From Adhaeribacter terrigena (GTDB lineage: Bacteria; Bacteroidota; Bacteroidia; Cytophagales; Hymenobacteraceae), in contig NZ_JAEHFX010000007.1 in assembly GCF_016623615.1 (NCBI RefSeq), positions 124,001 through 188,000 of the forward strand: a stretch of 64,000 bases of DNA, written 5' to 3'. Below, in pieces: positions 1-64,000 of this stretch; the first letter of the stretch is position 1, and the number at the start of each line of letters is the position of its first letter. A program made the translations under genes and the position numbers. Below the pieces are notes generated by a model. It made no database searches. It was not told where the DNA came from and worked only from the letters and a program-made list of their open reading frames with translations.

Positions 1-111
1 CTACAAAATTCCTGAAATCAATAATTCCAAATTCTACCATTTCAACCTTCAACACTGCAATAATTCGAAAATCCAACAATTCACTCAATCACCAATTCTC
101 TCATTCCCTCC

Positions 112-135
112 TTCAACCATTCAACCATTCAACCA
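112..135. repeat. Octamer tandem repeat
   Basis: Three exact copies of the octamer TTCAACCA lie head to tail in an AT-rich, pyrimidine-biased stretch (1-205) that has no gene. It is a simple-sequence tract upstream of the methyltransferase gene; no function is evident. Confidence 0.8.
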
Positions 136-205
136 TTAAATCATTAGAAACTAACCCAAACCTCCAGTGCTGCGTACTGCCGGATGCAAACCGATAACCT
201 GAATC

Positions 206-979
206 ATGGCTTCCCGAAACTTACGTGCGCATTTTCCGCGGGCTACTACTTACGATCCGCAATGGGTGCAGCAGCACTCTATGGGCGAAAACGTACTTTT
301 TAACCTCGAAAGTTTAACCGAAAAAATAAAGCTGAAACCGGGCATGCGCGTGCTCGATCTGGGTTGCGGCAAAGCCATCAGCTCGGTTTTTCTGGCTACC
401 GAATTTGGCGTGCAGGTGTGGGCAGTAGATGAAGCCATTTCGGCCACCGAAAACCTGGAGCGCATAAAAGAAGGCAAAGTTGAAGACAAAGTTTTCCCGA
501 TCCAGGCCGATGCCCGGGCGCTGCCCTTCCCGGAAAATTATTTCGATGCCGTTATGGTAGTTGATTCTTACACCTATTTCGGTACCGACGAAAAATACCT
601 GCCCTACATTTGCCGTTTCCTGAAACCCGCCGGCGTGATTGCCATTGCCGATGTGTGCTTTACCCGCGAAATAGAAACCCTGAAACAGGTGCCGCCTTTT
701 CTGCGCAAAGATTTTCAGCATTACTGGTATTTCATTCATTCTATAGCCTGGTGGAAAAAACTCTGGGAAAAAACCGGGCTGGTAGAAATAACCTGCGCCG
801 AGGAACTACCGGGCAAAGAACTGGTGCGTAAAGAATATGTGCGCTATTATGAAGACAATCCTAAAAAGGACGCTTTTGCCCGGGCATTAATGCAGGATAA
901 AGAGCAGCTTATTTCTTTTTTCCGGCTCATCGGGCGGCGCACTTCGCAGGAAGCTTACCTGCAATCTTACAAAAAATAA
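206..979 (+). CDS. Class I SAM-dependent methyltransferase
   Basis: A 257-residue cytosolic protein with a Rossmann-type methyltransferase fold. SAM-binding motif I is clear (VLDLGCGKA, near residue 49), followed by the acidic end of strand 2 (VWAVDEA) and the motif around DARALPFPENYFDAV that lines the SAM pocket. The C-terminal half (WYFIHSIAWW, then a helical end) is probably the substrate cap. The family fits small-molecule methyltransferases of the Methyltransf_11/25 type, but nothing in the sequence or neighbourhood identifies the acceptor. It stands alone: an outer-membrane protein gene follows after about 80 bases that include a copy of the 35-bp dispersed repeat. The ATG at 206 has no strong Shine-Dalgarno sequence, as usual in Bacteroidota. 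Confidence 0.85.
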   Translation: MASRNLRAHFPRATTYDPQWVQQHSMGENVLFNLESLTEKIKLKPGMRVLDLGCGKAISSVFLATEFGVQVWAVDEAISATENLERIKEGKVEDKVFPIQADARALPFPENYFDAVMVVDSYTYFGTDEKYLPYICRFLKPAGVIAIADVCFTREIETLKQVPPFLRKDFQHYWYFIHSIAWWKKLWEKTGLVEITCAEELPGKELVRKEYVRYYEDNPKKDAFARALMQDKEQLISFFRLIGRRTSQEAYLQSYKK

Positions 980-1001
980 ACGTCGGCAAAGCTTTTAGTT
1001 T

Positions 1002-1026
1002 TCAGACCCAAAAAGATACCTTTTTT
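1002..1026 (-). repeat. Dispersed 35-bp repeat copy (AAAACGSTA family)
   Basis: The stretch reads, on the minus strand, AAAAAAGGTATCTTTTTGGG followed by an A-rich tail. It matches the family core AAAACGSTAKSSTTTY plus GG with one change. It lies between the methyltransferase and the barrel protein genes. Confidence 0.55.
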
Positions 1027-1057
1027 ACCTACCCGAAAAAAGATTTTTTGCGTACAA

Positions 1058-1633
1058 ATGCCTAACTCTTCAAGGTTTATGAAAAATTACGCGTCGCTTT
1101 TAAAAATCATTTTCTGCATTGGCATGTTGGTTTTGCTTGGTTTTAAAGGTCAGGCGCAGCAACAGCAAAAAGGCCAGGTCCGCAACCTGAACGGCGGCCC
1201 GATCGTGGAATATTACAACGCGGTAGGGCTCCGGCTGGGCAATCAGTTTGGCATAACCGGCAAGCACTTTATGCGCGAAGGTAATGCTATCGAAATTATA
1301 GTGGGCAGCCACCTGGGCCGGAAAGGCGTTACTGGTACGTTTCTATACGAGTTTCACCGTAATGCTTTTGAAGCCAAAAGGTTGCTTTGGTATTATGGCG
1401 GTGGCGGGCACGTAGGCTATTTCAAATACAACGAATATTACGAGCCCGACAATAACCGTTATAACCGCTCCGGCAACTTTGTAACTGTTGGCGCCGATGG
1501 CATTATTGGCCTGGAATATGGTTTAGGAATTGTACCGCTAGCCATAAGCGCCGACGTAAAACCGTACCTGAATTTAATTGGTGGGGAAGCTGCGGGTGTA
1601 GATGGGGCGATCTCTGTCCGCTATGTTTTTTAG
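1058..1633 (+). CDS. Putative outer-membrane beta-barrel protein
   Basis: A 191-residue protein with an N-terminal signal peptide whose hydrophobic core is IIFCIGMLVLLGF and whose cleavage is probably after GQAQ. An alternative start at 1079 (residue 8) gives a more typical signal peptide. The mature part alternates short amphipathic strands with glycine/tyrosine-rich turns (YYGGGGHVGYF, GADGIIGLEYGLG) and ends in aromatic Phe, as outer-membrane barrels do. It resembles the small 8-stranded barrels common in Cytophagales. I recognise no specific family and no ligand. It is followed by a long non-coding stretch, so it is probably monocistronic. Confidence 0.65.
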   Translation: MPNSSRFMKNYASLLKIIFCIGMLVLLGFKGQAQQQQKGQVRNLNGGPIVEYYNAVGLRLGNQFGITGKHFMREGNAIEIIVGSHLGRKGVTGTFLYEFHRNAFEAKRLLWYYGGGGHVGYFKYNEYYEPDNNRYNRSGNFVTVGADGIIGLEYGLGIVPLAISADVKPYLNLIGGEAAGVDGAISVRYVF

Positions 1634-2492
1634 TTTTTTATTTTGTTTTCTGTGCGTAAATGAAGCCAGGAAGGGTTAGATCTTAGTTTTTTTCTTTTGA
1701 AATTTTATCTATCATCTCGATGATAGGAGAGATCTCATCACGTTGGTAGTAATGTTTGCTATTGCGTTTTCAGGTCAGAAAGGATACCTTTTTTATAGCG
1801 AGCTTCAGATCTTAATTATTAATGTTTAATTATTAATTAAACATTCTCCCTCCAGCCGGGTGGCTTCGTTTCTGCGTTCGCGGCTGCAACCTTACCTGCC
1901 CTACCGGGCTGCCTGAAGGCACCGGTAAGCTTGGAGGCCGCTCTCACAGAAACTGGTATCATGCTCCTTTGTAGCCCGCTTCTTTTTAGTTTAGTTTTCT
2001 TCAGACCTTGGTTTTCAGGAAACGCTGCGCTGGCGATAGGCGTGAAACAACCACCCCCAACCCCTCCTTGGAAAGGAGGGGAGCTTTTGCTTCCTGCTTC
2101 CATTGAGTTTCTAAGAATGAAAGCATAGCATTTTATATTCTTTGGATTGCGGAATAGCTTCTAAAATTAAAGCTGGCTACGAATAGCTCCCCGCCTGGAC
2201 AGGAGGGGTTGGGGGTCGTTGACTACATTATCTGATCAAAAGCAGCTGATTTAGTTATTTAAATAAGGTCGATTCTGAAAATTCTTTAATTGGCTACGCC
2301 CAACTTCGTTTCTGTAAAGCCTGATTCAGACAAACGAAAAATCCTGCCAATCCCAAAAATCCTTAAAATCGTGTTCAGACAAATATTGATCGGATACTGT
2401 GCGGATAGGTCGCAACCTGTCCCTACAAGTTCTCTCCAAATCATAAAACCCTGAAAATTTTAGTTCAGACAACTTTCCTAAACTGGCTGCAT
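1634..2492. other. Gene-free, repeat-rich interval (859 bp)
   Basis: No convincing gene lies here; the short open frames (1837-2128) lack signals and run through repeats. It holds dispersed 35-bp repeat copies near 1777-1794 and 2117-2134 (both minus orientation), an inverted pair of CCCCTCC-type palindromes (2051-2084 and 2185-2218), a half palindrome resembling CAACCTGTCCCTAC (2410-2428), and a stretch 2339-2384 (AATCCT...CGTGTTCAGAC) that recurs at 49025-49073. It appears to be a landing site for intergenic repeats. Confidence 0.7.
2051..2218. repeat. REP-like inverted pair, gene-free
   Basis: The left arm (2051-2084) has a palindrome CCCCTCC-TTGGAAA-GGAGGGG preceded by CCCCCAA. The right arm (2185-2218) is its inverted counterpart, CTCCCCGCC-TGGAC-AGGAGGGG followed by TTGGGGG. 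About 100 bases separate the arms and carry one dispersed-repeat copy. The same family recurs at 36849, 39803, 41842 and their partners. Confidence 0.8.
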
Positions 2493-3482
2493 TTACTTCG
2501 GCAATTCTATATCGAAATACGTGCTGGTGAAACCACCAAAATAACCGTAACCTTTTTCCAGATTGCCGAGCACGCGGGTTTGTTCTGCGAAAGGATTATT
2601 GCCGTTATCGTTATACATCTTCAGACTTTTCAGGAACTTGAAGGTATCTTCGGTAATGCTGTGCACATAAATGCGGAGGTAACGCGGTGGTGTATTAGCT
2701 TTACCGTAGTAGAGCATGGCCTTGCGGGTAAAGCTAACGGTGTTGCCGTTAAAGGTTTTGTCGTCGAAGGGATTGGCGTCGCCGTACAGGATCGGGGAAA
2801 AATGGATGTTTTGAAATTCGTTGCCCACCAAAGCCGCATCTTCATCGGTTTCTTCCTGAAATACATCCCGGCCGTTGGCCACGTAACGGTCATCGAGCAA
2901 TACGCCGTAAAGGACGTAGTAATTATTTTCAGAACCGTTATCGGGCAGACTGATGCTTACGCGTCCCTGAACTATGGCAAAATTTCCGCCCGGCTCTTCA
3001 GCACTTATCTTTTGAAAAGAAGCCCGTAAACCGGAAAGCGCCGACGGCATGGTCAGTTTTCCGGTTACGGTCTCGTAATTCGGGGCAGAAACGGAAAGGG
3101 TATATTTCTGTCCCGGCTGGGCTTTGAAACGGGTAACAGGTTCGTAATAGCCATCGTCAGAAGCGCCATAGCCGAAGCCGTTGCTGCGTTTAAAGGTTTC
3201 TACCACATTGCCATGCTGGTCGGTTACCGTAAGCATCGCATCGTTCACGCCTTTCAGTTCTGCACCGGAATAAATGCTTTGGCTGTGGTTTATGTAAGGC
3301 TGGTACTGCGGAAATAACTGGTAAAACAAGGTATCGGGTTCCTGGTCGGGCAACATGTAGCGCACCGCTAATTTAGGCGTATGCGCCGGTATGGGCACTT
3401 CTACTACGGTTTCGCAGGCAGAAAACGAGATGACAGCCAGAAAGGCGGCCGCCAGTTGAGCAGTTTTTTGCAACATTTTCAT
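2493..3482 (-). CDS. DUF4249 family lipoprotein
   Basis: A 329-residue protein with a lipoprotein signal peptide (lipobox ISFSAC, Cys near residue 23) and the DUF4249 pattern: PAHTPKLAVRYMLPDQEPDT, a paired beta-sandwich region, then the conserved YLRIYVHSITEDTFKFLKSL segment near the C-terminus. Genes of this family sit beside TonB-dependent receptors in Bacteroidota, and here the receptor gene ends only 7 bases upstream of this start, so the two are one operon. By analogy with SusD it may act as a surface accessory to the receptor, but the ligand is unknown. The start codon overlaps a copy of the dispersed 35-bp repeat (CATAGCGTTTTTAAAAC at 3480-3496). Confidence 0.85.
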   Translation of the reverse strand: MKMLQKTAQLAAAFLAVISFSACETVVEVPIPAHTPKLAVRYMLPDQEPDTLFYQLFPQYQPYINHSQSIYSGAELKGVNDAMLTVTDQHGNVVETFKRSNGFGYGASDDGYYEPVTRFKAQPGQKYTLSVSAPNYETVTGKLTMPSALSGLRASFQKISAEEPGGNFAIVQGRVSISLPDNGSENNYYVLYGVLLDDRYVANGRDVFQEETDEDAALVGNEFQNIHFSPILYGDANPFDDKTFNGNTVSFTRKAMLYYGKANTPPRYLRIYVHSITEDTFKFLKSLKMYNDNGNNPFAEQTRVLGNLEKGYGYFGGFTSTYFDIELPK

Positions 3483-3489
3483 AGCGTTT

Positions 3490-5865
3490 TTAAAACTTAA
3501 AGCTTTTAGAGAAAGACGGCAGGATCGGGAATAAACTTATCTGCTTGAAAACCGCCGTCGGGCGACCATTGCCGGTATCGTAGCCTTCTTCCAGACGCAG
3601 GAAATAGGGATTTTTGCGGTTGTATGCATTGTAAATGCTGAAGCTGTTCACGGTTTCGCCCCATTTTTTCTTCTTGGTCTGGTTTAAACTCAGGTCTAAA
3701 CGGTGGTAAGGCGCCATCCGGAATTTATTGCGGCTGCCGATGTCTTCTATGGTGTTGTAGCTGCCAATGCCGTAACGGGCTTCGGCCAGGGTGACCGCAT
3801 TTCCGGTGCCGTAAACCCAGGTTCCGGAAACTGTAATATTGTCCTTCAGCTGGTGCGAAACCACTATGGAAATATCGTGGCGGCGGTCGTATTTATAAGG
3901 GTACATTTCGCCGCCGTTCAGCTCCGGGAATTTGCGGTTGGCCCAGGCCAGCGTGTATCCTACCCAACCGGTGGTTTTGCCCAGCTTCTTCTGCACAAAA
4001 AACTCCGTACCGTAGCTCCAACCTTCGCCGGAAGTAACTTTATCCTGCCAGTTATTATCGGTAGTTCCTAAAAAGTCTGCCCCTTCGCTGTACTCGATCA
4101 GGTGGTTCATGGCTTTGTAATAGCTTTCGATGCTTACTTCCACGGCTTCGTCGAATAAGGTGCGGGTTACGCCAAGGGCCACCTGATCGGCGAGCTGCGG
4201 ACGAACTTTGCCGGTGGCCGGAACCCAAAGGTCGGTTGGCAGATCGATACCGCTGTTGGTAAGTAAGTGAATGAATTGGGATGTGCGGGCGTAAGAAGCT
4301 TTGGCGCTCCAATTCTCATTTAAAATGAACCGGGCCGAAACGCGGGGCTCCAGCGAGTGATAAAGCTTTTTGTCTACGTAAAAACCGGCCAGGCGCAAAC
4401 CGGCATTCACTTTCAGCAGGTCGGTAATTTTTATATCGTCTTCCACGTAAACGCCGCTTTCGTGGCCCAAGGTCTGGGAAAAGAAATTATTGTTGGCCGC
4501 GCCCGGTTCCGGGTTCGATTCTTCTATCTGTAACGCGCCCGGTTTAAAACTGTGCTTGATATACTGCGCGCCGAAACGGATGTAATGGTTGGTGCTCGGC
4601 GTATAATCGAAATCGGTTTTCAAACTAAAATCGCGGATGTTGGAGAAATAATTCAGCGAGAACTTCTCGGTTTCCAGCTCGCCCCGATCGTTGCGGAACT
4701 GGGTGGTTTGCTCGTTGCCGATATCGAACTGGTATTTGGTGTAGGTTAAATGCGTATTGGCGAAAAGCTTATTATTGATGATGCGGTTCCAGCGCAAAGC
4801 GGAAGTTAAATTTCCCCAGCCCACGTGCATCTTATCTTCCAGCTCCGAATCGTCGAACTGGCCGTAGAATTTATCGTAGCCGGTGTAGGCGCTTAAATAC
4901 AGGCGGTCGCGCTGGCTGATCTTATAATTGACTTTGCCGTTCAGATCGTAAAAATAATACCCGAAAACGCCGTTCTCTTTATTCATGAAAGGCCGGGCCA
5001 GTATATCGATGTAGGTGCGGCGGGCCGAAACAATAAAGGAGGCTTTATCTTCTTTGATCGGGCCTTCCAGGGTAACTTTTGAAGCAATGATACCCACCGA
5101 AGCTTCGCCCTGAAATTCCTTCATGTTGCCTTCTTTCATATTAATATCGAGCACCGAAGAAAGCCGGCCGCCGTAGCGCGCCGGGAAACCGCCTTTTATC
5201 AGCTCCACGTTATTGAGGGCGTCGGCGTTGAAAACCGAGAAGAAACCGAACAGGTGTGAGGCGTTGTAAACCGGCGTGCCGTCGAGCAGGATCAGGTTCT
5301 GGTCGGGGCTGCCGCCGCGCACGTATAAACCGGTGCTGCCTTCGCCCCCGCTTTGCACGCCCGGCAACAGCTGCAGGGTTTTCAAAACGTCTACTTCGCC
5401 AAACAAAGCCGGCAACGTTTTAATCTGCGCAATGGGCACCGAAATAGTACTCATGCGCGTGCTTTCGCGGATCTTCTCTTCTTTGGTGCCTACAATTTCT
5501 ACCGTTTTTAGTTCGTTGTTGGCCGTCAGGTTGAAGTTTTGCTCCAGGTCACGGTTCAGAAAAATATTAAAGGAAAGCCGCTCATAACCCAGGTACGAAA
5601 CGATCAGGCTGATAGAATCCTGTGGCAGCGTGATGCTGTAGAAACCGTAATTGTTGGTGGTGGTGCCCTGCCCGGTTTTCGGGTTGAAAATACCTACGCC
5701 GATCAGGTTTTCGCCGGTCTGCTTGTCGCGCACGAAGCCGTTGATGGTAAATTTTGCCTGCTGGGCCCAGGCGGCACCCGGACTTAACAGCAGGAACAGG
5801 CATGCAAAAGCCAGCAGATTACCCGGTTTGCGAAACAGGTGAAGGCGCGTAAAAAACGGTATCAT
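3490..5865 (-). CDS. TonB-dependent receptor with carboxypeptidase-like N-domain
   Basis: A 791-residue outer-membrane transporter. After a signal peptide (LLSPGAAWAQQ) comes a CarboxypepD_reg-like domain (about residues 38-115, FTINGFVRDKQTGENLIGVG), then a plug domain (about 140-245, with GLYVRGGSPDQNLILLDG and GGFPARYGGRLSSVLDI) and a 22-strand-type barrel ending in aromatic Phe (SKSFKF). It would import a large substrate using TonB energy. There is no SusD; the DUF4249 partner 7 bases downstream fits the non-glycan receptor type. Regulation is not evident, although a dispersed 35-bp repeat copy (5849-5870) spans the start codon. The coding frame is intact. Confidence 0.92.
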   Translation of the reverse strand: MIPFFTRLHLFRKPGNLLAFACLFLLLSPGAAWAQQAKFTINGFVRDKQTGENLIGVGIFNPKTGQGTTTNNYGFYSITLPQDSISLIVSYLGYERLSFNIFLNRDLEQNFNLTANNELKTVEIVGTKEEKIRESTRMSTISVPIAQIKTLPALFGEVDVLKTLQLLPGVQSGGEGSTGLYVRGGSPDQNLILLDGTPVYNASHLFGFFSVFNADALNNVELIKGGFPARYGGRLSSVLDINMKEGNMKEFQGEASVGIIASKVTLEGPIKEDKASFIVSARRTYIDILARPFMNKENGVFGYYFYDLNGKVNYKISQRDRLYLSAYTGYDKFYGQFDDSELEDKMHVGWGNLTSALRWNRIINNKLFANTHLTYTKYQFDIGNEQTTQFRNDRGELETEKFSLNYFSNIRDFSLKTDFDYTPSTNHYIRFGAQYIKHSFKPGALQIEESNPEPGAANNNFFSQTLGHESGVYVEDDIKITDLLKVNAGLRLAGFYVDKKLYHSLEPRVSARFILNENWSAKASYARTSQFIHLLTNSGIDLPTDLWVPATGKVRPQLADQVALGVTRTLFDEAVEVSIESYYKAMNHLIEYSEGADFLGTTDNNWQDKVTSGEGWSYGTEFFVQKKLGKTTGWVGYTLAWANRKFPELNGGEMYPYKYDRRHDISIVVSHQLKDNITVSGTWVYGTGNAVTLAEARYGIGSYNTIEDIGSRNKFRMAPYHRLDLSLNQTKKKKWGETVNSFSIYNAYNRKNPYFLRLEEGYDTGNGRPTAVFKQISLFPILPSFSKSFKF

Positions 5866-6033
5866 TTCTAAAGGAAAAAGTAGTTGAGCAAGGCAACAGT
5901 TACCTGATAATGAGGTTAAAACCGGCCGAAACGTTGCATGGCTTCCGCCGGTTTTAACAATTCATCACAAGTTAACAATTTCTACTAAATCCTCAGACAA
6001 GTTTTCCGTGAACGACCCTTAGTGGCTTTGAAA

Positions 6034-6061
6034 AAAACGGTAGGGTTTGGGCAGGATAAAG
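6034..6061 (+). repeat. Dispersed 35-bp repeat copy (AAAACGSTA family)
   Basis: Core AAAACGGTAGGGTTTGGG followed by an A-rich tail. A near-identical copy lies at 19688-19715. It is intergenic, upstream of the TonB receptor operon. Confidence 0.75.
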
Positions 6062-6101
6062 TCACGGTATGCTTGCGAGCAGGAAGGCTTTGAACTGGCA
6101 C

Positions 6102-6130
6102 TTTTTCCGCCCGAAAGCATAGCGTTTTTA
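6102..6130 (-). repeat. Dispersed 35-bp repeat copy (AAAACGSTA family)
   Basis: Minus-strand reading TAAAAACGCTATGCTTTC then GGGC and an A-rich tail, a full match to the family consensus. It lies just outside the rimK terminator. Confidence 0.8.
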
Positions 6131-6135
6131 AAGAA

Positions 6136-6170
6136 AAAATCCCGCTCCTTTTTACAGGCAGCGGGATTTT
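6136..6170 (-). terminator. rimK rho-independent terminator
   Basis: A perfect 11-bp stem (AAAATCCCGCT / AGCGGGATTTT) closes a 13-base loop and is followed on the minus strand by T-rich sequence, 10 bases past the rimK stop codon. Confidence 0.85.
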
Positions 6171-6179
6171 AAATGCAAA

Positions 6180-7094
6180 TTAATGCGGGCTGGTCTTTTT
6201 GGCTGGTTTCTTCTTTTTCTTCACTACCAACTCTTCGGTAAACTCAATGATCTTGCCGGCGATGTCGAGTTTGGTGGCTTTTTCGATTCCTTCCAGCCCC
6301 GGCGAAGAATTCACTTCCAGGATAAGCGGGCCGCGTTTCGATTGCAGCATGTCTACGCCGGCAATGTCCAGGCCCAGGGTTTTAGCTGCGAGCAAAGCTG
6401 CAGCTTTTTCGGCGCGGGTTAGTTTTACCAGGCTGCCGGTGCCGCCACGATGCAGGTTACTCCGGAATTCACCTTCTTTGCCCTGCCGTTTCATGGCGCC
6501 TACCACTTCGCCGTTCACAATAAAAGCCCGGATGTCGGCACCGTTGGCTTCCCGGATAAATTCCTGCACAATGATGCGGGCTTTTAAATTATGGAACGCT
6601 TCAATTACCGATTCAGCCGCTTTTTCGGTTTCGGCTAAAACCACGCCTAAGCCCTGCGTGCCTTCCAGCAGTTTAATTACGAGCGGAGCGCCGCCTACCT
6701 GGTTTATTAGTTCCTTTACTTTTACGCCGTAATTGGTAAAAGCTGTTTTGGGCATGCCCAGACCAGCTTTGGAAAGGATCTGCAAACAGCGCAGCTTATC
6801 ACGGGACCGCACAATGGCCTGCGAATCTACGGGACTTTTCACTTTCATCATTTCGAACTGGCGCACCACGGCCGTGCCGTAAAACGTAACCGAAGCGCCG
6901 ATGCGCGGAATAATGGCATCGATGCCGGTCAGCTTTTCGCCTTTGTACATAATATAAGGGTCGCCGGCTTCTATGATCAGGTCGCATTTTAAATGGTCGA
7001 GCACCAGTACGTCGTGGCCGCGTTGTTGGGCCGCTTCCACCAAACGGCGGGTGGAGTATAATTTAGCATTCCGCGAAAGGATCGCAATCTTCAT
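6180..7094 (-). CDS. rimK: Ribosomal protein S6 glutamate ligase RimK
   Basis: A 304-residue ATP-grasp enzyme that adds glutamate to the C-terminus of ribosomal protein S6. The typical RimK N-terminus ([18 protein letters not shown]) is followed by the pre-ATP-grasp domain (DAIIPRIG), the ATP-grasp core ([36 protein letters not shown]) and the metal-binding end ([17 protein letters not shown]). Length fits the family apart from a lysine-rich tail ([15 protein letters not shown]). A RimB-like protease gene lies further upstream on the same strand (8788-9273), but a glycosyltransferase gene on the other strand lies between them. A TAnnTTTG element (minus strand, 7200-7207) is a likely promoter, giving a leader of about 100 bases. 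Confidence 0.93.
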
Positions 7095-7199
7095 GTTGAG
7101 TTTTTTTCAGTTATCGGAAATTTAGGCGGCCGGTTTCATGTCCGTAAAAGATCATTTTTAAAAATTTAAAAGCCTACTTTTGAAAAATGATCTGACGGG

Positions 7200-7207
7200 C
7201 AAATATA
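7200..7207 (-). promoter_or_regulatory. Likely -7 promoter element of rimK
   Basis: TATATTTG on the minus strand matches the Bacteroidota -7 consensus TAnnTTTG. I see no clear -33 partner, so support is partial. Confidence 0.4.
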
Positions 7208-7265
7208 CGGTATCCGGATTGCTCCGGAGGCGGCCTTGCCAACTTATTCTTAATTCTTTTTTCGG

Positions 7266-8771
7266 ATGAATGTTTATCCAAAACACTTTCCTACCCTGTC
7301 GCTAACGCCCGGATTCTGGCAAAAGCTGGCGTGGCTGGTGCTGGCCGCCGGTATTTTACTCCGGCTGGCGATCTGGTGGCAGCAACGGCCCATTCTGCTG
7401 GACGAAGCAAACCTTATACGCAATTATGTAGAAAGGTCTTACGGCGGCCTTTTCCAGAACCTGGATTATGAGCAATACGCGCCGCCGCTTTTTTCGGTAA
7501 TGGTAAAAGCCTGCCTCGATCTGTTTGGCAATAATGAATTATCGGCCCGGCTTTTTCCCTTATTGTGCAGCATTGCCACGCTGCTTTTATTTTACGGCCT
7601 CAGCCTTCGCTTTCTCAATCTGCCGGCCGCAACCGCCGCTTTAGCCTTCCTCGCCTTCGGAAAGATCTTTATAGATTATGCCACGCAATGCAAGCAATAC
7701 GCAGCCGACGGCCTGGCTACCTTGCTTTTGCTGGAGCTCTTTTTCCGTATCCCTCCGCCAAACGGTTTTAACCGGAATACGCTTCTCTGGAGCCTGATCG
7801 GGGCGGTAATTACCTGGTTTTCCATGCCATCGGTGTTTATGCTGGCCGGAATTGGTATTTACTGGCTCATAAAAAGCTGGCAAACGAAAAGCAAAACCGC
7901 CTTTTGGGGAAGGATTTTTGCCGGTTGCTGCTGGGTTGCCAGTTTTGCGGTTTACTTCCTGCTGCTGCTACAGCATAACGCCCAATCCGATTATCTTCAG
8001 AATTATCACCGTGATTATTTCCTGGCTTTCCCGCCACAAAATATAGCCGATCTGCAATTACTGGGCAGCCAATTAGGCCGCATCGTTTCAAAAGCCATTG
8101 GAAAAACGGCAATAGCCAAAATACTGACCGGCCTTGCCTTAGCTGCTATTTTATGGCAACTCGTGATCCGGCGGAAAGAAGCGCGTTACCAGTTAATTTT
8201 GTGGCTGCTTATAATGCCCATTCTTTTTTGCTTTACGGCTTCGGCTTTAAAATATTATTCGCTGCTGGCCAGGCTTACGTTATTTTTTATGCCGCTGCTT
8301 ATCCTGCTGGTATTTCTGGGTTTACAAAGCCTTGCTAAGAACCGCCTCGTTTCCGGCATAAACACCATTCTGGTATTGGTTGTACTAGGGAATTCGCAGG
8401 AGCTTACGGCCATCAATAAAGCCTTCCACAGCGATTTTGCCGAAGTGCGGGATGGCCTGAAATTTATTGCCCGCCAGCAACAACCTGGCGAAGTAATTAT
8501 TGCTTCTGATGATGTGCTGCCGGTGGTGCGCTATTATACTCAACATCACCAAACGCCGCTTCGCGTGCAACATATGGATCTGACCAAACTGGGTTACGGC
8601 AAACCTTTAACAACCAAACTTGATTCCCTGCGCCGCCTGGGTTACCAAAAGGTTTGGATAGTAGCCAGCATTCATGATCCGGCTTTTGCAGAAATTCCGG
8701 CCCAACCGGAACGGATCTTAAAACGGGTGGATCATTATTTCAGCTATGCATTGCTTTATAAACTGCAGTAA
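7266..8771 (+). CDS. Multi-spanning membrane glycosyltransferase (GT39/GT83-like)
   Basis: A 501-residue integral membrane protein with roughly 11-12 hydrophobic segments. The first periplasmic loop holds the acidic motif expected of polyprenyl-phosphate-sugar transferases (LLDEANLIRNYVERSYGGLF, near residues 44-65), followed by YEQYAPPLFSVMVKACLDLFGNNELSARLFPLL, the pattern of the ArnT/PMT-like group (shown here only as a description of the region around residues 72-105). A soluble C-terminal domain (about 380-501) follows. It would move a sugar from a lipid carrier to an unknown acceptor on the outer side of the inner membrane. The gene lies alone on the plus strand between two minus-strand genes that normally belong together (rimK and rimB-like). 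Confidence 0.7.
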   Translation: MNVYPKHFPTLSLTPGFWQKLAWLVLAAGILLRLAIWWQQRPILLDEANLIRNYVERSYGGLFQNLDYEQYAPPLFSVMVKACLDLFGNNELSARLFPLLCSIATLLLFYGLSLRFLNLPAATAALAFLAFGKIFIDYATQCKQYAADGLATLLLLELFFRIPPPNGFNRNTLLWSLIGAVITWFSMPSVFMLAGIGIYWLIKSWQTKSKTAFWGRIFAGCCWVASFAVYFLLLLQHNAQSDYLQNYHRDYFLAFPPQNIADLQLLGSQLGRIVSKAIGKTAIAKILTGLALAAILWQLVIRRKEARYQLILWLLIMPILFCFTASALKYYSLLARLTLFFMPLLILLVFLGLQSLAKNRLVSGINTILVLVVLGNSQELTAINKAFHSDFAEVRDGLKFIARQQQPGEVIIASDDVLPVVRYYTQHHQTPLRVQHMDLTKLGYGKPLTTKLDSLRRLGYQKVWIVASIHDPAFAEIPAQPERILKRVDHYFSYALLYKLQ

Positions 8772-8787
8772 TCAGCGGCTTCAAATT

Positions 8788-9273
8788 TTAAGATAAACCG
8801 GCTTCGCGCTTTTTCTGCTCCAGTTTTAAGCGGCGTTTATAAGCCACATTTTTCCGGGAAACATCTACTATAAAATGGCGGTTGAGTAATACGCGGCCAA
8901 TGAGCACGGGGTAACGCATATCGCTGCGGTCGGAAAGAGAAAATTCGGCCTGGATGATCTTATCAAAAACCTGAATGGCGGTTTTGATCACGTACCGCTG
9001 CTGCACGTCGCCGAAGGAATTTTTAATGTCGCGCAAGGCAAATTCGCGGAATTCGAAAACTTTGTTGTTGTAATGCGGATGGTCTTCGTCCATGAACCGG
9101 CAACGGATCACGATGCTGCCGTCTTCGAGTTTTACTTCGCGGATGTCGGTGCAGTGCAGGGCCGAGGTATAAGCGCCGGTATCTATTTTAGCTTCAATTT
9201 CAAAAAGCTCCAGTTCCGGAAAATCGACCAGTTCGCGGCGGCCGATGGTGCGTTTTTTGGGGCGTTTGTGCAT
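8788..9273 (-). CDS. RimB-like putative retropepsin protease (zinc protease family PF05618)
   Basis: A 161-residue protein of the family named putative ATP-dependent zinc protease, now regarded as retropepsin-like. The diagnostic motif KIDTGAYTSALHC (Asp near residue 32) contains the catalytic aspartate in a DTGA setting, and the C-terminal segment MRYPVLIGRVLLNRHFIVDVS is also typical. Members are usually encoded beside rimK and are thought to act on glutamate-modified substrates; that role is inference here. I start at the ATG at 9273 because the longer frame relies on TTG at 9279. The last ~20 residues are basic (YKRRLKLEQKKREAG). Confidence 0.85.
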   Translation of the reverse strand: MHKRPKKRTIGRRELVDFPELELFEIEAKIDTGAYTSALHCTDIREVKLEDGSIVIRCRFMDEDHPHYNNKVFEFREFALRDIKNSFGDVQQRYVIKTAIQVFDKIIQAEFSLSDRSDMRYPVLIGRVLLNRHFIVDVSRKNVAYKRRLKLEQKKREAGLS

Positions 9274-9346
9274 GGGCAAAATTGTGGTTTCAGGTTTGAA
9301 GATACGCTTTCCGAAAGGTTTCCCCGATAAAATTTGCTGTTTTTTT

Positions 9347-9377
9347 TAGTTTTTGGGGCCAAAACCATACCGTTTTT
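9347..9377 (-). repeat. Dispersed 35-bp repeat copy (AAAACGSTA family)
   Basis: Minus-strand core AAAAACGGTATGGTTTTGGC followed by CCC and AAAAACT. This is one of the best matches. It lies in the gap between the RimB-like gene and the secreted paralog pair. Confidence 0.8.
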
Positions 9378-9573
9378 GAAGCTGCTTCGCTTTTTCATCG
9401 GTTTTATGCAGGTTATCAGTAAACTTTCGGCCTTTATACCGGCCAGGCAGCCGCCGGCACTGCATTTCCGGCAACCCGCTTCTAGCGCTAAGCAGCCTTC
9501 TAAAAAACTTCAGCTCAGGCAATCGGTTTAAGCCTGTAACCGTATAGCCAAGGCAAACCTTTTAGTTTTTATC

Positions 9574-10074
9574 ATGAAAAAGCTACCGTTTCTGATTGCC
9601 GCCTGCTTGCTTTTTATGTTTACCGCGCAGGCACAAGATGTGCAAAAAGGCCGGGGAGCTGCCACCATCCAGGAATTAGGGCAGGCCGTTTTTAATGCTT
9701 TGCAACACAACCAGTTTCAGGAACTGCAAAATTACCTGCCCGGCGATACTGAACTGAAAGTACTGAAACGGCGAAGCTCGGAAGATATGCGGCTGCTCTT
9801 GGAAAGAACGACACCGGACAGCATCAGGCAAAACATGCAGCGCGACTTTAATTCCATCTCGGAGCAGGCCATCCAGAATACCATTAACTGGTCTGAATGG
9901 CAACCTACCAATGCCAAAACAACCCGTCGCGACCGGAAAAACCCTTTGCTTTATCGTGCAGAAATTACGTTAGCCAACCCGGCAGGCGGCCAGCGTACGC
10001 TGCTTTTTGAAGTTATCAGAATCAGAGGGAATTATTTTTTATTCAAACAAATGGTATTTCACCCTCAGAATTAA
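9574..10074 (+). CDS. Secreted protein, paralog A
   Basis: A 166-residue protein with a cleavable signal peptide (hydrophobic LIAACLLFMFTAQA, cut likely before QDVQKG). The mature part begins with a helix (GAATIQELGQAVFNALQHNQFQ) and ends with a predicted beta-rich region (GGQRTLLFEVIRIRGNYFLFKQM). It shares length, order and many positions with the next gene (ELG..., PGDTELKVLKR versus PSEAELKEVKK, ...F..LKI...FFLFR), so the two are a tandem duplication. I do not recognise the family; the fold may be an NTF2-like cone. It acts in the periplasm or outside the cell. Confidence 0.7.
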   Translation: MKKLPFLIAACLLFMFTAQAQDVQKGRGAATIQELGQAVFNALQHNQFQELQNYLPGDTELKVLKRRSSEDMRLLLERTTPDSIRQNMQRDFNSISEQAIQNTINWSEWQPTNAKTTRRDRKNPLLYRAEITLANPAGGQRTLLFEVIRIRGNYFLFKQMVFHPQN

Positions 10075-10204
10075 GCTGTTTACTTTTTTGAAATTACTTA
10101 TATCAGGAAAATACCAATCATATCTTCAGATAAGCTAAAAACAAGCCTTTTCAACTTCGTATAGTTAAAACAGACCAATCTAAAAACTATAACGAAAACA
10201 AACT

Positions 10205-10774
10205 ATGAAAAGGATCCTGACTTTGGTTTTCAGCTTTACTTTCATGCTGGCAACTTTTGAAAATGCAACCGCTCAGATGAGTCCGGGTTTATTTGCGAAG
10301 AAAAAACCGCTGCCCAGCACGCGGGGTAAAGCCAGCGTAAAAGAACTGGGCAAGGAAATTCACACCGCGATGCAAACCGGCGACACCGAGCGTTTAATGA
10401 TCTTTATGCCCAGCGAAGCGGAATTGAAAGAGGTAAAAAAGAACAAACTTACGCCCGAACCAACCAAAGAACTGGTTGAAACGGTAAATGTAGGCCAACT
10501 CGAAAACAGCTTTAAGCAAGACCTTGCCAACGTTCAAAACCAGTTAGCGGCCGATTCGATAATGCCCGAACTGGCAACCTTTAGTACTGCTACCGGGCAC
10601 CGGCCTAAAATCCCGAACGTGATACCGGTAACCATTACCTTGCTGGATAAACAGCAACGCCCGGTCGCCTTCACGTTCGAAGCTTTGAAAATTGACAAAC
10701 GTTTTTTCCTGTTCCGGAATTTACAGGTAAAACGCGAGATGCAGGCGGTAAATATGGAACCGGCCCGGCCGTAA
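10205..10774 (+). CDS. Secreted protein, paralog B
   Basis: A 189-residue exported protein (signal peptide core TLVFSFTFMLATF, cut likely after ATAQ). It is the diverged tandem copy of the gene at 9574: KASVKELGKEIHTAMQTGD aligns with AATIQELGQAVFNALQHNQ, and both end in a strand with FFLF. The copies are about 130 bases apart. The upstream gap includes a box TATCAGGAAAATACCAA (10094-10110) that recurs upstream of the lipoprotein at 51238. Function unknown. A strong terminator follows. Confidence 0.7.
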   Translation: MKRILTLVFSFTFMLATFENATAQMSPGLFAKKKPLPSTRGKASVKELGKEIHTAMQTGDTERLMIFMPSEAELKEVKKNKLTPEPTKELVETVNVGQLENSFKQDLANVQNQLAADSIMPELATFSTATGHRPKIPNVIPVTITLLDKQQRPVAFTFEALKIDKRFFLFRNLQVKREMQAVNMEPARP

Positions 10775-10813
10775 ATTCTACCAGCAGAAAATGCTACCGT
10801 TTGCGCGTATAAA

Positions 10814-10842
10814 AGTCAGGCTGCTTTGAAACGGCCTGACTT
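10814..10842 (+). terminator. Terminator of the secreted paralog pair
   Basis: A hairpin GTCAGGC...GCCTGAC (7-bp stem) is followed by TTTTTT, about 40 bases after the stop of paralog B. Confidence 0.8.
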
Positions 10843-10897
10843 TTTTGTGCTCTTACCATACCGTTTTCAAAATCCGTGCTAATAAAAAGCAAAACAA

Positions 10898-11707
10898 CTA
10901 CTTCCGCAGATCCGGGTGCTGTTTCAGATAATTCCCCACTTCGGCCAGTAAATGGCTGTGGCCGGTTTTGAGCGTAATTACCTGGCAGTTGTTCAGGGCG
11001 TTGGTAAAGAATTGTATGCCTTCAGCAGTAATGATCTTATCGAAAGTACCCAGGAAAACTACCATCGGAATTTCGGTGCGGTTGAGCAAATTGATCATGG
11101 CCGGCAGATCGAATTGCAACAGGCGGAAACCGGTCCAGCTTTTATAAATTTTCAGGCGTTTGGCGGGGCTGTTCATCTGGTACGCGGCAAAACGCAGCAT
11201 GCTGGGGTGCATAAGTTTGTAGCGGTTCAGGGTGTTTACAAACCGAAAAAAAGGCTGGGGCTTTACCACCGTCCGTTTAAAAAAGCCCGAAAGCCAGCTG
11301 GGATAGGTGGCTACGTTGTACCAGAAACTGGTTTTAATGCCGTCGGGTGCGACTAAAAAAACGCTATGGATTTTATCGAAAAAACCCTCCAGAACCGTTA
11401 GAGCAAACTTCCCGCCCATGCTGAAACCGGCTACCGAAAACGTATCGATTTGTTCTGCTTCGAGGAAGCGTTCCAGCAAATGCGTGAGCAATTCTTTGGT
11501 GAGCGGTTCGTGGTTTTTGGCCAGCCAGCTTTCTCCGTGAAAAAACAGATCGAACGCGTAAATGGTGTACATGCCTCTCAGCGCTTCGGCCACCGGTTCG
11601 TAAAACGAAAGATCCTGCCCGAAACCGTGAAAAGCCAGCAACACCCGCGGCCCGCGCCCGAGTTTCTGGTAATGCAGCCGGGTTTTTCCTTCAGTTATGA
11701 AAGGCAT
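10898..11707 (-). CDS. Alpha/beta hydrolase
   Basis: A 269-residue cytosolic alpha/beta-hydrolase. The oxyanion region is HGFGQDLSFY (residues 27-36), the nucleophile elbow is GFSMGG (Ser96), and the C-terminal histidine lies in LKTGHSHLL (near residue 252); a catalytic acid is probably the Asp in FLGTFDKIIT. There is no signal peptide. A long cap region (about 120-210, rich in Arg/Phe) fits lipase/esterase-like or MenH-like members, but the substrate cannot be stated. It is monocistronic, with dispersed repeat copies on both sides (10852-10872 and 11841-11858). Confidence 0.8.
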   Translation of the reverse strand: MPFITEGKTRLHYQKLGRGPRVLLAFHGFGQDLSFYEPVAEALRGMYTIYAFDLFFHGESWLAKNHEPLTKELLTHLLERFLEAEQIDTFSVAGFSMGGKFALTVLEGFFDKIHSVFLVAPDGIKTSFWYNVATYPSWLSGFFKRTVVKPQPFFRFVNTLNRYKLMHPSMLRFAAYQMNSPAKRLKIYKSWTGFRLLQFDLPAMINLLNRTEIPMVVFLGTFDKIITAEGIQFFTNALNNCQVITLKTGHSHLLAEVGNYLKQHPDLRK

Positions 11708-11882
11708 GGGTTTATGTGCTGTTTTTTAATATGAAAATGTGCTAATGTGGCGTACAGATCGAAGTTTTCTCAAATTCATTCAGTGCTGTGCTGCAATGCT
11801 GAAATGCGCTGAAACGTAAAGTTTTACATCTCTTCATATCCAAAACGCTATTGTTTTTCTTTCGAAAACCAACAATTAACAA

Positions 11883-12446
11883 TTACAACTTCGCCACGCC
11901 GCCGGAAACCACGAATTTCATGACTTCGGAACTTGGCAGATCGAGGTAGCGCACGTTGTCGCGCTTAATGAACCAGAGTTTACCCGAAATATTGTAAGAA
12001 TCGGGGAAGTATACGGCTACCAGATCTTCGCGGTGCACGCTGGCCATCGAATCCTGGGTGATGAAACCCATGCGGTGCGCTTCCGGCGATTCCTGCATTT
12101 TTACCATTACGGGGCAGTTGAATTTCTGATTATCCCCCACAAAGGCATCGAACAGGTCTTTTAGCGCGGAGTAAATAATGCTTACAATGGGCACTTTGCC
12201 AAAAATGCGTTCGGTAATTACCAGAAACGGCCGCACCATAAACGTAGAGCCCAGAAACCCGACTACGGTGAGCAATACAACCACCATAAAAATGCCCAGG
12301 CCGGGAATGCGCCCCAGAAAAGGCATTTCTCCAATATCGAACATGGCATCAAGCCAGGCTACAGAAGCGATAATGATGTAAACGGTAAGCGTGATCGGGG
12401 CCATGATCAGAAAACCGTTCAGGAAATATTTAAAAAAGCGTTTCAT
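11883..12446 (-). CDS. DUF502 family membrane protein
   Basis: A 187-residue protein with two N-terminal membrane helices (FLIMAPITLTVYIIIASVAWL and GIFMVVVLLTVVGFLGSTFMV) and the family's conserved segment GKVPIVSIIYSALKDLFDAF, then a soluble C-terminal domain (GFITQD, VAVYFPDSYNISGKLWFI). DUF502 proteins are widespread inner-membrane proteins; plant relatives are LIKE-COV. No biochemical role is known. It follows ispH on the same strand at a distance of about 265 bases that contains repeats and a 34-bp palindrome, so it is unlikely to be in the same operon. Confidence 0.88.
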   Translation of the reverse strand: MKRFFKYFLNGFLIMAPITLTVYIIIASVAWLDAMFDIGEMPFLGRIPGLGIFMVVVLLTVVGFLGSTFMVRPFLVITERIFGKVPIVSIIYSALKDLFDAFVGDNQKFNCPVMVKMQESPEAHRMGFITQDSMASVHREDLVAVYFPDSYNISGKLWFIKRDNVRYLDLPSSEVMKFVVSGGVAKL

Positions 12447-12604
12447 TTTTAGATGTAAGTATCAAGACACAAGTATCAGGACAGCATTCAAGGTTGTTTT
12501 TTGCGGGTAATTCAAAAAAACTGAAATACAGCAATTGCAAACAAAAAGCCCTGCAAAAGCAAGGCTTAAAGTTACTAGTTTATATACGTTTCCGGCAATA
12601 TTAG

Positions 12605-12636
12605 TTTTTCGAGCAAAAAGGATAGCGTTTTTAAAA
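12605..12636 (-). repeat. Dispersed 35-bp repeat copy (AAAACGSTA family)
   Basis: Minus-strand core AAAAACGCTATCCTTTTTGC. A second copy lies at 12693-12711, touching the ispH stop codon, and a perfect palindrome lies between the two. Confidence 0.8.
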
Positions 12637-12638
12637 AG

Positions 12639-12672
12639 AACGTAGCGCAGGGTTTAAACCCTGCGCTACGTT
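12639..12672. repeat. Perfect 34-bp palindrome
   Basis: The arm AACGTAGCGCAGGGTTT is followed directly by its exact reverse complement, with no loop. The same core (GTAGCGCAGG/CCTGCGCTAC) recurs as a slightly imperfect palindrome at 48974-49002. It lies between ispH and the DUF502 gene. Confidence 0.9.
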
Positions 12673-12711
12673 GGCTTCTTTAGTTTTGAGAGCAAAAAGC
12701 ATAGCGCTTTT

Positions 12712-13596
12712 TTATGCTTCCTGCAAACTGATCTCCTTTATTCTGTCGGCAACCTGCTGCATGAGCCACATGGGCGTGGAAGTGGCCCCGCAAATACCTA
12801 CGGAACCAGCATTTTTAAACCAGGAGGTTTCCAGTTCGGTTTCGTTTTCTACGAAGTAGCTTTGCGGGTTTTCTTTCAGGCAAACTGAGTAAAGAGCTTT
12901 GCCGTTAGAGCTTTTTTTGCCACTTACAAACACAATTACGTCGTATTCCTTGGCGAATTTCAGCAGGTGCGGTTCGCGGTTGCTTACCTGGCGGCAAATG
13001 CTGTCGTTGGCGTCGAATTCTTCTATGGTGCCCTGCGCGGCCTGAATGCGTTCTTCGATCAGGCTTTTGATGTGGTAAAACCCTTTGGTGCTTTTGGTGG
13101 TCTGGCTGAAAAGCGTAACCGGCCGGCTGAAATCGATCTTAACCAGGTCTTCTTCGGTGGTAACGATAATAGCTTCATCGCGGGTCTGGCCGGCAATACC
13201 GATCACTTCGGCGTGGCCCTGCTGTCCGTAAATTACGATCTGGCCGTTTTGCTGCACCGTAGAATCGTAGGCGTGCTTTACGCGGTTCTGCAGTTTCAAC
13301 ACTACCGGGCACGAAGCATCGATGAGTTCAATGTTGTTTTGCAGCGCGATCTGGTAGGTTTCGGGTGGTTCGCCGTGGGCGCGGATCAGGACTTTGCAAT
13401 CGTGCAGGTCTTTGAGCTGGGCGTGGTCTATAATGCGCAGGCCTTTTTCATATAAACGCTTCACTTCCATGCTGTTGTGCACAATATCACCAAGGCAATA
13501 AAGCTCTTCTACTTCCTGCATTTCGTCTTCAGCCATCTGGATCGCGAATTCTACGCCAAAACAGTAGCCGGAATTTTTATCGATTACAATTTCCAT
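12712..13596 (-). CDS. ispH: 4-hydroxy-3-methylbut-2-enyl diphosphate reductase IspH
   Basis: The last enzyme of the MEP isoprenoid pathway, an iron-sulfur reductase that makes IPP and DMAPP. At 294 residues it has the three cluster cysteines: Cys12 (SGYCFGV), Cys96 (DASCPVV) and one near residue 198 (DSICRQVSNRE). Substrate-binding histidines are in GDIVHN (His40) and RAHGEPP (His74), and the SSNG-type motif near the C-terminus is KKSSNGKALY. It lies 16 bases downstream of cmk on the same strand, so cmk and ispH are probably one transcript. A dispersed repeat abuts its stop codon. Confidence 0.96.
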   Translation of the reverse strand: MEIVIDKNSGYCFGVEFAIQMAEDEMQEVEELYCLGDIVHNSMEVKRLYEKGLRIIDHAQLKDLHDCKVLIRAHGEPPETYQIALQNNIELIDASCPVVLKLQNRVKHAYDSTVQQNGQIVIYGQQGHAEVIGIAGQTRDEAIIVTTEEDLVKIDFSRPVTLFSQTTKSTKGFYHIKSLIEERIQAAQGTIEEFDANDSICRQVSNREPHLLKFAKEYDVIVFVSGKKSSNGKALYSVCLKENPQSYFVENETELETSWFKNAGSVGICGATSTPMWLMQQVADRIKEISLQEA

Positions 13597-13612
13597 TCTG
13601 AGTCTTACAACA

Positions 13613-14314
13613 CTATTCCTGTTCGGAAAATTCTCTGCTAAGCACTTTTGTAGCTACCCTATCCAGTACGAAATCTACCTGCTCATCGATCGTCATAAAT
13701 GAAGTATCGAGCAATTCAGCATCCGGAGCCTGGCGCAGCGGACTTTCGGCGCGGGTAGAATCGATATGGTCGCGTTTTTTCAGGTTCTCGATGATATCAT
13801 CCAAGTCCACCATTTCCTTTTTGGCCAGTAATTCCTGCTGACGGCGTTTGGCGCGGGTGTAGGTATCGGCGGTCATGAAAACTTTGATCTCGGCATCCGG
13901 AAAAACGGTGGTACCAATGTCGCGGCCATCCATCACTACGCCGCGTTTGCGGCCCATGCGCTGCTGTTCTTTAACCATGGCGTGGCGCACCGCCGGAATT
14001 ACGCTTACTTCGCTTACTTTTTCAGTTACGTACATTTTCCGTATCTCGTCTTCCACGTTCAAACCATTCAGAAACGTTTCGTTGCGGCCGGTTTTCGGGT
14101 TATGCTTAAAGGTAACTTCAATATTCTCGAGCGCCAGTTTAATGCCGTGGTCGTCGTTTACGTCTATAAAATGGTTCAGAAAATAGAGCGTTACGGCCCG
14201 GTACATGGCGCCCGTATCAATATAGGCGTAGCCGAGTTCTTTGGCTACGAGTTTGGCCGTGGTGCTTTTGCCGCAGGAGGAATGTCCGTCGATGGCAATA
14301 ACTATTTTCTTCAT
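13613..14314 (-). CDS. cmk: Cytidylate kinase
   Basis: Phosphorylates CMP/dCMP for nucleotide recycling. It has 233 residues from the ATG at 14314: MKKIVIAIDGHSSCGKST carries the P-loop, followed by the substrate region YIDTGAMYRA, and MDGRDIGTTVFPDAEIKVFMTAD. The frame stays open upstream to 14362, but that extension overlaps a small lipoprotein gene and lacks family similarity, so the later start is preferred. It is preceded by the lipoprotein and followed by ispH, all on the minus strand. Confidence 0.95.
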   Translation of the reverse strand: MKKIVIAIDGHSSCGKSTTAKLVAKELGYAYIDTGAMYRAVTLYFLNHFIDVNDDHGIKLALENIEVTFKHNPKTGRNETFLNGLNVEDEIRKMYVTEKVSEVSVIPAVRHAMVKEQQRMGRKRGVVMDGRDIGTTVFPDAEIKVFMTADTYTRAKRRQQELLAKKEMVDLDDIIENLKKRDHIDSTRAESPLRQAPDAELLDTSFMTIDEQVDFVLDRVATKVLSREFSEQE

Positions 14315-14340
14315 AAGTTCATTTGTTTGGGTGAGAGCAA

Positions 14341-14478
14341 CTAACAGTCTTTCATCGGGCACGGAATGGGTTTGCCGGCCTTGGGCGCTTTACGGTTTTT
14401 GTAAGGCGAACGGCTACAGGCCGAAACCAGTAAGGTAACGGTGAGCAGCAATACTAAAAATGAAAATAACTTCCTCAT
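14341..14478 (-). CDS. Small lipoprotein (45 residues)
   Basis: A short open frame encoding MRKLFSFLVLLLTVTLLVSAC and then a basic/proline-rich tail with two more cysteines (Cys40 and the terminal Cys45). The lipobox LVSAC puts the acylated Cys at position 21. It ends 26 bases before the cmk start and is preceded by a well-placed -7 element (14496-14503), so it is probably the first gene of a lipoprotein-cmk-ispH transcript. The mature peptide is only 25 residues; I do not recognise a function. Confidence 0.6.
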   Translation of the reverse strand: MRKLFSFLVLLLTVTLLVSACSRSPYKNRKAPKAGKPIPCPMKDC

Positions 14479-14495
14479 ACGCGCGGAATTTTCCC

Positions 14496-14503
14496 CAAAG
14501 ATA
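14496..14503 (-). promoter_or_regulatory. Likely -7 element for lipoprotein-cmk-ispH
   Basis: TATCTTTG on the minus strand matches TAnnTTTG and lies 17 bases upstream of the small lipoprotein start, which implies a very short leader. Confidence 0.5.
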
Positions 14504-14560
14504 CGCTAATTTACCTTTTTATTCACGTAAAACAACCCGGAATATACGGACCCAGTGTTT

Positions 14561-16198
14561 ATGTACAGAAGAGCATTCAGCCTGAGCGGCCAGATCGTAG
14601 ATATTGAAAATCAGGAAGTTTACCGCGGAACCGTGCACGTGGAAAACGGCAAAATTGCCAGTATTGTGCGCGGGGAAACAACTGAAAATCAATTCATTTT
14701 ACCCGGATTTATAGATGCGCACGTGCACGTAGAAAGTTCTATGCTGGTGCCGCGCGAATTTGCCCGGTTAGCCGTAGTGCACGGCACGGTAGCTACGGTT
14801 TCCGATCCGCACGAAATTGGCAACGTACTGGGTCTGAAGGGCGTGGAATACATGCTCGAAAACGGCGCGCAGGTTCCGTTTAAATTTTACTTTGGCGCGC
14901 CGAGCTGCGTACCAGCTACGCCATTCGAAACGGCCGGCGCCGAGATCACGTCCGAAGACATTGAAGAGCTTTTCCAGCGGGAAGAAATAAAATACCTGGC
15001 CGAAATGATGAACTGGCCCGGGGTGCTGAACCACGACTCGATAGTAATGCAGAAAATTACCCTGGCTCAGAAATTCAGCAAGCAGATTGACGGCCATGCG
15101 CCCGGCCTTCGCGGCGAACAGGCCAAAGCCTACATCGAAGCCGGCATGACCACCGACCACGAATGTTTCACGAAAGAAGAAGCGCTCGACAAACTCCAAT
15201 ACGGCATGAAGATCCTGATCCGGGAAGGCAGCGCGGCTAAAAACTTCGAAGCCCTGATCGATCTGCTCCACGATTACCCGGACATGATCATGTTCTGCTC
15301 CGACGACAAACACCCGGATAATTTAGTGGAAAGCCACATCAACGAACTGGTAAAACGCGCGTTGGCCAAAGGCATTGATCTGTTCAAAATCCTGAAAGCG
15401 GCATGTATCAACCCGGTGAAACATTACAAACTGGAAGTAGGCTTGCTGCGCGAAAATGATCCGGCCGATTTTATTGTAGTGAATAATTTAGAGGATTTCG
15501 AAGTAAAGCAAACCTACATAAACGGCAACCTGGTAGCGGAAAACGGCAAAACCAATATTCAGTTTGCGGAAAGCAGCTTGGTAAACAATTTCAATACCGA
15601 TCTGAAAAAGCCGGAGCAGTTTAAAATGGTAGCTTCCGAAGGCGAAAAAGTGCGGGTGATCGAAGCATTCGACGGGCAACTCATAACGCACCAACTCTGG
15701 CAAAACGCTAAAATTGACAATGGCAACGCGGTAAGCGATGTAGCCAACGATGTGCTGAAAATTACTGTGGTGAATCGTTACCAGAACGCCGAACCGGCCA
15801 TGGCTTTCATTAAAAATATCGGATTGAAAACCGGCGCCATTGCTTCTTCCGTGGGGCACGATTCGCATAATATTGTGGCAGTGGGTTGCGATGACGAAAG
15901 CATTTGCCGGGCGGTAAATCTCATTATTAAAGCCAAAGGCGGCGTGGCAGCGGTAGATGGTCCGGCAGAAAAACTGCTGGCCTTGCCGGTGGCTGGCATT
16001 ATGAGCGCCGAAGACGGTTACACAGTAGCGCAGCAATATTCGCAGATCGATGCGATGGCCAAAGCCATGGGCAGCAGCTTAGCTTCGCCGTTCATGACTT
16101 TGAGTTTTATGGCTTTGCTGGTAATTCCGGCGTTAAAACTAAGCGACAAAGGTTTGTTCGACGGCGAAAGTTTCCGGTTTGTAAACGCTATCGAATAA
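14561..16198 (+). CDS. ade: Adenine deaminase
   Basis: A purine-salvage amidohydrolase converting adenine to hypoxanthine and ammonia. It has about 545 residues from the ATG at 14561 (a GTG two codons earlier is the alternative). Metal-binding motifs are clear: [14 protein letters not shown] near residue 48, [15 protein letters not shown], and the late [10 protein letters not shown] segment, followed by the C-terminal Ade domain ([24 protein letters not shown]). Length fits the family. It stands alone and diverges from the cmk group; a strong terminator plus a dispersed repeat follow. Confidence 0.95.
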
Positions 16199-16218
16199 GG
16201 CTGAAAAAGTATGAAGCA

Positions 16219-16292
16219 GAGTTTTTAACCAGAAAAGCATAGCGTTTTTAAAAAAACCTGGGCTGGAAATTATTCCGGTCCAGGTTTTTTTG
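16219..16292 (+). terminator. ade terminator with dispersed repeat
   Basis: A minus-orientation dispersed repeat (core at 16232-16250, GAAAAGCATAGCGTTTTT) is directly followed by a hairpin AACCTGG...CCAGGTT (16254-16288) and a T-run. Confidence 0.8.
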
Positions 16293-16335
16293 TAGTTTTA
16301 ACAACCTTTAACTTCCAGCTACATATTGTTTATTT

Positions 16336-17592
16336 ATGCCTATGAAGAAAATCTTACTCAGCTTCCTTGCCTTTTGCACCTTGCATTTCGCCCAGGCACA
16401 ACAAACGCAGAACGTTACATTTTCGCACGCCGGTAAAACCATTTATGGCACGTTTACCATGCCCAATGGCAACGGTCCATTCGCAACCATTATCATAAAC
16501 CCCGGCAGCGGCGCCAATGACCGGGATGGAACCATGATTATGTCCGGCGCCACCGTATCTTGTTTATACCCAAACCTGCTGAACACTACCTTACGGATCT
16601 ATAAAGACCTGTCGGATTCTTTAGTGGCGGCTGGTTATGCGGTGCTGCGGTACGATAAGATCGAGTATACCTATCCAACCGCCCAAACCCTCGGGCCGAT
16701 AACCTTTAAGAAATTATGGCTGCCGGTTGAAAGCGCGATCGACTATGTAAAAACGCGCCCCGAGGTAGATGCTAAAAATATCATTCTGATCGGTCACAGC
16801 GAAGGTTCATCCCTGATCCCGTACATTGCCAAAAAACGGCGGGATGTGAAAGCCCTGATCTCGATTGCCGGCGCGCGTACCCCGTTCGATTCCCTTCTTG
16901 CCCGCCAGCTGGTGCATTTCACGCAGTTATGCAACGGAAACGTAGCCGCAGCCCAAGCCCAGGCCAACGATGTATTAACGTATTTTTCAATCATCAGATC
17001 GAAAACCTGGAATGCCAGCACGCCGGCTTTTGGGGGCGTGCAGCCTGCTGTCTGGTCAGAATATATCCAGGTAACCGATTCGGTAGCTTTAAATTACAAC
17101 GAAGCGAACGTGCCTACTTTGTTTACCGGCTTGCAACTTGATCTGAACGTACCGATATCCGAATTGAGCCGTTTTCAGAAAGAAACCTACCCCGGCCCGG
17201 ATTTTTACCAGATCCCGAATACGATTCATTACATGACGCCGAACAACGTGCCGAAGATTTCGGAAGTGCTGACCGATACTATTATATACTGGCTTGGAAA
17301 GCGCTTAATGAACGGCGTGAAAAATGATATGCTGGAAGAAACATTGGTAAAGGTTTATCCTAACCCGTTTACAGATAACGTTACGGTTACTTTAGATGCC
17401 AAACCGGTGAAAAATCTGAATATTTCTGTCCAGAATTTACTTGGGCAGACGCTGCAGGAAGAAAAATTCAAGAACGTTAATGCGAGCTTCCGGAAAACCA
17501 TATTACTGCAGAACCTGCCGGCCGGCATTTACCTGCTGCACCTGCAAGCCGATGGAAAATTAATGACCCGGAAAATTGTGAAAGAAAAATAA
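16336..17592 (+). CDS. T9SS-exported alpha/beta hydrolase
   Basis: A 418-residue secreted protein. A signal peptide (LLSFLAFCTLHFAQAQ) leads into an alpha/beta-hydrolase domain with oxyanion region NPGSGANDRDG, nucleophile GHSEGSS (Ser155) and a late His (PNTIHYMTP). The C-terminal ~80 residues are a type A T9SS sorting domain: VYPNPFTDNV, LLGQTLQEE, LPAGIYLLHLQ, RKIVKEK. The enzyme is therefore predicted to be secreted by T9SS and bound to or released from the cell surface. Its relatives include acyl-peptidase-like and esterase-like hydrolases; substrate unknown. An ATG at 16342 would give an equally good signal peptide. Confidence 0.85.
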   Translation: MPMKKILLSFLAFCTLHFAQAQQTQNVTFSHAGKTIYGTFTMPNGNGPFATIIINPGSGANDRDGTMIMSGATVSCLYPNLLNTTLRIYKDLSDSLVAAGYAVLRYDKIEYTYPTAQTLGPITFKKLWLPVESAIDYVKTRPEVDAKNIILIGHSEGSSLIPYIAKKRRDVKALISIAGARTPFDSLLARQLVHFTQLCNGNVAAAQAQANDVLTYFSIIRSKTWNASTPAFGGVQPAVWSEYIQVTDSVALNYNEANVPTLFTGLQLDLNVPISELSRFQKETYPGPDFYQIPNTIHYMTPNNVPKISEVLTDTIIYWLGKRLMNGVKNDMLEETLVKVYPNPFTDNVTVTLDAKPVKNLNISVQNLLGQTLQEEKFKNVNASFRKTILLQNLPAGIYLLHLQADGKLMTRKIVKEK

Positions 17593-17627
17593 GCTACTGA
17601 CCTGTTCCTGAACCGGCATTCACTTTT

Positions 17628-17672
17628 AAGCCTGAATCCCTGGCGGTTTGTCCGGGGTTTGGGCTTTTTTTA
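17628..17672 (+). terminator. Terminator of T9SS hydrolase gene
   Basis: An imperfect stem AGCCTGAATCCC / GGGGTTTGGGCT is followed by TTTTTTT. It lies between two convergent genes. Confidence 0.6.
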
Positions 17673-17706
17673 TCAGCCCTTTTTAGTTTCTAAAAAAACA
17701 CCGGCT

Positions 17707-18336
17707 TTAATTTACCTTCGACTGCTGATTGAGGCTGTTGTTGATACGCATGAGCTCCATGTTCTTTTCTTTCAGATCCTGCTCGGTTCTTTTGCGCTGT
17801 TCAATTTCCCGTTCCAGGTCACGGTTGGTTTTAATAAGTTGGGCGGTACGTTGCTGAACCCGGGTTTCAAGGGCTTCGTTGGCTTCGCGTAATGCAATCT
17901 GCGCCCGCTCGCGTTCTGCCACTTCTTTGCGCAATTTAATATTTACTTCTTCTAAACGCTTTTGCCCGGGAATCCGCATTAAATCAGGCAAAGCCCGGTA
18001 TAGCATAAAAGCAGTTATTACCGAAACCACGCCGGTTATTATTTTAAAAACGCCTTGTATCCTGTAAACCGGGTTCCAGACGGTAACGATCCCGAATAAA
18101 TGGGTGATACTGCAAAGAAAAAGAAAGAGGGCAAAAAAGATAAAAACGTACTTATGAGTAAGATCTTTACGTTTTTTGGTCAGGAACAATAAAACCGGCG
18201 GAATTGCCAAAAAAGCCAGAGCGGTGAGCGCATCGCCGGCCACGTTGGTTGCCAGAATTGCAGGTTGCCAGGAAAAGGAATGCCCGTGCGGGATAAACCC
18301 AACTGATTCGAAAAGGTTCTGAACATATTCAAGCAT
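17707..18336 (-). CDS. Ethylene-receptor-like membrane sensor without kinase
   Basis: A 209-residue protein with three hydrophobic helices (about 32-53, 63-84, 96-115) followed by a coiled coil (about 125-205). The membrane part aligns by eye with the plant ETR1 ethylene-binding domain, including the residues needed for copper/ethylene binding there (Asp25, Cys65, His69), which appear here as Asp35, Cys75 and His79 with identical spacing: GDALTALAFLAIP and LCSITHLFG. In bacteria this domain normally precedes PAS, GAF or kinase modules, but the gene stops after the coiled coil and no kinase remnant follows in any frame before the terminator. It may act as a partner for a separate kinase. Ligand binding is inference. 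Confidence 0.8.
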   Translation of the reverse strand: MLEYVQNLFESVGFIPHGHSFSWQPAILATNVAGDALTALAFLAIPPVLLFLTKKRKDLTHKYVFIFFALFLFLCSITHLFGIVTVWNPVYRIQGVFKIITGVVSVITAFMLYRALPDLMRIPGQKRLEEVNIKLRKEVAERERAQIALREANEALETRVQQRTAQLIKTNRDLEREIEQRKRTEQDLKEKNMELMRINNSLNQQSKVN

Positions 18337-18508
18337 CTTACAACGAAGTTTCTTAAATGTTTTTTATCCTGACAGGCGCTTTAGTAACCCTACCCGATGT
18401 TTAAATATTCCACTAATTAATCTAATGTTAATTATACGTCCATCCTGAAAAAGCGAATACTAACAAATTGGGATCTTACTCCTTTTTATGGCAAAAGCTT
18501 TAACATAA

Positions 18509-18543
18509 AAAAAAGCCGGAACTGTTAATTTCCGGCTTTTTTA
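18509..18543 (-). terminator. Terminator downstream of cysteine synthase
   Basis: An AAAAGCCGGAA / TTCCGGCTTTT stem with a short loop and flanking A/T runs, so it can work on either strand. A dispersed repeat (18546-18566) lies between it and the cysteine synthase stop. Confidence 0.85.
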
Positions 18544-18589
18544 TTAAAAAGCAATAGCATTTTTGAAAAATACCCAGAAGTGGGTACAA

Positions 18590-19573
18590 TTAATCCAAAT
18601 ATCCTTGCTTTTTCATCCATTCGTCGTTATACACCTTGCCTAAATAGCGGGTACCATGGTCTGGCAAAATAATAACCATTACGTCGTCTTCTTTCATGTG
18701 CTCGCGGGCGTATTCCAGTGCACCAAACACCGCCGAACCGGAAGACCAGCCCACAAACAAGCCTTCTTCTTTGGCTAAACGGCGGGTCATTAAAGCAGCG
18801 TCTTTATCAGTTACCTTTATGAATTGATCAATCAGGTCGAAATCTACGTTCTTGGGCAGAATATCTTCGCCGATGCCTTCGGTGGCATAAGAATAAATTT
18901 CATTCTCGTCGAAAATGCCGGTTTCCTTGTATTTTTTAAACACCGAACCGTAGGTATCCAGGCCAATGGCTTTTACGGCCGAATTCTGCTCTTTCAGGTA
19001 TTTGGAAATGCCGCAGATGGTGCCGCCGGTGCCTACGCCTGCCGCTAAAACGGTGATCTTGCCTTCGGTCTGGTTCCAGATCTCCGGGCCGGTTTGCTCG
19101 TAATGCGCCGCCGTGTTGGAAAGGTTATCGTACTGGTTCGGGTAAAAAGAATTCGGAATGTCTTTATTTAATTGCTTTGCTACCGAATAATACGAACGCG
19201 GATCGTCGGGCGTAACGTTGGTTGGGGTTACCACTACCTCCGCTCCTACAGCGCGCAGAATATCCATTTTCTCTTTGCTTTGCTTATCGGGCAGGGTAAA
19301 AATGCATTTATAGCCTTTCGCCTGCGCTGCCAATGCCAGGCCCATACCGGTATTGCCGGAAGTGCCTTCAATAATGGTTCCGCCTGGTTTCAGCAAGCCG
19401 GCTTTTTCAGCATCTTCGATCATGCGGATGGCCATACGGTCTTTTACCGAGTTGCCCGGGTTGAAATATTCTACTTTGGCCAGGATGGTGCCTTTTATGC
19501 CTACGGTTACTTTATTGAGCTTTACCAGCGGCGTGTTGCCAATGGCTTCGGTTATGTGGTTTAAGTAATGCAT
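18590..19573 (-). CDS. PLP-dependent cysteine synthase family enzyme
   Basis: A 327-residue fold-type II PLP enzyme. The PLP lysine is Lys44 (NPGNSVKDR); the substrate loop is EGTSGNTGMG and the phosphate loop GTGGTICG. It would make cysteine from O-acetylserine and sulfide. The C-terminus (GKVYNDEWMKKQGYL) is closer to cystathionine beta-synthase-like catalytic domains than to CysK proper, so it could make cystathionine from serine and homocysteine instead; there is no CBS regulatory domain. It is monocistronic, with a probable -7 element (TAACTTTG, minus strand, 19641-19648) about 70 bases upstream of the start. Confidence 0.88.
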   Translation of the reverse strand: MHYLNHITEAIGNTPLVKLNKVTVGIKGTILAKVEYFNPGNSVKDRMAIRMIEDAEKAGLLKPGGTIIEGTSGNTGMGLALAAQAKGYKCIFTLPDKQSKEKMDILRAVGAEVVVTPTNVTPDDPRSYYSVAKQLNKDIPNSFYPNQYDNLSNTAAHYEQTGPEIWNQTEGKITVLAAGVGTGGTICGISKYLKEQNSAVKAIGLDTYGSVFKKYKETGIFDENEIYSYATEGIGEDILPKNVDFDLIDQFIKVTDKDAALMTRRLAKEEGLFVGWSSGSAVFGALEYAREHMKEDDVMVIILPDHGTRYLGKVYNDEWMKKQGYLD

Positions 19574-19640
19574 TATTCTTTATTAGAAATTATGAATTAA
19601 AAATTGGAAATGGCCTTTTCAAGCTTAATTCTACTTCGGG

Positions 19641-19648
19641 CAAAGTTA
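19641..19648 (-). promoter_or_regulatory. Likely -7 element of cysteine synthase gene
   Basis: TAACTTTG on the minus strand matches TAnnTTTG, 68 bases upstream of the start codon. No clear -33 element is seen. Confidence 0.4.
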
Positions 19649-19687
19649 CGGAGTTTTTCGGGAATGGCAGAATGTAAGGATTGGTTT

Positions 19688-19715
19688 GAAAACGGTAGGG
19701 TTTGGGAGGGAAAAA
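19688..19715 (+). repeat. Dispersed 35-bp repeat copy (AAAACGSTA family)
   Basis: Core AAAACGGTAGGGTTTGGG then an A-rich tail; almost identical to the copy at 6034. It is intergenic between divergent genes. Confidence 0.75.
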
Positions 19716-19775
19716 GTGCTGCTGCACATCAAGTTTACATTTGAGATCTGCGCGCAAAAATTTCTTTAACACCAA

Positions 19776-19801
19776 GCAGCGTTTCATCTAAAAATTACGA
19801 C
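19776..19801 (+). promoter_or_regulatory. Shared two-part promoter element, copy 1
   Basis: GCAGCGTTTC, then 11 bases, then ACGAC, ending 40 bases before the ATG at 19842. The same boxes with the same spacing precede the other two paralogs. The layout (AAC/AGC-like box and CGAC box) resembles an ECF sigma factor promoter; that assignment is inference. Confidence 0.6.
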
Positions 19802-19841
19802 TATTATTTATTCAGAATCCACTGGTCTAAAATACTACTCT

Positions 19842-22568
19842 ATGAGAAAATTTTGCATCTTCTGCCTGCTGTTCGTGCTTACAATTTTTAATACTTCAGC
19901 GCAATTCTTTCAATGGGCAAAGAAACAGGAAAACAACACGGGTTCTGTTTCAGTGGCCAGCGGGAATAGTTTAGTAGCTACAACCGGCACTTTTTCAAGT
20001 AGAATAACCATTGGCAACCAAACATTTACCAGTCAGGATTCTAATAACGCTTATTTAGCGGTATATGATCTTTCCGGTAATCTTCTGTGGGCGAAAAAAA
20101 TAACCGGAAGCGGTGCACCACTTAATAGTGGCCAGGGACCAAGTATTACAGTAGATGCGAACGACAATATTATTCTTGCTGGGATAATGCTCGATTCTTT
20201 ATATATTGATGGCTTACTTTTTAAAAGCAGTACTTTACCGGCATTTGGCCTTTATACAGCCAAATTCAGTCCGACCGGAACTTTACTTTGGGCCCAAAGC
20301 TCTAATTTTCAAGGTGGCCAGTTCCACTATCTTAATTTCATAACTCCATCTTCTATCGATACGGACGCGGCAGGAAATGTACTGGTTGCAGGGCATTTGA
20401 ATTTCCCATTAACATTTAACGGGATTACGCTGACGCCTAATAACGCAAGCAACACTTTTTTAATTAAGTATAATGCCAGCGGAACCTTACAATGGGGTGT
20501 TCTAAGCCCCAATGGGATAAATTATACTTACCTTAAATATGGCATTAAGATTAAAGCCACGCCTGCCGGAAACATATATTTCACCGGGTATAGCTTCAAT
20601 AATTTTAATATATTTTTAACGAAATTCAGCCCTTCCGGAGCAGTTCTCTGGAATAAAAATGAGACCAGTTTTTTAAATAACGGCTTAGATATTACAATCG
20701 ACAATAACGATAATGCCTATATCACAGCTCAATATGCTGATTCGGTTACTGTAGGAACTACTACCCTTCATTCTACCGGATCAAATTATTTACTAGCAAA
20801 AATAAACAGTGCCGGAAACTGGCAATGGGTAAAAAATATTCTGGATGAGCCATCCAATTTGTATTGGGCCTACAATAAATTATCAATCGTTTACACCCCT
20901 GGCAATGCGTTAGGTCTGGCAGGTTCCTTTTCTGGCACTGCTTTGTTCAATAATACCCCTATTACATACCTACCAAACCCACCCAATAATACTGAAAATA
21001 TATTTGTAGCAAAATTAGATATGTTGGGTACGCCGATCTGGGTAAGCACTGTTTCAGCAACAACAGACGGTCGCGCTCCGGATATAAGCACAAATGCAAC
21101 GGGTAATTTTTTTCTGGCTGGGAATTTCAGGGGCACCGCCCAATTCAACGCAACAACGCTTACCTCCTCATCCAATTACAGTAGTTTTCTTACCAAAGTA
21201 AACAATGAAGGCAATAGCGTTTCAGGTACTATTTTTATAGACACCAACAAAAACGGTATTAAAGATGCATCCGAAACCGGTTTTGGTGAATTAATGATCG
21301 GGGTTTCGCCGGGGCCGCGAAATAGCATATCATTTCTGAATGGAACTTACAACGCTGCTATTTCAACCGGGACTTCTTTCGTTAGCCTTCCTAACCCGCC
21401 GCGTCATTATACCTTTGTTCCGGCTAGCCATACCGTAACGTTCAGCGGCACAAACCAAACCCAAACCGGAAAAGATTTTGCTTTGCAGCCCATTCCTAAC
21501 AGCAACGACGTAAAAGTTACGGTTACCAATCTAACCCCTGCCCGGCCTGGTTTCCAAGCAAATTACCGCCTTACTTTTCACAACGCTGGCACTACCGTTT
21601 TATCGGATACGGTGAAATTGTCGCATAATACCAATTTCTTATCTTTCGTATCTTCTACGTTAACTCCGGCCACAAACAGCAACGGCAAAATGGCCTGGTA
21701 TTACCAGAATTTACTTCCCAACGAAACCCGCAACATCGACGTGACTTTTTCGGTGCCAGCCACTACCGTTTTGGGAACTTCCTTGCAAGCCATTGCGAAC
21801 ATTAAACCCTTTGCTATTGACTTATTTCAGGCCGATAATATCGATACTCTCAAGCACGTAGTTATTGGCTCTTTTGATCCGAACGACAAGCAGGTGGATA
21901 AAACTACGCTTTCACCTGCCCAGGCCGCTACCGGCGAATACCTCGATTATACCATCCGTTTCCAGAACACCGGCACCGATACGGCATTTACCGTAGTAGT
22001 TACCGACCGCATTCTCTCGCAGCTGAACCTGGCGAATTTTGAAATGCTTTCGGCCAGCCATGCTTATAAACTGAACGTGATAGACGGCAACATGCTGGAA
22101 TGGCGCTTCGACAATATTCTTTTACCCGACAGCAACCGCAACGAACCGGCCAGCCACGGCTTCATCCGTTTCCGCCTCAAATCTAAAGCCGGCTTACAAT
22201 TAGGCGACTCCATCACCAACCAGGCCGCTATTTATTTCGACTATAATGCCCCGGTAATTACCAACCATGCTGTTACTAAAGTAGCCAACCCGAATGGAAT
22301 CAAAGAAAAGAAAGCCAGCATCCAGGCTTTCAAACTTTACCCGAACCCGGCGAAGAACTACGTAATGGTGAATGCTGAATTTAAGAAAAATACTTCGGCT
22401 ACCGTTTCGCTGGTGAACCTGCTTGGCCAGACGCTTTCTAACGTTACCTTGCCGGCTAACAACCAGATCCATTACCAGCTGCCTTTGAAAGATCTTCCAA
22501 AAGGCGTTTACCTGATCAGGCTGGAAACGGAAACCGGCTTGCAGACACAAAGATTGGTGGTTCAGTAG
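19842..22568 (+). CDS. Giant T9SS-exported repeat protein, paralog 1
   Basis: A 908-residue secreted protein. After a signal peptide (LLFVLTIFNTSAQ) comes a ~420-residue beta-propeller-like region of SBBP-type repeats, each with a signature such as AKFSPTGTLLWAQ, VDANDNIILAG or AKINSAGNWQWVK. An SdrD-B-like domain follows (SGTIFIDTNKNGIKDASETG, near 464), then the Bacteroidota module with GSFDPNDKQVDK and YTIRFQNTGTDTAFTVVV (DUF7619-like), and a T9SS type A tail (LYPNPAKNYVMV ... GVYLIRLE ... RLVVQ). It is probably a surface or secreted adhesin or structural protein. It is the first of three tandem paralogs with the same promoter element and terminator; its 3' end is nearly identical at DNA level to that of paralog 2. 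Confidence 0.85.
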   Translation: MRKFCIFCLLFVLTIFNTSAQFFQWAKKQENNTGSVSVASGNSLVATTGTFSSRITIGNQTFTSQDSNNAYLAVYDLSGNLLWAKKITGSGAPLNSGQGPSITVDANDNIILAGIMLDSLYIDGLLFKSSTLPAFGLYTAKFSPTGTLLWAQSSNFQGGQFHYLNFITPSSIDTDAAGNVLVAGHLNFPLTFNGITLTPNNASNTFLIKYNASGTLQWGVLSPNGINYTYLKYGIKIKATPAGNIYFTGYSFNNFNIFLTKFSPSGAVLWNKNETSFLNNGLDITIDNNDNAYITAQYADSVTVGTTTLHSTGSNYLLAKINSAGNWQWVKNILDEPSNLYWAYNKLSIVYTPGNALGLAGSFSGTALFNNTPITYLPNPPNNTENIFVAKLDMLGTPIWVSTVSATTDGRAPDISTNATGNFFLAGNFRGTAQFNATTLTSSSNYSSFLTKVNNEGNSVSGTIFIDTNKNGIKDASETGFGELMIGVSPGPRNSISFLNGTYNAAISTGTSFVSLPNPPRHYTFVPASHTVTFSGTNQTQTGKDFALQPIPNSNDVKVTVTNLTPARPGFQANYRLTFHNAGTTVLSDTVKLSHNTNFLSFVSSTLTPATNSNGKMAWYYQNLLPNETRNIDVTFSVPATTVLGTSLQAIANIKPFAIDLFQADNIDTLKHVVIGSFDPNDKQVDKTTLSPAQAATGEYLDYTIRFQNTGTDTAFTVVVTDRILSQLNLANFEMLSASHAYKLNVIDGNMLEWRFDNILLPDSNRNEPASHGFIRFRLKSKAGLQLGDSITNQAAIYFDYNAPVITNHAVTKVANPNGIKEKKASIQAFKLYPNPAKNYVMVNAEFKKNTSATVSLVNLLGQTLSNVTLPANNQIHYQLPLKDLPKGVYLIRLETETGLQTQRLVVQ

Positions 22569-22577
22569 TTTTTAAGC

Positions 22578-22631
22578 TCAAAAGCATAGCGTTTTAAAAG
22601 CCGGTTGCCCTAAAAAGCAGCCGGTTTTTTG
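22578..22631 (+). terminator. Dispersed repeat plus terminator after paralog 1
   Basis: A minus-orientation dispersed repeat (CAAAAGCATAGCGTTTTAAA) runs into a hairpin AGCCGGTTGC...GCAGCCGGTT with T-run. The same composite follows paralogs 2 and 3. Confidence 0.8.
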
Positions 22632-22670
22632 TTTGATCTGCAACCCCTAAAAATAAATTCCCAACACGAA

Positions 22671-22696
22671 GCAACGTTTCGGCAACATTTAACGAC
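22671..22696 (+). promoter_or_regulatory. Shared two-part promoter element, copy 2
   Basis: GCAACGTTTC-N11-ACGAC, ending 39 bases before the ATG at 22736, with spacing identical to copies 1 and 3. Confidence 0.6.
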
Positions 22697-22735
22697 TCCT
22701 TATAAATCACGCTATCAAATAACAAAAAAGTGACT

Positions 22736-25453
22736 ATGAAAAAACTTCTTCTCTTTTGCCTGCTGGTTGGGCTAACGTCTTTCAGCGCTTCGGCACAGTA
22801 TTTTCAGTGGGCAAAAAAACAGGACAATAACATACCTGTGACTTCGGTTGCCAGTGGCAACAGCCTGGTTGCTACAACTGGAACATTTTCCAATACTATT
22901 ACCCTTGGGAACCAGACTTTTTCTACTGCTGACACAATGGATCAATATTTAGCCGTGCATGACCATGCAGGAAATGTGCTTTGGGCCAAACATATTGTTA
23001 CCGGAGGTATTCTGGGAATTCAACAGCCCTGCTTAACGTTTGATGCAAACCAAAATATCATCATTGCTGGCTCTTTCATCGATTCGCTTTACATTGACGG
23101 TTTGATATTCAAAGGAACAACTGGTAACATATCTGGTGCTTACGTGGCAAAATTCAGCCCCACAGGTTCATTACTCTGGGCAAGAAGCTCAGACGTTTCT
23201 GTAGTTACGGGGCATGCTGCTGGGAGATCAGTGACAACCGATCTTCAAGGCAATGTAATTGTAGCAGGAGACTTTTATAATTCGGTAACTTTCAACAGCA
23301 CCAGTTTAACGGCTAATGGCTCTAATGCTGCTTTTATCGTGAAGTATGATGTCTCAGGAACATTACAATGGGCAGTAAATACGCTGTCTACCACCGTACC
23401 TGAAAATGTTTCCAAAATAAAAGCTACTTCGGCTGGTGAAATTTATTTAATAAATTTCGCTCAAGGCCTGGGAGCTCCCGGTGCTTCTGGTTTCCCTCTT
23501 TATAAATATAGTGCTGCTGGCATCTTACTTTGGAATAAAACCATTAATAATCCAACTTTTAGTTACCCTAATCTGGCAGTAGATAATTTAGATAACGCCT
23601 ATATTATCGGAAATTATCATACTAATATTACCATTGGCAATAGTGCTTTAACTACTCCTCAGAACGTTTCAAGTTCATTTTTAGCAAAAATAGATGCTGC
23701 CGGCAACTGGAAGTGGGCACGCACAATTGCTTCAAATTTAATTTTCGGCTATCCTTACATGTTTCATCCTGCACCGGGTATTGTGTATACCAATGATAAT
23801 GAACTTATTATTTCCGGCACCTTTAGCGGGACCACACAATTCAATAATATTTCTATTACTTCATCCCGGACAAATGGCCTCAACACCTTTGTTGCCAAAC
23901 TTGATACGGCCGGAACCCCGATCTGGGTTAACAATGCAACCTCAACAGTAGCAAACAATAATACAGACTTGAGTGGAGATAATAGCAACAACCTCTTTCT
24001 TGCCGGATCTATTGAAAACGGAAGCACCCAGTTCAGCGGCTCTATGCTTACTACTTCCGGCACTGCAAGCTATTTAGCAAAAATAACCCACGAAGCTAAT
24101 ATCGCCTCCGGCACCATTTTCTTAGATGCAAACAGCAACGGGATAAAAGATGCTTCCGAAGTGCCATATATCCAGTTAATAATACAAAGTACACCCGGAC
24201 CTGTTTACGGAATTTCGAACCTGGATGGCACTTATAGCATGTATCTACCAACCGGAGCCAGTACCCTTAGCATTCCGAGTCCGCCTCCATATTATACTAC
24301 CGTTCCGGCGAGCCACAGCCTAACGTTCAGCGGAGCAAATCAAGCCCAGACCGGAAAAGATTTTGCTTTGCAGCCGATCCCGAACAGCAACGACGTAAAA
24401 GTTACGGTTACCGCTCTTATTCCGGCGCGACCAGGCTTTCAATCCAAATACCGCCTGACGTTCCATAATTCAGGAACCACAACTTTATCCGACACACTGA
24501 AATTTCAGCACAATACCAGTATTCTAGCGTTTGTGTCTGCTTCAGAACCAACTGTAAGCAACAGCAACGGAAAAATAGCCTGGTATTACCAGAACCTGCT
24601 GCCGAATGAAACCCGCAACATCGACGTGACTTTCTTGGTGCCAACTACTACCGTTTTAGGAACGCCCTTAAAAGCTATTGCCAGCATCAAACCGTACGCG
24701 ATCGACCTTCTTCAGGAAGACAATATTGATTCGCTGCACCACGTGGTAATCGGCTCTTTCGATCCGAACGACAAGCAGGTGGATAAAACCACCCTTTCAC
24801 CTGCCCGGGCCGCTACTGGCGAATACCTCGATTACACCATCCGTTTCCAGAACACCGGCACCGATACGGCTTTTACTGTAGTGGTTACCGACCGCATTCT
24901 CTCGCAGCTGAACCTGGCAACCTTTGAAATGCTTTCGGCCAGCCATAACTACAAAGTGAACGTGATAGACGGCAACATGCTGGAATGGCGCTTCGACAAT
25001 ATTCTTTTACCCGACAGCAACCGCAACGAACCGGCCAGCCACGGCTTCATCCGTTTCCGCCTCAAATCTAAAGCCGGCTTACAATTAGGCGACTCCATCA
25101 CCAACCAGGCCGCTATTTATTTCGACTATAATGCCCCGGTAATTACCAACCATGCTGTTACTAAAGTAGCCAACCCGAATGGAATCAAAGAAAAGAAAGC
25201 CAGCATCCAGGCTTTCAAACTTTACCCGAACCCGGCGAAGAACTACGTAATGGTGAATGCTGAATTTAAGAAAAATACTTCGGCTACCGTTTCGCTGGTG
25301 AACCTGCTTGGACAAACGCTTTCTAACGTTACCTTGCCGGCTAACAACCAGATCCACTACCAGCTGCCGCTGAAAGATCTTCCAAAAGGTATTTATTTGA
25401 TCAGGCTGGAAACCGAAAGCGGTATGCAAACGCAGCGCTTGGTCGTTCAGTAG
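22736..25453 (+). CDS. Giant T9SS-exported repeat protein, paralog 2
   Basis: A 905-residue paralog with the same domain order: signal peptide (LLFCLLVGLTSFSASAQ), SBBP-type propeller repeats (AKFSPTGSLLWAR, AKIDAAGNWKWAR), the SdrD-B-like unit (SGTIFLDANSNGIKDASEV), the FDPNDKQVDK module and the T9SS type A tail. The ATG at 22736 is preferred to a GTG two codons upstream. From about 24957 to 25310 the DNA is identical to 22073-22426 of paralog 1, while the propeller regions have diverged strongly, a sign of recent gene conversion of the secretion tail. It is probably exported and surface-exposed; ligand unknown. Confidence 0.85.
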   Translation: MKKLLLFCLLVGLTSFSASAQYFQWAKKQDNNIPVTSVASGNSLVATTGTFSNTITLGNQTFSTADTMDQYLAVHDHAGNVLWAKHIVTGGILGIQQPCLTFDANQNIIIAGSFIDSLYIDGLIFKGTTGNISGAYVAKFSPTGSLLWARSSDVSVVTGHAAGRSVTTDLQGNVIVAGDFYNSVTFNSTSLTANGSNAAFIVKYDVSGTLQWAVNTLSTTVPENVSKIKATSAGEIYLINFAQGLGAPGASGFPLYKYSAAGILLWNKTINNPTFSYPNLAVDNLDNAYIIGNYHTNITIGNSALTTPQNVSSSFLAKIDAAGNWKWARTIASNLIFGYPYMFHPAPGIVYTNDNELIISGTFSGTTQFNNISITSSRTNGLNTFVAKLDTAGTPIWVNNATSTVANNNTDLSGDNSNNLFLAGSIENGSTQFSGSMLTTSGTASYLAKITHEANIASGTIFLDANSNGIKDASEVPYIQLIIQSTPGPVYGISNLDGTYSMYLPTGASTLSIPSPPPYYTTVPASHSLTFSGANQAQTGKDFALQPIPNSNDVKVTVTALIPARPGFQSKYRLTFHNSGTTTLSDTLKFQHNTSILAFVSASEPTVSNSNGKIAWYYQNLLPNETRNIDVTFLVPTTTVLGTPLKAIASIKPYAIDLLQEDNIDSLHHVVIGSFDPNDKQVDKTTLSPARAATGEYLDYTIRFQNTGTDTAFTVVVTDRILSQLNLATFEMLSASHNYKVNVIDGNMLEWRFDNILLPDSNRNEPASHGFIRFRLKSKAGLQLGDSITNQAAIYFDYNAPVITNHAVTKVANPNGIKEKKASIQAFKLYPNPAKNYVMVNAEFKKNTSATVSLVNLLGQTLSNVTLPANNQIHYQLPLKDLPKGIYLIRLETESGMQTQRLVVQ

Positions 25454-25462
25454 TTTTTCAGC

Positions 25463-25516
25463 TCAAAAGCATAGCGTTTTAAAGCCGGCTGTCCTGAAAA
25501 AGCAGCCGGCTTTTTG
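25463..25516 (+). terminator. Dispersed repeat plus terminator after paralog 2
   Basis: A minus-orientation dispersed repeat (25463-25482) is followed by a perfect 11-bp stem AAAGCCGGCTG / CAGCCGGCTTT and T-run. Confidence 0.85.
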
Positions 25517-25557
25517 TTTGATTATAATACTGTGGAAAACTAAATTTTCTGCATCGT

Positions 25558-25583
25558 GCAGCGTTTCGGTTATTATTTACGAC
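25558..25583 (+). promoter_or_regulatory. Shared two-part promoter element, copy 3
   Basis: GCAGCGTTTC-N11-ACGAC, ending 36 bases before the ATG at 25620. Confidence 0.6.
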
Positions 25584-25619
25584 ACTATAATAAATGCTGC
25601 ATGTTTTAATTTATTCGCT

Positions 25620-28310
25620 ATGAAAAAACTTCTATTCCTTTTCTTATTGCTTGGCCTTACTTCTATATTTTCACAGGCGCAGCATTTTCATTGGGCCAAA
25701 ACTACCCACGATTCCAGTTTTGGATCTAATGTTGCCAGCACCGGAAATCTCGTAATTACTTTCAGCACAGTTAGCCATAACCTCCGGGCGCCAATTTTTA
25801 CACTCGCCGCACACGATACTTCCGGCAACATACTCTGGAGTAAAAATATTTTCGGGCGAAGGTGGATACAAAGCATCTATGAACTAACCCCGGCAGTAAC
25901 CATAGACAATCAGCAGCAAGCTATAATTGCCGGCTCCTTCCGGGATTCGCTCTCTATTGACACCCTTATCTATAAAGCACCGGCTTTGAACGGGTCCATG
26001 TTTTTTCTTGCCAAATTCGATAACCGGGGTACGTTACGTTGGGCGCGAACCTCGGCTTTTAACGCTACTCAGTTTATAGGTTCTGTTAACCCAACCTCCG
26101 ATGTGGCAGGAAACATTTATTTATCCGGCCTGTTTTCGGGAACCCTAAGTTTTGGAAATATCTCTATACAAGCGGCAGGAACCCAGGATGCATTCCTGAT
26201 TAAATACGATGCTAACGGAAATTTCCTCTGGGCAAAAGCAACCGGCACTCAGGAGGAGGAATACAGTGTAAAATCTAAAGCTTTGCCCAATGGTAGCGTT
26301 TATCTGGTTTCCGGCATTAGTTATCCATCAAAGCAAGTTATTCAAAAATTCAACACTAACGGGAACCTGATCTGGAGCAGAACCATTGCGCCCGGAGGAG
26401 GAAGCAGCATTACTGGAAATAATACCAACATAAAACTAGAAGTTGATAAGGCTGATAATTTATACCTTACCGGAAACTATACCGGCAGCCTGGATTTTAC
26501 CAATTCAGTGAGTTTAACCTCTCTTAATCCTAAAATTTTTCTGGCCAAATATTCGGCCAGCGGAACTTTCAAATGGGCTAAAGATCTGGCTTCCGGAAAC
26601 AACTTCACTACAACTGTTCCGGCCATCTTTTATTCCGGCGATAATACGCTGGCCATTGCCGGAGCATTTAATGGCACAGCCAACTTCGATCAGACTCCGT
26701 TATCTTCTACCCCGGTTAATAGCTTTAATGGCTTTATTGTTAAAACTGATACCGCCGGCACCTTATTATGGACAAAAACAATACCTGCCATTAGCGGCAC
26801 AAACGAGGCATTTGGTATCAGTGGAAATAACAAAGGAACCTATTTTATTACGGGTTTATTTACCGGAGGCGCTGATTTTAGCGGTGGCTATCTTAACTCC
26901 CTTACCCGAAAAACCTATATGGCCCAGTTAAAAGCCGTAAGCGGCCCGGTGGTTACGGGAAGCACCTATAACCTGGTTACCGGAAACGTATTTTTTGACA
27001 AAAATATGAATGGCATAAAAGACCCGGATGAAACCGGCGCGGCCGAAACATTTATCAAAACCAATACAAACGAAATAAGTAATATTATTTCTCCTGAAGG
27101 CACATATAATATGCTTCTTCCGGGCGGTAATTACACCTTAATTCCCTCGCCCAAAAAACACCATAACCTTACCCCTGCAACCCGGAGGATTTCTTTAAGC
27201 GGCTCGAACCAAACCCTGAGTGCCGTAGATTTCGCACTGCAGGCAATTCCCCAACAAGTGGATGTTGCCGTAGATCTGACCAATTTAACCCCTGCACGCC
27301 CCGGTTTCGGATTTAGCTATTTACTTACCTTTAAAAACCCGGGCACCACAACCGTTTCAGACACATTAACGATGTTGTATGACCCTTTGCTTTTAAATTT
27401 TGTGAACAGTACAACCTTACCGGCAACGCAGCAAACCGGAAAGCTGAGCTGGTATTACGCCAATCTTCAGCCCAACGAAAGCCGGACCATCCGGGTAAAC
27501 TTTCAGCTTTCTGTTTCTGCTCCGCGTGATTCCGTATTACAGGCTACTGCCAGTATAAAACCTTTAACCACAGACCTGTTCCAAGCCGACAATTTTGATA
27601 CCGCCCGGGTGGTTATTACCGGTTCTTTCGATCCAAATGACAAACAGGTAAATAAACAAATGCTTTCGAAAGGTGAAGGAATGGCAGGTGCTTTTCTGGA
27701 GTACACCATCCGTTTTCAGAATACCGGCACCGATACCGCTTTTACCGTTGTAGTTTCCGATAAAATAGCGACCGGCCTGCAGGTGCATACGCTGGAAATG
27801 GTAGCTGCCAGTCATCCGTATGTTTTAAAACTCTATGAGAACAACCGGCTGGAATGGCGTTTCAATAATATTTTACTACCCGACAGCAACCGCAACGAAC
27901 CGGCCAGTCACGGTTTCATAAAATTCAAAATTAAAAGTAAACCAGGTTTAGTTTCCGGCGATTCCATTACCAACCAGGCTGCTATTTATTTTGACTATAA
28001 TGCCCCGATCATCACCAATTATGCTGTTACCAGGGTTAAAATCACTACCGGGAGTGGGAATGCTCCAATCCTGAAACTCTACCCGAACCCGGCGAAGAAC
28101 TACGTAATAGTGGCGGCAGAATTTAAGAAAAATACGGCTGCTACGGTTTCGCTGGTGAACCTGCTTGGCCAGAAACTTTCCAAGGTAACCTTACCAGCCA
28201 ATAACCAGATCCATTACCAATTGCCCTTGAAAGAACTTCCGAAGGGCGTTTACCTGATCAGGCTGGAAACGGAAACCGGTTTGCAAACCCAGCGTCTGGT
28301 GATTCAGTAG
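25620..28310 (+). CDS. Giant T9SS-exported repeat protein, paralog 3
   Basis: An 896-residue paralog. The ATG at 25620 begins a good signal peptide (LLFLFLLLGLTSIFSQAQ); the frame extends further only by a TTG at 25518 that would run through the promoter. Domain order matches paralogs 1 and 2: SBBP-type repeats (AKFDNRGTLRWAR, AKYSASGTFKWAK), an SdrD-B-like unit (TGNVFFDKNMNGIKDPDETG), the FDPNDKQVNK module, and the T9SS type A tail (LYPNPAKNYVIV ... GVYLIRLETETG). It is the most diverged of the three, but the last ~200 bases are again close to the others. Confidence 0.85.
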   Translation: MKKLLFLFLLLGLTSIFSQAQHFHWAKTTHDSSFGSNVASTGNLVITFSTVSHNLRAPIFTLAAHDTSGNILWSKNIFGRRWIQSIYELTPAVTIDNQQQAIIAGSFRDSLSIDTLIYKAPALNGSMFFLAKFDNRGTLRWARTSAFNATQFIGSVNPTSDVAGNIYLSGLFSGTLSFGNISIQAAGTQDAFLIKYDANGNFLWAKATGTQEEEYSVKSKALPNGSVYLVSGISYPSKQVIQKFNTNGNLIWSRTIAPGGGSSITGNNTNIKLEVDKADNLYLTGNYTGSLDFTNSVSLTSLNPKIFLAKYSASGTFKWAKDLASGNNFTTTVPAIFYSGDNTLAIAGAFNGTANFDQTPLSSTPVNSFNGFIVKTDTAGTLLWTKTIPAISGTNEAFGISGNNKGTYFITGLFTGGADFSGGYLNSLTRKTYMAQLKAVSGPVVTGSTYNLVTGNVFFDKNMNGIKDPDETGAAETFIKTNTNEISNIISPEGTYNMLLPGGNYTLIPSPKKHHNLTPATRRISLSGSNQTLSAVDFALQAIPQQVDVAVDLTNLTPARPGFGFSYLLTFKNPGTTTVSDTLTMLYDPLLLNFVNSTTLPATQQTGKLSWYYANLQPNESRTIRVNFQLSVSAPRDSVLQATASIKPLTTDLFQADNFDTARVVITGSFDPNDKQVNKQMLSKGEGMAGAFLEYTIRFQNTGTDTAFTVVVSDKIATGLQVHTLEMVAASHPYVLKLYENNRLEWRFNNILLPDSNRNEPASHGFIKFKIKSKPGLVSGDSITNQAAIYFDYNAPIITNYAVTRVKITTGSGNAPILKLYPNPAKNYVIVAAEFKKNTAATVSLVNLLGQKLSKVTLPANNQIHYQLPLKELPKGVYLIRLETETGLQTQRLVIQ

Positions 28311-28320
28311 TTTTTAAGCT

Positions 28321-28373
28321 TAAAAGCATAGCGTTTTTAAAGCCGGCTGCTGTAGAAAGCAGCCGGCTTTTCC
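28321..28373 (+). terminator. Dispersed repeat plus terminator after paralog 3
   Basis: A minus-orientation dispersed repeat (28321-28340) is followed by a 12-bp stem AAAGCCGGCTGC / GCAGCCGGCTTT. A second repeat in plus orientation follows at 28386. Confidence 0.85.
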
Positions 28374-28385
28374 ATTTCCGGCCCT

Positions 28386-28419
28386 GAAAACGCTATGCTT
28401 TTAGCTTAAAAAACTAAAA
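28386..28419 (+). repeat. Dispersed 35-bp repeat copy (AAAACGSTA family)
   Basis: Core GAAAACGCTATGCTTTTAGC, then an A-rich tail ending AAAACTAAAA. It faces the copy at 28321 in opposite orientation, about 45 bases away. Confidence 0.8.
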
Positions 28420-28430
28420 ACCCGGCCAAT

Positions 28431-28461
28431 TTTGCACCGGCCGGAAAAAAGCCTATTTTTG
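28431..28461 (+). promoter_or_regulatory. sucD promoter
   Basis: TTTG (28431-28434), a 19-base spacer and TATTTTTG (28454-28461) fit the Bacteroidota primary sigma consensus in both boxes and spacing, leaving a leader of roughly 40 bases. Confidence 0.8.
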
Positions 28462-28505
28462 CAGAAGCGTTTAATTTTGCATCAAAACCACATAACGAAA
28501 TACCA

Positions 28506-29396
28506 ATGAGCGTATTAGTAAATAAGAATTCCAAAGTAATTGTGCAGGGCTTCACCGGCTCGGAAGGTTCTTTCCACGCGCAGCAAATGATCGAATACGG
28601 TACCAACGTTGTTGGCGGTGTTACACCGGGCAAAGGCGGTTCTACGCATCTTGATCGTCCGGTATTTAACACGGTTGCGGAAGCGGTTGAGAAAGCCGGC
28701 GCCGATACTTCTATTATTTTCGTGCCACCAGCTTTTGCTGCCGATGCTATTCTGGAAGCTGCTGATGCCGGCATTAAAGTGATCATCACCATTACCGAAG
28801 GTATTCCGGTGAAAGACATGATCGCGGTAAAAGCGTATCTGAAAGGCAAAGACCTGACTTTGATCGGACCAAACTGCCCGGGCGTAATCACCCCAGGCGA
28901 AGCGAAAGTAGGCATCATGCCGGGCTTCGTTTTCAAACCAGGCCGCATTGGTATCGTTTCTAAATCTGGTACTTTAACTTACGAAGCAGCTGATCAGATC
29001 GTGAAAGCCGGCTTAGGTATTTCTACTGCTATTGGTATCGGCGGCGACCCGATCATTGGCACGCCTACTAAAAATGCGGTTGAAATGCTGATGAACGACC
29101 CTGAAACTGACGCGATCGTAATGATCGGTGAGATTGGCGGTAACTACGAAGCGATGGCTGCCGAATACATCCGCTCTACTGGCAACAGAAAGCCAGTAGT
29201 TGGTTTTATTGCTGGCCAGACTGCGCCAAAAGGCCGTAGAATGGGTCACGCGGGTGCGATCATCGGCGGCGCTGATGATACTGCAGAAGCTAAAATGCGT
29301 ATCATGCGCGAGAACGGTATTTTTGTAGTTGATTCTCCTGCTGAAATTGGCGATACAATGGTAAAAGCGCTGAGAGGCGAAGCGGTTAACGCTTAA
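28506..29396 (+). CDS. sucD: Succinyl-CoA synthetase alpha subunit
   Basis: The alpha subunit of the TCA-cycle enzyme that links succinyl-CoA cleavage to NTP synthesis. It has 296 residues. The CoA-binding domain begins [19 protein letters not shown], and the ligase domain contains [20 protein letters not shown]. The phosphorylated histidine is His248 in [11 protein letters not shown]. The beta subunit gene (sucC) is not adjacent, as is common in Bacteroidota. It has its own strong promoter and terminator, so it is monocistronic. Codon usage looks highly optimised, with strong GGT/CGT preference compared with neighbours. Confidence 0.96.
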
Positions 29397-29421
29397 TTTT
29401 CCCTTATTGATTAAAATAAAG

Positions 29422-29456
29422 AAAGCCCTGCTGTGAAAACGGCAGGGCTTTTTGTT
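29422..29456 (+). terminator. sucD terminator
   Basis: AAAGCCCTGC / GCAGGGCTTT stem with a loop of about 10 bases, then TTTG; 25 bases after the stop. Confidence 0.85.
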
Positions 29457-29620
29457 TATAGCAGCTATTCGTCAGTTAAAGCAGACAGCCATGAGATTCG
29501 GTTTAGCCGGTTTTTGCTGGCAAATGAATTAAGAATATAACTGCAATGCTCCACGGGTTAACCCCATGGCAAACAGTTGTTTTCTCTGACCTGTATGCTG
29601 GAAATTTGCTCTGCTTTACT

Positions 29621-29766
29621 CTGGCGCAAGTGTTAAGCCGAAAGCGTCTACTTTTGCCTTTTTATATTAGGAAGTCTCCAGACTTCCGTGAAACCAATTT
29701 CTGATTATCAACTTTGCTATTGTCAATTAGTCATAAGTGGCGCCTTTGGCTTACCACTTGCGCCAG
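29621..29766. repeat. Inverted repeat pair (CTGGCGCAAGTG family)
   Basis: The left arm reads CTGGCGCAAGTGTTAAGCCG; the right arm, on the other strand, reads CTGGCGCAAGTGGTAAGCCA. They are about 90 bases apart and carry no gene. The architecture is the same as the other two paired-repeat families in this window. Confidence 0.75.
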
Positions 29767-29811
29767 GATTTTTTTTGCTGACTTTCTTTGAAAAAATAAA
29801 AGTCAGGCACT

Positions 29812-29838
29812 TTTCAGGCCCGAAACCCTACCGTTTTA
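29812..29838 (-). repeat. Dispersed 35-bp repeat copy (AAAACGSTA family)
   Basis: Minus-strand core AAAACGGTAGGGTTTCGGGC then CTGAAAA, a full consensus match. Confidence 0.8.
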
Positions 29839-29871
29839 AATTAAAAACTCGAACCTCCAACATTTGAACTT

Positions 29872-30348
29872 TCAACTGGCTAATCGCAATTCGTATTCCG
29901 GCTCGAAAGGCACAGCTTCGGAATAATCCTGCTCGTCGAACCAATCAGAAACATCATCTACTTTCACTTTCGGACCTTCTACCAGAATTTGATCTTTGCG
30001 AATGTAAACGGTAACGGCCGGGGTAAAAAAGCTGCTTTGCACGAGCATTTTATTGAAATACAAACGGTTGGAACGGCCGCCCTTTAATTCATAGCCATTC
30101 TGGTAAAACTTCCGGCGCAGCTTATCCAGGCAGGCCTCTTTGTCTTCGAAACGGATCCGGATGCGGTGCGCCCGGTTCAGGTATACGCTGATACTTACCA
30201 AAACCAACACTGAAAAACTGTAACCAGCCCAGGTAAAATTATTGGTGGCATTGGAAAACAGCTCGCGGTTAGATAAAAAAAGCAAATAGACGCCCAGAAA
30301 AATGAAATTGGGAAGAACAAGTTTAAAGTAGTACACAGATCTGTTCAT
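29872..30348 (-). CDS. Small membrane protein, unknown
   Basis: A 158-residue protein with two N-terminal membrane helices (FIFLGVYLLFLS and YSFSVLVLVSISVYL) and a cytosolic alpha/beta domain of about 95 residues (RIRIRFEDKEACLDKLRRKFYQNGY, then VTVYIRKDQILVEGPKVKVDD). The layout suggests a membrane-anchored regulatory or scaffold domain. I recognise no family. It is alone on the minus strand. Its 300-base upstream gap carries two weaker dispersed-repeat copies (30430-30450 and 30515-30548) and nothing else that I can see. Confidence 0.6.
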   Translation of the reverse strand: MNRSVYYFKLVLPNFIFLGVYLLFLSNRELFSNATNNFTWAGYSFSVLVLVSISVYLNRAHRIRIRFEDKEACLDKLRRKFYQNGYELKGGRSNRLYFNKMLVQSSFFTPAVTVYIRKDQILVEGPKVKVDDVSDWFDEQDYSEAVPFEPEYELRLAS

Positions 30349-30514
30349 GGCTGCAAAGCTTTTATAATTTTAACGTAAACCGGCTATTCCAAATTGCAAG
30401 CTGCTGCGCCAGCCGGACAAATTTTGCTAACGGAAAAAACCGTACCGAAAGTTGCTTTAAAGATAATGTTACTGCTAAACGTTTACAGATGCCCGGTTAA
30501 GTGCAATACAGTTC

Positions 30515-30548
30515 TAAAAACGGTATTATTTTCAAGGCAAAAACTAAA
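30515..30548 (+). repeat. Dispersed 35-bp repeat copy (AAAACGSTA family)
   Basis: Core AAAAACGGTATTATTTTC, then AAGGC and AAAAACTAAA; the 3' tail of the family is well preserved here. Confidence 0.65.
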
Positions 30549-30648
30549 CCGTAAATTTTAAGTAAACCTCATTTTCAGGAGAAATTTTACCTGGAATAAA
30601 TTAGCATATTCCTGAATTGTTTATTCTTTTATTCTAATTGTAAAAACT

Positions 30649-31101
30649 ATGAACGAGATCGTTGAACCATATTTAACTTTGAGCAGCGCCGCATTTTTAG
30701 ATGGCCAGCATATTCCCGAAAAATACACCTGCGACGGGGAAAATAGTAATCCGCAACTCGAGGTTGGCAATATTCCGGAAGGTACGCAAAGCCTGGCTTT
30801 AATCATGGAAGATCCGGATGCCCCGAATGGCACTTTTACCCACTGGCTGATCTGGGACATGCCCGTATTGCACACCATCATGGAGAACGAGGCACCCGGC
30901 ATTCAGGGGAAAAATGATTTTGGCGAGAATAAATACGGCGGGCCCTGTCCGCCTGATGGTACGCACCGCTATTATTTCCGGCTATATGCCCTGAGCCAGC
31001 AATTAAATTTACCCGAAACAACCTCGAAAGAAGAACTACTCAGCGCCATTGAACCAGTAAAACTGGCCAAAGCAGAATTAATGGGCAAATACAACCGCTA
31101 G
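30649..31101 (+). CDS. YbhB/YbcL-type PEBP family protein
   Basis: A 150-residue phosphatidylethanolamine-binding-like protein (Raf kinase inhibitor-like family). Characteristic motifs are EDPDAPNGTFTHWLIW and KYGGPCPPDGTHRYYFRLYAL, which form the anion pocket. Length is that of E. coli YbhB. Its physiological role in bacteria is unclear. It has no signal peptide, so it is cytosolic. It stands alone and is followed by two unusual hairpins. Confidence 0.9.
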   Translation: MNEIVEPYLTLSSAAFLDGQHIPEKYTCDGENSNPQLEVGNIPEGTQSLALIMEDPDAPNGTFTHWLIWDMPVLHTIMENEAPGIQGKNDFGENKYGGPCPPDGTHRYYFRLYALSQQLNLPETTSKEELLSAIEPVKLAKAELMGKYNR

Positions 31102-31128
31102 TTTTAAGGCAGAATTTTCGCGCTTTAA

Positions 31129-31179
31129 GTAGTTTCTTTACTCCTCCGGCCTTGCAATCCGGAGGAGTAAAGAAACTAC
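31129..31179. repeat. 21-bp perfect inverted repeat
   Basis: The arms GTAGTTTCTTTACTCCTCCG(G) and its exact complement surround a 9-base loop (31150-31158). No T-run follows on either strand, so it is not a standard terminator. Confidence 0.9.
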
Positions 31180-31237
31180 GGTTAAATCTTATTCTTCGGA
31201 AAAATTTGTTCCTGCCCCATCTTTAACTTCTAAAACC

Positions 31238-31271
31238 CGCTATGCCTCCATTAAAAAAAGAAGGCATAGCG
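31238..31271. repeat. Hairpin built from two dispersed-repeat cores
   Basis: CCGCTATGCC and GGCATAGCGG form a perfect 10-bp stem around a 14-base loop. Each arm resembles the GCTATGC core of the dispersed 35-bp repeat, as if two facing copies had come together. Confidence 0.6.
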
Positions 31272-31396
31272 GAAAAACGCCCGTTCACCAAGATCTTTTC
31301 CGGCTTCGGGCCTTAAAACTACCTGTTCATCCTATTTGCCGGGTAACACTCAAACATATAATCATTCTTACAAGTATTATAAGTTTACCAACAATT

Positions 31397-31404
31397 TAAA
31401 TTTG
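31397..31404 (+). promoter_or_regulatory. -7-like element just before the sugar dehydrogenase start
   Basis: TAAATTTG matches TAnnTTTG but lies only 7 bases before the ATG at 31412, which would imply an almost leaderless transcript. It may be chance. Confidence 0.35.
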
Positions 31405-31411
31405 TAATACT

Positions 31412-32755
31412 ATGGAAAGAAAACTACGCGCAAAATTATCGTGGTTGGTATGGATGATCTGCCTATTGCCTTTTTCCGCTTGCGATAGCGATGACGATAC
31501 CACCGACAACCCTGTAAACAAAGTGCTGCAATTAAGAGAAATGAACGGCACCTTCGTTTCGCCTATCGCTTTAGTAGAATCGCCGGACGAAACGAACCGC
31601 TTGTTTGTAGTAGATCAGGCCGGCAAGGTTTTCATAATTAATGCGGCCGGCAATGTGGTTACTGACCCTTTTCTGGACGTTACGGCTAAAATGGTGCCTT
31701 TAACGCCTCAATACGACGAGCGCGGCCTGCTCGGATTTGATTTCCACCCGAATTATAAAACCAACGGAAAATTTTATGTGTATTACAGCGCGCCGTTAAA
31801 AGCCGGTGCGCCCGCGGGCTGGAACCACACCAGCATGATCTCGGAATTCACGGTTTCGGCCGACCCTAATAAAGCCAATGCCGGTTCGGAACGCATGATC
31901 ATGGAAATACATAAACCGCAGGCAAATCATAACGGCGGCACCATTGCATTTGGCAAAGATGGGTTTTTATATATTTCCATCGGCGATGGCGGCGGGGCAA
32001 ACGATGTAGGTCTGGGTCATGTGCTGGATTGGTACACCGTAAACGATGGGGGCAATGCGCAAAGCGTAGATAACCTTTTAGGTAAAATCCTGCGCATAGA
32101 TGTGAATAGCGGCTCGCCATATGGCATTCCTGCAGGCAACCCGCTGGTGGGCAAGCCAGGCATGGACGAAATTTATGCAATGGGCCTCCGGAATCCGTAT
32201 CGTTTTTCTTTCGACAGAACGACCGGCGAATTATTTGTGGGCGACGCCGGTCAGAATTTATATGAAGAAGTGAACAAAGTAACCATTGGCGGAAATTACG
32301 GCTGGAATGTAAAAGAAGCTTCGCATTGTTTCAGCACGGCCACCCCGAACCAGTCGCTGGCTAGCTGCCCGTCTTCCGATCCGGATGGCCGGCAACTGGT
32401 AGACCCGATCATTGAGTTTCAGAACATCAAATCTTTTGCCGGTGGCCTGGGGCTGGTAGTAGTGGGCGGCAACGTTTATCGCGGCAGCGCTGTTCCAAGA
32501 CTCCAGGGCAAATACCTGTTCAGCAATTTTACCGCCTCCCAAACCAGCCCGTCGGGCGATATTTACATGGCATCTCCGGGCGGAACAACCTGGCCTTATG
32601 AAAAAATTAGTTTCAGCAATGCAACAGCTCCCGGTATAGGTTACTATGTAAAGGGTTTCGGGGAAGACAATAAAGGCGAACTTTATGTGCTGGCAACGAA
32701 AGAATTAGGACCCACCGGAAATACCGGCAAAGTTTTAAAAATTGTAGAGGAGTAA
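31412..32755 (+). CDS. PQQ-type sugar dehydrogenase lipoprotein
   Basis: A 447-residue lipoprotein (lipobox LLPFSAC near residue 24, followed by an acidic DSDDDTTD stretch typical of surface-exported Bacteroidota lipoproteins). The rest is a six-bladed glucose/sorbosone dehydrogenase propeller: RGLLGFDFHPNYKTNGKFYV, HNGGTIAFGKDGFLYISIGD, LGKILRIDV, GLRNPYRFSFD and GDAGQNLYEEV, GGNYGWN. It would oxidise sugars or sugar alcohols with PQQ outside the inner membrane; no PQQ synthesis genes are in the window. Monocistronic. Confidence 0.9.
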   Translation: MERKLRAKLSWLVWMICLLPFSACDSDDDTTDNPVNKVLQLREMNGTFVSPIALVESPDETNRLFVVDQAGKVFIINAAGNVVTDPFLDVTAKMVPLTPQYDERGLLGFDFHPNYKTNGKFYVYYSAPLKAGAPAGWNHTSMISEFTVSADPNKANAGSERMIMEIHKPQANHNGGTIAFGKDGFLYISIGDGGGANDVGLGHVLDWYTVNDGGNAQSVDNLLGKILRIDVNSGSPYGIPAGNPLVGKPGMDEIYAMGLRNPYRFSFDRTTGELFVGDAGQNLYEEVNKVTIGGNYGWNVKEASHCFSTATPNQSLASCPSSDPDGRQLVDPIIEFQNIKSFAGGLGLVVVGGNVYRGSAVPRLQGKYLFSNFTASQTSPSGDIYMASPGGTTWPYEKISFSNATAPGIGYYVKGFGEDNKGELYVLATKELGPTGNTGKVLKIVEE

Positions 32756-32881
32756 AAACCGGTATGCGCCAGGCAGGGCCTCTGAAAAGAACAAGCTGGC
32801 CTTACTTTTTGCCTCCCAAATGATACTGTTTCAGCAATAAATAAGGCGAAGCTCCTACAGAAAGTTTCCGGTACTGCTTTC

Positions 32882-32937
32882 CAAAACGCTATGCTTTTCA
32901 AACAAAAAACCCGCAGGCCAAAGCCTGCGGGTTTTTT
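32882..32937. terminator. Bidirectional terminator with dispersed repeat
   Basis: A dispersed repeat (CAAAACGCTATGCTTTTC, 32882-32899) is followed by a 12-bp stem AAACCCGCAGGC / GCCTGCGGGTTT flanked by A and T runs. It separates the convergent sugar dehydrogenase and rny genes. Confidence 0.85.
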
Positions 32938-32972
32938 GTTTTATCTTAAGTCTTGTGTCTTAAATCTTAAGT

Positions 32973-34535
32973 CTACTTCGCGTAGCTCACCGAACGCATT
33001 TCGCGGATTACCGTGATCTTGATCTGACCTGGATACTGCATTTCTTTTTCGATCTTCTGGGAAATATCGAAGGAAAGCTGTTGGGCGCGTTCGTCGGTTA
33101 CGTTATCAGCATCTACCATTACGCGGAGCTCGCGGCCGGCCTGGATGGCGTAGCACTGATTCACCCCTTCGAAGCTTAGAGCCGTTTCTTCCAGTTCTTT
33201 CAGACGCTTAATGTACGACTCCATAATTTCGCGGCGGGCGCCCGGACGGGAACCGGAGATCGCATCGCAGGCCTGTACCAAAGGCGAAACCATTGCGGTC
33301 ATTTCAATTTCGTCGTGGTGAGCACCAATGGCGTTTACTACATCCGGGTGTTCTTTGTATTTCTTGGCCAGCTCCATACCGATGATGGCGTGCGGTAATT
33401 CCGGTTCTTCGGTGGTTACTTTCCCAATATCGTGGAGTAAGCCGGCCCGTTTGGCGTGTTTCACGTTCAGGCCAAGCTCTGCCGCCATTGTGGCGCAAAG
33501 GTTAGCAACTTCGCGGGAGTGTTGCAATAAGTTCTGGCCGTAAGAAGAACGGAAACGCATACGACCAACCATTTTGATCAGTTCCGGATGCAAACCGTGA
33601 ATTCCTAAGTCGATAACAGTACGTTCACCGATCTCAACTATTTCTTCTTCAATGGATTTCTTCGTTTTGGCAACAACTTCCTCGATGCGGGCCGGGTGAA
33701 TACGACCGTCAGCTACTAAGCGGTGCAGAGCTAAACGGGCAATTTCGCGGCGAACCGGATCGAAGCCGGAAATGATGATTGCTTCCGGGGTATCGTCTAC
33801 GATAATTTCTACGCCGGTAGCAGCTTCTAAAGCTCGGATATTACGGCCTTCACGACCAATAATTTTACCTTTTACGTCGTCGGATTCGATGTTGAAAATG
33901 GAAACGCAGTTCTCGATGGCGTGCTCAGCGGCGGTGCGCTGAATGGTTTCTAAAACTACTTTCTTCGCGTCTTTGGCAGCCGTTAATTTGGCGTTAGCAA
34001 CGGTGTCTTTGATATAAGATGACGCCTGGATCTGGGCTTCGTTTTTGAGGGCTTCCACCATTTGTTCACGGGCTTCGGAAGCGGTTAAACCGGCTATTTT
34101 CTCGAGCTGGCTAACGATGCTTTGGTGATCTTTTTCAACCTGCTCCTGGCGTTTTTTCAGGCCTTCGAGTTGGGTATTTAAGGTTCCTTTCAGCGCTTCA
34201 ACTTCTTTTTCGTTTTTCTTGAAGTCTTCAATTTGTTTGGCAACAGCTTGTTCGCGTTGTTTAACTTTGGCTTCGTTCTGAAGGATTATGTTTTTCTTCT
34301 TGTTGGAGTCTTCTTCGAATTCCGCTTTCAGGCGCAAAAATTTCTCTTTGCTTTCGAGCATCCGCTCTTTCTTGATGTTTTCGGCGTTAATTTCGGCTTC
34401 GCGCAGGATCAGTTTCGCTTTTTCGCGGGCGTCTTCTTCCTCTTTAACGAAAACCTTTTTAAGCATTGAACGGCCTAAAAGCAGGCCAATGCCAAGGCCG
34501 ACGACAAGGCCAATAATGATATAAACAATTTCCAT
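32973..34535 (-). CDS. rny: Ribonuclease Y
   Basis: A membrane-anchored endoribonuclease that starts mRNA decay. Its 520 residues comprise an N-terminal membrane helix ([18 protein letters not shown]), a long charged coiled coil (about 28-200), a KH domain ([16 protein letters not shown], near 228-243), and an HD domain with the metal motif [10 protein letters not shown] (near 362) and GAHHDEIE. Length fits the family. It is the last gene of a minus-strand cluster: coiled-coil gene (35079), zapA (34609), rny. Confidence 0.96.
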
Positions 34536-34608
34536 AACTATAATTTTAGGGTGTTAAAATTATAGCAACCGGGGCAAAAACCTACAGAGGGCTGGGCAAT
34601 GCTTATTA

Positions 34609-34911
34609 CTATTCCGCTTTTTCGTCTAAATTAAGAGCATTCAGCGTGTCGTTTAACCGGGTAAGCTTGTCGGAAAAAGTTGAGTCGGTTTGCGTGGTGG
34701 CCTGTACCGTTTTGAGGCGGTCGGCGGCAGTTTCCAGGGCTACCATCGCCAACAGGTCCTGCTTATCGGTTATGCCAAACTGTTCTCGGAACAGCTTCAG
34801 GCGTTCGGCTAAATATTTGCCGGCAATGCGCAATCGTTCTTCTTCTTCCGGCGAAACGCGCATTGGATAATCGCGGTCAGCTATTTTTATTTTAATAGAT
34901 AACTCATTCAT
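34609..34911 (-). CDS. zapA: Cell division protein ZapA
   Basis: A 100-residue cytosolic protein that bundles FtsZ filaments at the division site. The N-terminal beta-hairpin (LSIKIKIADRDYPMRVSPEEEERLR) and the following helix and coiled coil (YLAERLKLFREQFGITDKQDLLAMVALETAADRL, partly shown by its residues 35-68) match ZapA. It lies between a small coiled-coil gene and rny, an arrangement I recall as common in Bacteroidota. Confidence 0.88.
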   Translation of the reverse strand: MNELSIKIKIADRDYPMRVSPEEEERLRIAGKYLAERLKLFREQFGITDKQDLLAMVALETAADRLKTVQATTQTDSTFSDKLTRLNDTLNALNLDEKAE

Positions 34912-35003
34912 TTCCGTTGCCTTCGTTCTGTATTCCGGTTAATGTTGTTTTGTACGGGTGTTAAATATGTATAAACCTTTCTCTTTGTTTTTACAGCTTT
35001 CCG

Positions 35004-35036
35004 GCACTTTTTGGGGCTAAACCCCTAGCGTTTTTA
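35004..35036 (-). repeat. Dispersed 35-bp repeat copy (AAAACGSTA family)
   Basis: Minus-strand core AAAAACGCTAGGGGTTTAGC then CCC and AAAAAG. It lies between the coiled-coil gene and zapA, inside a probable operon. Confidence 0.75.
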
Positions 35037-35078
35037 TCGTTAAAAACCTGCCGGGAAACACAAGTAACTCACAACCGC

Positions 35079-35378
35079 TTAGTCTCTTAAATAAGCAATG
35101 CACTTATCTATTTCGCGGATATATTCGTTTATTTTCAGCTTTAATTCTGTGGCGTTCGCAGCATCGGCTGCTATCGTATTCACAATTTTACCAATATTTT
35201 CCTGATTTTGAAAATTTTTTATTTCCTGTTCCTTCTCTCCTAACGCCGTTTCAAGCTTTTTTATTTCGGCCTGCGCCGCACTCAGCTCGCGCTGCAACCC
35301 TTGGTAACGGGCTATCAGCTTCGAAACTTTCGCTTCGACGCTCCGCAGTTGGTCTAATTGAGAGGCTTTGGTTTCCAT
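35079..35378 (-). CDS. Small coiled-coil protein upstream of zapA
   Basis: A 99-residue protein that is almost all coiled coil (residues 5-60, LDQLRSVEAKVSKLIARYQG, then ELSAAQAEIKKLETALGEKE), ending in a short helix with ELKLKINEYIREIDKCIAYL. In many Bacteroidota a protein of this size and type is encoded between pheT and zapA, which suggests a cell-division partner role (ZapB-like), but that is inference from position. Here its upstream neighbour is not pheT: about 10 kb of accessory DNA intervenes. Confidence 0.7.
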   Translation of the reverse strand: METKASQLDQLRSVEAKVSKLIARYQGLQRELSAAQAEIKKLETALGEKEQEIKNFQNQENIGKIVNTIAADAANATELKLKINEYIREIDKCIAYLRD

Positions 35379-35442
35379 ATTGGTTTCGCGAAGATAGGAA
35401 ATTCTGGTTTTCGCTGGTTGTTTCTTTTATGACGGCTTTTAG

Positions 35443-36028
35443 TTATTGCGTCATTCTGAACGAAGCCGAGGAAACTTATGGAGTCGAATTAGTTCTTACC
35501 AAAAATATCATCCCAATAATGAGTGGCTAGCTCTTTCAATTTATCTAACGTTATTGGCTTACGCGCTTCGTCCAAAATTTCAAAATCATCACACTTAAAA
35601 ATAAGCTTCCCTCCTGAAAACAAATTTTCTAATGAATTGAAGCATCTGCAATGAACAAGAAGGTTTCCTGTTTCATAAATTTCTGCGCTTAGAATCTCAA
35701 GTTCAAGGTTGAAAATTTCCTTTGGATTGATAATAATCAGAGGTTCATCGGTCCAAGCGTCGAAACTTAAATTTTGAACATTTTTGAGTTCAATAAAAAA
35801 GTATTCAAAATCTTTGTTAATTAATTCGGCTAAATATTGAATACCAACTTTTAATTCAATATTTGGGTTGTTTTCAACTGCACTTACAATAACTCTATCG
35901 TGGAGCATATCGAAAAGGTCATTTAAGTCTTGTAAGTTATCCATAATGAATAAATAAATTTTCCCCGAAAACAAGATACAATAAAAGCCTCATAAGTTTC
36001 CTTGGCTTCGCTCGGAATGACGCAATAA
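35443..36028. mobile_element. 586-bp putative cassette with 38-bp inverted ends
   Basis: The left end (35443-35480, TTATTGCGTCATTCTGAACG then AAGCCGAGGAAACTTATG) and the right end (35991-36028) are inverted copies matching at 35 of 38 positions. Between them is a single orphan gene. No transposase and no clear target-site duplication are visible. The end sequence belongs to the GTCATTCTGA repeat family also found at 41901-42048 and 48151-48252. Confidence 0.65.
35489..35944 (-). CDS. Orphan protein inside inverted-repeat cassette
   Basis: A 151-residue acidic cytosolic protein of unknown function. I start at the ATG at 35944 because the longer frame depends on a TTG and enters the region near the right repeat arm. 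Visible features are an acidic N-terminal helix (DNLQDLNDLFDMLHDRVIV), a segment YLAELINKDFEYFFIELKNV, then beta-rich sequence with INPKEIFNLELEILSAEIYE and a C-terminal helix ending HYWDDIFG. Size and composition remind me of immunity-type proteins, but no family match can be claimed. It is more AT-rich than the flanking housekeeping genes. The stop is 8 bases from the left repeat arm, so gene and ends form one compact unit. Confidence 0.6.
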   Translation of the reverse strand: MDNLQDLNDLFDMLHDRVIVSAVENNPNIELKVGIQYLAELINKDFEYFFIELKNVQNLSFDAWTDEPLIIINPKEIFNLELEILSAEIYETGNLLVHCRCFNSLENLFSGGKLIFKCDDFEILDEARKPITLDKLKELATHYWDDIFGKN

Positions 36029-36077
36029 ATAAAAATTTCCCAAACCCTGCTGACAATCTGTTGTCATGAGCCGGTGG

Positions 36078-36085
36078 TAGCTTTG
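36078..36085 (+). promoter_or_regulatory. Likely -7 element of DinB gene
   Basis: TAGCTTTG matches TAnnTTTG, 28 bases before the ATG at 36114. A TTG at 36061 is closer than the usual -33 spacing. Confidence 0.4.
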
Positions 36086-36113
36086 TTCCATACTTCAAAA
36101 AACCACAAAAATT

Positions 36114-36608
36114 ATGGAAAACACGTTAGAAAAAACCGCTACTGCTACTTTCATTTCCCCTGCCGATATGCTGGCGCACTGGCAGGGGCATCGCAACTTA
36201 ACCCGCCGGGTAATTGCCGCTTTCCCGGAAAAAGAACTGTTCGAATTTTCAATTGGCGGAATGCGGACGTTCTCAGCCATCGTACAGGAGCTTTTGGCGC
36301 TTGGTGCACCAGGCTTGCGGCAAATCGCTATGGAAACCAACGAAAAACTAAACGAAGACATTAAAGAAGCCAACTCCAAAGAAAACATCCTGCGCCTTTG
36401 GGATGAATCGACCGCAGAAATAACCCAACTTTGGTCGAAAATTCCGGCGGAGCGATTCAACGAAAAGATCGTGGCTTTCGGGCAGTACGAAGGCACCGTG
36501 TGGTCTACCATTCTTTACTACATCGATAACGAAATTCACCACCGCGGACAAGGTTATGTGTATCTGCGCGCTTTAAATATTGAGCCACCTTTTTTCTGGG
36601 AACGCTAA
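36114..36608 (+). CDS. DinB family protein
   Basis: A 164-residue four-helix-bundle protein of the DinB/YfiT-like superfamily. Likely metal ligands are the His in LAHWQGHRNLTRRV (near residue 21) and the HH pair in NEIHHRGQGYVYLR (near residues 143-144), spaced as in the family. Members are thiol- or metal-dependent transferases or of unknown role. The next gene starts 10 bases later on the same strand, so they form an operon. It sits just outside the inverted-repeat cassette. Confidence 0.85.
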   Translation: MENTLEKTATATFISPADMLAHWQGHRNLTRRVIAAFPEKELFEFSIGGMRTFSAIVQELLALGAPGLRQIAMETNEKLNEDIKEANSKENILRLWDESTAEITQLWSKIPAERFNEKIVAFGQYEGTVWSTILYYIDNEIHHRGQGYVYLRALNIEPPFFWER

Positions 36609-36618
36609 TTCCGGCATT

Positions 36619-36840
36619 ATGAAAACAGTACTGGTATTCAGAACGTCGGTGGCCACACCGCAACAGGCCGGCCGGCTAAAACCCGTATTGGATAACCTGA
36701 TGCATACCCGCGAAAAGTGGAACTTCGACCTGGAAGATTGCGACCGCATTCTCCGGGTCGAAGCTTTTACCTTGCAGGCGCAGGTTATCATTGAAAAGCT
36801 GAACCGCGAAGGTTTTTTCTGCGCCGAACTGGAAGATTAA
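36619..36840 (+). CDS. Small ferredoxin-fold-like protein
   Basis: A 73-residue protein from the ATG at 36619 (10 bases after the DinB stop). Its pattern, beta (KTVLVFRTSV) - helix (QQAGRLKPVLDNLMH) - beta (KWNFDLEDCDRILRVEAF) - helix (QVIIEKLNREG) - beta (FFCAEL), resembles the HMA/ferredoxin-like fold, but the metal-binding CxxC is absent and is replaced by SVATPQ. It may be a scaffold or a metal-free relative. Function unknown. Confidence 0.6.
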   Translation: MKTVLVFRTSVATPQQAGRLKPVLDNLMHTREKWNFDLEDCDRILRVEAFTLQAQVIIEKLNREGFFCAELED

Positions 36841-36848
36841 CTTACCAG

Positions 36849-36974
36849 TTTAGCCGAAACTACCCCTTTGAAGGGGGCTGGGGGATGTTTTTTTCTGTTT
36901 CTTTCTAAGGAGTTTGTCAGTAAAACCCATTCTCTAAGGTGTAAACACCCCTCTAACTCCCCTCAAGGGGAGAA
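36849..36974. repeat. REP-like inverted pair, gene-free
   Basis: The left arm CCCCTTTGAAGGGGGCTGGG (36862-36881) and the right arm CCCCTCTAACTCCCCTCAAG (36948-36967, followed by GGGAG) are inverted relatives about 65 bases apart. The family is the one that encloses the DUF559 gene at 39.8 kb. Confidence 0.8.
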
Positions 36975-37012
36975 TCCTAAATAGCAAGACTCTTCGAAAT
37001 CCATAGAGAGGA

Positions 37013-37999
37013 TTAACCGACCAATTCCAGCGTAGGAAATTTTAGATTAGCCGTTGCTTTTTCCAGCAATTCGCTAACCTTCTCGCGGAAGCTTTCCGGT
37101 GAAATTATTTCCGCGCAATCGCCGAACATCAGGTAATACCGCGCCAAACCTTCAGTACAGCTGCCGGTTTTAAAGGTCATTTCTACAGCGTCAGCTAAAA
37201 TATTTTCCGACACAAAACCGTAGTATTTCCGGCCCGATTCCATAAACCGGGCAAATTCTTTCTGCACTTTTATTACCACTTCCGTTTCGCCTTCCGGCAT
37301 TTCTCTTTGTTTCCGGAAATCGGCTACGTTATCGTGTTGTTGGGTGAAGGGTTTATCGGTGCGTTTTAAGCCGATCATCCGGTCGGTGCGGAACTGGCGG
37401 TAACTCTGGCGCAGGTGGCAATAGGCAAAAATGTACCAGCGGTTGTGTTCATTAAACAAACCTACCGGCTCAATAATGCGGTTAGAGGCTTCTTCTGAAT
37501 ACAACGATTTATATTCCAGCGCTACCTGCTTTTTTTCGGCAATGCTGATCATAATCAGGCTCAGCGCATCGGGCGTATTCTCATTAAAAACCTTTCCCGA
37601 ATTGTTTACCCAAACCTGCGTTTCCAGGGCCGCGATCTGGTCTTTGGTATTTGCCCGCAGCACCGATTTCACCTTAAACACCGCCGATTCGAAACTGGCG
37701 CCCAGACTTTTATCACTGAATTTCTGCATCAGTTTTTCGGCGGCTACAAAGCTGCTTGCTTCTTCGGGCGTAAACATAACCGGCGGCAACCGGTACCCTT
37801 CCAGCAACGAATACCCCACTCCTGCTTCCCCGGCAACCGGCACGCCGGATGCTTCCAGGGATTTTATATCGCGGTAAATGGTGCGCAGGCTAACCTCAAA
37901 ACGGTCGGCCAGTTCCTGCGCCTTCACCACCCGGCCCGATTGCAGGTGAATAAAAATAGCCACAATGCGGTCGAAGCGGTTCAGGGTTTCGGTATCCAT
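37013..37999 (-). CDS. WYL-domain transcriptional regulator (YafY type)
   Basis: A 328-residue regulator. The N-terminal DeoR-like helix-turn-helix (VKAQELADRFEVSLRTIYRDI, about 19-41) is followed by the wing GVGYSLLEGYRLPP. The WYL domain is around 145-225, with EPVGLFNEHNRWYIFAYC in the expected place, and a C-terminal WCX domain follows. WYL proteins sense nucleic acid or nucleotide ligands; those beside DinB-like genes are often local regulators. It is convergent with the DinB pair and divergent from the propeller lipoprotein gene at 38156. A -7 element (minus strand, 38021-38028) lies 22 bases upstream. Confidence 0.9.
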   Translation of the reverse strand: MDTETLNRFDRIVAIFIHLQSGRVVKAQELADRFEVSLRTIYRDIKSLEASGVPVAGEAGVGYSLLEGYRLPPVMFTPEEASSFVAAEKLMQKFSDKSLGASFESAVFKVKSVLRANTKDQIAALETQVWVNNSGKVFNENTPDALSLIMISIAEKKQVALEYKSLYSEEASNRIIEPVGLFNEHNRWYIFAYCHLRQSYRQFRTDRMIGLKRTDKPFTQQHDNVADFRKQREMPEGETEVVIKVQKEFARFMESGRKYYGFVSENILADAVEMTFKTGSCTEGLARYYLMFGDCAEIISPESFREKVSELLEKATANLKFPTLELVG

Positions 38000-38020
38000 A
38001 GTCTGAGAAGGTTAGCCTAT

Positions 38021-38028
38021 CAAATTTA
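38021..38028 (-). promoter_or_regulatory. Likely -7 element of the WYL regulator gene
   Basis: TAAATTTG on the minus strand matches TAnnTTTG and leaves a short leader. Confidence 0.5.
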
Positions 38029-38062
38029 ATAAAACCCTGAATTAAAAGCTGGTAAATAAAAC

Positions 38063-38070
38063 TATATTTG
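38063..38070 (+). promoter_or_regulatory. Likely -7 element of the propeller lipoprotein gene
   Basis: TATATTTG matches TAnnTTTG on the plus strand, about 85 bases before the ATG at 38156. The divergent WYL promoter is only 35 bases away. Confidence 0.45.
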
Positions 38071-38155
38071 AAAACTTTCTGCTGCCTTTTTACCCCGGCT
38101 GAATGTAAGTAAAGTTGCTTATTAAATTGCTTTCACCCATTCAAAACCTATCGCA

Positions 38156-39271
38156 ATGACCCAGCCAAGCTTCTTCCGAATCCCGATCCTTCCACTGCTG
38201 TTCATTTTAGCGTTTATCACTTCCTGCAACGGCCAAAGTAAAACGAACTTACCTCAGGAAAACTCCGGAAAACTCCAAACATCCGAAATTGGTCAGGCGA
38301 AAATTATAAAAGCCCAAAACGCAGGGCATGGTAATGTACATTGCGGGTTGCAGGATAAGGCCGGGAATCTTTGGTTTGGCACTACCAACGAAGGCGTTTA
38401 CCGCTACAATGGAAAATCGTTCGTAAATTTTACCCAGAAAGACGGCCTCAATAGCAATAATATTGCTGCAATCCTGGAAGATAAAGCGGGGAACATTTGG
38501 CTTGGCACCAACGCCGGCCTTTGCAAATTCGACGGTAAAAAATTCACCACTATTCCGCTTGGCAATTATTTTAACACTACCCCTACTTCGAATGCATCCG
38601 CTAAAATCCCGCCGGCAAAGAATGCGGTTTGGAGCATAATGCAGGATAAAACCGGGATTATCTGGTTTGGCACCTTCGACGATGGCGTTTATCTCTACGA
38701 TGGCAAAACGTTTACTCATTTTTTACACAACAATCCGGTTGAAAATAAAAGTAACCTGCAGCTGAAAACAATTACTTCCATTATAGAAGATAGATCCGGA
38801 AATGTCTGGTTTTCTACCTGGTTTGAAGGGTTAAGCCGGTTTGACGGAAAATCCTTAACGAATTTCAGGCCGGATAACGAAGTATGGCACGCTGGGCTAC
38901 TGGAAGATAAAAACGGAAATATCTGGATCGGCAGAAGAAGTAAAGGGGTAAGCCTTTATGATGGAAAAACCTTTACCAATGTGCTGCAGCACAGCACCTT
39001 CGATTCCTGCAGCGTACTGCCTTTATTACAAGATAGCAAGGGAAATATTTGGTTCGGCACGATACACAGTAATTTAGGTAGAAGAGAAAAATCAGGTGGC
39101 TTGTGGCGTTACGATGGTAAAACCTTTAAGAATTTTACCGCGGCAGATGGTTTGAAAAATAATGCAATCTGGAGTGCAGAAGAAGATAAAAATGGCAACA
39201 TCTGGCTGGGAGCCAACAACACGGAACTATACCGATACGATGGCAAAACTTTCACTAAATTTTCGGAATAA
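38156..39271 (+). CDS. Lipoprotein with two-component-regulator-type propeller
   Basis: A 371-residue lipoprotein (LLFILAFITSCNGQ, lipid Cys near residue 24). The mature part is a series of about seven Reg_prop blades, each ending GNIWLGT/GNIWFGT and followed by YDGKTFTNF-like sequence, for example EDKAGNIWLGTNAGLCKFDG. This propeller is best known as the periplasmic sensor of hybrid two-component systems, but here it stands alone with no membrane helix or kinase domain. It may bind a glycan or present the propeller on the outer membrane; that is inference. It is AT-richer than the average gene here. Confidence 0.85.
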   Translation: MTQPSFFRIPILPLLFILAFITSCNGQSKTNLPQENSGKLQTSEIGQAKIIKAQNAGHGNVHCGLQDKAGNLWFGTTNEGVYRYNGKSFVNFTQKDGLNSNNIAAILEDKAGNIWLGTNAGLCKFDGKKFTTIPLGNYFNTTPTSNASAKIPPAKNAVWSIMQDKTGIIWFGTFDDGVYLYDGKTFTHFLHNNPVENKSNLQLKTITSIIEDRSGNVWFSTWFEGLSRFDGKSLTNFRPDNEVWHAGLLEDKNGNIWIGRRSKGVSLYDGKTFTNVLQHSTFDSCSVLPLLQDSKGNIWFGTIHSNLGRREKSGGLWRYDGKTFKNFTAADGLKNNAIWSAEEDKNGNIWLGANNTELYRYDGKTFTKFSE

Positions 39272-39354
39272 AAAATCAGCCGAACAACAACATCTACTTT
39301 ATTAATTTCCACAATTTTGTTTTATAATCATAAGGAAAAATTATCGCAGAAAAA

Positions 39355-39403
39355 TTTGAGTAGCCAAATAACTACACATATATTTGTAGTCAAATAGCTA
39401 CAC
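39355..39403 (+). promoter_or_regulatory. arsR-type promoter with overlapping operator
   Basis: TTTG (39355-39358), a 20-base spacer and TATATTTG (39379-39386) form a full promoter. The -7 box lies inside an inverted repeat ACTACA-N8-TGTAGT (39371-39390), and a 13-base direct repeat CAAATARCTACAC occurs at 39365-39377 and 39391-39403. A dimeric ArsR-type repressor bound here would block its own transcription. Confidence 0.7.
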
Positions 39404-39404
39404 G

Positions 39405-39740
39405 ATGAATTTAAGACGCGACGTATTCCAGGCCATAGCCGACCCCACCCGAAGAGCCATCCTGCTTTTGGTAGCTTCCCAGGCCATGACGGCCGGGGCC
39501 ATAGCCTCCAATTTTGACACCGCCAGGCCTACCGTTTCCAAACACCTGCAAATACTGACCGAATGCGAATTGCTACAGCAGGAGCAAAACGGCCGGGAGA
39601 TCTACTACCATATAAACGCCAAAAAGATGAAAGCCGTAGCCGATTTCCTGGAGCCCTTCCGCGAAATGTGGGACGACCGTTTCAACATACTGGAAGCCAT
39701 TATGAAAGCCAAGATGAAGGAAGACCGGAGGGAGAAATAA
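39405..39740 (+). CDS. ArsR/SmtB-type transcriptional regulator
   Basis: A 111-residue winged-helix repressor: [20 protein letters not shown], then the recognition region [20 protein letters not shown] and wing [19 protein letters not shown]. It has no metal-binding CxC motif and matches the subfamily (SdpR-like) that is normally encoded directly beside an SRPBCC/AHSA1 gene. Here the SRPBCC gene is 633 bases further on (40374), and the gap is filled by an inverted-repeat pair with a DUF559 gene. It probably autoregulates through the operator overlapping its promoter. Confidence 0.9.
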
Positions 39741-39802
39741 ACCTGCGAAAAAAGTTTCCTTTAGAGGGGATAGCGGGAGAAAACCACGCATTGCCGAAGA
39801 TT

Positions 39803-40281
39803 CTCCCCTTGAGGGGAGTTAGAGGGGTGTTAAACGTGCTGTAAACTTAAACTGTGAAAAATGAAAAATCCGATCATCCCATACCGGAAAGATCTTCGGA
39901 CTAAAGCAAAGGAACTAAGGAATAACAGTACGTTATCCGAAATTTTGCTTTGGAACGAAATTAAAAACAGGCAGATAGATGGGTTTCAATTCCACAGACA
40001 AGTTCCAATGCTCGATTTCATAGTAGATTTTTATTCGCACGAACTGAAACTTGTTATTGAAATAGATGGGGATAGTCATAATGACAAAGTGGAATATGAT
40101 GATTCAAGACAGCAGAAATTGGAAGCTTATGGCGTAAGATTTCTTCGATTTGATGATTTGGAGGTAAAGCGGAATATGCGGTGGGTTTTGAATGAGATCT
40201 GGGAACAGGTTCAGGGATTGAAAAAATCGTTGGAAATGGGAGAATGAAAAACACCCCTCCGGCTCCCCTGAAGGGGAGAGT
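39803..40281. mobile_element. REP-like inverted pair enclosing a DUF559 gene
   Basis: The left arm (39803-39835) reads CTCCCCTTGAGGGGAG then TTAGAGGGGTGTT. The right arm (40248-40281) reads AAACACCCCTCCGGCTCCCC then TGAAGGGGAG, an inverted relative. Inside is only the DUF559 gene, whose stop codon (40245-40247) touches the right arm. A further related stretch (39762-39780, TTAGAGGGGATAGCGGGAG) lies outside the left arm. The unit sits between an ArsR gene and its expected SRPBCC partner. Confidence 0.7.
39861..40247 (+). CDS. DUF559 (Vsr-like) endonuclease domain protein
   Basis: A 128-residue protein of the DUF559 family, related to very-short-patch-repair endonucleases with a PD-(D/E)xK fold. 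It begins with the usual RKDLRTKAKELRNNSTLSE, then LLWNEIKNRQIDGFQFHRQ. The catalytic core is DFIVDFYSHELKLVIEIDG, with Asp56, Glu67 and Asp69, followed by GDSH, a degenerate arginine segment (DDSRQQKLEAYGVRFLRF) and a C-terminal helix. The key acidic residues are intact. It lies tightly between inverted REP-like arms, which is why I suspect it acts on or spreads those repeats, as RAYT transposases do with REP sequences. Biochemical activity of DUF559 proteins is not established. Confidence 0.88.
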   Translation: MKNPIIPYRKDLRTKAKELRNNSTLSEILLWNEIKNRQIDGFQFHRQVPMLDFIVDFYSHELKLVIEIDGDSHNDKVEYDDSRQQKLEAYGVRFLRFDDLEVKRNMRWVLNEIWEQVQGLKKSLEMGE

Positions 40282-40327
40282 ATCGGATAACGTAAAAGGA
40301 TTCTTCCCCACCCTTCCAACCGATAAC

Positions 40328-40344
40328 CAAAAACGCTAGGCAAT
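40328..40344 (+). repeat. Partial dispersed-repeat copy
   Basis: CAAAAACGCTAGGCAATAAC resembles the family core. A second partial copy (AAAACGCTATGGAAAAG, 40366-40382) spans the ATG of the SRPBCC gene. Confidence 0.45.
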
Positions 40345-40373
40345 AACGAAAAAAACCACAAAACTAAAACGCT

Positions 40374-40838
40374 ATGGAAAAGAAGACAAAAATCCACGCC
40401 GAAGATGGTAAGCAGGATCTGGTGATTACCCGGGAATTTGAGCTGCCGTTGGAGTATCTTTTTAAAGCCTATGTGGAGCCCGAAATTGTGGAGCAATGGA
40501 TGGGCACGAAAGTGCTGAAACTGGAAAACCAAAAGCACGGCAGCTGGCAATTCGAAACCACCGATCCGAAAGGCAACAAACACGGCTTTAATGGCGTGAT
40601 CCACGAATTTGTACCGAACCAGAAAATTACACGGACCTTCGAAATGGAAAATACGCCGTTTCCGGTGCAGCTGGAATTCCTGGAATTTGAAAAACTTACC
40701 GATGACACCAGCAAACTAACGATGCAGATCGTGTACCGTTCGGTTGCCGACCGGGACCAGATGCTGAAGCTGCCTTTCGCGCAGGGCATAAATATGGCGC
40801 ATAACCGCTTACAGGAAATTGTAAAAAACTTAATCTAA
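40374..40838 (+). CDS. SRPBCC/AHSA1-family protein
   Basis: A 154-residue START-like protein (Activator of Hsp90 homolog 1-like). Signature segments are LVITREFELPLEYLFKAYVEPEIVEQWMG near the N-terminus (residues 18-46), the central strands ITRTFEMENTPFPVQLEFLEF, and the last helix AQGINMAHNRLQEIVKNL. The fold has a deep hydrophobic ligand pocket, but no ligand is known. Such genes usually overlap or abut an ArsR-type regulator gene; here they are separated by the DUF559 unit. The DoxX-like gene follows after 6 bases. Confidence 0.88.
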   Translation: MEKKTKIHAEDGKQDLVITREFELPLEYLFKAYVEPEIVEQWMGTKVLKLENQKHGSWQFETTDPKGNKHGFNGVIHEFVPNQKITRTFEMENTPFPVQLEFLEFEKLTDDTSKLTMQIVYRSVADRDQMLKLPFAQGINMAHNRLQEIVKNLI

Positions 40839-40844
40839 AACCTT

Positions 40845-41228
40845 ATGACAAAGCGAAACAAAATAATCTATTGGGTGGCTACCTGCTGGCTTGCTTTAGG
40901 AATGCTATCGACCGGAATGGTGCAGTTATTAAAAGTGGAATCGGAAGTAGAAAACATTACCAAACTGGGCTATCCGGAATATTTTTTAATCATCCTGGGT
41001 ATCTGGAAAATCCTGGGAGTTTCCGTGGTGCTTATGCCTAAATTTCTGTTGCTGAAAGAATGGGCGTATGCCGGCTTTTTCTTTGCAATGTCGGGCGCTA
41101 CGTTTTCCCGGATCTTAGCCGGCGATCCCGTTAACGCCATATTTCCTTCATTGCTGCTTTTGGTGCTGACGGTGGTATCCTGGTATTTCCGGCCGGCCGA
41201 TAGAAAGCTTGTTGCTGTTAATTCCTGA
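40845..41228 (+). CDS. DoxX-like membrane protein
   Basis: A 127-residue protein with four membrane helices (YWVATCWLALGMLSTGMVQLL, FLIILGIWKILGVSVVLM, WAYAGFFFAMSGATFS, IFPSLLLLVLTVVSWYF). The VTKLGYPEYF-type segment here is ENITKLGYPEYF, diagnostic of the DoxX-like family. It is in the same transcript as the SRPBCC gene (6-base gap) and the YdeI-type gene (4-base gap). Role unknown. Confidence 0.88.
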   Translation: MTKRNKIIYWVATCWLALGMLSTGMVQLLKVESEVENITKLGYPEYFLIILGIWKILGVSVVLMPKFLLLKEWAYAGFFFAMSGATFSRILAGDPVNAIFPSLLLLVLTVVSWYFRPADRKLVAVNS

Positions 41229-41232
41229 ACGT

Positions 41233-41811
41233 ATGAATCCGAAGGTTGATTTTTATTTCAAAAAAGCCGGCAAGTGGCAGGAAGAACTGGCACATTTGCG
41301 AACGATTATGCTGGATTGCGAACTGACAGAAGAACTGAAATGGGGCGTTCCCTGCTATACCTTGGAGAAAAGCAACGTGGTTTTAATTCACGGTTTTAAA
41401 GAATATTGCGCGCTGATGTTTGTAAAAGGTGCCTTATTGAAAGACCCCAGTAATATCCTGATCCAACAAACCGAAAATGTGCAGGCTGGGCGCCAGATCC
41501 GGTTCACCAATGTGCAGGAAATTGTGACTTTGGAGCCCATTTTGAAAGCCTATATTCAGGAAGCCATTGAAGTAGAAAAAGCCGGTTTGAAAGTGGAGTT
41601 GAAGAAACCTTCGGAATTCGCAATGGCCGAAGAATTTCAAACGAAACTAACAGAAAACCCTGCTCTGAAAACTGCCTTCGAAGCTTTAACGCCCGGCCGG
41701 CAACGCGCTTACCTGCTGCATTTTTCGCAACCCAAACAAGCCAAAACCCGCGAAGCCCGCGTTGAAAAATGTATGCCGCAGATTTTCGCCGGAAAAGGGT
41801 TGAATGATTAA
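41233..41811 (+). CDS. YdeI/DUF1801-type protein
   Basis: A 192-residue protein from the ATG at 41233 (the longer frame starts at a TTG inside the DoxX gene). The N-terminal DUF1801-like domain contains LTEELKWGVPCYTLEKSNVVLI and FKEYCALMFVKGALL; the C-terminal helical YdeI part includes KTAFEALTPGRQRAYLLHFSQ and AKTREARVEKCM. This two-part layout matches the YdeI/OmpD-associated family, common next to SRPBCC and DoxX-like genes. Function unknown; cytosolic. Confidence 0.88.
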   Translation: MNPKVDFYFKKAGKWQEELAHLRTIMLDCELTEELKWGVPCYTLEKSNVVLIHGFKEYCALMFVKGALLKDPSNILIQQTENVQAGRQIRFTNVQEIVTLEPILKAYIQEAIEVEKAGLKVELKKPSEFAMAEEFQTKLTENPALKTAFEALTPGRQRAYLLHFSQPKQAKTREARVEKCMPQIFAGKGLND

Positions 41812-41841
41812 GTGACGTTAAGTAACCAAGAGGAAAATCAC

Positions 41842-42092
41842 ACTTTGAAGGGGGTTAGGGACAATGCCATCAACTTAAAATAAAGATTTATACATTATTT
41901 GGTCATTCTGAGCCTGTCGAAGAAACTATTTAGTACTTCTATGGAATTTTGAGCGATTGAGCGATAAATTCCTTTCGCTCAGGTTTTTTGATAAGCTTTC
42001 TTGCGGGTTCGGTACGCGTTAGTTCCCTCGGCTTCGCTCGGGATGACCAGATAATGTAAAAATCCTCCCTCTAACCCCCTCCAAAGGGGGAC
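41842..42092. repeat. REP-like inverted pair (outer)
   Basis: The left arm ACTTTGAAGGGGGTTAGGG and the right arm CCCTCTAACCCCCTCCAAAG are inverted relatives enclosing ~200 bases. Confidence 0.75.
41901..42048. repeat. GTCATTCTGA-family inverted pair (inner)
   Basis: The left arm GGTCATTCTGAGCCTGTCGA and the right arm (minus strand) GGTCATCCCGAGCGAAGCCG are inverted relatives, nested inside the REP-like pair; no gene inside. Confidence 0.7.
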
Positions 42093-42253
42093 AAAAAACC
42101 TTGCACAACGTCAGTAATTAAGATCGTTGGCGTGAAAATAAATTGAACATTTTTTAAGATATTACCTACTTTGCAAACCTCCGGATTCCTTTTTGAGCAG
42201 TTACAAAACGCTATGGAATAAGCCGGAAAAACTAAAAATTAAGCATTAATCTG

Positions 42254-42667
42254 ATGGGTAAATTAGCCGAAATAAAAACCAAAGAAAACACCGCCAGCGT
42301 GGAAGACTTTATCAATTCCATTCCGGACGAAACCAAACGCCAAGACAGTTTCCGCATCTTGGAATTAATGCAAAAGGCATCCGGCGAAACGGCTAAAATG
42401 TGGGGAGCTTCGATGATCGGGTTTGGTAATAAGATCTACAAAAGCCCGACATCCGGCCGGGAAGTTGCCTGGTTTAAAATGGGTTTTGCGCCGCGAAAAG
42501 CCAACCTTTCTTTTCACCTCCTTAACCTGAAGCAACACGCCGCCGCCCTGGAAAAATTGGGTAAACACAAAACCGGCGAAGGTTGTCTGTACATCAATAA
42601 ACTGGCCGATGTGAACCTGACCGTTTTAGAGGAAATAATTAACGCGACTGCTAAAAATGAGCACTAA
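42254..42667 (+). CDS. DUF1801 domain protein
   Basis: A 137-residue cytosolic protein. The motifs EDFINSIPDETKRQDSFRIL, ETAKMWGASMIGFG, WFKMGFAPRKANLSFHLL and KTGEGCLYINKLADV are those of DUF1801. The fold is found in many bacteria; function is unknown. It overlaps the following DUF4256 gene by 11 bases, so the two are translationally coupled. Confidence 0.88.
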   Translation: MGKLAEIKTKENTASVEDFINSIPDETKRQDSFRILELMQKASGETAKMWGASMIGFGNKIYKSPTSGREVAWFKMGFAPRKANLSFHLLNLKQHAAALEKLGKHKTGEGCLYINKLADVNLTVLEEIINATAKNEH

Positions 42668-43220
42668 AAAGGAATTGCCGGAAGAGCAAAGGAACGAACT
42701 GCTCCGCGTTTTGAAAGCCCGTTTCGAGAAAAACCAGAACCGCCATAAGGGAATTGCGTGGGCCGACGTTCAGGCCCGCCTGGAAGCGAATCCGGAAAAG
42801 CTGTGGAGCCTGGATGAAATGGAACTGACAGAAGGTGAGCCGGATGTGGTGGGTTTTGATGCCCAGACGCGCGAATACATTTTTTACGATTGCGCCGCCG
42901 AAAGTCCGAAAGGGCGCCGGAGTATTTGCTACGACCACGAAGCGCTGGAAAGCAGGAAAGAACATAAACCGAAAAACAGCGCGTTGGGAATGGCCGCGGA
43001 AATGGGCATCGAGATTTTAACCGAAGACCAATACCGGGAACTGCAGCAACTTGGCAAGTTCGATACGAAAACGTCGAGCTGGGTGAAAACGCCGGCGGCC
43101 ATCAGAGAACTGGGCGGGGCCCTCTTTTGCGACCGCCGCTACAACCAGGTTTTCACGTATCACAACGGGGCGGAATCTTACTATGCCGCCAGGGGATTTC
43201 GGGGTTCGTTGCGGGTTTGA
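42657..43220 (+). CDS. DUF4256 family protein
   Basis: A 187-residue protein matching DUF4256 by recall: LLRVLKARFEKNQNRHKGIAW, LWSLDEMELTEGEPDVVGFD, FYDCAAESPKGRRSICYD, ILTEDQYRELQQLGKFDTKT and the late RYNQVFTYHNGAESYYAARGF. The last part resembles a nucleic-acid or nucleotide pocket, but no function is known. It is the last gene of the mid-GC part of the island; the DNA becomes much more AT-rich after 43.25 kb. Confidence 0.85.
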   Translation: MSTKKELPEEQRNELLRVLKARFEKNQNRHKGIAWADVQARLEANPEKLWSLDEMELTEGEPDVVGFDAQTREYIFYDCAAESPKGRRSICYDHEALESRKEHKPKNSALGMAAEMGIEILTEDQYRELQQLGKFDTKTSSWVKTPAAIRELGGALFCDRRYNQVFTYHNGAESYYAARGFRGSLRV

Positions 43221-43387
43221 GTTCGTTGGTTTAAAGTTTTGAAGTCTCTCTTATTGAAAGGCTTTTGTTTCAATTTTGGTGTGTGGAGATTGAAATTCTG
43301 GATATTCTTTAGACTTTAGATGATGAATGATTTAAGTGGAATAATGTCTTCTATTTTTATTAAAAGGATTTAACTAAAGGTTTAATA

Positions 43388-44266
43388 ATGACAACTAAAG
43401 AAGAAATAGCAACTACTCTTATACGATATAACCATTCAGTAAAAATTCTAGGTCTAATTCTTGATCGAATAGAAGAAAAAAACTTTGATAATAATAGTTG
43501 GGTTACTTTTTCCGAAAAGATTGGGAAGAAATATTTAAACCAAGCTTTTACACTACAACAGGCTTTCACTAATGATCTTTACATAATTAAAGGAAATATT
43601 GAAGAAAGATTTTTTGATTTCTCTTCTATTTTTTCCCTATTAAGAGTCCAATTAGAAACCTATGCTGTTTTTTACCATTTATTTATCGACAATTGTAGCA
43701 TTGAAGAACGAATAATTCGATTTCGCCTTTGGCAACTCGATGGGTTAAAATCAAGACAAACATATTCTCAACCAGACGACGAAGAATTAAAACAAAAGCT
43801 GGAAAAAGAAAATGAAGATATTCAGCATTGTATTTCAGCTATTGAAGGAGTTAATTATTTTAAAACTTTAGAGGAGAAAAATAAATTATTTTTATTAAAG
43901 TTTGCGGCTTGGCGTTTCACAAACGAATCCCTAAAGAATAAGGACAATCAAAAAAAGAAGATTAGCATTAATCAAATGATAATGAATACTGGTTTAGATA
44001 AAGCCCATTTTGATGATTGGTATTCATATACTTCCACACATACACATACAACATATTGGAGTGTTGTTCAAAATGATAGTTTAGTTGAACAGGATAAAAT
44101 TACAATGGAATATGTTGCTCTAATGCAGGGAACCTTTATTACTTCATTCTTAATTAAAGATTTTTGCAAAATCTATAAAGTTGCACAAGATGTATTTAAT
44201 GCACTTCTTGAAAAAGATCAGAAATTAATTAACTCGTTTGAAAAAAGGGGAAAAAACAAACTATGA
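43388..44266 (+). CDS. All-helical protein, partner of FRG-domain gene
   Basis: A 292-residue protein, strongly alpha-helical and lacking membrane segments or a signal peptide. Visible landmarks are FSSIFSLLRVQLETYAVFYHLF (residues 78-99), which looks like a helical pair with a conserved Arg/Glu, IIRFRLWQLDGLKSR, and the histidine-rich stretch SYTSTHTHTTYWSVV near residue 220. The pattern is similar to DUF5677-type helical proteins, but I cannot claim a match. Its stop overlaps the start of the FRG gene by four bases (ATGA), so the pair is translationally coupled. The DNA is near 30-33% GC, far below the neighbours, a sign of recent transfer. Confidence 0.7.
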   Translation: MTTKEEIATTLIRYNHSVKILGLILDRIEEKNFDNNSWVTFSEKIGKKYLNQAFTLQQAFTNDLYIIKGNIEERFFDFSSIFSLLRVQLETYAVFYHLFIDNCSIEERIIRFRLWQLDGLKSRQTYSQPDDEELKQKLEKENEDIQHCISAIEGVNYFKTLEEKNKLFLLKFAAWRFTNESLKNKDNQKKKISINQMIMNTGLDKAHFDDWYSYTSTHTHTTYWSVVQNDSLVEQDKITMEYVALMQGTFITSFLIKDFCKIYKVAQDVFNALLEKDQKLINSFEKRGKNKL

Positions 44267-45519
44267 GAGAAATTTCAAATCTCGAATTAAAGATCCAACT
44301 CACAAATGAATACTTAAGAACAGGTGGAGTGGAAAAAATATTTGATGACGAGCTACTTCAAGATTTACAAAATGTAAGGTTTGACTTACACGGAAAGGCA
44401 ATTGAACAAACTATAACACCTAGGCTAAATGCCTTTATGCTAGCAATATTGGGATCACATACTTTACCACCCCTTGAGACTGAAAATCATATTTCTGAAT
44501 ATGATTCATTTGTACAAAAAAGCTCTTTTTTTGACCAACATAAAATTGATACAAAAAAAGAAGTGGATGAGTTAATTGAAAAATATAAAGACTCAAAAAG
44601 CATTCTATTCAGGGGACAAAGAGAAGCGAAATGGAGGCTATATAGCTCATTGCAGAGGTTCTGGGTTTGGGATAAGATGGGAAAAAGTAATGAGGAATAT
44701 TCTGCTTTCTTAAAAAATATAATAGCTGGCGGAAGGAAAGAATTTGAAACTGAAATCTCAAAAATTTTAAAAGAAATACATATAGACTCTCTAAATGATA
44801 TCTCTACCTTAGGTTTCTTACAGCATCACGATTGCCCAACTCCTTTACTTGATTGGACCTATAATTTTAAGACTGCTTTATTTTTTGGTGTAGATGGTCT
44901 CCAGAGAAATGATAGTCCTAAAGAAATCGATAAGTATTTCAGTATATATTTTATTGATGAGAAGCATTTTGAAAGTGCAGGAATGAGAACTTTGTTAAGT
45001 GATAGCTTACAAAAAATAAGTGAAGACTTAAAAAATGAGTTGATTTCCCAAATTGCAAAAAATGAAAAGCAACGGATTGAAATGACTAATCGCTTTAAAG
45101 AGAGAAGTTTTTTTGACAAAGATAAATTAACTGGCTCAGGTTTAATTAACCATATGACTAAAATAGAACATATGGTTAATATCCCAATTAGTTATTTTAG
45201 CGACAGAGATATTGATTCTGGCATTGCATTTTCTTTAACAAATAGTGAAAATATAAAGAAACAAGACGGAGTTTTTACTTGGAATGCACATTTTTCAAAA
45301 CCATTAGAGGTAATGGGAAATGAACAATATAGTGAAGCTAAACTTGAATCTGAACCTGTTGATTATAGATTCAGCGAATGCTTCAATGTAAACAAGGATT
45401 TATCAGATTATATTATGCAAAAACTTGCAGATGAAGGTATTTCAACGGAAACAATGTATCCTGACAATCATATAAATGCCAAACATATTTATGATCACAA
45501 TAAAAATATTAAATCATAA
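44263..45519 (+). CDS. FRG-domain protein, candidate defence effector
   Basis: A 418-residue cytosolic protein. The FRG domain is recognised by ILFRGQREAKWRLYSSLQR (FRGQ at residues 116-119) and by GFLQHHDCPTPLLDWTYNF followed by KTALFFGV (about 183-210). The name comes from the FRG motif; domain function is unknown, though such genes recur among phage-defence and toxin-like loci. An ~85-residue N-terminal extension and a ~200-residue C-terminal part surround it. The pair with the upstream helical gene, four-base overlap, low GC content and position in an accessory island all suggest a transferred two-gene system. Confidence 0.8.
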   Translation: MREISNLELKIQLTNEYLRTGGVEKIFDDELLQDLQNVRFDLHGKAIEQTITPRLNAFMLAILGSHTLPPLETENHISEYDSFVQKSSFFDQHKIDTKKEVDELIEKYKDSKSILFRGQREAKWRLYSSLQRFWVWDKMGKSNEEYSAFLKNIIAGGRKEFETEISKILKEIHIDSLNDISTLGFLQHHDCPTPLLDWTYNFKTALFFGVDGLQRNDSPKEIDKYFSIYFIDEKHFESAGMRTLLSDSLQKISEDLKNELISQIAKNEKQRIEMTNRFKERSFFDKDKLTGSGLINHMTKIEHMVNIPISYFSDRDIDSGIAFSLTNSENIKKQDGVFTWNAHFSKPLEVMGNEQYSEAKLESEPVDYRFSECFNVNKDLSDYIMQKLADEGISTETMYPDNHINAKHIYDHNKNIKS

Positions 45520-45570
45520 TTTTTAAATTCAAAGACATCAATCAGGTTGCATTTTCATAAGTAAAAACAA

Positions 45571-45612
45571 AAAAAATGGTTAAACCGCCTCTTCAGCAGT
45601 TTAACCATTTTT
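45571..45612. terminator. Bidirectional terminator between FRG gene and pheT
   Basis: A long stem AAAAAATGGTTAAAC / GTTTAACCATTTTT with a 13-base loop. It serves the convergent FRG gene and pheT. Confidence 0.9.
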
Positions 45613-45631
45613 CATTTTAAGCCCTTAAAAC

Positions 45632-48046
45632 TTACTTCCTGATAACCGCGCCGAGCTGCTTTTCGAACTGCTGCATCAGTCGGCTCATCGTGCTTTCGAT
45701 GGTTTTGTCGGTGAGGGTTTGCTGTTTGTCCAGGAGCGTGAAGCTGATGGCGATGGCTTTTTTACCGGCTTCAATTTTGTCGCCTTCGTACACGTCGAAC
45801 ACGTTAATGTCCTGGAGGAGTTTGCGTTCGGTGCGTTCTGCTATCTGTTTTACCTGCTCAAAGCTTACAGTTTTATCCAGCACCAGCGAAAGGTCGCGGC
45901 GCACTTCCGGGAACTTCGGCAGCTCTTCGAAAACGGCGTTGTCTTTGTAGTTGCGGGTTAAATACTCCCAGTTCAGTTCGGCGTACCAAACCGGCTCTTT
46001 TACGTCGGCTTGCTTGGCTACGGCGGCGTTTACCAGCCCGATGTGCGCCACGGTTACGTCGTTCTTCAGGTAGGTAATGCCATCCGATAAATACGCGTGT
46101 TCGGTTGGTTTGGTGCTGAAGTTGCGGGCGTTGAGTTTTACAAGTAAATTCTGTACCGTTTCAGCCAGTTCGTAGAACGAAGTTTTGGCCGAAGGCTGGC
46201 GCCAGGTTTCGGCGGCGGTGTTGCCGGTAGCAAATAAAACCAGCTGGTTCTGCTCTTTGTATTTGCCGTTTTCCTGCCAGTAAATTTTCCCGAACTCGTA
46301 CATCTTCAGGTCTTTCTGCTTCCGGTTAATGTTGCGGCGCAGCGTTTCGAGGCCCGAATAAACCAGCGTTTTGCGCATCACGTCCAGGTCTTCGGAATTG
46401 TAATTCAGAATGCGCACCAGACTTTCGTCGCGGTTATCGGTACCGTTTTCGTAGTATTTCGAATCGGTGAGCGAGTTGGTCATAATTTCGTGGAAACCCT
46501 GGCTCGAAAGCTGGTTGGCCACGGTGCTTTTCAGCACTTCCGGGTCCGGGTGCGGGAATTGCGCCAGGAAACTCGCCGACAAATTCGGTTTCAGCTCCAC
46601 ATGGTTGAAGCCGTAAATGCGCAGGATTTCTTCCACCACGTCGGCTTCGCGTTTCACGTCCACTTTGTGCGGCGGCACGCTCAGCTGCAGATGGCTTTCC
46701 GATTCGCCTTCAATTAAAATATTCAGGTCCGTGAGGATGCTTTTGATGCGCTCCACGCCAATGAACTGGCCAATTAAACGGTGTACGCGGTCGATGTTCA
46801 GCGCAATTTTGAAGTTCTCGATCGGCTGCGGATACACATCCACAATTTCGGAAGTAACTTCGCCGCCCGCAATTTCCTGGATGATGAGCGCCGCGCGTTT
46901 CAGGGCGAAAATGACCATATGCGGATCGGTGCCGCGCTCGTAACGGAACGAAGAATCGGTTTTGATACCGTGCCCCTGGGCCGTTTTGCGAATATGCTCC
47001 GGCTGAAAATATGCCGACTCCAGGAAAATATTGGTGGTTTCTTCGGTTACACCCGCTTTTTTACCGCCGAAAACGCCCGCAATTACCATTGGTTCTTCGG
47101 CGTTGCAGATCATCAGGTCGGTAGCGCGCAGTTTTCGTTCCACGCCATCTAAGGTTACAAACGTTTCGCCTTCGGTAGCTTCCTGAACGATTATCTTTTT
47201 ACCGGCAATTTTATCGGCATCGAAAGCGTGCATCGGCTGGCCCAGATCGTGCAGTACGTAATTGGTAGCATCTACCACGTTGTTTATCGGCGACAAGCCG
47301 ATGCTTTTCAAACGGTGCTGCAACCACTCCGGGCTCTCCCCTACTTTCACGCCACTAATGCTCACACCCGCATACCGCGGACAAGCTTCCGGGTTTCTAA
47401 CTTCAACTTCAATTGGCGCAGAGTTATTTTTAACGTGGAAGTTTCCAATGTTCGGCAGATTGGCTTCGGTTTTCAGCAAAGCCTGAAGATCCCGGGCCAC
47501 GCCAAAATGCGAAGCCGCATCGGCGCGGTTCGGGGTTAAACCAATTTCAAAAACGCTATCGGATTGCAGTCCAAAGTAATGCGCCGCCGCCGTGCCGTTC
47601 GGCAAATTCGTATCGAGCACCATAATTCCCGCGTGCGACGTTCCCAAACCAATCTCATCTTCCGCGCAGATCATCCCTTCGGAAGCCGCGCCGCGAATTT
47701 TCGATTTCTTGATCTTGAACGGTTCGCCGGAAGCCGGGTACAGCATCGCATTTTCCAACGCCACGACCACTTTCTGACCAGCCGCCACATTCGGCGCACC
47801 GCACACAATATTCTTTGGTTCAGCTTCGCCTACGTCTACCGTGGTAATGCTCAGTTTATCGGCATCCGGGTGTTTTTCGCAGGTTAAAACCTCGCCAATT
47901 ACAATTCCCTGCAAGCCACCTTTAATGCGGTCGTATTGTTCAATTCCTTCCACTTCCAGACCCGCGCCGGTCAGCAACGCGCCAACTTCTTCGGCAGGTT
48001 TATCGGTTTGGATGAATTGCTTAAGCCACTCGTATGATATCAGCAT
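45632..48046 (-). CDS. pheT: Phenylalanine--tRNA ligase beta subunit
   Basis: An 804-residue subunit of the tRNA-charging enzyme. It has the N-terminal tRNA-binding domain (VIGEVLTCEKHPDADKLSI, about 48-66), B3/B4 editing region, B5 domain (IALNIDRVHRLIGQFIG region) and C-terminal anticodon-binding FDX domain (FEELPKFPEVRRDLSLVLD). The frame is full length and intact. In Bacteroidota pheT is usually followed on the same strand by a small coiled-coil gene, zapA and rny. Here those lie 10 kb away, beyond the accessory island, and pheT has its own terminator. Confidence 0.97.
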   Translation of the reverse strand: MLISYEWLKQFIQTDKPAEEVGALLTGAGLEVEGIEQYDRIKGGLQGIVIGEVLTCEKHPDADKLSITTVDVGEAEPKNIVCGAPNVAAGQKVVVALENAMLYPASGEPFKIKKSKIRGAASEGMICAEDEIGLGTSHAGIMVLDTNLPNGTAAAHYFGLQSDSVFEIGLTPNRADAASHFGVARDLQALLKTEANLPNIGNFHVKNNSAPIEVEVRNPEACPRYAGVSISGVKVGESPEWLQHRLKSIGLSPINNVVDATNYVLHDLGQPMHAFDADKIAGKKIIVQEATEGETFVTLDGVERKLRATDLMICNAEEPMVIAGVFGGKKAGVTEETTNIFLESAYFQPEHIRKTAQGHGIKTDSSFRYERGTDPHMVIFALKRAALIIQEIAGGEVTSEIVDVYPQPIENFKIALNIDRVHRLIGQFIGVERIKSILTDLNILIEGESESHLQLSVPPHKVDVKREADVVEEILRIYGFNHVELKPNLSASFLAQFPHPDPEVLKSTVANQLSSQGFHEIMTNSLTDSKYYENGTDNRDESLVRILNYNSEDLDVMRKTLVYSGLETLRRNINRKQKDLKMYEFGKIYWQENGKYKEQNQLVLFATGNTAAETWRQPSAKTSFYELAETVQNLLVKLNARNFSTKPTEHAYLSDGITYLKNDVTVAHIGLVNAAVAKQADVKEPVWYAELNWEYLTRNYKDNAVFEELPKFPEVRRDLSLVLDKTVSFEQVKQIAERTERKLLQDINVFDVYEGDKIEAGKKAIAISFTLLDKQQTLTDKTIESTMSRLMQQFEKQLGAVIRK

Positions 48047-48096
48047 TTTGTTTCGATTTTTCGATGTTCGATTGTTCGAGGTTCGACTCTTTTAAG

Positions 48097-48117
48097 CTAA
48101 AAGGATAGCGTTTTTGG
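48097..48117 (-). repeat. Dispersed 35-bp repeat copy (AAAACGSTA family)
   Basis: Minus-strand core CAAAAACGCTATCCTTTTAG; lies just upstream of pheT and beside a GTCATTTCGA-type inverted pair. Confidence 0.75.
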
Positions 48118-48150
48118 TCGGACTTCTACTTTGTGTAATATACTTTATCC

Positions 48151-48252
48151 CGTCATTTCGACCAGCGGGAGAAATCTCCTGAGGAAGGTAGAGCAGCCAG
48201 AATAAAAGCTACTACCATTTTGAAGAGATCCCTCCTGCCGTCGGGATGACCG
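48151..48252. repeat. GTCATTYYGA-family inverted pair, gene-free
   Basis: The left arm CGTCATTTCGACCAGCGGGA and the right arm (minus strand) GGTCATCCCGACGGCAGGAG enclose about 45 bases. It is a short relative of the gene-carrying 35443-36028 element. Confidence 0.7.
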
Positions 48253-48316
48253 AAAAGCGTAAATGACGCAATTAATTAACCCGCAAAATTAGCTATTTCC
48301 GCAGAAAAATCCGGCT

Positions 48317-48937
48317 TTACTTGGTGAAGTTCTTTTCGCCGGCGGGAATTTTAACGGGTAAGCGGTTTTCCTGGGGCGGTACCGGGCAATTGTATTCAGC
48401 ATTATAGGCGCAGAAGGGATTGTAGGCTTTATTGAAATCTACCTCGATGCCGGCCGCATTGGTTCCGGGCATCGGCAGATCAATAAAACGGCCACCACCG
48501 TACGTTTCGAAGCCGTTGGTTTTATCAGTGAAAGGAACGAAAAGTTTGGGCTGGCCTTCTTCGTTTACTTTCTTGAAAAGCGTCAATTCGTAGGGTTTAT
48601 TTTCCAGTTCGAAGGTGGCTTTGCCGAATTTTAAAAATGCTTCAGGCTCACCGCCGGTCATTTGCATGGGGTAGGTTTCCGGGTTTTCGTAGACTTCCAG
48701 GTCGGCTAAGAACTTGTAATCCGGGTTGGCGGGGAAATAATCGAGGCTGTCGAATTTCGGGCGAACGCCTTCATCTAACGGAGAATTGCGGCCTTTGAAT
48801 TCGCGGTTCTTGGTTTTGCGTACCTGTTGAATGCTGCTCAGGTATTGGCTATTATCGAAGATCAGGTCATTGAGGAAATAAACGGCTATTACGCCGAGGC
48901 CCAGCAAGATGATCCAGGTTTTTAAGCTTAAACGCAT
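48317..48937 (-). CDS. DUF1684 family protein
   Basis: A 206-residue protein from the ATG at 48937, anchored by one N-terminal helix (LKTWIILLGLGVIAVYFLND). The DUF1684 region is clear: RNSPLDEGVRPKFDSLDYFPANPDY, KLFVPFTDKTNGFETYGGGRFID and DFNKAYNPFCAYNAEYNCP, PPQENRLPVKIPAGEK. The family is widespread but uncharacterised. A -7 element (minus strand, 48962-48969) overlaps the alternative TTG start, which supports the shorter version. Confidence 0.88.
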   Translation of the reverse strand: MRLSLKTWIILLGLGVIAVYFLNDLIFDNSQYLSSIQQVRKTKNREFKGRNSPLDEGVRPKFDSLDYFPANPDYKFLADLEVYENPETYPMQMTGGEPEAFLKFGKATFELENKPYELTLFKKVNEEGQPKLFVPFTDKTNGFETYGGGRFIDLPMPGTNAAGIEVDFNKAYNPFCAYNAEYNCPVPPQENRLPVKIPAGEKNFTK

Positions 48938-48961
48938 ACGGTTTTGGGTTATGAGTCCAGG

Positions 48962-48969
48962 CAAAGATA
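48962..48969 (-). promoter_or_regulatory. Likely -7 element of DUF1684 gene
   Basis: TATCTTTG on the minus strand matches TAnnTTTG, 25 bases before the ATG. A palindrome related to the one at 12639 lies just upstream (48974-49002). Confidence 0.5.
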
Positions 48970-48973
48970 CGAA

Positions 48974-49002
48974 AGTAGCGCAGGGTTTAAACCTGCGCTA
49001 CT
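48974..49002. repeat. Near-perfect palindrome (GTAGCGCAGG family)
   Basis: AGTAGCGCAGG-GTTTAAA-CCTGCGCTACT, an 11-bp stem with the same core as the perfect 34-bp palindrome at 12639-12672. Confidence 0.85.
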
Positions 49003-49068
49003 GTTCAAAATTCTGATAGCATCCCTAAAATCCTTTTCATCAACAAAATCCCTGAAATCGTGTTCAGA

Positions 49069-49788
49069 CTAAAGCAAACCTTCATCCGCAAAGCTGTAAT
49101 AATCGTTCTCCGTAAAAATAATGTGATCCAGCACCGGCATATCCAGCAGCAATCCGGCTTCTTTCGCTTTTTTGGTAAGGGTAATGTCGGCAGCGCTGGG
49201 TTTCGTGTTTCCGGAGGGATGATTATGGACCAGAATGATTGAACTGCAGCTGCTTTCTATTGCTTTCTTAAAAATAATCTTTGGGTCGGCTACCGTGCCG
49301 GCAATACCGCCGGAACTGATTTGGACTTTCTGCATCACCACATTGGCGCGGTTCAGTAGAATAATCCAGAATTCTTCGTGCGGCAGATCTAATAGTTGGG
49401 GCTTGATATAATTGTAAATATCGGTGCTACAAGTTATAGTAGTTCTTGCGGCAGCGGCGGTTTCTTTCCGGCGGCGGCCCAGTTCCAGGGCGCTGACAAT
49501 GGTGATGGCTTTGGCTTCGCCGATCCCTTTGATCTTTTTCAAATCTTTAATAGAAAGCTTCGCCAACGCGTTCAGGTCATTATCTACAGAACCCATGATC
49601 AGTTTTCCGACATCTACGGCGGTAAGTTTGGCGGTGCCTGATCCGATCAGGATGGCGATCAGCTCAGCATCGGACAAAGCCGCTCTGCCTTTTAACAATA
49701 ATTTTTCTCTGGGACGGTCGTCTTCGGCCCAGCTTTTTATGCCCAGGGTTGGCGCGTAAGCGGTAATTTGTAGCAGGTTTTCGGCCAT
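49069..49788 (-). CDS. radC: RadC-family JAB-domain protein
   Basis: A 239-residue protein with an N-terminal helix-hairpin-helix region (KKIKGIGEAKAITIVSALELG) and the C-terminal JAB/MPN metalloprotease-like domain. The metal motif is intact (ILVHNHPSGNTKPSAADI). Despite the name, a DNA-repair role is not established; the housekeeping full-length form here differs from the shorter copies on mobile elements. The start codon overlaps a dispersed 35-bp repeat copy (49788-49806). Confidence 0.93.
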   Translation of the reverse strand: MAENLLQITAYAPTLGIKSWAEDDRPREKLLLKGRAALSDAELIAILIGSGTAKLTAVDVGKLIMGSVDNDLNALAKLSIKDLKKIKGIGEAKAITIVSALELGRRRKETAAAARTTITCSTDIYNYIKPQLLDLPHEEFWIILLNRANVVMQKVQISSGGIAGTVADPKIIFKKAIESSCSSIILVHNHPSGNTKPSAADITLTKKAKEAGLLLDMPVLDHIIFTENDYYSFADEGLL

Positions 49789-49806
49789 AAAAGGATAGCG
49801 TTTTTG
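49788..49806 (-). repeat. Dispersed 35-bp repeat copy at radC start
   Basis: Minus-strand AACAAAAACGCTATCCTTTT ends in the ATG of radC, so the repeat occupies the position expected for the ribosome binding site. Confidence 0.7.
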
Positions 49807-49910
49807 TTCATGCGCCTAATGTTTTTAAATTGAAAATAGTTCAGCCCTTCCCTGAACTAGCAGAAAAAGCCCGCGTAAGCAATAAAAATTTTCAGGTTGA
49901 AGAATTTCAG

Positions 49911-51149
49911 ATGCAAAAACTGACCACCATTTTCCTTGCCGGGCTGCTGATTTTCCTGGTAGATCTTTACGTTTTTCAGGCAGTACGATTGGTTATGCAG
50001 GAGTTGCCGGGTACCGGCCAGGCTGCCATTACCGGTTTGTTTTGGGGCTGGTCGGCGTTTACGTTTATAACCCTGGTGCTGGCTTTGCTTTCGCGCGGCA
50101 CGCCGCCCACGCCTTTCCGCACGTATTGGGCCACGGTGCTTTTCATTGTTTTTGCATCGAAACTGGTGGTAATTCTGTTCCTTTTCCTGGAAGATACGTT
50201 GCGGCTGATGCTGTGGCTGATCCCGGACTTTCCCGGCGATTCAACGGCTGGTACTACGCCATTGCGAAGTCCTACCTGGAGCAAAGTAGCGTTACTGGCA
50301 GGGGCCATACCGTTTACCGCTTTTATTTATGGTATGGCCTTTGGCGCTTTTCATTATAAAATAAAACATATCCTGCTGACTTTTCCGAACCTGCCGCCAG
50401 CTTTTCAGGGTTTTAAAATGGTGCAGATCTCCGATTTACATACCGGGAGTTTTTCAACCAGAAAGCCGCTCGAAAAAGCAGTAAAACTGATCAATGCACA
50501 ACAAGCTGATGTGGTGTTCTTTACCGGCGATCTGGTGAATAACGTGGCCACGGAAGTTGAACCTTATATTCCGGTTTTAGGCCAATTACGCGCCAAGGAA
50601 GGAGTTTTTTCGGTGCTCGGCAACCACGATTACGGCGATTATGTACGCTGGCCCAACCGGTTGGCTAAAATAGAAAACCTGGAACGGCTCAAACACACCC
50701 ATGCGCGCATGGGCTGGCGGCTGCTCATAAACGAACACGTAAAACTGGAACGCAACGGAGAAAAGATTGGTATTCTGGGCGTAGAAAACTGGGGCAACCG
50801 CGCCGGCTTCCCCAAATATGGCAAACTCTATAAAGCGCATCAGGGAACCGAAGAGCTGCCCTTCAAAGTATTGCTCTCACACGATCCCTCGCACTGGGAC
50901 GGCGAAGTGAACACCAAATTCCCGGACGTAGACCTGATGCTTTCCGGGCATACGCATGGCATGCAGTTCGGCTTTAATTTCAAATTCTTCCGTTGGAGCC
51001 CGGTGCAATACGTGTATAAGCAATGGTCAGGTTTATACCGAAAAGGGTCACAATATTTATATGTAAACGTGGGCCTGGGCTTTCTGGGCTACCCGGGCAG
51101 GGTGGGATTCCGGCCGGAAATTACGGTTTTCGAACTTCGCCATAATTAG
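49911..51149 (+). CDS. Membrane-bound metallophosphoesterase
   Basis: A 412-residue protein from the ATG at 49911; an upstream extension depends on TTG at 49830 and adds 27 residues without family character. Four N-terminal membrane helices are followed by a calcineurin-type domain with all five metal motifs: MVQISDLHTGS, FFTGDLVNN, LGNHDYGD, LLSHDPSHW and MLSGHTHGMQFG. This layout is that of the YkuE/YaeI-like phosphohydrolases, some of which act on lipid A precursors or other phosphodiesters. The active site would face the cytosol or periplasm depending on helix topology. Monocistronic. Confidence 0.9.
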   Translation: MQKLTTIFLAGLLIFLVDLYVFQAVRLVMQELPGTGQAAITGLFWGWSAFTFITLVLALLSRGTPPTPFRTYWATVLFIVFASKLVVILFLFLEDTLRLMLWLIPDFPGDSTAGTTPLRSPTWSKVALLAGAIPFTAFIYGMAFGAFHYKIKHILLTFPNLPPAFQGFKMVQISDLHTGSFSTRKPLEKAVKLINAQQADVVFFTGDLVNNVATEVEPYIPVLGQLRAKEGVFSVLGNHDYGDYVRWPNRLAKIENLERLKHTHARMGWRLLINEHVKLERNGEKIGILGVENWGNRAGFPKYGKLYKAHQGTEELPFKVLLSHDPSHWDGEVNTKFPDVDLMLSGHTHGMQFGFNFKFFRWSPVQYVYKQWSGLYRKGSQYLYVNVGLGFLGYPGRVGFRPEITVFELRHN

Positions 51150-51237
51150 ATCTGTATCAGGAAAATACAACTTTGCCTATATAGTTTGCGTAAGTAGCGC
51201 TATAATTTTCAGGTTTTAAAACCGCAACCTATAAACT

Positions 51238-51477
51238 ATGAAAAAACTATTGATGATTTTTGCCGGAGCGGCCCTGTTTTCGTTTCAGGCCTGCCAGGGA
51301 GATACGTCGGATGGTAAAGTAAATACCAACGAGAATACTCAGGAAACCTCCCAGAGCGTGATGGATGCCGGCAACGAGGGCTCTAATGCCAGTTCCGATA
51401 CCGATTCGAGCAATGCCCGCATGGAAGAGCATACACGCATGAACCAGGCCGCCGAAGAGGCTGAACCAAAGCGCTAA
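51238..51477 (+). CDS. Small polar lipoprotein
   Basis: A 79-residue lipoprotein. The lipobox is SFQAC (Cys near 19); the mature ~60 residues are highly polar (Thr, Ser, Asn, Glu) with no predicted fold, such as STENTQETSQ-like sequence. It is probably outer-membrane bound. A box TATCAGGAAAATACAAC (51156-51172) about 65 bases upstream is shared with the region upstream of the secreted paralog at 10205. Confidence 0.65.
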   Translation: MKKLLMIFAGAALFSFQACQGDTSDGKVNTNENTQETSQSVMDAGNEGSNASSDTDSSNARMEEHTRMNQAAEEAEPKR

Positions 51478-51499
51478 GCTTTCATCCACAGCGTTTTTC

Positions 51500-51523
51500 A
51501 GCTTAAAGGCATCGCGTTTTTAA
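51500..51523 (-). repeat. Dispersed 35-bp repeat copy (AAAACGSTA family)
   Basis: Minus-strand TTAAAAACGCGATGCCTTTA, a copy with one core substitution, flanked by AGCTT/AAGCT. Confidence 0.65.
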
Positions 51524-51592
51524 GCTGGCCGCCAAGTGCATTCAGCGGCATTGCCTTAAATTTCAACATTTCCAATTTTAAATTTCTGAACT

Positions 51593-52228
51593 ATGAAGAA
51601 ATCAGTTTTCCTGTTGCTGGGCACCGGCCTGTTTGCGTTTGCCTCCTGCAACAAAACCGAAAAAACCACCTCTGATACCGCGGTGGTAACTGAAAATACG
51701 GAACCGGTAGATAACGAGGCCATGTACCGCGACCGGGCAAAAGAAGTATCGCGCCAGATGGCCCGCGACCTGCAATTTGATGCCGATACGCTTATGCAAA
51801 GCCAGGTTAGCAAGGTTTATTATACCCGCGCGCAACGTCGTAACGAGGCCCGCGGCCGATATGCTACCGATACAACCGGGATGTATGCCGAAATGCGGGA
51901 AATAGACCTTGAAGCTGATAAAGAATTCCAGCGCATCCTGAAACCAGAGCAGTATAAAGTTTACGAAACCAACCGCGTTACCTATTATGGCGGCTTCGAA
52001 GAAACGGATATGCCCAGCCCGGGCTTCGATACCAGTTCTTATGCCGCAACCACAAGTGGCGCCGCTACGGGAAGCGCCGCTTCTACCACCGGCAGCAATG
52101 CCAAGGTAAAAACCAAAACGGAAAAAGACGGCGATACCAAAACTGAAATTGAAGACGGCAAATCGCAAACTAAAATAAAGACCGATGCCGACGGCGAAAC
52201 CAAAATAAAAACCAAAGAGAGAAATTAA
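51593..52228 (+). CDS. Periplasmic helical lipoprotein
   Basis: A 211-residue lipoprotein (lipobox FAFASC, Cys near 19). The middle (residues 45-125) is helical and charged (YRDRAKEVSRQMARDLQFDADT, KVYYTRAQRRNEARGR, DKEFQRILKPEQYKVYE), similar in style to Spy/CpxP-like chaperone helices, which is only a suggestion. The C-terminal 60 residues are low complexity, rich in Lys, Thr, Asp and Glu with a repeated KTKTEKDGDTKTE-like unit. It has its own terminator. Confidence 0.65.
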   Translation: MKKSVFLLLGTGLFAFASCNKTEKTTSDTAVVTENTEPVDNEAMYRDRAKEVSRQMARDLQFDADTLMQSQVSKVYYTRAQRRNEARGRYATDTTGMYAEMREIDLEADKEFQRILKPEQYKVYETNRVTYYGGFEETDMPSPGFDTSSYAATTSGAATGSAASTTGSNAKVKTKTEKDGDTKTEIEDGKSQTKIKTDADGETKIKTKERN

Positions 52229-52261
52229 GCGAAATAATCTGCTTTATTTCCCGTTCCAGAA

Positions 52262-52293
52262 AAGCCTGCGCTAAACCCGCGGGCTTTTTTATT
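52262..52293 (+). terminator. Terminator after helical lipoprotein
   Basis: AAGCCTGCG...CGCGGGCTT stem with T-run, followed by a dispersed repeat copy (52304-52330). Confidence 0.75.
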
Positions 52294-52303
52294 GTCTGAA
52301 GGC

Positions 52304-52330
52304 CAAACGGTATGGTTTAGGCGCCTAAAA
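52304..52330 (+). repeat. Dispersed 35-bp repeat copy (AAAACGSTA family)
   Basis: CAAACGGTATGGTTTAGGCG followed by CCTAAAAG; a good match to core plus tail. Confidence 0.7.
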
Positions 52331-52380
52331 GTATGCAGGCTTTGCCTTGGGCAACTGTTGCTTAAATCTTACATTTGCGT

Positions 52381-53058
52381 ATGCTGCGTTTTTTACTTTT
52401 GCTGATCTTCTTTTCCGGTAGCAGCCTATGCCAGGCGCAAACCCAGGCCGTCTGGGTAACGGTAAGCGGGCAGGTCATGCAGGCTGAAACGAACAAACCT
52501 TTAACCGGCGTTTCGCTCGTAGCCCGGCCCAGCCGCAGTGGCACCACCACCCAGGCCGACGGCACCTTCCGCTTAAAAGCCCGCCCCGGCGATACGATCA
52601 CCTTCAGTTCGGTGGGGTTTCAAAACGCTAGCTATTTCGTATCTAAAACTCTGCTGCAAGCCAACGTGAAAATTGTATTGTTGGAAAAAAGTCAGGAGTT
52701 GCAGGAAGTGGAAATCACTACGCGGCCTTCGGCAGAAAAAATAAACCGCGTATTGCGCAACATGAAACGCGAACCCGAACCCAGCCCCACTAAAGCGCCG
52801 CCCCCACCCCAGCCCCTTTTCGAAGAAAAAGAAACAACCCCGGTAAAACCGGGTGCGATCTCCAATCCGGCTTCGTTTCTTTACGACAAGTACTCCAAAG
52901 AAGGAAAAGAACGCCAGAAAATGAACGAGATCTTAGAAGAAAAGCAACGGCTGAAACGCGATTCGGTAAACCGCAAAAAGGAAGTGGAGTACGACAAGCT
53001 TTTCCTGGATCGTAACCAGCCTTTTAAACAAAATCACTTTTATTACCGCCACCGCTGA
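52381..53058 (+). CDS. Carboxypeptidase-regulatory-like domain protein
   Basis: A 225-residue exported protein. Signal peptide LLLLIFFSGSSLCQAQ; then a CarboxypepD_reg-like domain (VSGQVMQAETNKPLTGVSLV, SGTTTQADGTFRLKARPGDTI, FSSVGFQNASYFV, about 25-105). The C-terminal half is charged and proline-rich (PAPPPPQPLFEEKET-like) and helical at the end. This is the N-terminal domain of TonB receptors without the barrel, a common stand-alone Bacteroidota surface protein of unknown role. I use the ATG at 52381 rather than a TTG at 52375. A TACATTTG box (52370-52377) touches the start. Confidence 0.8.
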   Translation: MLRFLLLLIFFSGSSLCQAQTQAVWVTVSGQVMQAETNKPLTGVSLVARPSRSGTTTQADGTFRLKARPGDTITFSSVGFQNASYFVSKTLLQANVKIVLLEKSQELQEVEITTRPSAEKINRVLRNMKREPEPSPTKAPPPPQPLFEEKETTPVKPGAISNPASFLYDKYSKEGKERQKMNEILEEKQRLKRDSVNRKKEVEYDKLFLDRNQPFKQNHFYYRHR

Positions 53059-53103
53059 TTTATTTTATTGCTTGGCTTATACTATCTTATGAGTTTTCCA
53101 GGC

Positions 53104-53123
53104 TAAAACGCTACCGTTTTTTA
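53104..53123. repeat. Dispersed 35-bp repeat copy, symmetric form
   Basis: TAAAACGCTACCGTTTTTTA reads as the family core on both strands. It lies 50 bases upstream of the uvsE start. Confidence 0.7.
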
Positions 53124-53171
53124 AACAAAAACTGCTTTTTAGGGTTAAAAGATTTCGCGCGTTTTAGCTTT

Positions 53172-54062
53172 ATGAAAATCGGATATCCCTGCATCAACGA
53201 GTCGCTTCCCTGCACCTCTTCTTCCACCTTCCGGCTGGCTTCTTTTTCGGAAGAACGGCTGCTGGAAACCACTGCCAGAAACTTCGCCTGCCTCGAAAAT
53301 ATCCTGGAATACAACGTGGCTCATAACCTGCTTTTCTTCCGGATGAGTTCGGACCTGGTGCCCTTCGCTTCGCATAAAATCTGCACGGTAGACTGGCAAA
53401 TGCACTTTAAAAGCACGTTGGAAAAGATTGGCCGCTACATTCAAAACCACGGTTTGCGTATTTCCATGCATCCCGATCAGTTTGTGGTTTTAAATTCGCC
53501 CAAACCCGAAATTGTGGAGAACAGCGTGCGCGAACTGGTTTATCAGTGCGAGGTAATGGATCTGATGCAACTGGAAAGCTCAGCCAAACTGCAGATCCAC
53601 GGCGGCGGCGTTTACGGCGATAAACCAGCCGCTATGCAGCGCTTCATCGAAACCTACGCCTTGCTGCCCGAAAACGTAAAAAACCGCCTGGTAATAGAAA
53701 ACGACGACCGTTTATACAGCCTCCAGGATTGTTTGTTTATACATGAGCAAACCGGCATTCCGATCCTGTTCGATAATTTTCACCACGAATGCCTGAACAA
53801 CGGCGAACCGATGCACGAAGCGCTGGCTTTAGCTGCACAAACCTGGCAGGAAAATGACGGCATTCTGATGATGGATTACAGCTCACAGGCCTTGGGCGAA
53901 CGCAAGGGAAAACACACCGACCAGATCGTAGAAGCACTTTTCCGGGAATTTTTACTGGAGCTGCGCGGCCTGGACCTGGATATTATGCTGGAAATAAAAA
54001 ACAAGGAAGTAAGCGCTTTAAAAGCCGTTTCTATTGCCCGCGAAATGGGTTTACTCGTTTAG
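53172..54062 (+). CDS. uvsE: UV DNA damage endonuclease UvsE
   Basis: A 296-residue TIM-barrel endonuclease that nicks DNA 5' to UV photoproducts and other lesions, starting an excision pathway independent of UvrABC. Characteristic segments are MKIGYPCINESLPCTSSSTF at the start, RISMHPDQFVVLNSP, LQIHGGGVYGDK, LVIENDDRLYS, ILFDNFHHECLN and DYSSQALGERKGKHTD, which carry the metal-binding His, Glu and Asp residues. Length fits the family. Its 3' end overlaps the convergent TIGR02117 gene by 12 bases. Confidence 0.95.
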   Translation: MKIGYPCINESLPCTSSSTFRLASFSEERLLETTARNFACLENILEYNVAHNLLFFRMSSDLVPFASHKICTVDWQMHFKSTLEKIGRYIQNHGLRISMHPDQFVVLNSPKPEIVENSVRELVYQCEVMDLMQLESSAKLQIHGGGVYGDKPAAMQRFIETYALLPENVKNRLVIENDDRLYSLQDCLFIHEQTGIPILFDNFHHECLNNGEPMHEALALAAQTWQENDGILMMDYSSQALGERKGKHTDQIVEALFREFLLELRGLDLDIMLEIKNKEVSALKAVSIAREMGLLV

Positions 54063-54752
54063 ATTCCGGAGTTTGCGCATCATTAAATGCGGCAGCGGCG
54101 CCCAGAAAACGGTTTCTACGTCCGCTTTTTTCAGCGCCGTGTTGGTCCAGCCATTGCAGGTTTTAATAAGCGAAAACCGGCCGTTGGCTTCGTAAAAATT
54201 ATCGGTGCTGGTATAACCTTTACTTTCTATGAGCAAAAACCTACCGTTTTTATCTTGCTGAAAGGTATTAAAAATGTATTGCACCAGTTTGGCGTATTGT
54301 TCTTCGGAAAGGTGCAATTTAATTTCTTTTTTACCGGGCTTAGGCGCTTTCGGCAAATAATAAACGTGCATCGCGCTTTTGCCTATGCCCAACGCAGCCG
54401 AAAGCGCTACATCTAAATTCAGGTCGCCCCATTCCGGAGTTTCCATGTAAAAGCGGCGGTTGCCCCAGCCAAAAGCAAAATGCGTGAACGTAGAATCGGC
54501 GCCAGGATAATCTTTTAAAGGCAAATGCCGGCGCCAATCGATGGTGTTTGTTTTGGCGGGCAGAACCAAATCGGTGTGCACGCCGTTATCTATAACGAAG
54601 ACCGCAATTCCCTTCTCTGCCTGCGCAAAACTATTGTTTACCGGAATAAGCCCGAAAAACACGATCAGAACGGAATATAGCAATACAAATCCCAGCAAAA
54701 AAGCGCCTAAACCCGCAACCCATCTGGCAATTTTCACGAATGCATGTTTCAT
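54051..54752 (-). CDS. TIGR02117/DUF2459 family protein
   Basis: A 233-residue protein with one N-terminal membrane helix (FLLGFVLLYSVLIVFFGLIPV) and a periplasmic domain with the family pattern: VFVIDNGVHTDLVLP, FGWGNRRFYMETPEWGD, FYEANGRFSLIKTCNGWTN. The conserved His/Cys suggest a papain-like or related hydrolase fold, but no function is known. The C-terminal coding part overlaps uvsE tail to tail. A dispersed-repeat-like core (54234-54250) lies inside the coding sequence, an exception to the intergenic rule. Confidence 0.88.
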   Translation of the reverse strand: MKHAFVKIARWVAGLGAFLLGFVLLYSVLIVFFGLIPVNNSFAQAEKGIAVFVIDNGVHTDLVLPAKTNTIDWRRHLPLKDYPGADSTFTHFAFGWGNRRFYMETPEWGDLNLDVALSAALGIGKSAMHVYYLPKAPKPGKKEIKLHLSEEQYAKLVQYIFNTFQQDKNGRFLLIESKGYTSTDNFYEANGRFSLIKTCNGWTNTALKKADVETVFWAPLPHLMMRKLRNLNE

Positions 54753-54889
54753 GCTTTTTATACGGTAACGCCTGCAAAGTAACCCTGGTCATACTAAGCA
54801 CGTGAATCTGTAAAAATTACAAAAAACCAATGCTAAAAAAATGGCACTGAAATTGCCGTTGAACCTACGAGAACAAACCTTTGAACACC

Positions 54890-55051
54890 ATGCAGAACTT
54901 ACGAGAAGAAAACAACCGCATTAGCCTGGAACTGAACCACGAAATCCGCTACTGGACCCAGCAATTAAAATGCAGTAAAGAAGAATTACGCCGTGCCGTT
55001 AGAAAAGTGGGCGCCTGCGTTACGGCTGTTCGCCGCGAACTGGCCCGGTAA
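54890..55051 (+). CDS. DUF3606 family small protein
   Basis: A 53-residue protein that a length cutoff would miss: MQNLREENNRISLELNHEIR, then YWTQQLKCSKEELRRAVRKV and GACVTAVRRELAR. The WT..L..SKEELR.AV.KVG..V.AVR..L pattern is that of DUF3606. The three-helix protein is basic and cytosolic; function unknown. It stands alone, with no terminator or promoter that I can identify. Confidence 0.8.
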   Translation: MQNLREENNRISLELNHEIRYWTQQLKCSKEELRRAVRKVGACVTAVRRELAR

Positions 55052-55147
55052 TTTTTATTGAATGTCTTTGCTGCGAATCGCGGAGAGGTTTATCAAAAAA
55101 ATCACTTCATAATGCAAAAAAAATGGCAGGCAGAACCATTCTAAAAC

Positions 55148-56599
55148 TCAGGGTTTCCGGATCAGGTTTATCAGGCCGTCTTCCGAAACCACTACCGCCA
55201 GGCAATTATGCGAACTTGTTTCTACGTAACGGATGGCCGAATTATACCGCGCACCGCGCGCTGCATTGCCATTTTCTGAAGCCAGCCCATCCAGTATCAG
55301 CCCGATAGCGTGGCAATGACCTTCGGTATCGAGCAGCATGGCGCCGTCTATCTGGGTTAATTGCCGGATAAAGCTGGGTGCCATGGCCATGGGCGAAACT
55401 TTAAAACTCTGCTTTGCCAGCCTTTTGGCTTCTTCTGCCGCACCTTCCGAAATTACCACAATAGTGCCATGCCGCAGTTTGGTTACTTCGTGCATCAGCA
55501 GCCAGAGTTTCTGCGCATTTTCTTCCGGCAGCGCCGGGAAAGTCAAACCCAGGTCGCGGCGGAATTTTTGTTCATCGAGCTGGCCCTTGGGTAAGTTCGG
55601 TACGCCATAAGCCACTTTCATCATCACGTGGCCGGCATGTACAAATTCCCAGGTATAGTGCTTCGTGAAATTGATCATAAACACTTCGGCCTTGCTGAAA
55701 TCATGGCCCGGTTTCAAACTCCCCAATCCATACACATTCACCGCATCCGAAAGCAGCCGGATATTACCTTCGGCCAGTTCCAGCAGTTTTCGCACCGAAC
55801 GGTAGTCGCGCAGCGGCACGGGCGTATCTAAGGTGAGCAATTGGTAGATTTCCGGATGGTTCCGTTTTGTCAGCAGCATAGAGCCCACGCCTTCCGAACC
55901 TTCATATTTTAAAGCCGAAATGGCGTTACAGGCATCAAACAAACCATGGCTCGAGCCGGCCGGCGTGTACATGAACCGTTTGCCGGCGGCCCGCAAAACC
56001 TCGCTGTAATCGCGGTCCAGAATACTCTTTCCGGAAGCAAATTCAGTTTCGTGCAGGGCCTTTACGCAATCGTTCAGGAATTCAGTAACCGTGGCGTCCA
56101 GGAAAGATACAGCCGGCGTGTGGGTTTGCCTGGCGGGCACCGGCGGCAGCGTGTAATGCGACAAAAACACGCTCCGGTCGAAATGCAACGTAACCAATAC
56201 CAGCAGATCGTTTACCCAAACCGGACAGGCGCACAAAGAAAGCCGGTTTTGTCCCCGTTCCAGGTTCAGTTCATTAAGCAACACCTGCAGGTTAAGCCGG
56301 AGTAATTGCTGCTGCACAATGCGTTCGTGGCGTTCGTTTTCGCTTAAGTGGCCGCTGTCTTTATAGCGTTCGGCTTCCTGTTTTTCGAATTTGGCAATCT
56401 GGAAAATAAATCCCTGAAAACGCTCAAAATCGAAACTGATCTCGTTCGGTTCCAGAATGATCGTGTGCTTTGCCTTTTTACCGGTTCTCCCGAAGGCTGC
56501 AATAGAAACTTCCGGCTTCAGGTTGCGGTCTAGGCCCGAAAAAATACCTTCGGCTGCCAGTTGCGCCGAAACCCGGAATAAGGTCTGGTTATGCCACAT
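55148..56599 (-). CDS. DAC-domain protein, divergent diadenylate-cyclase-like
   Basis: A 483-residue cytosolic protein. The C-terminal ~130 residues form a DisA_N/DAC-type domain: RHGTIVVISEGAAEEAKRLA, then the DGA motif in TQIDGAMLLDTEG (Asp418-Gly419-Ala420) and the region equivalent to GTRHRAA, here GARYNSA (449-455). The catalytic RHR motif is thus changed to Arg-Tyr-Asn. The N-terminal ~340 residues fit what I recall as a DACNV-type sensor region of Bacteroidota. The enzyme could make c-di-AMP or a related nucleotide, or be a nucleotide sensor that lost synthesis. It stands alone; no c-di-AMP hydrolase is in the window. Confidence 0.7.
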   Translation of the reverse strand: MWHNQTLFRVSAQLAAEGIFSGLDRNLKPEVSIAAFGRTGKKAKHTIILEPNEISFDFERFQGFIFQIAKFEKQEAERYKDSGHLSENERHERIVQQQLLRLNLQVLLNELNLERGQNRLSLCACPVWVNDLLVLVTLHFDRSVFLSHYTLPPVPARQTHTPAVSFLDATVTEFLNDCVKALHETEFASGKSILDRDYSEVLRAAGKRFMYTPAGSSHGLFDACNAISALKYEGSEGVGSMLLTKRNHPEIYQLLTLDTPVPLRDYRSVRKLLELAEGNIRLLSDAVNVYGLGSLKPGHDFSKAEVFMINFTKHYTWEFVHAGHVMMKVAYGVPNLPKGQLDEQKFRRDLGLTFPALPEENAQKLWLLMHEVTKLRHGTIVVISEGAAEEAKRLAKQSFKVSPMAMAPSFIRQLTQIDGAMLLDTEGHCHAIGLILDGLASENGNAARGARYNSAIRYVETSSHNCLAVVVSEDGLINLIRKP

Positions 56600-56628
56600 C
56601 TGCGCGGAAGTTTAAAATAACGGTAAAG

Positions 56629-56657
56629 AAAAACGGTAGGTTTTCAAGGCAAAAAAG
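56629..56657 (+). repeat. Dispersed 35-bp repeat copy (AAAACGSTA family)
   Basis: AAAAACGGTAGGTTTTCAAG followed by GCAAAAAAG; full core plus tail, between the DAC and DUF4112 genes. Confidence 0.75.
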
Positions 56658-56703
56658 TCTGATGCTGGTTTATGAAAAAGAAAGCGGCCTGTATGAAAGC
56701 AGG

Positions 56704-57180
56704 TTACCAAAGATCCTGGACATAACCGTAAAGCCAGCCGATCAGTTTGGCAAGTCCGTACATTACCAATGCAAAAGCGAGCACCATAATTATAATAATT
56801 ACGGTGAGGAAGCCGGTGCCCGACCCCTGGTATTTGCCTTCATGATAATGCGCTTTCAGCAGCCGCACGTTGCGCTCGTTGGCCTTATATCCAAAATCGA
56901 AAAGCGCCCCTAGTATAGGAATGCTGCCAATAACCATGTCCAGAATAATGTTCACCACCATCCGGATGATCAGGTGACGGCTGGCACCGTGCCGGGCCAT
57001 GGTAAGTACCAGCGTCCCCGAAACTGCAAATGAAGAAACATCGCCCAGGAAAGGAACCAAACCCAGGATCGGGTCCAGCCCGAAACGAAAATTCGTACCC
57101 GGCAGGCGGAACTGGCTATCCATTAAGCGCGCAACACTTTCAACCCAGCGCAATTTCTTAGCATCGTCGTTAACAGCCAT
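56704..57180 (-). CDS. DUF4112 family membrane protein
   Basis: A 158-residue protein with the DUF4112 signature: RWVESVARLMDSQFRLPGTN, FRFGLDPILGLVPFLGDV, IIRMVVNIILDMVIGSIPIL, GALFDFGYKANERNVRLL. It has two to three membrane helices, the last near the C-terminus (FLTVIIIIMVLAFALVMYGL). Found widely in bacteria and archaea, with no known function. Monocistronic. Confidence 0.9.
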   Translation of the reverse strand: MAVNDDAKKLRWVESVARLMDSQFRLPGTNFRFGLDPILGLVPFLGDVSSFAVSGTLVLTMARHGASRHLIIRMVVNIILDMVIGSIPILGALFDFGYKANERNVRLLKAHYHEGKYQGSGTGFLTVIIIIMVLAFALVMYGLAKLIGWLYGYVQDLW

Positions 57181-57277
57181 ATATAGGAGATTGATTATTT
57201 ATTTTTCCTGCTTACGGTTTTACGGCAAAAGGTTTGCAAACGTCGCAGATTTCGCTTTGCCGTTTTTTTCAGCCAAT

Positions 57278-57305
57278 AAAAAACGGTAGGCTTCCGGGCA
57301 TAAAA
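57278..57305 (+). repeat. Dispersed 35-bp repeat copy (AAAACGSTA family)
   Basis: AAAAAACGGTAGGCTTCCGG followed by GCATAAAAAC; full core plus tail. Confidence 0.75.
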
Positions 57306-57458
57306 ACTGCTACAATTATGCAGGCTTGAAAGAAAACGGGAAACGCTATGATCTAAGGCACAAAAAATGCATACCCCGGCAGAATAAAAAACGTGCCAAA
57401 ATTTCCCTGCTCTGTGTTAAAAACAACTGATTTACTATAATTAAGCCAATAAAATACT

Positions 57459-57466
57459 TACCTTTG
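57459..57466 (+). promoter_or_regulatory. -7 element of the exopolysaccharide operon
   Basis: TACCTTTG matches TAnnTTTG. The -33 region is less clear. The first large gene starts about 190 bases downstream, implying a long untranslated leader. Confidence 0.55.
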
Positions 57467-57509
57467 CGGGCTTAATATCTGAAATTACGCAGCCACGATA
57501 AAGTCCCTG

Positions 57510-57629
57510 ATGGAGGGAAAAGGAAGAAGAAAAAGCGTCACCGGTTTGTTGTTAAGAATCGAAGGCCGTAAAAATCTCCTCTTGTTCTCCCTGAAAGTGC
57601 GCCTGAGAACGCGGGTAAGATCAGTGTAA
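57510..57629 (+). CDS. Possible 39-residue basic leader peptide
   Basis: An ATG-started frame in the leader encodes MEGKGRRKSVTGLLLRIEGR and a further 19 residues ending RLRTRVRSV. It is rich in Arg, Lys and Leu and ends 26 bases before the exporter gene. There is no family to compare and no clear ribosome binding site. It could be a leader peptide controlling the operon, or chance. Confidence 0.25.
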   Translation: MEGKGRRKSVTGLLLRIEGRKNLLLFSLKVRLRTRVRSV

Positions 57630-57655
57630 TCATACGAATTCGTTTAAAAACCTAT

Positions 57656-58444
57656 ATGAGAGTTCTATTCCCCGTGCTACTGATCATAGCACTGGCAACA
57701 TCCTGCGTCAGCCAGAAAGAGGTAACTTACTTTCAGGCCGCAGATCTAAACAAAGATTCCGGTCAGGTTGCGGTGCAGGAAAAATATATCCGTCAGCTTC
57801 AGCCCGGCGATATTCTTTCCATTCTCGTGAGCAGTTTAAGCCCGGAAGCCAGCGCGATGTTCAACCCCTACCAGATGGGCAATAATATGAACATGCAGCA
57901 ACAAACTACCCAATCTACGGCACCTACCCCGGCTACCGGTTTCCTGATAGATGAAGAAGGCGCCATAACCTTACCATTGGTGGGTAAAATAAAACTAGCC
58001 GGGCTTACTACCGGCGAAGCGGGCACCCTTCTCACCAAAAGCCTGGACAAGTACCTGCAGCAACCCACCGTGAACGTACGCATCATCAATTTTAAAGTTT
58101 CAGTTTTAGGCGAAGTTACCCGCCCGTCGGTTTACACCATCCCGAACGAAACGATCACGTTGCCCGAAGCCCTGGGCCTGGCCGGCGACCTGACCATTTA
58201 CGGCAAACGCAACAACATCCTGGTGATCCGGGAAACGGAAGGGAAACGCTCCTTTAACCGGGTAGACCTCACCAAACGCGATTTTTTCAATTCCCCTTAT
58301 TATTACCTGCACGCTAACGATGTGATTTATGTAGAGCCCACCGCCGGCCGCATCACCTCTACGGACCGCGCTGTGCAACTGGCGCCGGTAGTTTTAAGCG
58401 GCTTAAGCATTGTAGCAGTAATTTTAACGGCATTTTTAAGATAA
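57656..58444 (+). CDS. Polysaccharide export outer-membrane lipoprotein (Wza-like)
   Basis: A 262-residue lipoprotein (lipobox LATSC, Cys17). It has the Poly_export domain (YIRQLQPGDILSILVSSLSP, EGAITLPLVGKIKLAGLT, PTVNVRIINFKVSVLGEV) and an SLBB-like segment (TIPNETITLPEALGLAGD). A C-terminal hydrophobic helix (VVLSGLSIVAVILTAFL) closes the protein, as in Bacteroidota members that also contact the inner membrane. It would form the export channel for exopolysaccharide. First gene of the operon; the kinase gene follows after 120 bases. Confidence 0.93.
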   Translation: MRVLFPVLLIIALATSCVSQKEVTYFQAADLNKDSGQVAVQEKYIRQLQPGDILSILVSSLSPEASAMFNPYQMGNNMNMQQQTTQSTAPTPATGFLIDEEGAITLPLVGKIKLAGLTTGEAGTLLTKSLDKYLQQPTVNVRIINFKVSVLGEVTRPSVYTIPNETITLPEALGLAGDLTIYGKRNNILVIRETEGKRSFNRVDLTKRDFFNSPYYYLHANDVIYVEPTAGRITSTDRAVQLAPVVLSGLSIVAVILTAFLR

Positions 58445-58564
58445 CCGCATTTTAGTTCGCATAAAAGCATAGCCAATTAAACTTAATTCAGGCACGCCTT
58501 GTTTGCCCCGAAGCTTCGAAAAAACAGCAGCATTTAAGAATAACAGGTGCAATAATATTTTCAG

Positions 58565-60880
58565 ATGAATAATACTACTTCCAGAACCAACATCCCTGTT
58601 AACCCTTTCTATTTCCCGCAGGAAGAAGAAAACGAGATAAATCTGAAAGAACTGGTTTATAAGTACCTGGCCTACTGGAAATGGTTTGCCCTTTCGCTTG
58701 CCCTGGCTTTGCTGACAGCTTTCATTTATCTGAAAACCCAGAACCCGCAATACAAGATCACCAGCAGCGTCCTGATAAAAGACAACAAGAACAATCTGGG
58801 CCAGGACGACCTGATGAAACAGCTCGACATTTTCTCTTCCAACAAGGTGGTAGACAATGAGATCGAAATTCTGAAATCTTTCACGCTCATGGAAAAGGTA
58901 ATAACCAACCTGAACCTGCACGTACAATATTTCACCTCCGATTCCTTTAAGGACATCGAACTATATGGCCAGACCTCCCCAATTCACCTGGAAGTAATAA
59001 AAGCCAACGACCTTGCCTTCGAAGAACCACTGGAAATAAAAATTACCAGTAAAAACGCTATCGAAATCAACGGCAAAACTCATCCGCTGAACCAGCTCAT
59101 TCAGACTGAAGCCGGCACTTTTAAAATAAGCCTTACCGGAAAAAACCCGGACCTGCATGAGCTTACCGTGCATCTTTCGCCTATCCAGCCTTTAGTTGAA
59201 GATTATCTGGAAAACCTGAAAGTGGAAACCAGCTCCAAAATGTCCTCGGTTTTAATGCTGAGCTTGGAAAGCCCCGTGCAGGAAAAAGGCAAGGATATTC
59301 TGAACAAACTGATCGAAGTTTACAACGCTGCCGGCTTGGAAGACAAAAACAAAGTAGCTGCCAACACCCTCGTTTTCATCGACGAACGCTTGGCCCTGAT
59401 CTCCAAAGACCTGACCGAAGTAGAAAAGAACGTAGAAGAATTCAAATCCCGGGAAGGCATTACCGATATCAGCGCAGAATCAAAACTTTTTCTGGAAAGT
59501 GTAAAAGAAAACGATGCCCAGCTGAACCAGGTAAAAATTCAGCAAGGTATCCTGAACAGCATCGAGCAATACGTACGCAACAAGGAAAATAAAACCGGTA
59601 CCGTGCCGGCCACTTTAGGCCTCAGCGATCCGGTGCTTTTAGGCTTATTAGATCAGTTGGCCGAACTCGAAGCCAAACGCGTGCAAACCAGCAAGTTGGT
59701 AAAGGCCGATAATCCCATGATGATCGCCATCGAAGATCAGATCGGCAACCTGAAAAAGAGCCTGAATGAAAACATCCAGACCTTCCGGAAAAGCCTGGCC
59801 ATTACCCGCCAGCAACTGGAGCGCCAGAATGCCAAAATGGAAAGCCTGATCCGCACGGTGCCCGGCAAAGAACGCGCCTTGCTCGATATTTCCCGCCAAC
59901 AAGCCATTAAAAACAACCTTTACATCTTCCTCTTACAGAAACGCGAAGAAACCGCCCTTGCCTATGCCTCTGCAGTTTCCGACAGCCGCACCATCGACGA
60001 AGCCCGCAGCAGCAACAAACCGGTAAAACCAGTTAAACGCAACATTTTCCTTCTATTTGCTTTAGCCGGTTTAGGCATTCCGTTCGGCTTTATTTACCTC
60101 ATCGATTTGTTAAACGACAAGGTGAAAAACAGGCAGGAAATCAAAAAAGCCACCCAAGCCCCGATCCTGGCCGATATTTCTTTAGGCGACCAGGAAGAGG
60201 CTATCGTAATAAATCACCAAAGTCGCAGCGTAATTGCTGAACAAATACGCGGCTTACGGACTAACTTATCTTTTCTGGCGCCCGGCAAAGGCGTGCATAC
60301 TATTCTGTTCACCTCCAGCATCAGCGGTGAAGGCAAATCCTTCGTTTCCCTGAACCTGGGAGCCAGTTTAGCGATGACTGATAAAAGAACGGTAATTCTG
60401 GAAATGGATATGCGGAAACCTAAGTTACATGCGGCATTAGAGATCCCTAATACCACCGGTATCAGTAGTTATCTTATCGGGAAAGCCAGCCTTCAGGAAA
60501 TCCTCCGCCCGGTTTCCGGCCAGGAAAATTATTACGTGATCACTTGCGGACCAATTCCACCTAACCCGGTAGAATTACTGGTAAACGGCCGTTTATCAGA
60601 ACTCTTTCAGGAATTAAAAGAGCAGTTCGATTACATTGTAGTAGATGCGCCGCCGGTAGGCATGGTAACAGATGCTCAGATCTTAGGGCAACATGCCGAT
60701 GCAACCTTGTTTCTGGTAAGGCACAATTTTACACATAAGGCCTCTCTAAAACAGATTGACACTTTATATAAAGAGCAGAAATTCCAGAACCTGAATCTTA
60801 TATTTAATGCTGTTAAAAAGGGAGGAAAATATGGCTATGGTTATAGCCATGGTTATGGATATGGTTATTACAGTAACTGA
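58565..60880 (+). CDS. Wzc-like polysaccharide co-polymerase and tyrosine kinase
   Basis: A 771-residue inner-membrane protein. The N-terminal Wzz domain (INLKELVYKYLAYWKWF, first membrane helix about 40-60) is followed by a long periplasmic coiled coil (about 255-480), a second helix (IFLLFALAGLGIPFGFIYLI, about 497-516) and a cytosolic BY-kinase. Walker A is SISGEGKSF (near 586), Walker A' is VILEMDMRKPK, Walker B is YIVVDAPPVGM (near 690). The C-terminus is a tyrosine/glycine cluster GYGYSHGYGYGYY that is the expected autophosphorylation tail. It would set chain length and control export through the Wza-like channel. Confidence 0.94.
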   Translation: MNNTTSRTNIPVNPFYFPQEEENEINLKELVYKYLAYWKWFALSLALALLTAFIYLKTQNPQYKITSSVLIKDNKNNLGQDDLMKQLDIFSSNKVVDNEIEILKSFTLMEKVITNLNLHVQYFTSDSFKDIELYGQTSPIHLEVIKANDLAFEEPLEIKITSKNAIEINGKTHPLNQLIQTEAGTFKISLTGKNPDLHELTVHLSPIQPLVEDYLENLKVETSSKMSSVLMLSLESPVQEKGKDILNKLIEVYNAAGLEDKNKVAANTLVFIDERLALISKDLTEVEKNVEEFKSREGITDISAESKLFLESVKENDAQLNQVKIQQGILNSIEQYVRNKENKTGTVPATLGLSDPVLLGLLDQLAELEAKRVQTSKLVKADNPMMIAIEDQIGNLKKSLNENIQTFRKSLAITRQQLERQNAKMESLIRTVPGKERALLDISRQQAIKNNLYIFLLQKREETALAYASAVSDSRTIDEARSSNKPVKPVKRNIFLLFALAGLGIPFGFIYLIDLLNDKVKNRQEIKKATQAPILADISLGDQEEAIVINHQSRSVIAEQIRGLRTNLSFLAPGKGVHTILFTSSISGEGKSFVSLNLGASLAMTDKRTVILEMDMRKPKLHAALEIPNTTGISSYLIGKASLQEILRPVSGQENYYVITCGPIPPNPVELLVNGRLSELFQELKEQFDYIVVDAPPVGMVTDAQILGQHADATLFLVRHNFTHKASLKQIDTLYKEQKFQNLNLIFNAVKKGGKYGYGYSHGYGYGYYSN

Positions 60881-60947
60881 TTCATATTATTTCTAATTTT
60901 CTAGAACTGAACTTGAAGCTATTATTTGAAAGATAATAGTTTATAAT

Positions 60948-62315
60948 ATGAAATCTACGCTTACAGCATCTTCGAAATTGAGTTCGATAGACTCAAGATC
61001 TAAAAAAACTTTATTCGACATAATACTTTCTTTAATAGTTAAAGGAACGAGTGTAAGCATAACTTTCATTACCATACCTCTTATTTTAAGATTTGTATCA
61101 AAAGATACTTTTGGTGTTTGGCTTGCCCTCACTTCTGCTTTCGCTTTAATTAATATAATGGATATTGGCTTAGGTGATGGCTTAAGAAATAAATTTGCTG
61201 AAGCAAAAGCGCAGAACGATTTAAAGCTAGCTAGAGCATATATCAGCACAACTTATTTTTCTAATTTCTTTTTAAGCAGTATAATAATTATGTGTTTTTT
61301 TATTTTAGAAGAACATATAAAATGGCATGTGTTGTTTAATCTACCCCAAACATTAGAAGTAGAGTTAAAATTTATTACAAGAATCTTAATTATTTCTACA
61401 TCTATACAATTCTTTTTACAAGCATTTTTAAATTTACTAAAAGGGGATCAAAAAGTAGGAATCGCATCTACAATTGGCCTTATACTTAACTTATCATCTA
61501 TTTTATCTATTGCCATATACCTTTATTTGGAGATACCAGGTACACTATTACATTTGAGTACCTCATATTTTATTGTTCCTAATATCTTATTATTGATTAT
61601 CAGCCTAACCTTCTTTTTCACAAAATACAAATATATCTACCCTTCTATTAAAGAAATAAAGGCAAAACACTTCCATGAGCTAACAAAAATAAGCCTGAAG
61701 TTTTTTGTTATTAATATTTTTACTATTATCTCAATTCAAGCAGCTAACATTATCATTATAAGAGAATTTTCCTCCTTAGAAGTGGCTAACTATAACTTAC
61801 TGTACAAATATTACTTCTTTCTAATTACAATATCTTTTATTCTATTTAATCCTTTATGGTCTTCATTTACTGAAGCAATTTTCAAAAATGATATTGAATG
61901 GATATTAAAAATATTAAATAAATGCAGGCTTATCTCACTTATTTTATCATTAATAATACCAATACTAATTTTATCATCTAATCAATTTATATCCGTTTGG
62001 ACGAATCAGCCATTCAGCTCTACCTTAGAATTAAATTTGCTTTTTGGACTCTGGACTTTTTTAACAATTTATTCAGAACCACAAAAAGTATTTATTAAGG
62101 GAGCGGGCAAAATAGGCAGTTACGTAAAGGTGAGCATTATTTTTACAGTAGGTCAAATCGGTTTAACCATTGCTTTAATTAATTATCTAAACCTTGGATT
62201 AAACTCAATTCTCATCGTGAACATTATTGTTCAATTTGGATATCTTTTATTTTTTGAGAGGGTAAAAAATTCAACGATAATGAAATTAAATCAGTCAAAG
62301 ACAAGTGAATTTTAA
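60948..62315 (+). CDS. Wzx-like polysaccharide flippase
   Basis: A 455-residue protein with about 12-14 hydrophobic helices in the pattern of the MATE/MVF flippase superfamily (ISFILFNPLWSSFTEAIFKND late in the protein, LALTSAFALINIMDIGLGDG early). The latter is the usual start of Wzx/RfbX-like proteins. It would flip lipid-linked repeat units across the inner membrane. From here on the DNA is much more AT-rich (near 28-30% GC) than the exporter and kinase genes, as in strain-specific polysaccharide modules. The next gene starts inside its 3' end. Confidence 0.85.
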   Translation: MKSTLTASSKLSSIDSRSKKTLFDIILSLIVKGTSVSITFITIPLILRFVSKDTFGVWLALTSAFALINIMDIGLGDGLRNKFAEAKAQNDLKLARAYISTTYFSNFFLSSIIIMCFFILEEHIKWHVLFNLPQTLEVELKFITRILIISTSIQFFLQAFLNLLKGDQKVGIASTIGLILNLSSILSIAIYLYLEIPGTLLHLSTSYFIVPNILLLIISLTFFFTKYKYIYPSIKEIKAKHFHELTKISLKFFVINIFTIISIQAANIIIIREFSSLEVANYNLLYKYYFFLITISFILFNPLWSSFTEAIFKNDIEWILKILNKCRLISLILSLIIPILILSSNQFISVWTNQPFSSTLELNLLFGLWTFLTIYSEPQKVFIKGAGKIGSYVKVSIIFTVGQIGLTIALINYLNLGLNSILIVNIIVQFGYLLFFERVKNSTIMKLNQSKTSEF

Positions 62316-63600
62316 GATAAATTATTTCTTTCTGGTTTTGTATATAGTTTCATTTCAGAATGTACTATTTGAATTTGTACCTTTTTTTAAACAGTTAAAT
62401 TCTTATACAACCCTCTTTGTTGATTTTGCTTTAATGTACTTAGGTATAAGTTCATTCAAATGGGCAAATAAAACCTTCAACTTCTTGCTTCTTCTATTAA
62501 TTATTTTTTCAACTCTAAATTTTATTTTTGGTCCTAAGATCCTACTTATTAGCCATATAAACGGTTTAAGGGAAATAAGTAATATCTTTTTTCTGAGTGC
62601 TTTTCTAAACTTTATCTATAAATCTAATTACCAGTTTGAATTTAATGTAAAATTTAAGCGATTTGTAATCCTGTTTCTAATACTACAACTACCAATTTCT
62701 TTTTTGCAATTTAAAGAATTTAGTGCTGGCGATCATGTAGGAGGTACACTGGGAACTGGAAGCAGCGGAATACTTACCTTAACAATTTTGATTTTAATTT
62801 ACTACCTGGTAGTATTAAAATCTAATAATAAAAAGCATGAGAGAAAGATTCTATATTTTTTCTCTTTTACCCCCTTTCTTATTCCATTAATATTAAATGA
62901 AACAAAAATATCTTTCATCTTAATCCCTATATTAATATTAACTTTAATTAACCCTGCACAAATAAAGTCATTAGTTGGAGCGATATCCGTCGGAACACTA
63001 CTCATTGTTCTATTAATTAATAACTATTCTGACCAAGGGAAAAAATACAGCAATCCAATAAAAGAAATTTTTAATGAAGACTTTCTTGAAAGCTATCTTT
63101 TAAGTAAAGATGATAAATACGAAGATATACCCAGGTTTACTAAAATAGCATTAAGTATTAATATTTTATCAGATGATTACTTAAGCTTATTTTTCGGCAA
63201 AGAATACGGCGCTTTTAAAGGAGGGACAACATTAGAAAAATCTGAGTTTGCTTTTAGCTATGAATGGCTATTGCGAGGATCCAGACCATTTCTTTTTAAC
63301 TTAATAATAATGGGTGGGGTTACTTTAGTCGTTACATTTATTGCCTTAATGTGTTGGATATTTTTTTCTAAAAAAAACCAAAGCTACAAATCAGGTAACG
63401 TTGGGTTCCTAACCTTCTTATTTGGCATTTTATTGCTCATCCTATTTTATAATGATAGCCTTAGAAATCCGGCTTTTCTAATGATATTTTTTAATCTTAT
63501 TTACTTTGGGAAATATTTCCCTCAAATAGAATCAAATAAGATCCAATATTTAGCAAGTACAAATTACCCAGAAACTCCGATGCAAGAGTTGATAGCTTAA
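62305..63600 (+). CDS. Wzy-like polysaccharide polymerase
   Basis: A 431-residue membrane protein with about 11-12 helices and a large periplasmic loop (about 250-330, EDFLESYLLSKDDKYEDIP...), the layout of O-antigen polymerases. The start is GTG at 62305, overlapping the flippase stop by 11 bases; no ATG exists near this point in frame, so coupling to the upstream gene is likely. It would join lipid-linked repeat units at the outer face of the membrane. Sequence similarity within this family is low, so this call rests on topology and position. AT-rich. Confidence 0.7.
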   Translation: MNFKINYFFLVLYIVSFQNVLFEFVPFFKQLNSYTTLFVDFALMYLGISSFKWANKTFNFLLLLLIIFSTLNFIFGPKILLISHINGLREISNIFFLSAFLNFIYKSNYQFEFNVKFKRFVILFLILQLPISFLQFKEFSAGDHVGGTLGTGSSGILTLTILILIYYLVVLKSNNKKHERKILYFFSFTPFLIPLILNETKISFILIPILILTLINPAQIKSLVGAISVGTLLIVLLINNYSDQGKKYSNPIKEIFNEDFLESYLLSKDDKYEDIPRFTKIALSINILSDDYLSLFFGKEYGAFKGGTTLEKSEFAFSYEWLLRGSRPFLFNLIIMGGVTLVVTFIALMCWIFFSKKNQSYKSGNVGFLTFLFGILLLILFYNDSLRNPAFLMIFFNLIYFGKYFPQIESNKIQYLASTNYPETPMQELIA

Positions 63601-63658
63601 TTATTTTTATAAACACATACATATTTAAACTACACTTGATACTTTCCATATTAAAAAC

Positions 63659-64000
63659 ATGCCTACTTCAATAAAGCCTAACTTATTTATTTGTACTTCC
63701 AATCAGTTTGGTTACTTAACGGACACTTATAAATATTGCGAATATGGCCGGCATCATTTTAATATAACTTATCTCTGCTGGGATTATAATCTTCCTAAAA
63801 TTGAGCTAAATAATGTATCAATTATATATATTAATAGGAATGGCAACCTGTTTACAAGAAATTTTCGTCTCCTTCAGGCTATATATGATTTTATCAATAA
63901 GAATAATTTTAAATATAATTTTATAGTTTATATAAGAGGAATATCAATTGTAAAACTTTTACTTCCTACTTCATCAATAATCTTAGATATCAGAACCGCC
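63659..64000 (+). CDS. Glycosyltransferase-like gene, truncated by window end
   Basis: Only the first 114 codons are visible, with no stop. The start MPTSIKPNLFICTSNQFGYL and the following alternating beta/alpha pattern (FNITYLCWDY, LNNVSIIYINR, LQAIYDFINKN, FKYNFIVYIRGISIVK, then SSIILDIRT) resemble the N-terminal Rossmann domain of GT4-type glycosyltransferases. It fits a cytosolic enzyme building the exopolysaccharide repeat unit. It starts 58 bases after the polymerase stop, in the same AT-rich module. Donor and acceptor cannot be told. Confidence 0.6.
   Translation, partial: MPTSIKPNLFICTSNQFGYLTDTYKYCEYGRHHFNITYLCWDYNLPKIELNNVSIIYINRNGNLFTRNFRLLQAIYDFINKNNFKYNFIVYIRGISIVKLLLPTSSIILDIRTA

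Follow-up and report, generated by a model that had tools for sequence, protein, structure and literature searches.

This locus raises the question of why a small gene of the DUF559 family, enclosed by two inverted palindromes, lies between an ArsR-family regulator gene and an SRPBCC gene, and whether it got there as a mobile or once-mobile cassette, as proposed by the original prediction. In the window, i.e., the whole stretch of 64,000 nucleotides of Adhaeribacter terrigena DNA analysed here, the ArsR gene (39405-39740, plus strand) and the SRPBCC (AHSA1) gene (40374-40838, plus strand), both identified as open reading frames (ORFs) with Pfam matches, are the upstream and downstream halves of a split operon, the ArsR stop at 39740 being separated from the SRPBCC start at 40374 by a gap of 633 nt. 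The only gene in this gap, at 39861-40247 of the plus strand, encodes a 128-residue DUF559 protein (PF04480; Pfam, 5.2e-31). An inverted-repeat search placed a REP-like repeat on each side of it, the left at 39802-39831 (plus strand) and the right, an inverted copy of the left, at 40250-40279 (minus strand); the two arms are 87% complementary across 30 nt and enclose a spacer of 418 nt. A hairpin scan located a perfect 7-bp hairpin in each arm, namely CTCCCCTTGAGGGGAG at 39803-39818 and CTCCCCTGAAGGGGAG at 40263-40278; the G-rich tail of the left repeat, TTAGAGGGGTGTT, is directed at the gene, and the DUF559 stop codon lies 2 nt from the right arm. The flank-to-flank inverted-repeat score of this unit was 22, compared with a 99th percentile of 16.2 and a maximum of 24 among 483 shifted controls. 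Chance palindromes were rejected as the source of the arms on the basis of the shifted controls and the palindrome counts given below, and an Rfam scan of positions 36000-43000 returned no RNA family at the gathering score. The flanked DUF559 gene is thus confirmed as a real feature, and both the enclosure of exactly one gene by the arms and the splitting of the operon were as originally described.

The structure model of the protein (pLDDT 88.5) matched 3hrl (Z 15.2), I-Bth0305I (3r3p, Z 12.5) and Vsr (1cw0, Z 9.7), and sequence profiles matched the first two of these (2e-23 and 9e-4, respectively); Pfam, the alignment and the model together place the protein in the Vsr / I-Bth0305I nuclease fold. 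Its only Pfam matches were to DUF559/MTES_1575, Pfam listing DUF559 among its families of unknown function, while PADLOC weakly matched a restriction enzyme of the methyl-directed type (8.2e-5) and NCBIfam gave a match below its cut-off. Alignment of 34 proteins revealed 13 invariant columns, including E27, D56, E67, D69, H73 and D80, all of which are present in the window's protein, in agreement with the claim that its catalytic acids are intact. Among domains of at least 95 amino acids, all six residues were kept in 110 of 113 that stand alone and in 33 of 34 that lie in frame, it being noted that the units were picked by family profile, which biases them towards intact domains. When the DUF559 genes of this genome were paired with those of Adhaeribacter soli, dN was 0.07-0.15 against a dS of 1.05-1.40 in three pairs, dS not being computable for the fourth; this signature of purifying selection argues for the DUF559 protein being an active nuclease.

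Empty sites and intragenomic copying

A total of 39 genomes, the window's own included, were searched for the surroundings of the cassette, and close SRPBCC relatives (73-88% identity) were found in nine others. In all nine, the ArsR gene is located 2-12 nt upstream of the SRPBCC gene with no insert, which led us to reject DUF559 as a conserved member of this operon, the ArsR-DUF559-SRPBCC order being shared by none of the nine. The empty site that the original prediction had called for in sister strains was thereby found, A. soli being one of the nine; in it the two genes are joined as TAA-AACGCT-ATG, with a gap of 6 nt as opposed to 633 nt in the window. Relative to this empty site, the added segment spans 39741-40367 (about 627 nt), although its ends are uncertain by a few nucleotides because TAAA is present at both edges. 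No consistent target duplication was found, this 4-nt TAAA being one possible instance at the window site.

The reverse comparison was also informative. The closest relative of the window's DUF559 protein (88%) is encoded in A. soli, a member of the same genus, at a different site, where it lies between two genes read as being of the 5'-nucleotidase type and has gene-free repeat pairs on both sides. The corresponding genes abut in the window's genome (68% identity for the first gene), again with no insert, and the same cassette therefore occupies different sites in the sister species, each site being empty in the other. Of the five DUF559 genes in the window's genome, four are matched by A. 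soli counterparts (70-88% identity), and the context differs in all four; a second reciprocal-site comparison turned up nothing in A. soli that matches the neighbouring gene. On the evidence of these genome comparisons, cassettes of the DUF559 family, the window's own included, can be said to insert at new sites.

Copying within one genome was encountered in a Pontibacter contig (L056), which carries two copies about 5.6 kb apart that are 96.5% identical across 599 nt. Their identity begins at the tip of a palindrome that belongs to another class and ends about 10 nt beyond the right-hand palindrome of the cassette, and this pair documents, at the level of sequence, one case of intragenomic copying with its ends at palindromes. 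Another nearly identical pair (L068/L081) is truncated by the end of a locus. As a separate observation, DUF559 genes also follow one another in tandem, at a distance of about 560-580 nt, at positions 1431-2391 of locus L235 (genome G093) and at G092:C1:2788352-2789239.

Flanking repeats, gene-free repeats and the nuclease lineage

The arrangement seen in the window is a common one among the units surveyed. A left-right inverted repeat scoring above 17 was present in 81 of 117 DUF559 units, as against 8 of 692 shifted controls that reached 17, the 117 being those with enough flank after 8 near locus ends and repeated units had been dropped. A gene-based control on 96 loci gave a similar picture, as 17 was reached by 30 of 62 DUF559 ORFs but only 28 of 760 neighbouring ORFs, and by 12 of the 243 short ones. 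Thus, the association is strong, although DUF559 genes that lack flanking palindromes, which would count against the original prediction, do exist (36 of the 117 had no repeat above 17). The surveyed units are mostly from Bacteroidota, but those above the threshold include records of Balneolaceae, Chlorobiaceae, Cloacimonadota, Deinococcus, Sphingomonas and Pseudanabaena. Of the ten units taken from the plasmid collection, seven lacked such flanking repeats, namely those of E. coli, Neisseria, Photobacterium, Shinella, Azospirillum, Sinorhizobium and Picosynechococcus (score 15). The orientation of the nearest hairpins in 154 units varied, with tails pointing inward in 26 and outward in 28, unclear in 51, a hairpin on one side only in 42 and none in 7. 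It is to be noted that strong flanking repeats are not confined to DUF559; a 161-residue non-DUF559 ORF in the window (35489-35974, minus strand) has a flanking inverted repeat of score 36, and is possibly another mobile unit, and a 183-residue non-DUF559 ORF of Botryobacter ruber (contig L053, 2358-2909) has one of score 47.

Palindromes that follow the family should be scarce in genomes devoid of it, and this was examined in a survey of 247 genomes of the window's class, in which DUF559 presence was defined as E <= 1e-15. Since a strict stem rule finds only a few hairpins (14 in 400 kb of contig C17, and 2 in the reversed sequence), a looser pattern was used for palindrome counts; with CCCCTN{2,14}AGGGG, the window's genome had 130 palindromes versus 6 in the reversed control. 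Summed palindromes and controls were 5302 and 1345 in the 104 genomes with DUF559, but 2306 and 2308 in the 143 without, and the palindrome excess tracked DUF559 presence (Mann-Whitney p 3.5e-16). The difference was reached by none of 5000 within-genus permutations, performed on the 18 genera with both kinds of genome (69 genomes), and among genomes with DUF559 the excess ratio correlated with the DUF559 copy number (rho 0.46). The excess was below 20 in 57 of the 104 genomes having DUF559. In general, therefore, palindromes are not abundant where DUF559 is absent, as the virtually equal sums of 2306 and 2308 indicate, but six of those 143 genomes (G081, G112, G174, G175, G215 and G256) did exceed their control by at least 20.

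In the window's genome, inspection by eye revealed palindromes near all five stand-alone DUF559 genes, of a class specific to each gene, with one arm degenerate at two of the units (L002 and L005); no palindromes were seen at two weaker matches, a 163-residue Vsr-like protein (L006) and a 621-residue frame (L007). Many of the repeats consist of a hairpin with C-run and G-run arms and, no more than 2-4 nt beyond it, a tail made of a G-run, the hairpins having been chosen for such a tail: GGGG stood 2-4 nt from the foot in 154 of 192 hairpins that had been preselected for GGGG within 6 nt of it, most commonly preceded by TA, CA, GA or CC. A repeat-like pattern, TCATCCCGAGC, occurred in 5 of 265 loci.

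The original prediction held that the palindromes of the cassette also occur as gene-free pairs elsewhere in the window, and this proved partly correct. One such pair is present, its right member at 36957-36972 (minus strand) being of the cassette's class, but its left member at 36863-36876 (plus strand), found by the hairpin scan, is a different hairpin; at the matching site of A. soli, both arms of this full gene-free pair are of the window cassette's class. Two further palindromes of the window are not the cassette's but are similar to those found at two more DUF559 genes in this genome: the repeat at 2061-2081 (minus strand), with an imperfect partner at about 2187-2208 as read by eye, is of the class flanking L003, and that at 42075-42090 (minus strand), from the hairpin scan, resembles the class at L005. 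In A. soli, positions 7006-7093 of segment L265 hold a gene-free pair of the window's class with the build of the cassette minus its gene, as expected for a putative non-autonomous copy. When the gene-free hairpins of the window's genome were scored against its own units, 16 of 28 reached at least 20, and for 10 of 28 no one of 107 other sources (A. soli being set aside) gave a higher score than the own units; the hairpins with the lowest scores were terminator-like, and some others fitted the units of other genomes better. Taken strictly, 34 of 46 own-genome palindromes among those listed belonged to classes of own or A. soli units.

A few other repeats of the window are recorded here in their own right. 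AAAACGCTA has 22 copies in the window, on both strands (e.g., at 11358, 28329, 40330, 40366 and 53105), versus 1.5 expected; further copies lie close to four of this genome's five DUF559 units and in loci of A. soli, and the SRPBCC start is overlapped by a copy both here and at the empty site of A. soli. It looks like a separate short motif of Adhaeribacter. Repeats of about 35-40 nt at 12635-12672 and 48971-49009 are common to both strands of an A. soli segment (about 19367-19408), and a stretch of 45-62 nt at 45564-45626 matches four places in a 19.5-kb A. soli segment, one of which is the start of a long match.

Further evidence came from the pairing of repeat and nuclease, examined in 71 units from 30 genomes (the window's and 29 relatives), with different surroundings in 2383 of the 2398 cross-genome pairs. 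The proportion of pairs with a repeat score of at least 20 rose from 2% below 35% nuclease identity to 91% at 65-80% identity. The test statistic was 0.395, against a mean of 0.107 (sd 0.029) when repeats were shuffled within genomes, and 0 of 5000 shuffles reached the observed value. These pairings demonstrate, as far as they can be read from the units compared, that the repeat class and the nuclease lineage evolve together. Along with the reciprocal empty sites, they bear out the proposal of a mobile or once-mobile cassette as judged from the genomes compared.

Cassettes in frame within host proteins

Not all cassettes are intergenic. Among 150 DUF559 matches listed, at least 68 lie in open frames of 300 or more amino acids, and frames longer than 240 amino acids hold 34 of the 154 fetched units. 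Host names being readings of the sequences, a palindrome-DUF559-palindrome unit was found in frame in leucyl-tRNA synthetase (LeuRS) and MetH (two sites each), RecJ, acetyl-CoA synthetase (Acs) and IleRS, and further in a UvrD/RecB-like helicase, HsdR and methylases, whereas a fusion of the C-terminal type was located at the end of a PurL-type protein. The palindromes themselves are translated here, into peptides such as PSPKERG and PSPRGEG. Since the nine genomes with a LeuRS insertion each had one strong LeuRS match, no copy besides the interrupted one was found; the frame ends after the insertion in a single one of these genomes (G217, L243). Similarly, MetH of G003 (L127) shifts frame past the insertion, whereas that of G021 reads through. 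The MetH insertion is absent from genomes of the same genus in both cases (G016, G011 and G006 compared with G021; G008, G013, G018 and G023 compared with G003), and MetH insertions replace linker sequence with no clear target duplication.

The insertion sites recur, in that seven LeuRS units share one site and five MetH units another. In the domain tree, a group of 35 rows (SH-aLRT 99) contains 27 in-frame units, with the hosts mixed inside it, while the HsdR unit falls outside, as do two of the three units in methylases; the LeuRS-site label cannot be explained by fewer than two gains or losses along well-supported branches, in a tree with few columns and many open forks. This phylogeny documents that one clade, as delimited here, settled in frame inside conserved proteins. 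Its significance lies in the insertion of an element with an apparently intact nuclease into essential genes, in frame and with no sign of splicing.

Competing explanations and comparison with known systems

Overall, the reciprocal empty sites, the cognate pairing and the palindrome survey support the interpretation of the original prediction, and we regard as probable a mobile cassette that consists of a gene for a small Vsr/EDxHD-type nuclease and two inverted, lineage-specific hairpin repeats, with the gene-free repeats as its non-autonomous relatives and the nuclease as the driver of its spread. We infer that spread would occur by hairpin cutting and break repair: the nuclease would recognise its own hairpin, probably in extruded or single-stranded form, and nick or break the DNA there, after which host repair would copy the repeat-bounded segment to another place. 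Since a hydrolytic enzyme, unlike the RAYT tyrosine transposase, is not expected to rejoin strands, insertion would be completed by recombination or repair.

Several other explanations were weighed against this cassette. Strict homing, in which the nuclease cuts the empty allele of a host gene and recombination between horizontally arriving alleles copies the cassette, the palindromes being tolerated linkers or terminators, would account for the recurrent LeuRS and MetH sites and for the repeated gains or losses of the LeuRS-site label, and the closest characterised fold is indeed that of a homing endonuclease; we nonetheless find it unlikely, as it explains neither the cognate pairing of repeats between unrelated sites, nor the gene-free copies, nor the insertions at intergenic places that are unrelated to one another. 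A nuclease of host repair or defence, next to which repeats accumulate as both settle in tolerant intergenic places, is suggested by the Vsr fold, by the weak PADLOC match and by several proteobacterial DUF559 genes without flanking repeats. Small neighbouring ORFs, however, are seldom flanked in this way (12/243), the left and right repeats match one another as well as the nuclease lineage, and the cassette is also found within essential coding sequence, which makes this explanation very unlikely.

Another candidate for the mover is a RAYT tyrosine transposase acting on ordinary REPs, with DUF559 as a passenger caught between them. PF01797 matches were found in 31 of the 39 genomes searched, some ORFs read as Y1 transposases are themselves flanked by inverted repeats (L066 and L078), and RAYT subclass 2.6 of Bacteroidetes is described, in the available part of the source, as having atypical flanking structures with copies elsewhere (PMC6006769). 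However, RAYT is disfavoured as the mover in the window's genome, where PF01797 found nothing at E <= 0.001 although palindromes number 130 versus 6; four more genomes without PF01797 (G015, G016, G024 and G037) have a palindrome excess, G016 with a single DUF559 and no Y1 having 123 palindromes versus 10. Conversely, G038 with eight Y1 (12 versus 5) and G030 with five (20 versus 5), neither with a DUF559 match, are poor in palindromes, and the repeat class tracks the DUF559 lineage, all of which renders a RAYT mover highly improbable. A function of the hairpins in terminating transcription or stabilising mRNA, with no role in mobility, is hardly credible: some do directly follow stop codons, that of the window unit included, but they also stand on both sides of the gene, within open reading frames and at the ends of the duplicated segment.

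If the nuclease-driven cassette is correct, many DUF559 members gain a likely role as movers of their own hairpin repeats, and REP-like repeats gain a candidate enzyme in a genome in which no tyrosine transposase was found. What mobilises REPs that lack a transposase was left open for the CGTC-tagged REPs in the available text of PMC3733652, and becomes testable for the DUF559-linked class. Among the abstract openings of papers in which DUF559 occurs, in literature mostly outside subscription journals, none announced a link between the family and palindromes.

With respect to known systems, the CGTC REPs, which according to the same partial text apparently have no dedicated transposase (PMC3733652), share with the present repeats the REP-like palindrome without an adjacent tyrosine transposase; the repeats here are C-run/G-run hairpins, and one CGTC-type core, GTCATTGCGAG, occurred in 0 of 265 loci. 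Rickettsia palindromic elements (RPEs), as described in the consulted sections of PMC10969869, also lie in frame within protein genes. The likeness, drawn from that description, concerns the in-frame units, the window unit being intergenic; the in-frame elements here contain an intact nuclease domain, whereas those sections name no mobilising gene for RPEs. DDE insertion sequences and MITEs likewise have inverted repeats, but the only gene of the present unit is DUF559, with no DDE transposase. Likeness to Vsr very short patch repair is one of fold only (1cw0, Z 9.7).

The nuclease fold is shared with I-Bth0305I and Vsr (Z 12.5 and 9.7), and the conserved E...D...H...D of the EDxHD homing endonucleases may correspond to E27, D56, H73 and D80, the assignment of motif letters being our reading. 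In the portion of PMC3943268 available, I-Bth0305I has an extended DNA-binding region, whereas DUF559 here is one small domain without it; EDxHD enzymes can be free-standing too (same portion, PMC3943268), but the flanking palindromes and gene-free copies set the present units apart. Neither intron nor intein encoding was indicated for the window unit by Rfam (36000-43000, gathering score) or by its Pfam matches.

The closest parallel is the RAYT/REPtron system. Both have a gene between two inverted palindromic repeats (the window unit; 81/117 units), gene-free repeats or pairs elsewhere in the genome and a repeat abundance that follows the gene, and repeat and nuclease co-evolve, as is reported of RAYTs with their REPs in the accessible part of PMC2817692. 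REPs are also known inside genes, e.g., in recB (PMC3733652, in the text available), although the in-frame clade here carries a whole nuclease domain. The G-run tail differs, and the GT(A/G)G tetranucleotide of the REP hairpin foot is absent from the window's two repeats. The RAYT enzyme is an HUH tyrosine transposase, and that of the present units a DUF559/Vsr-fold nuclease (PF04480). The cassette thus appears to resemble the REP/RAYT system in its workings while being run by an unrelated nuclease; it is not a RAYT by the test of its enzyme, nor, on the matches of the window unit, a spliced homing element. We lean, by a little, towards a separate class of selfish elements of bacteria, occurring in Bacteroidota as well as in several further phyla, whose hairpin repeats would be spread by their own hydrolytic Vsr-fold nuclease instead of by a tyrosine or DDE transposase. 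One lineage of this class would have turned into a passenger domain that is in frame and not spliced, within essential enzymes present as single copies, to be lost by the host, therefore, only through precise excision.
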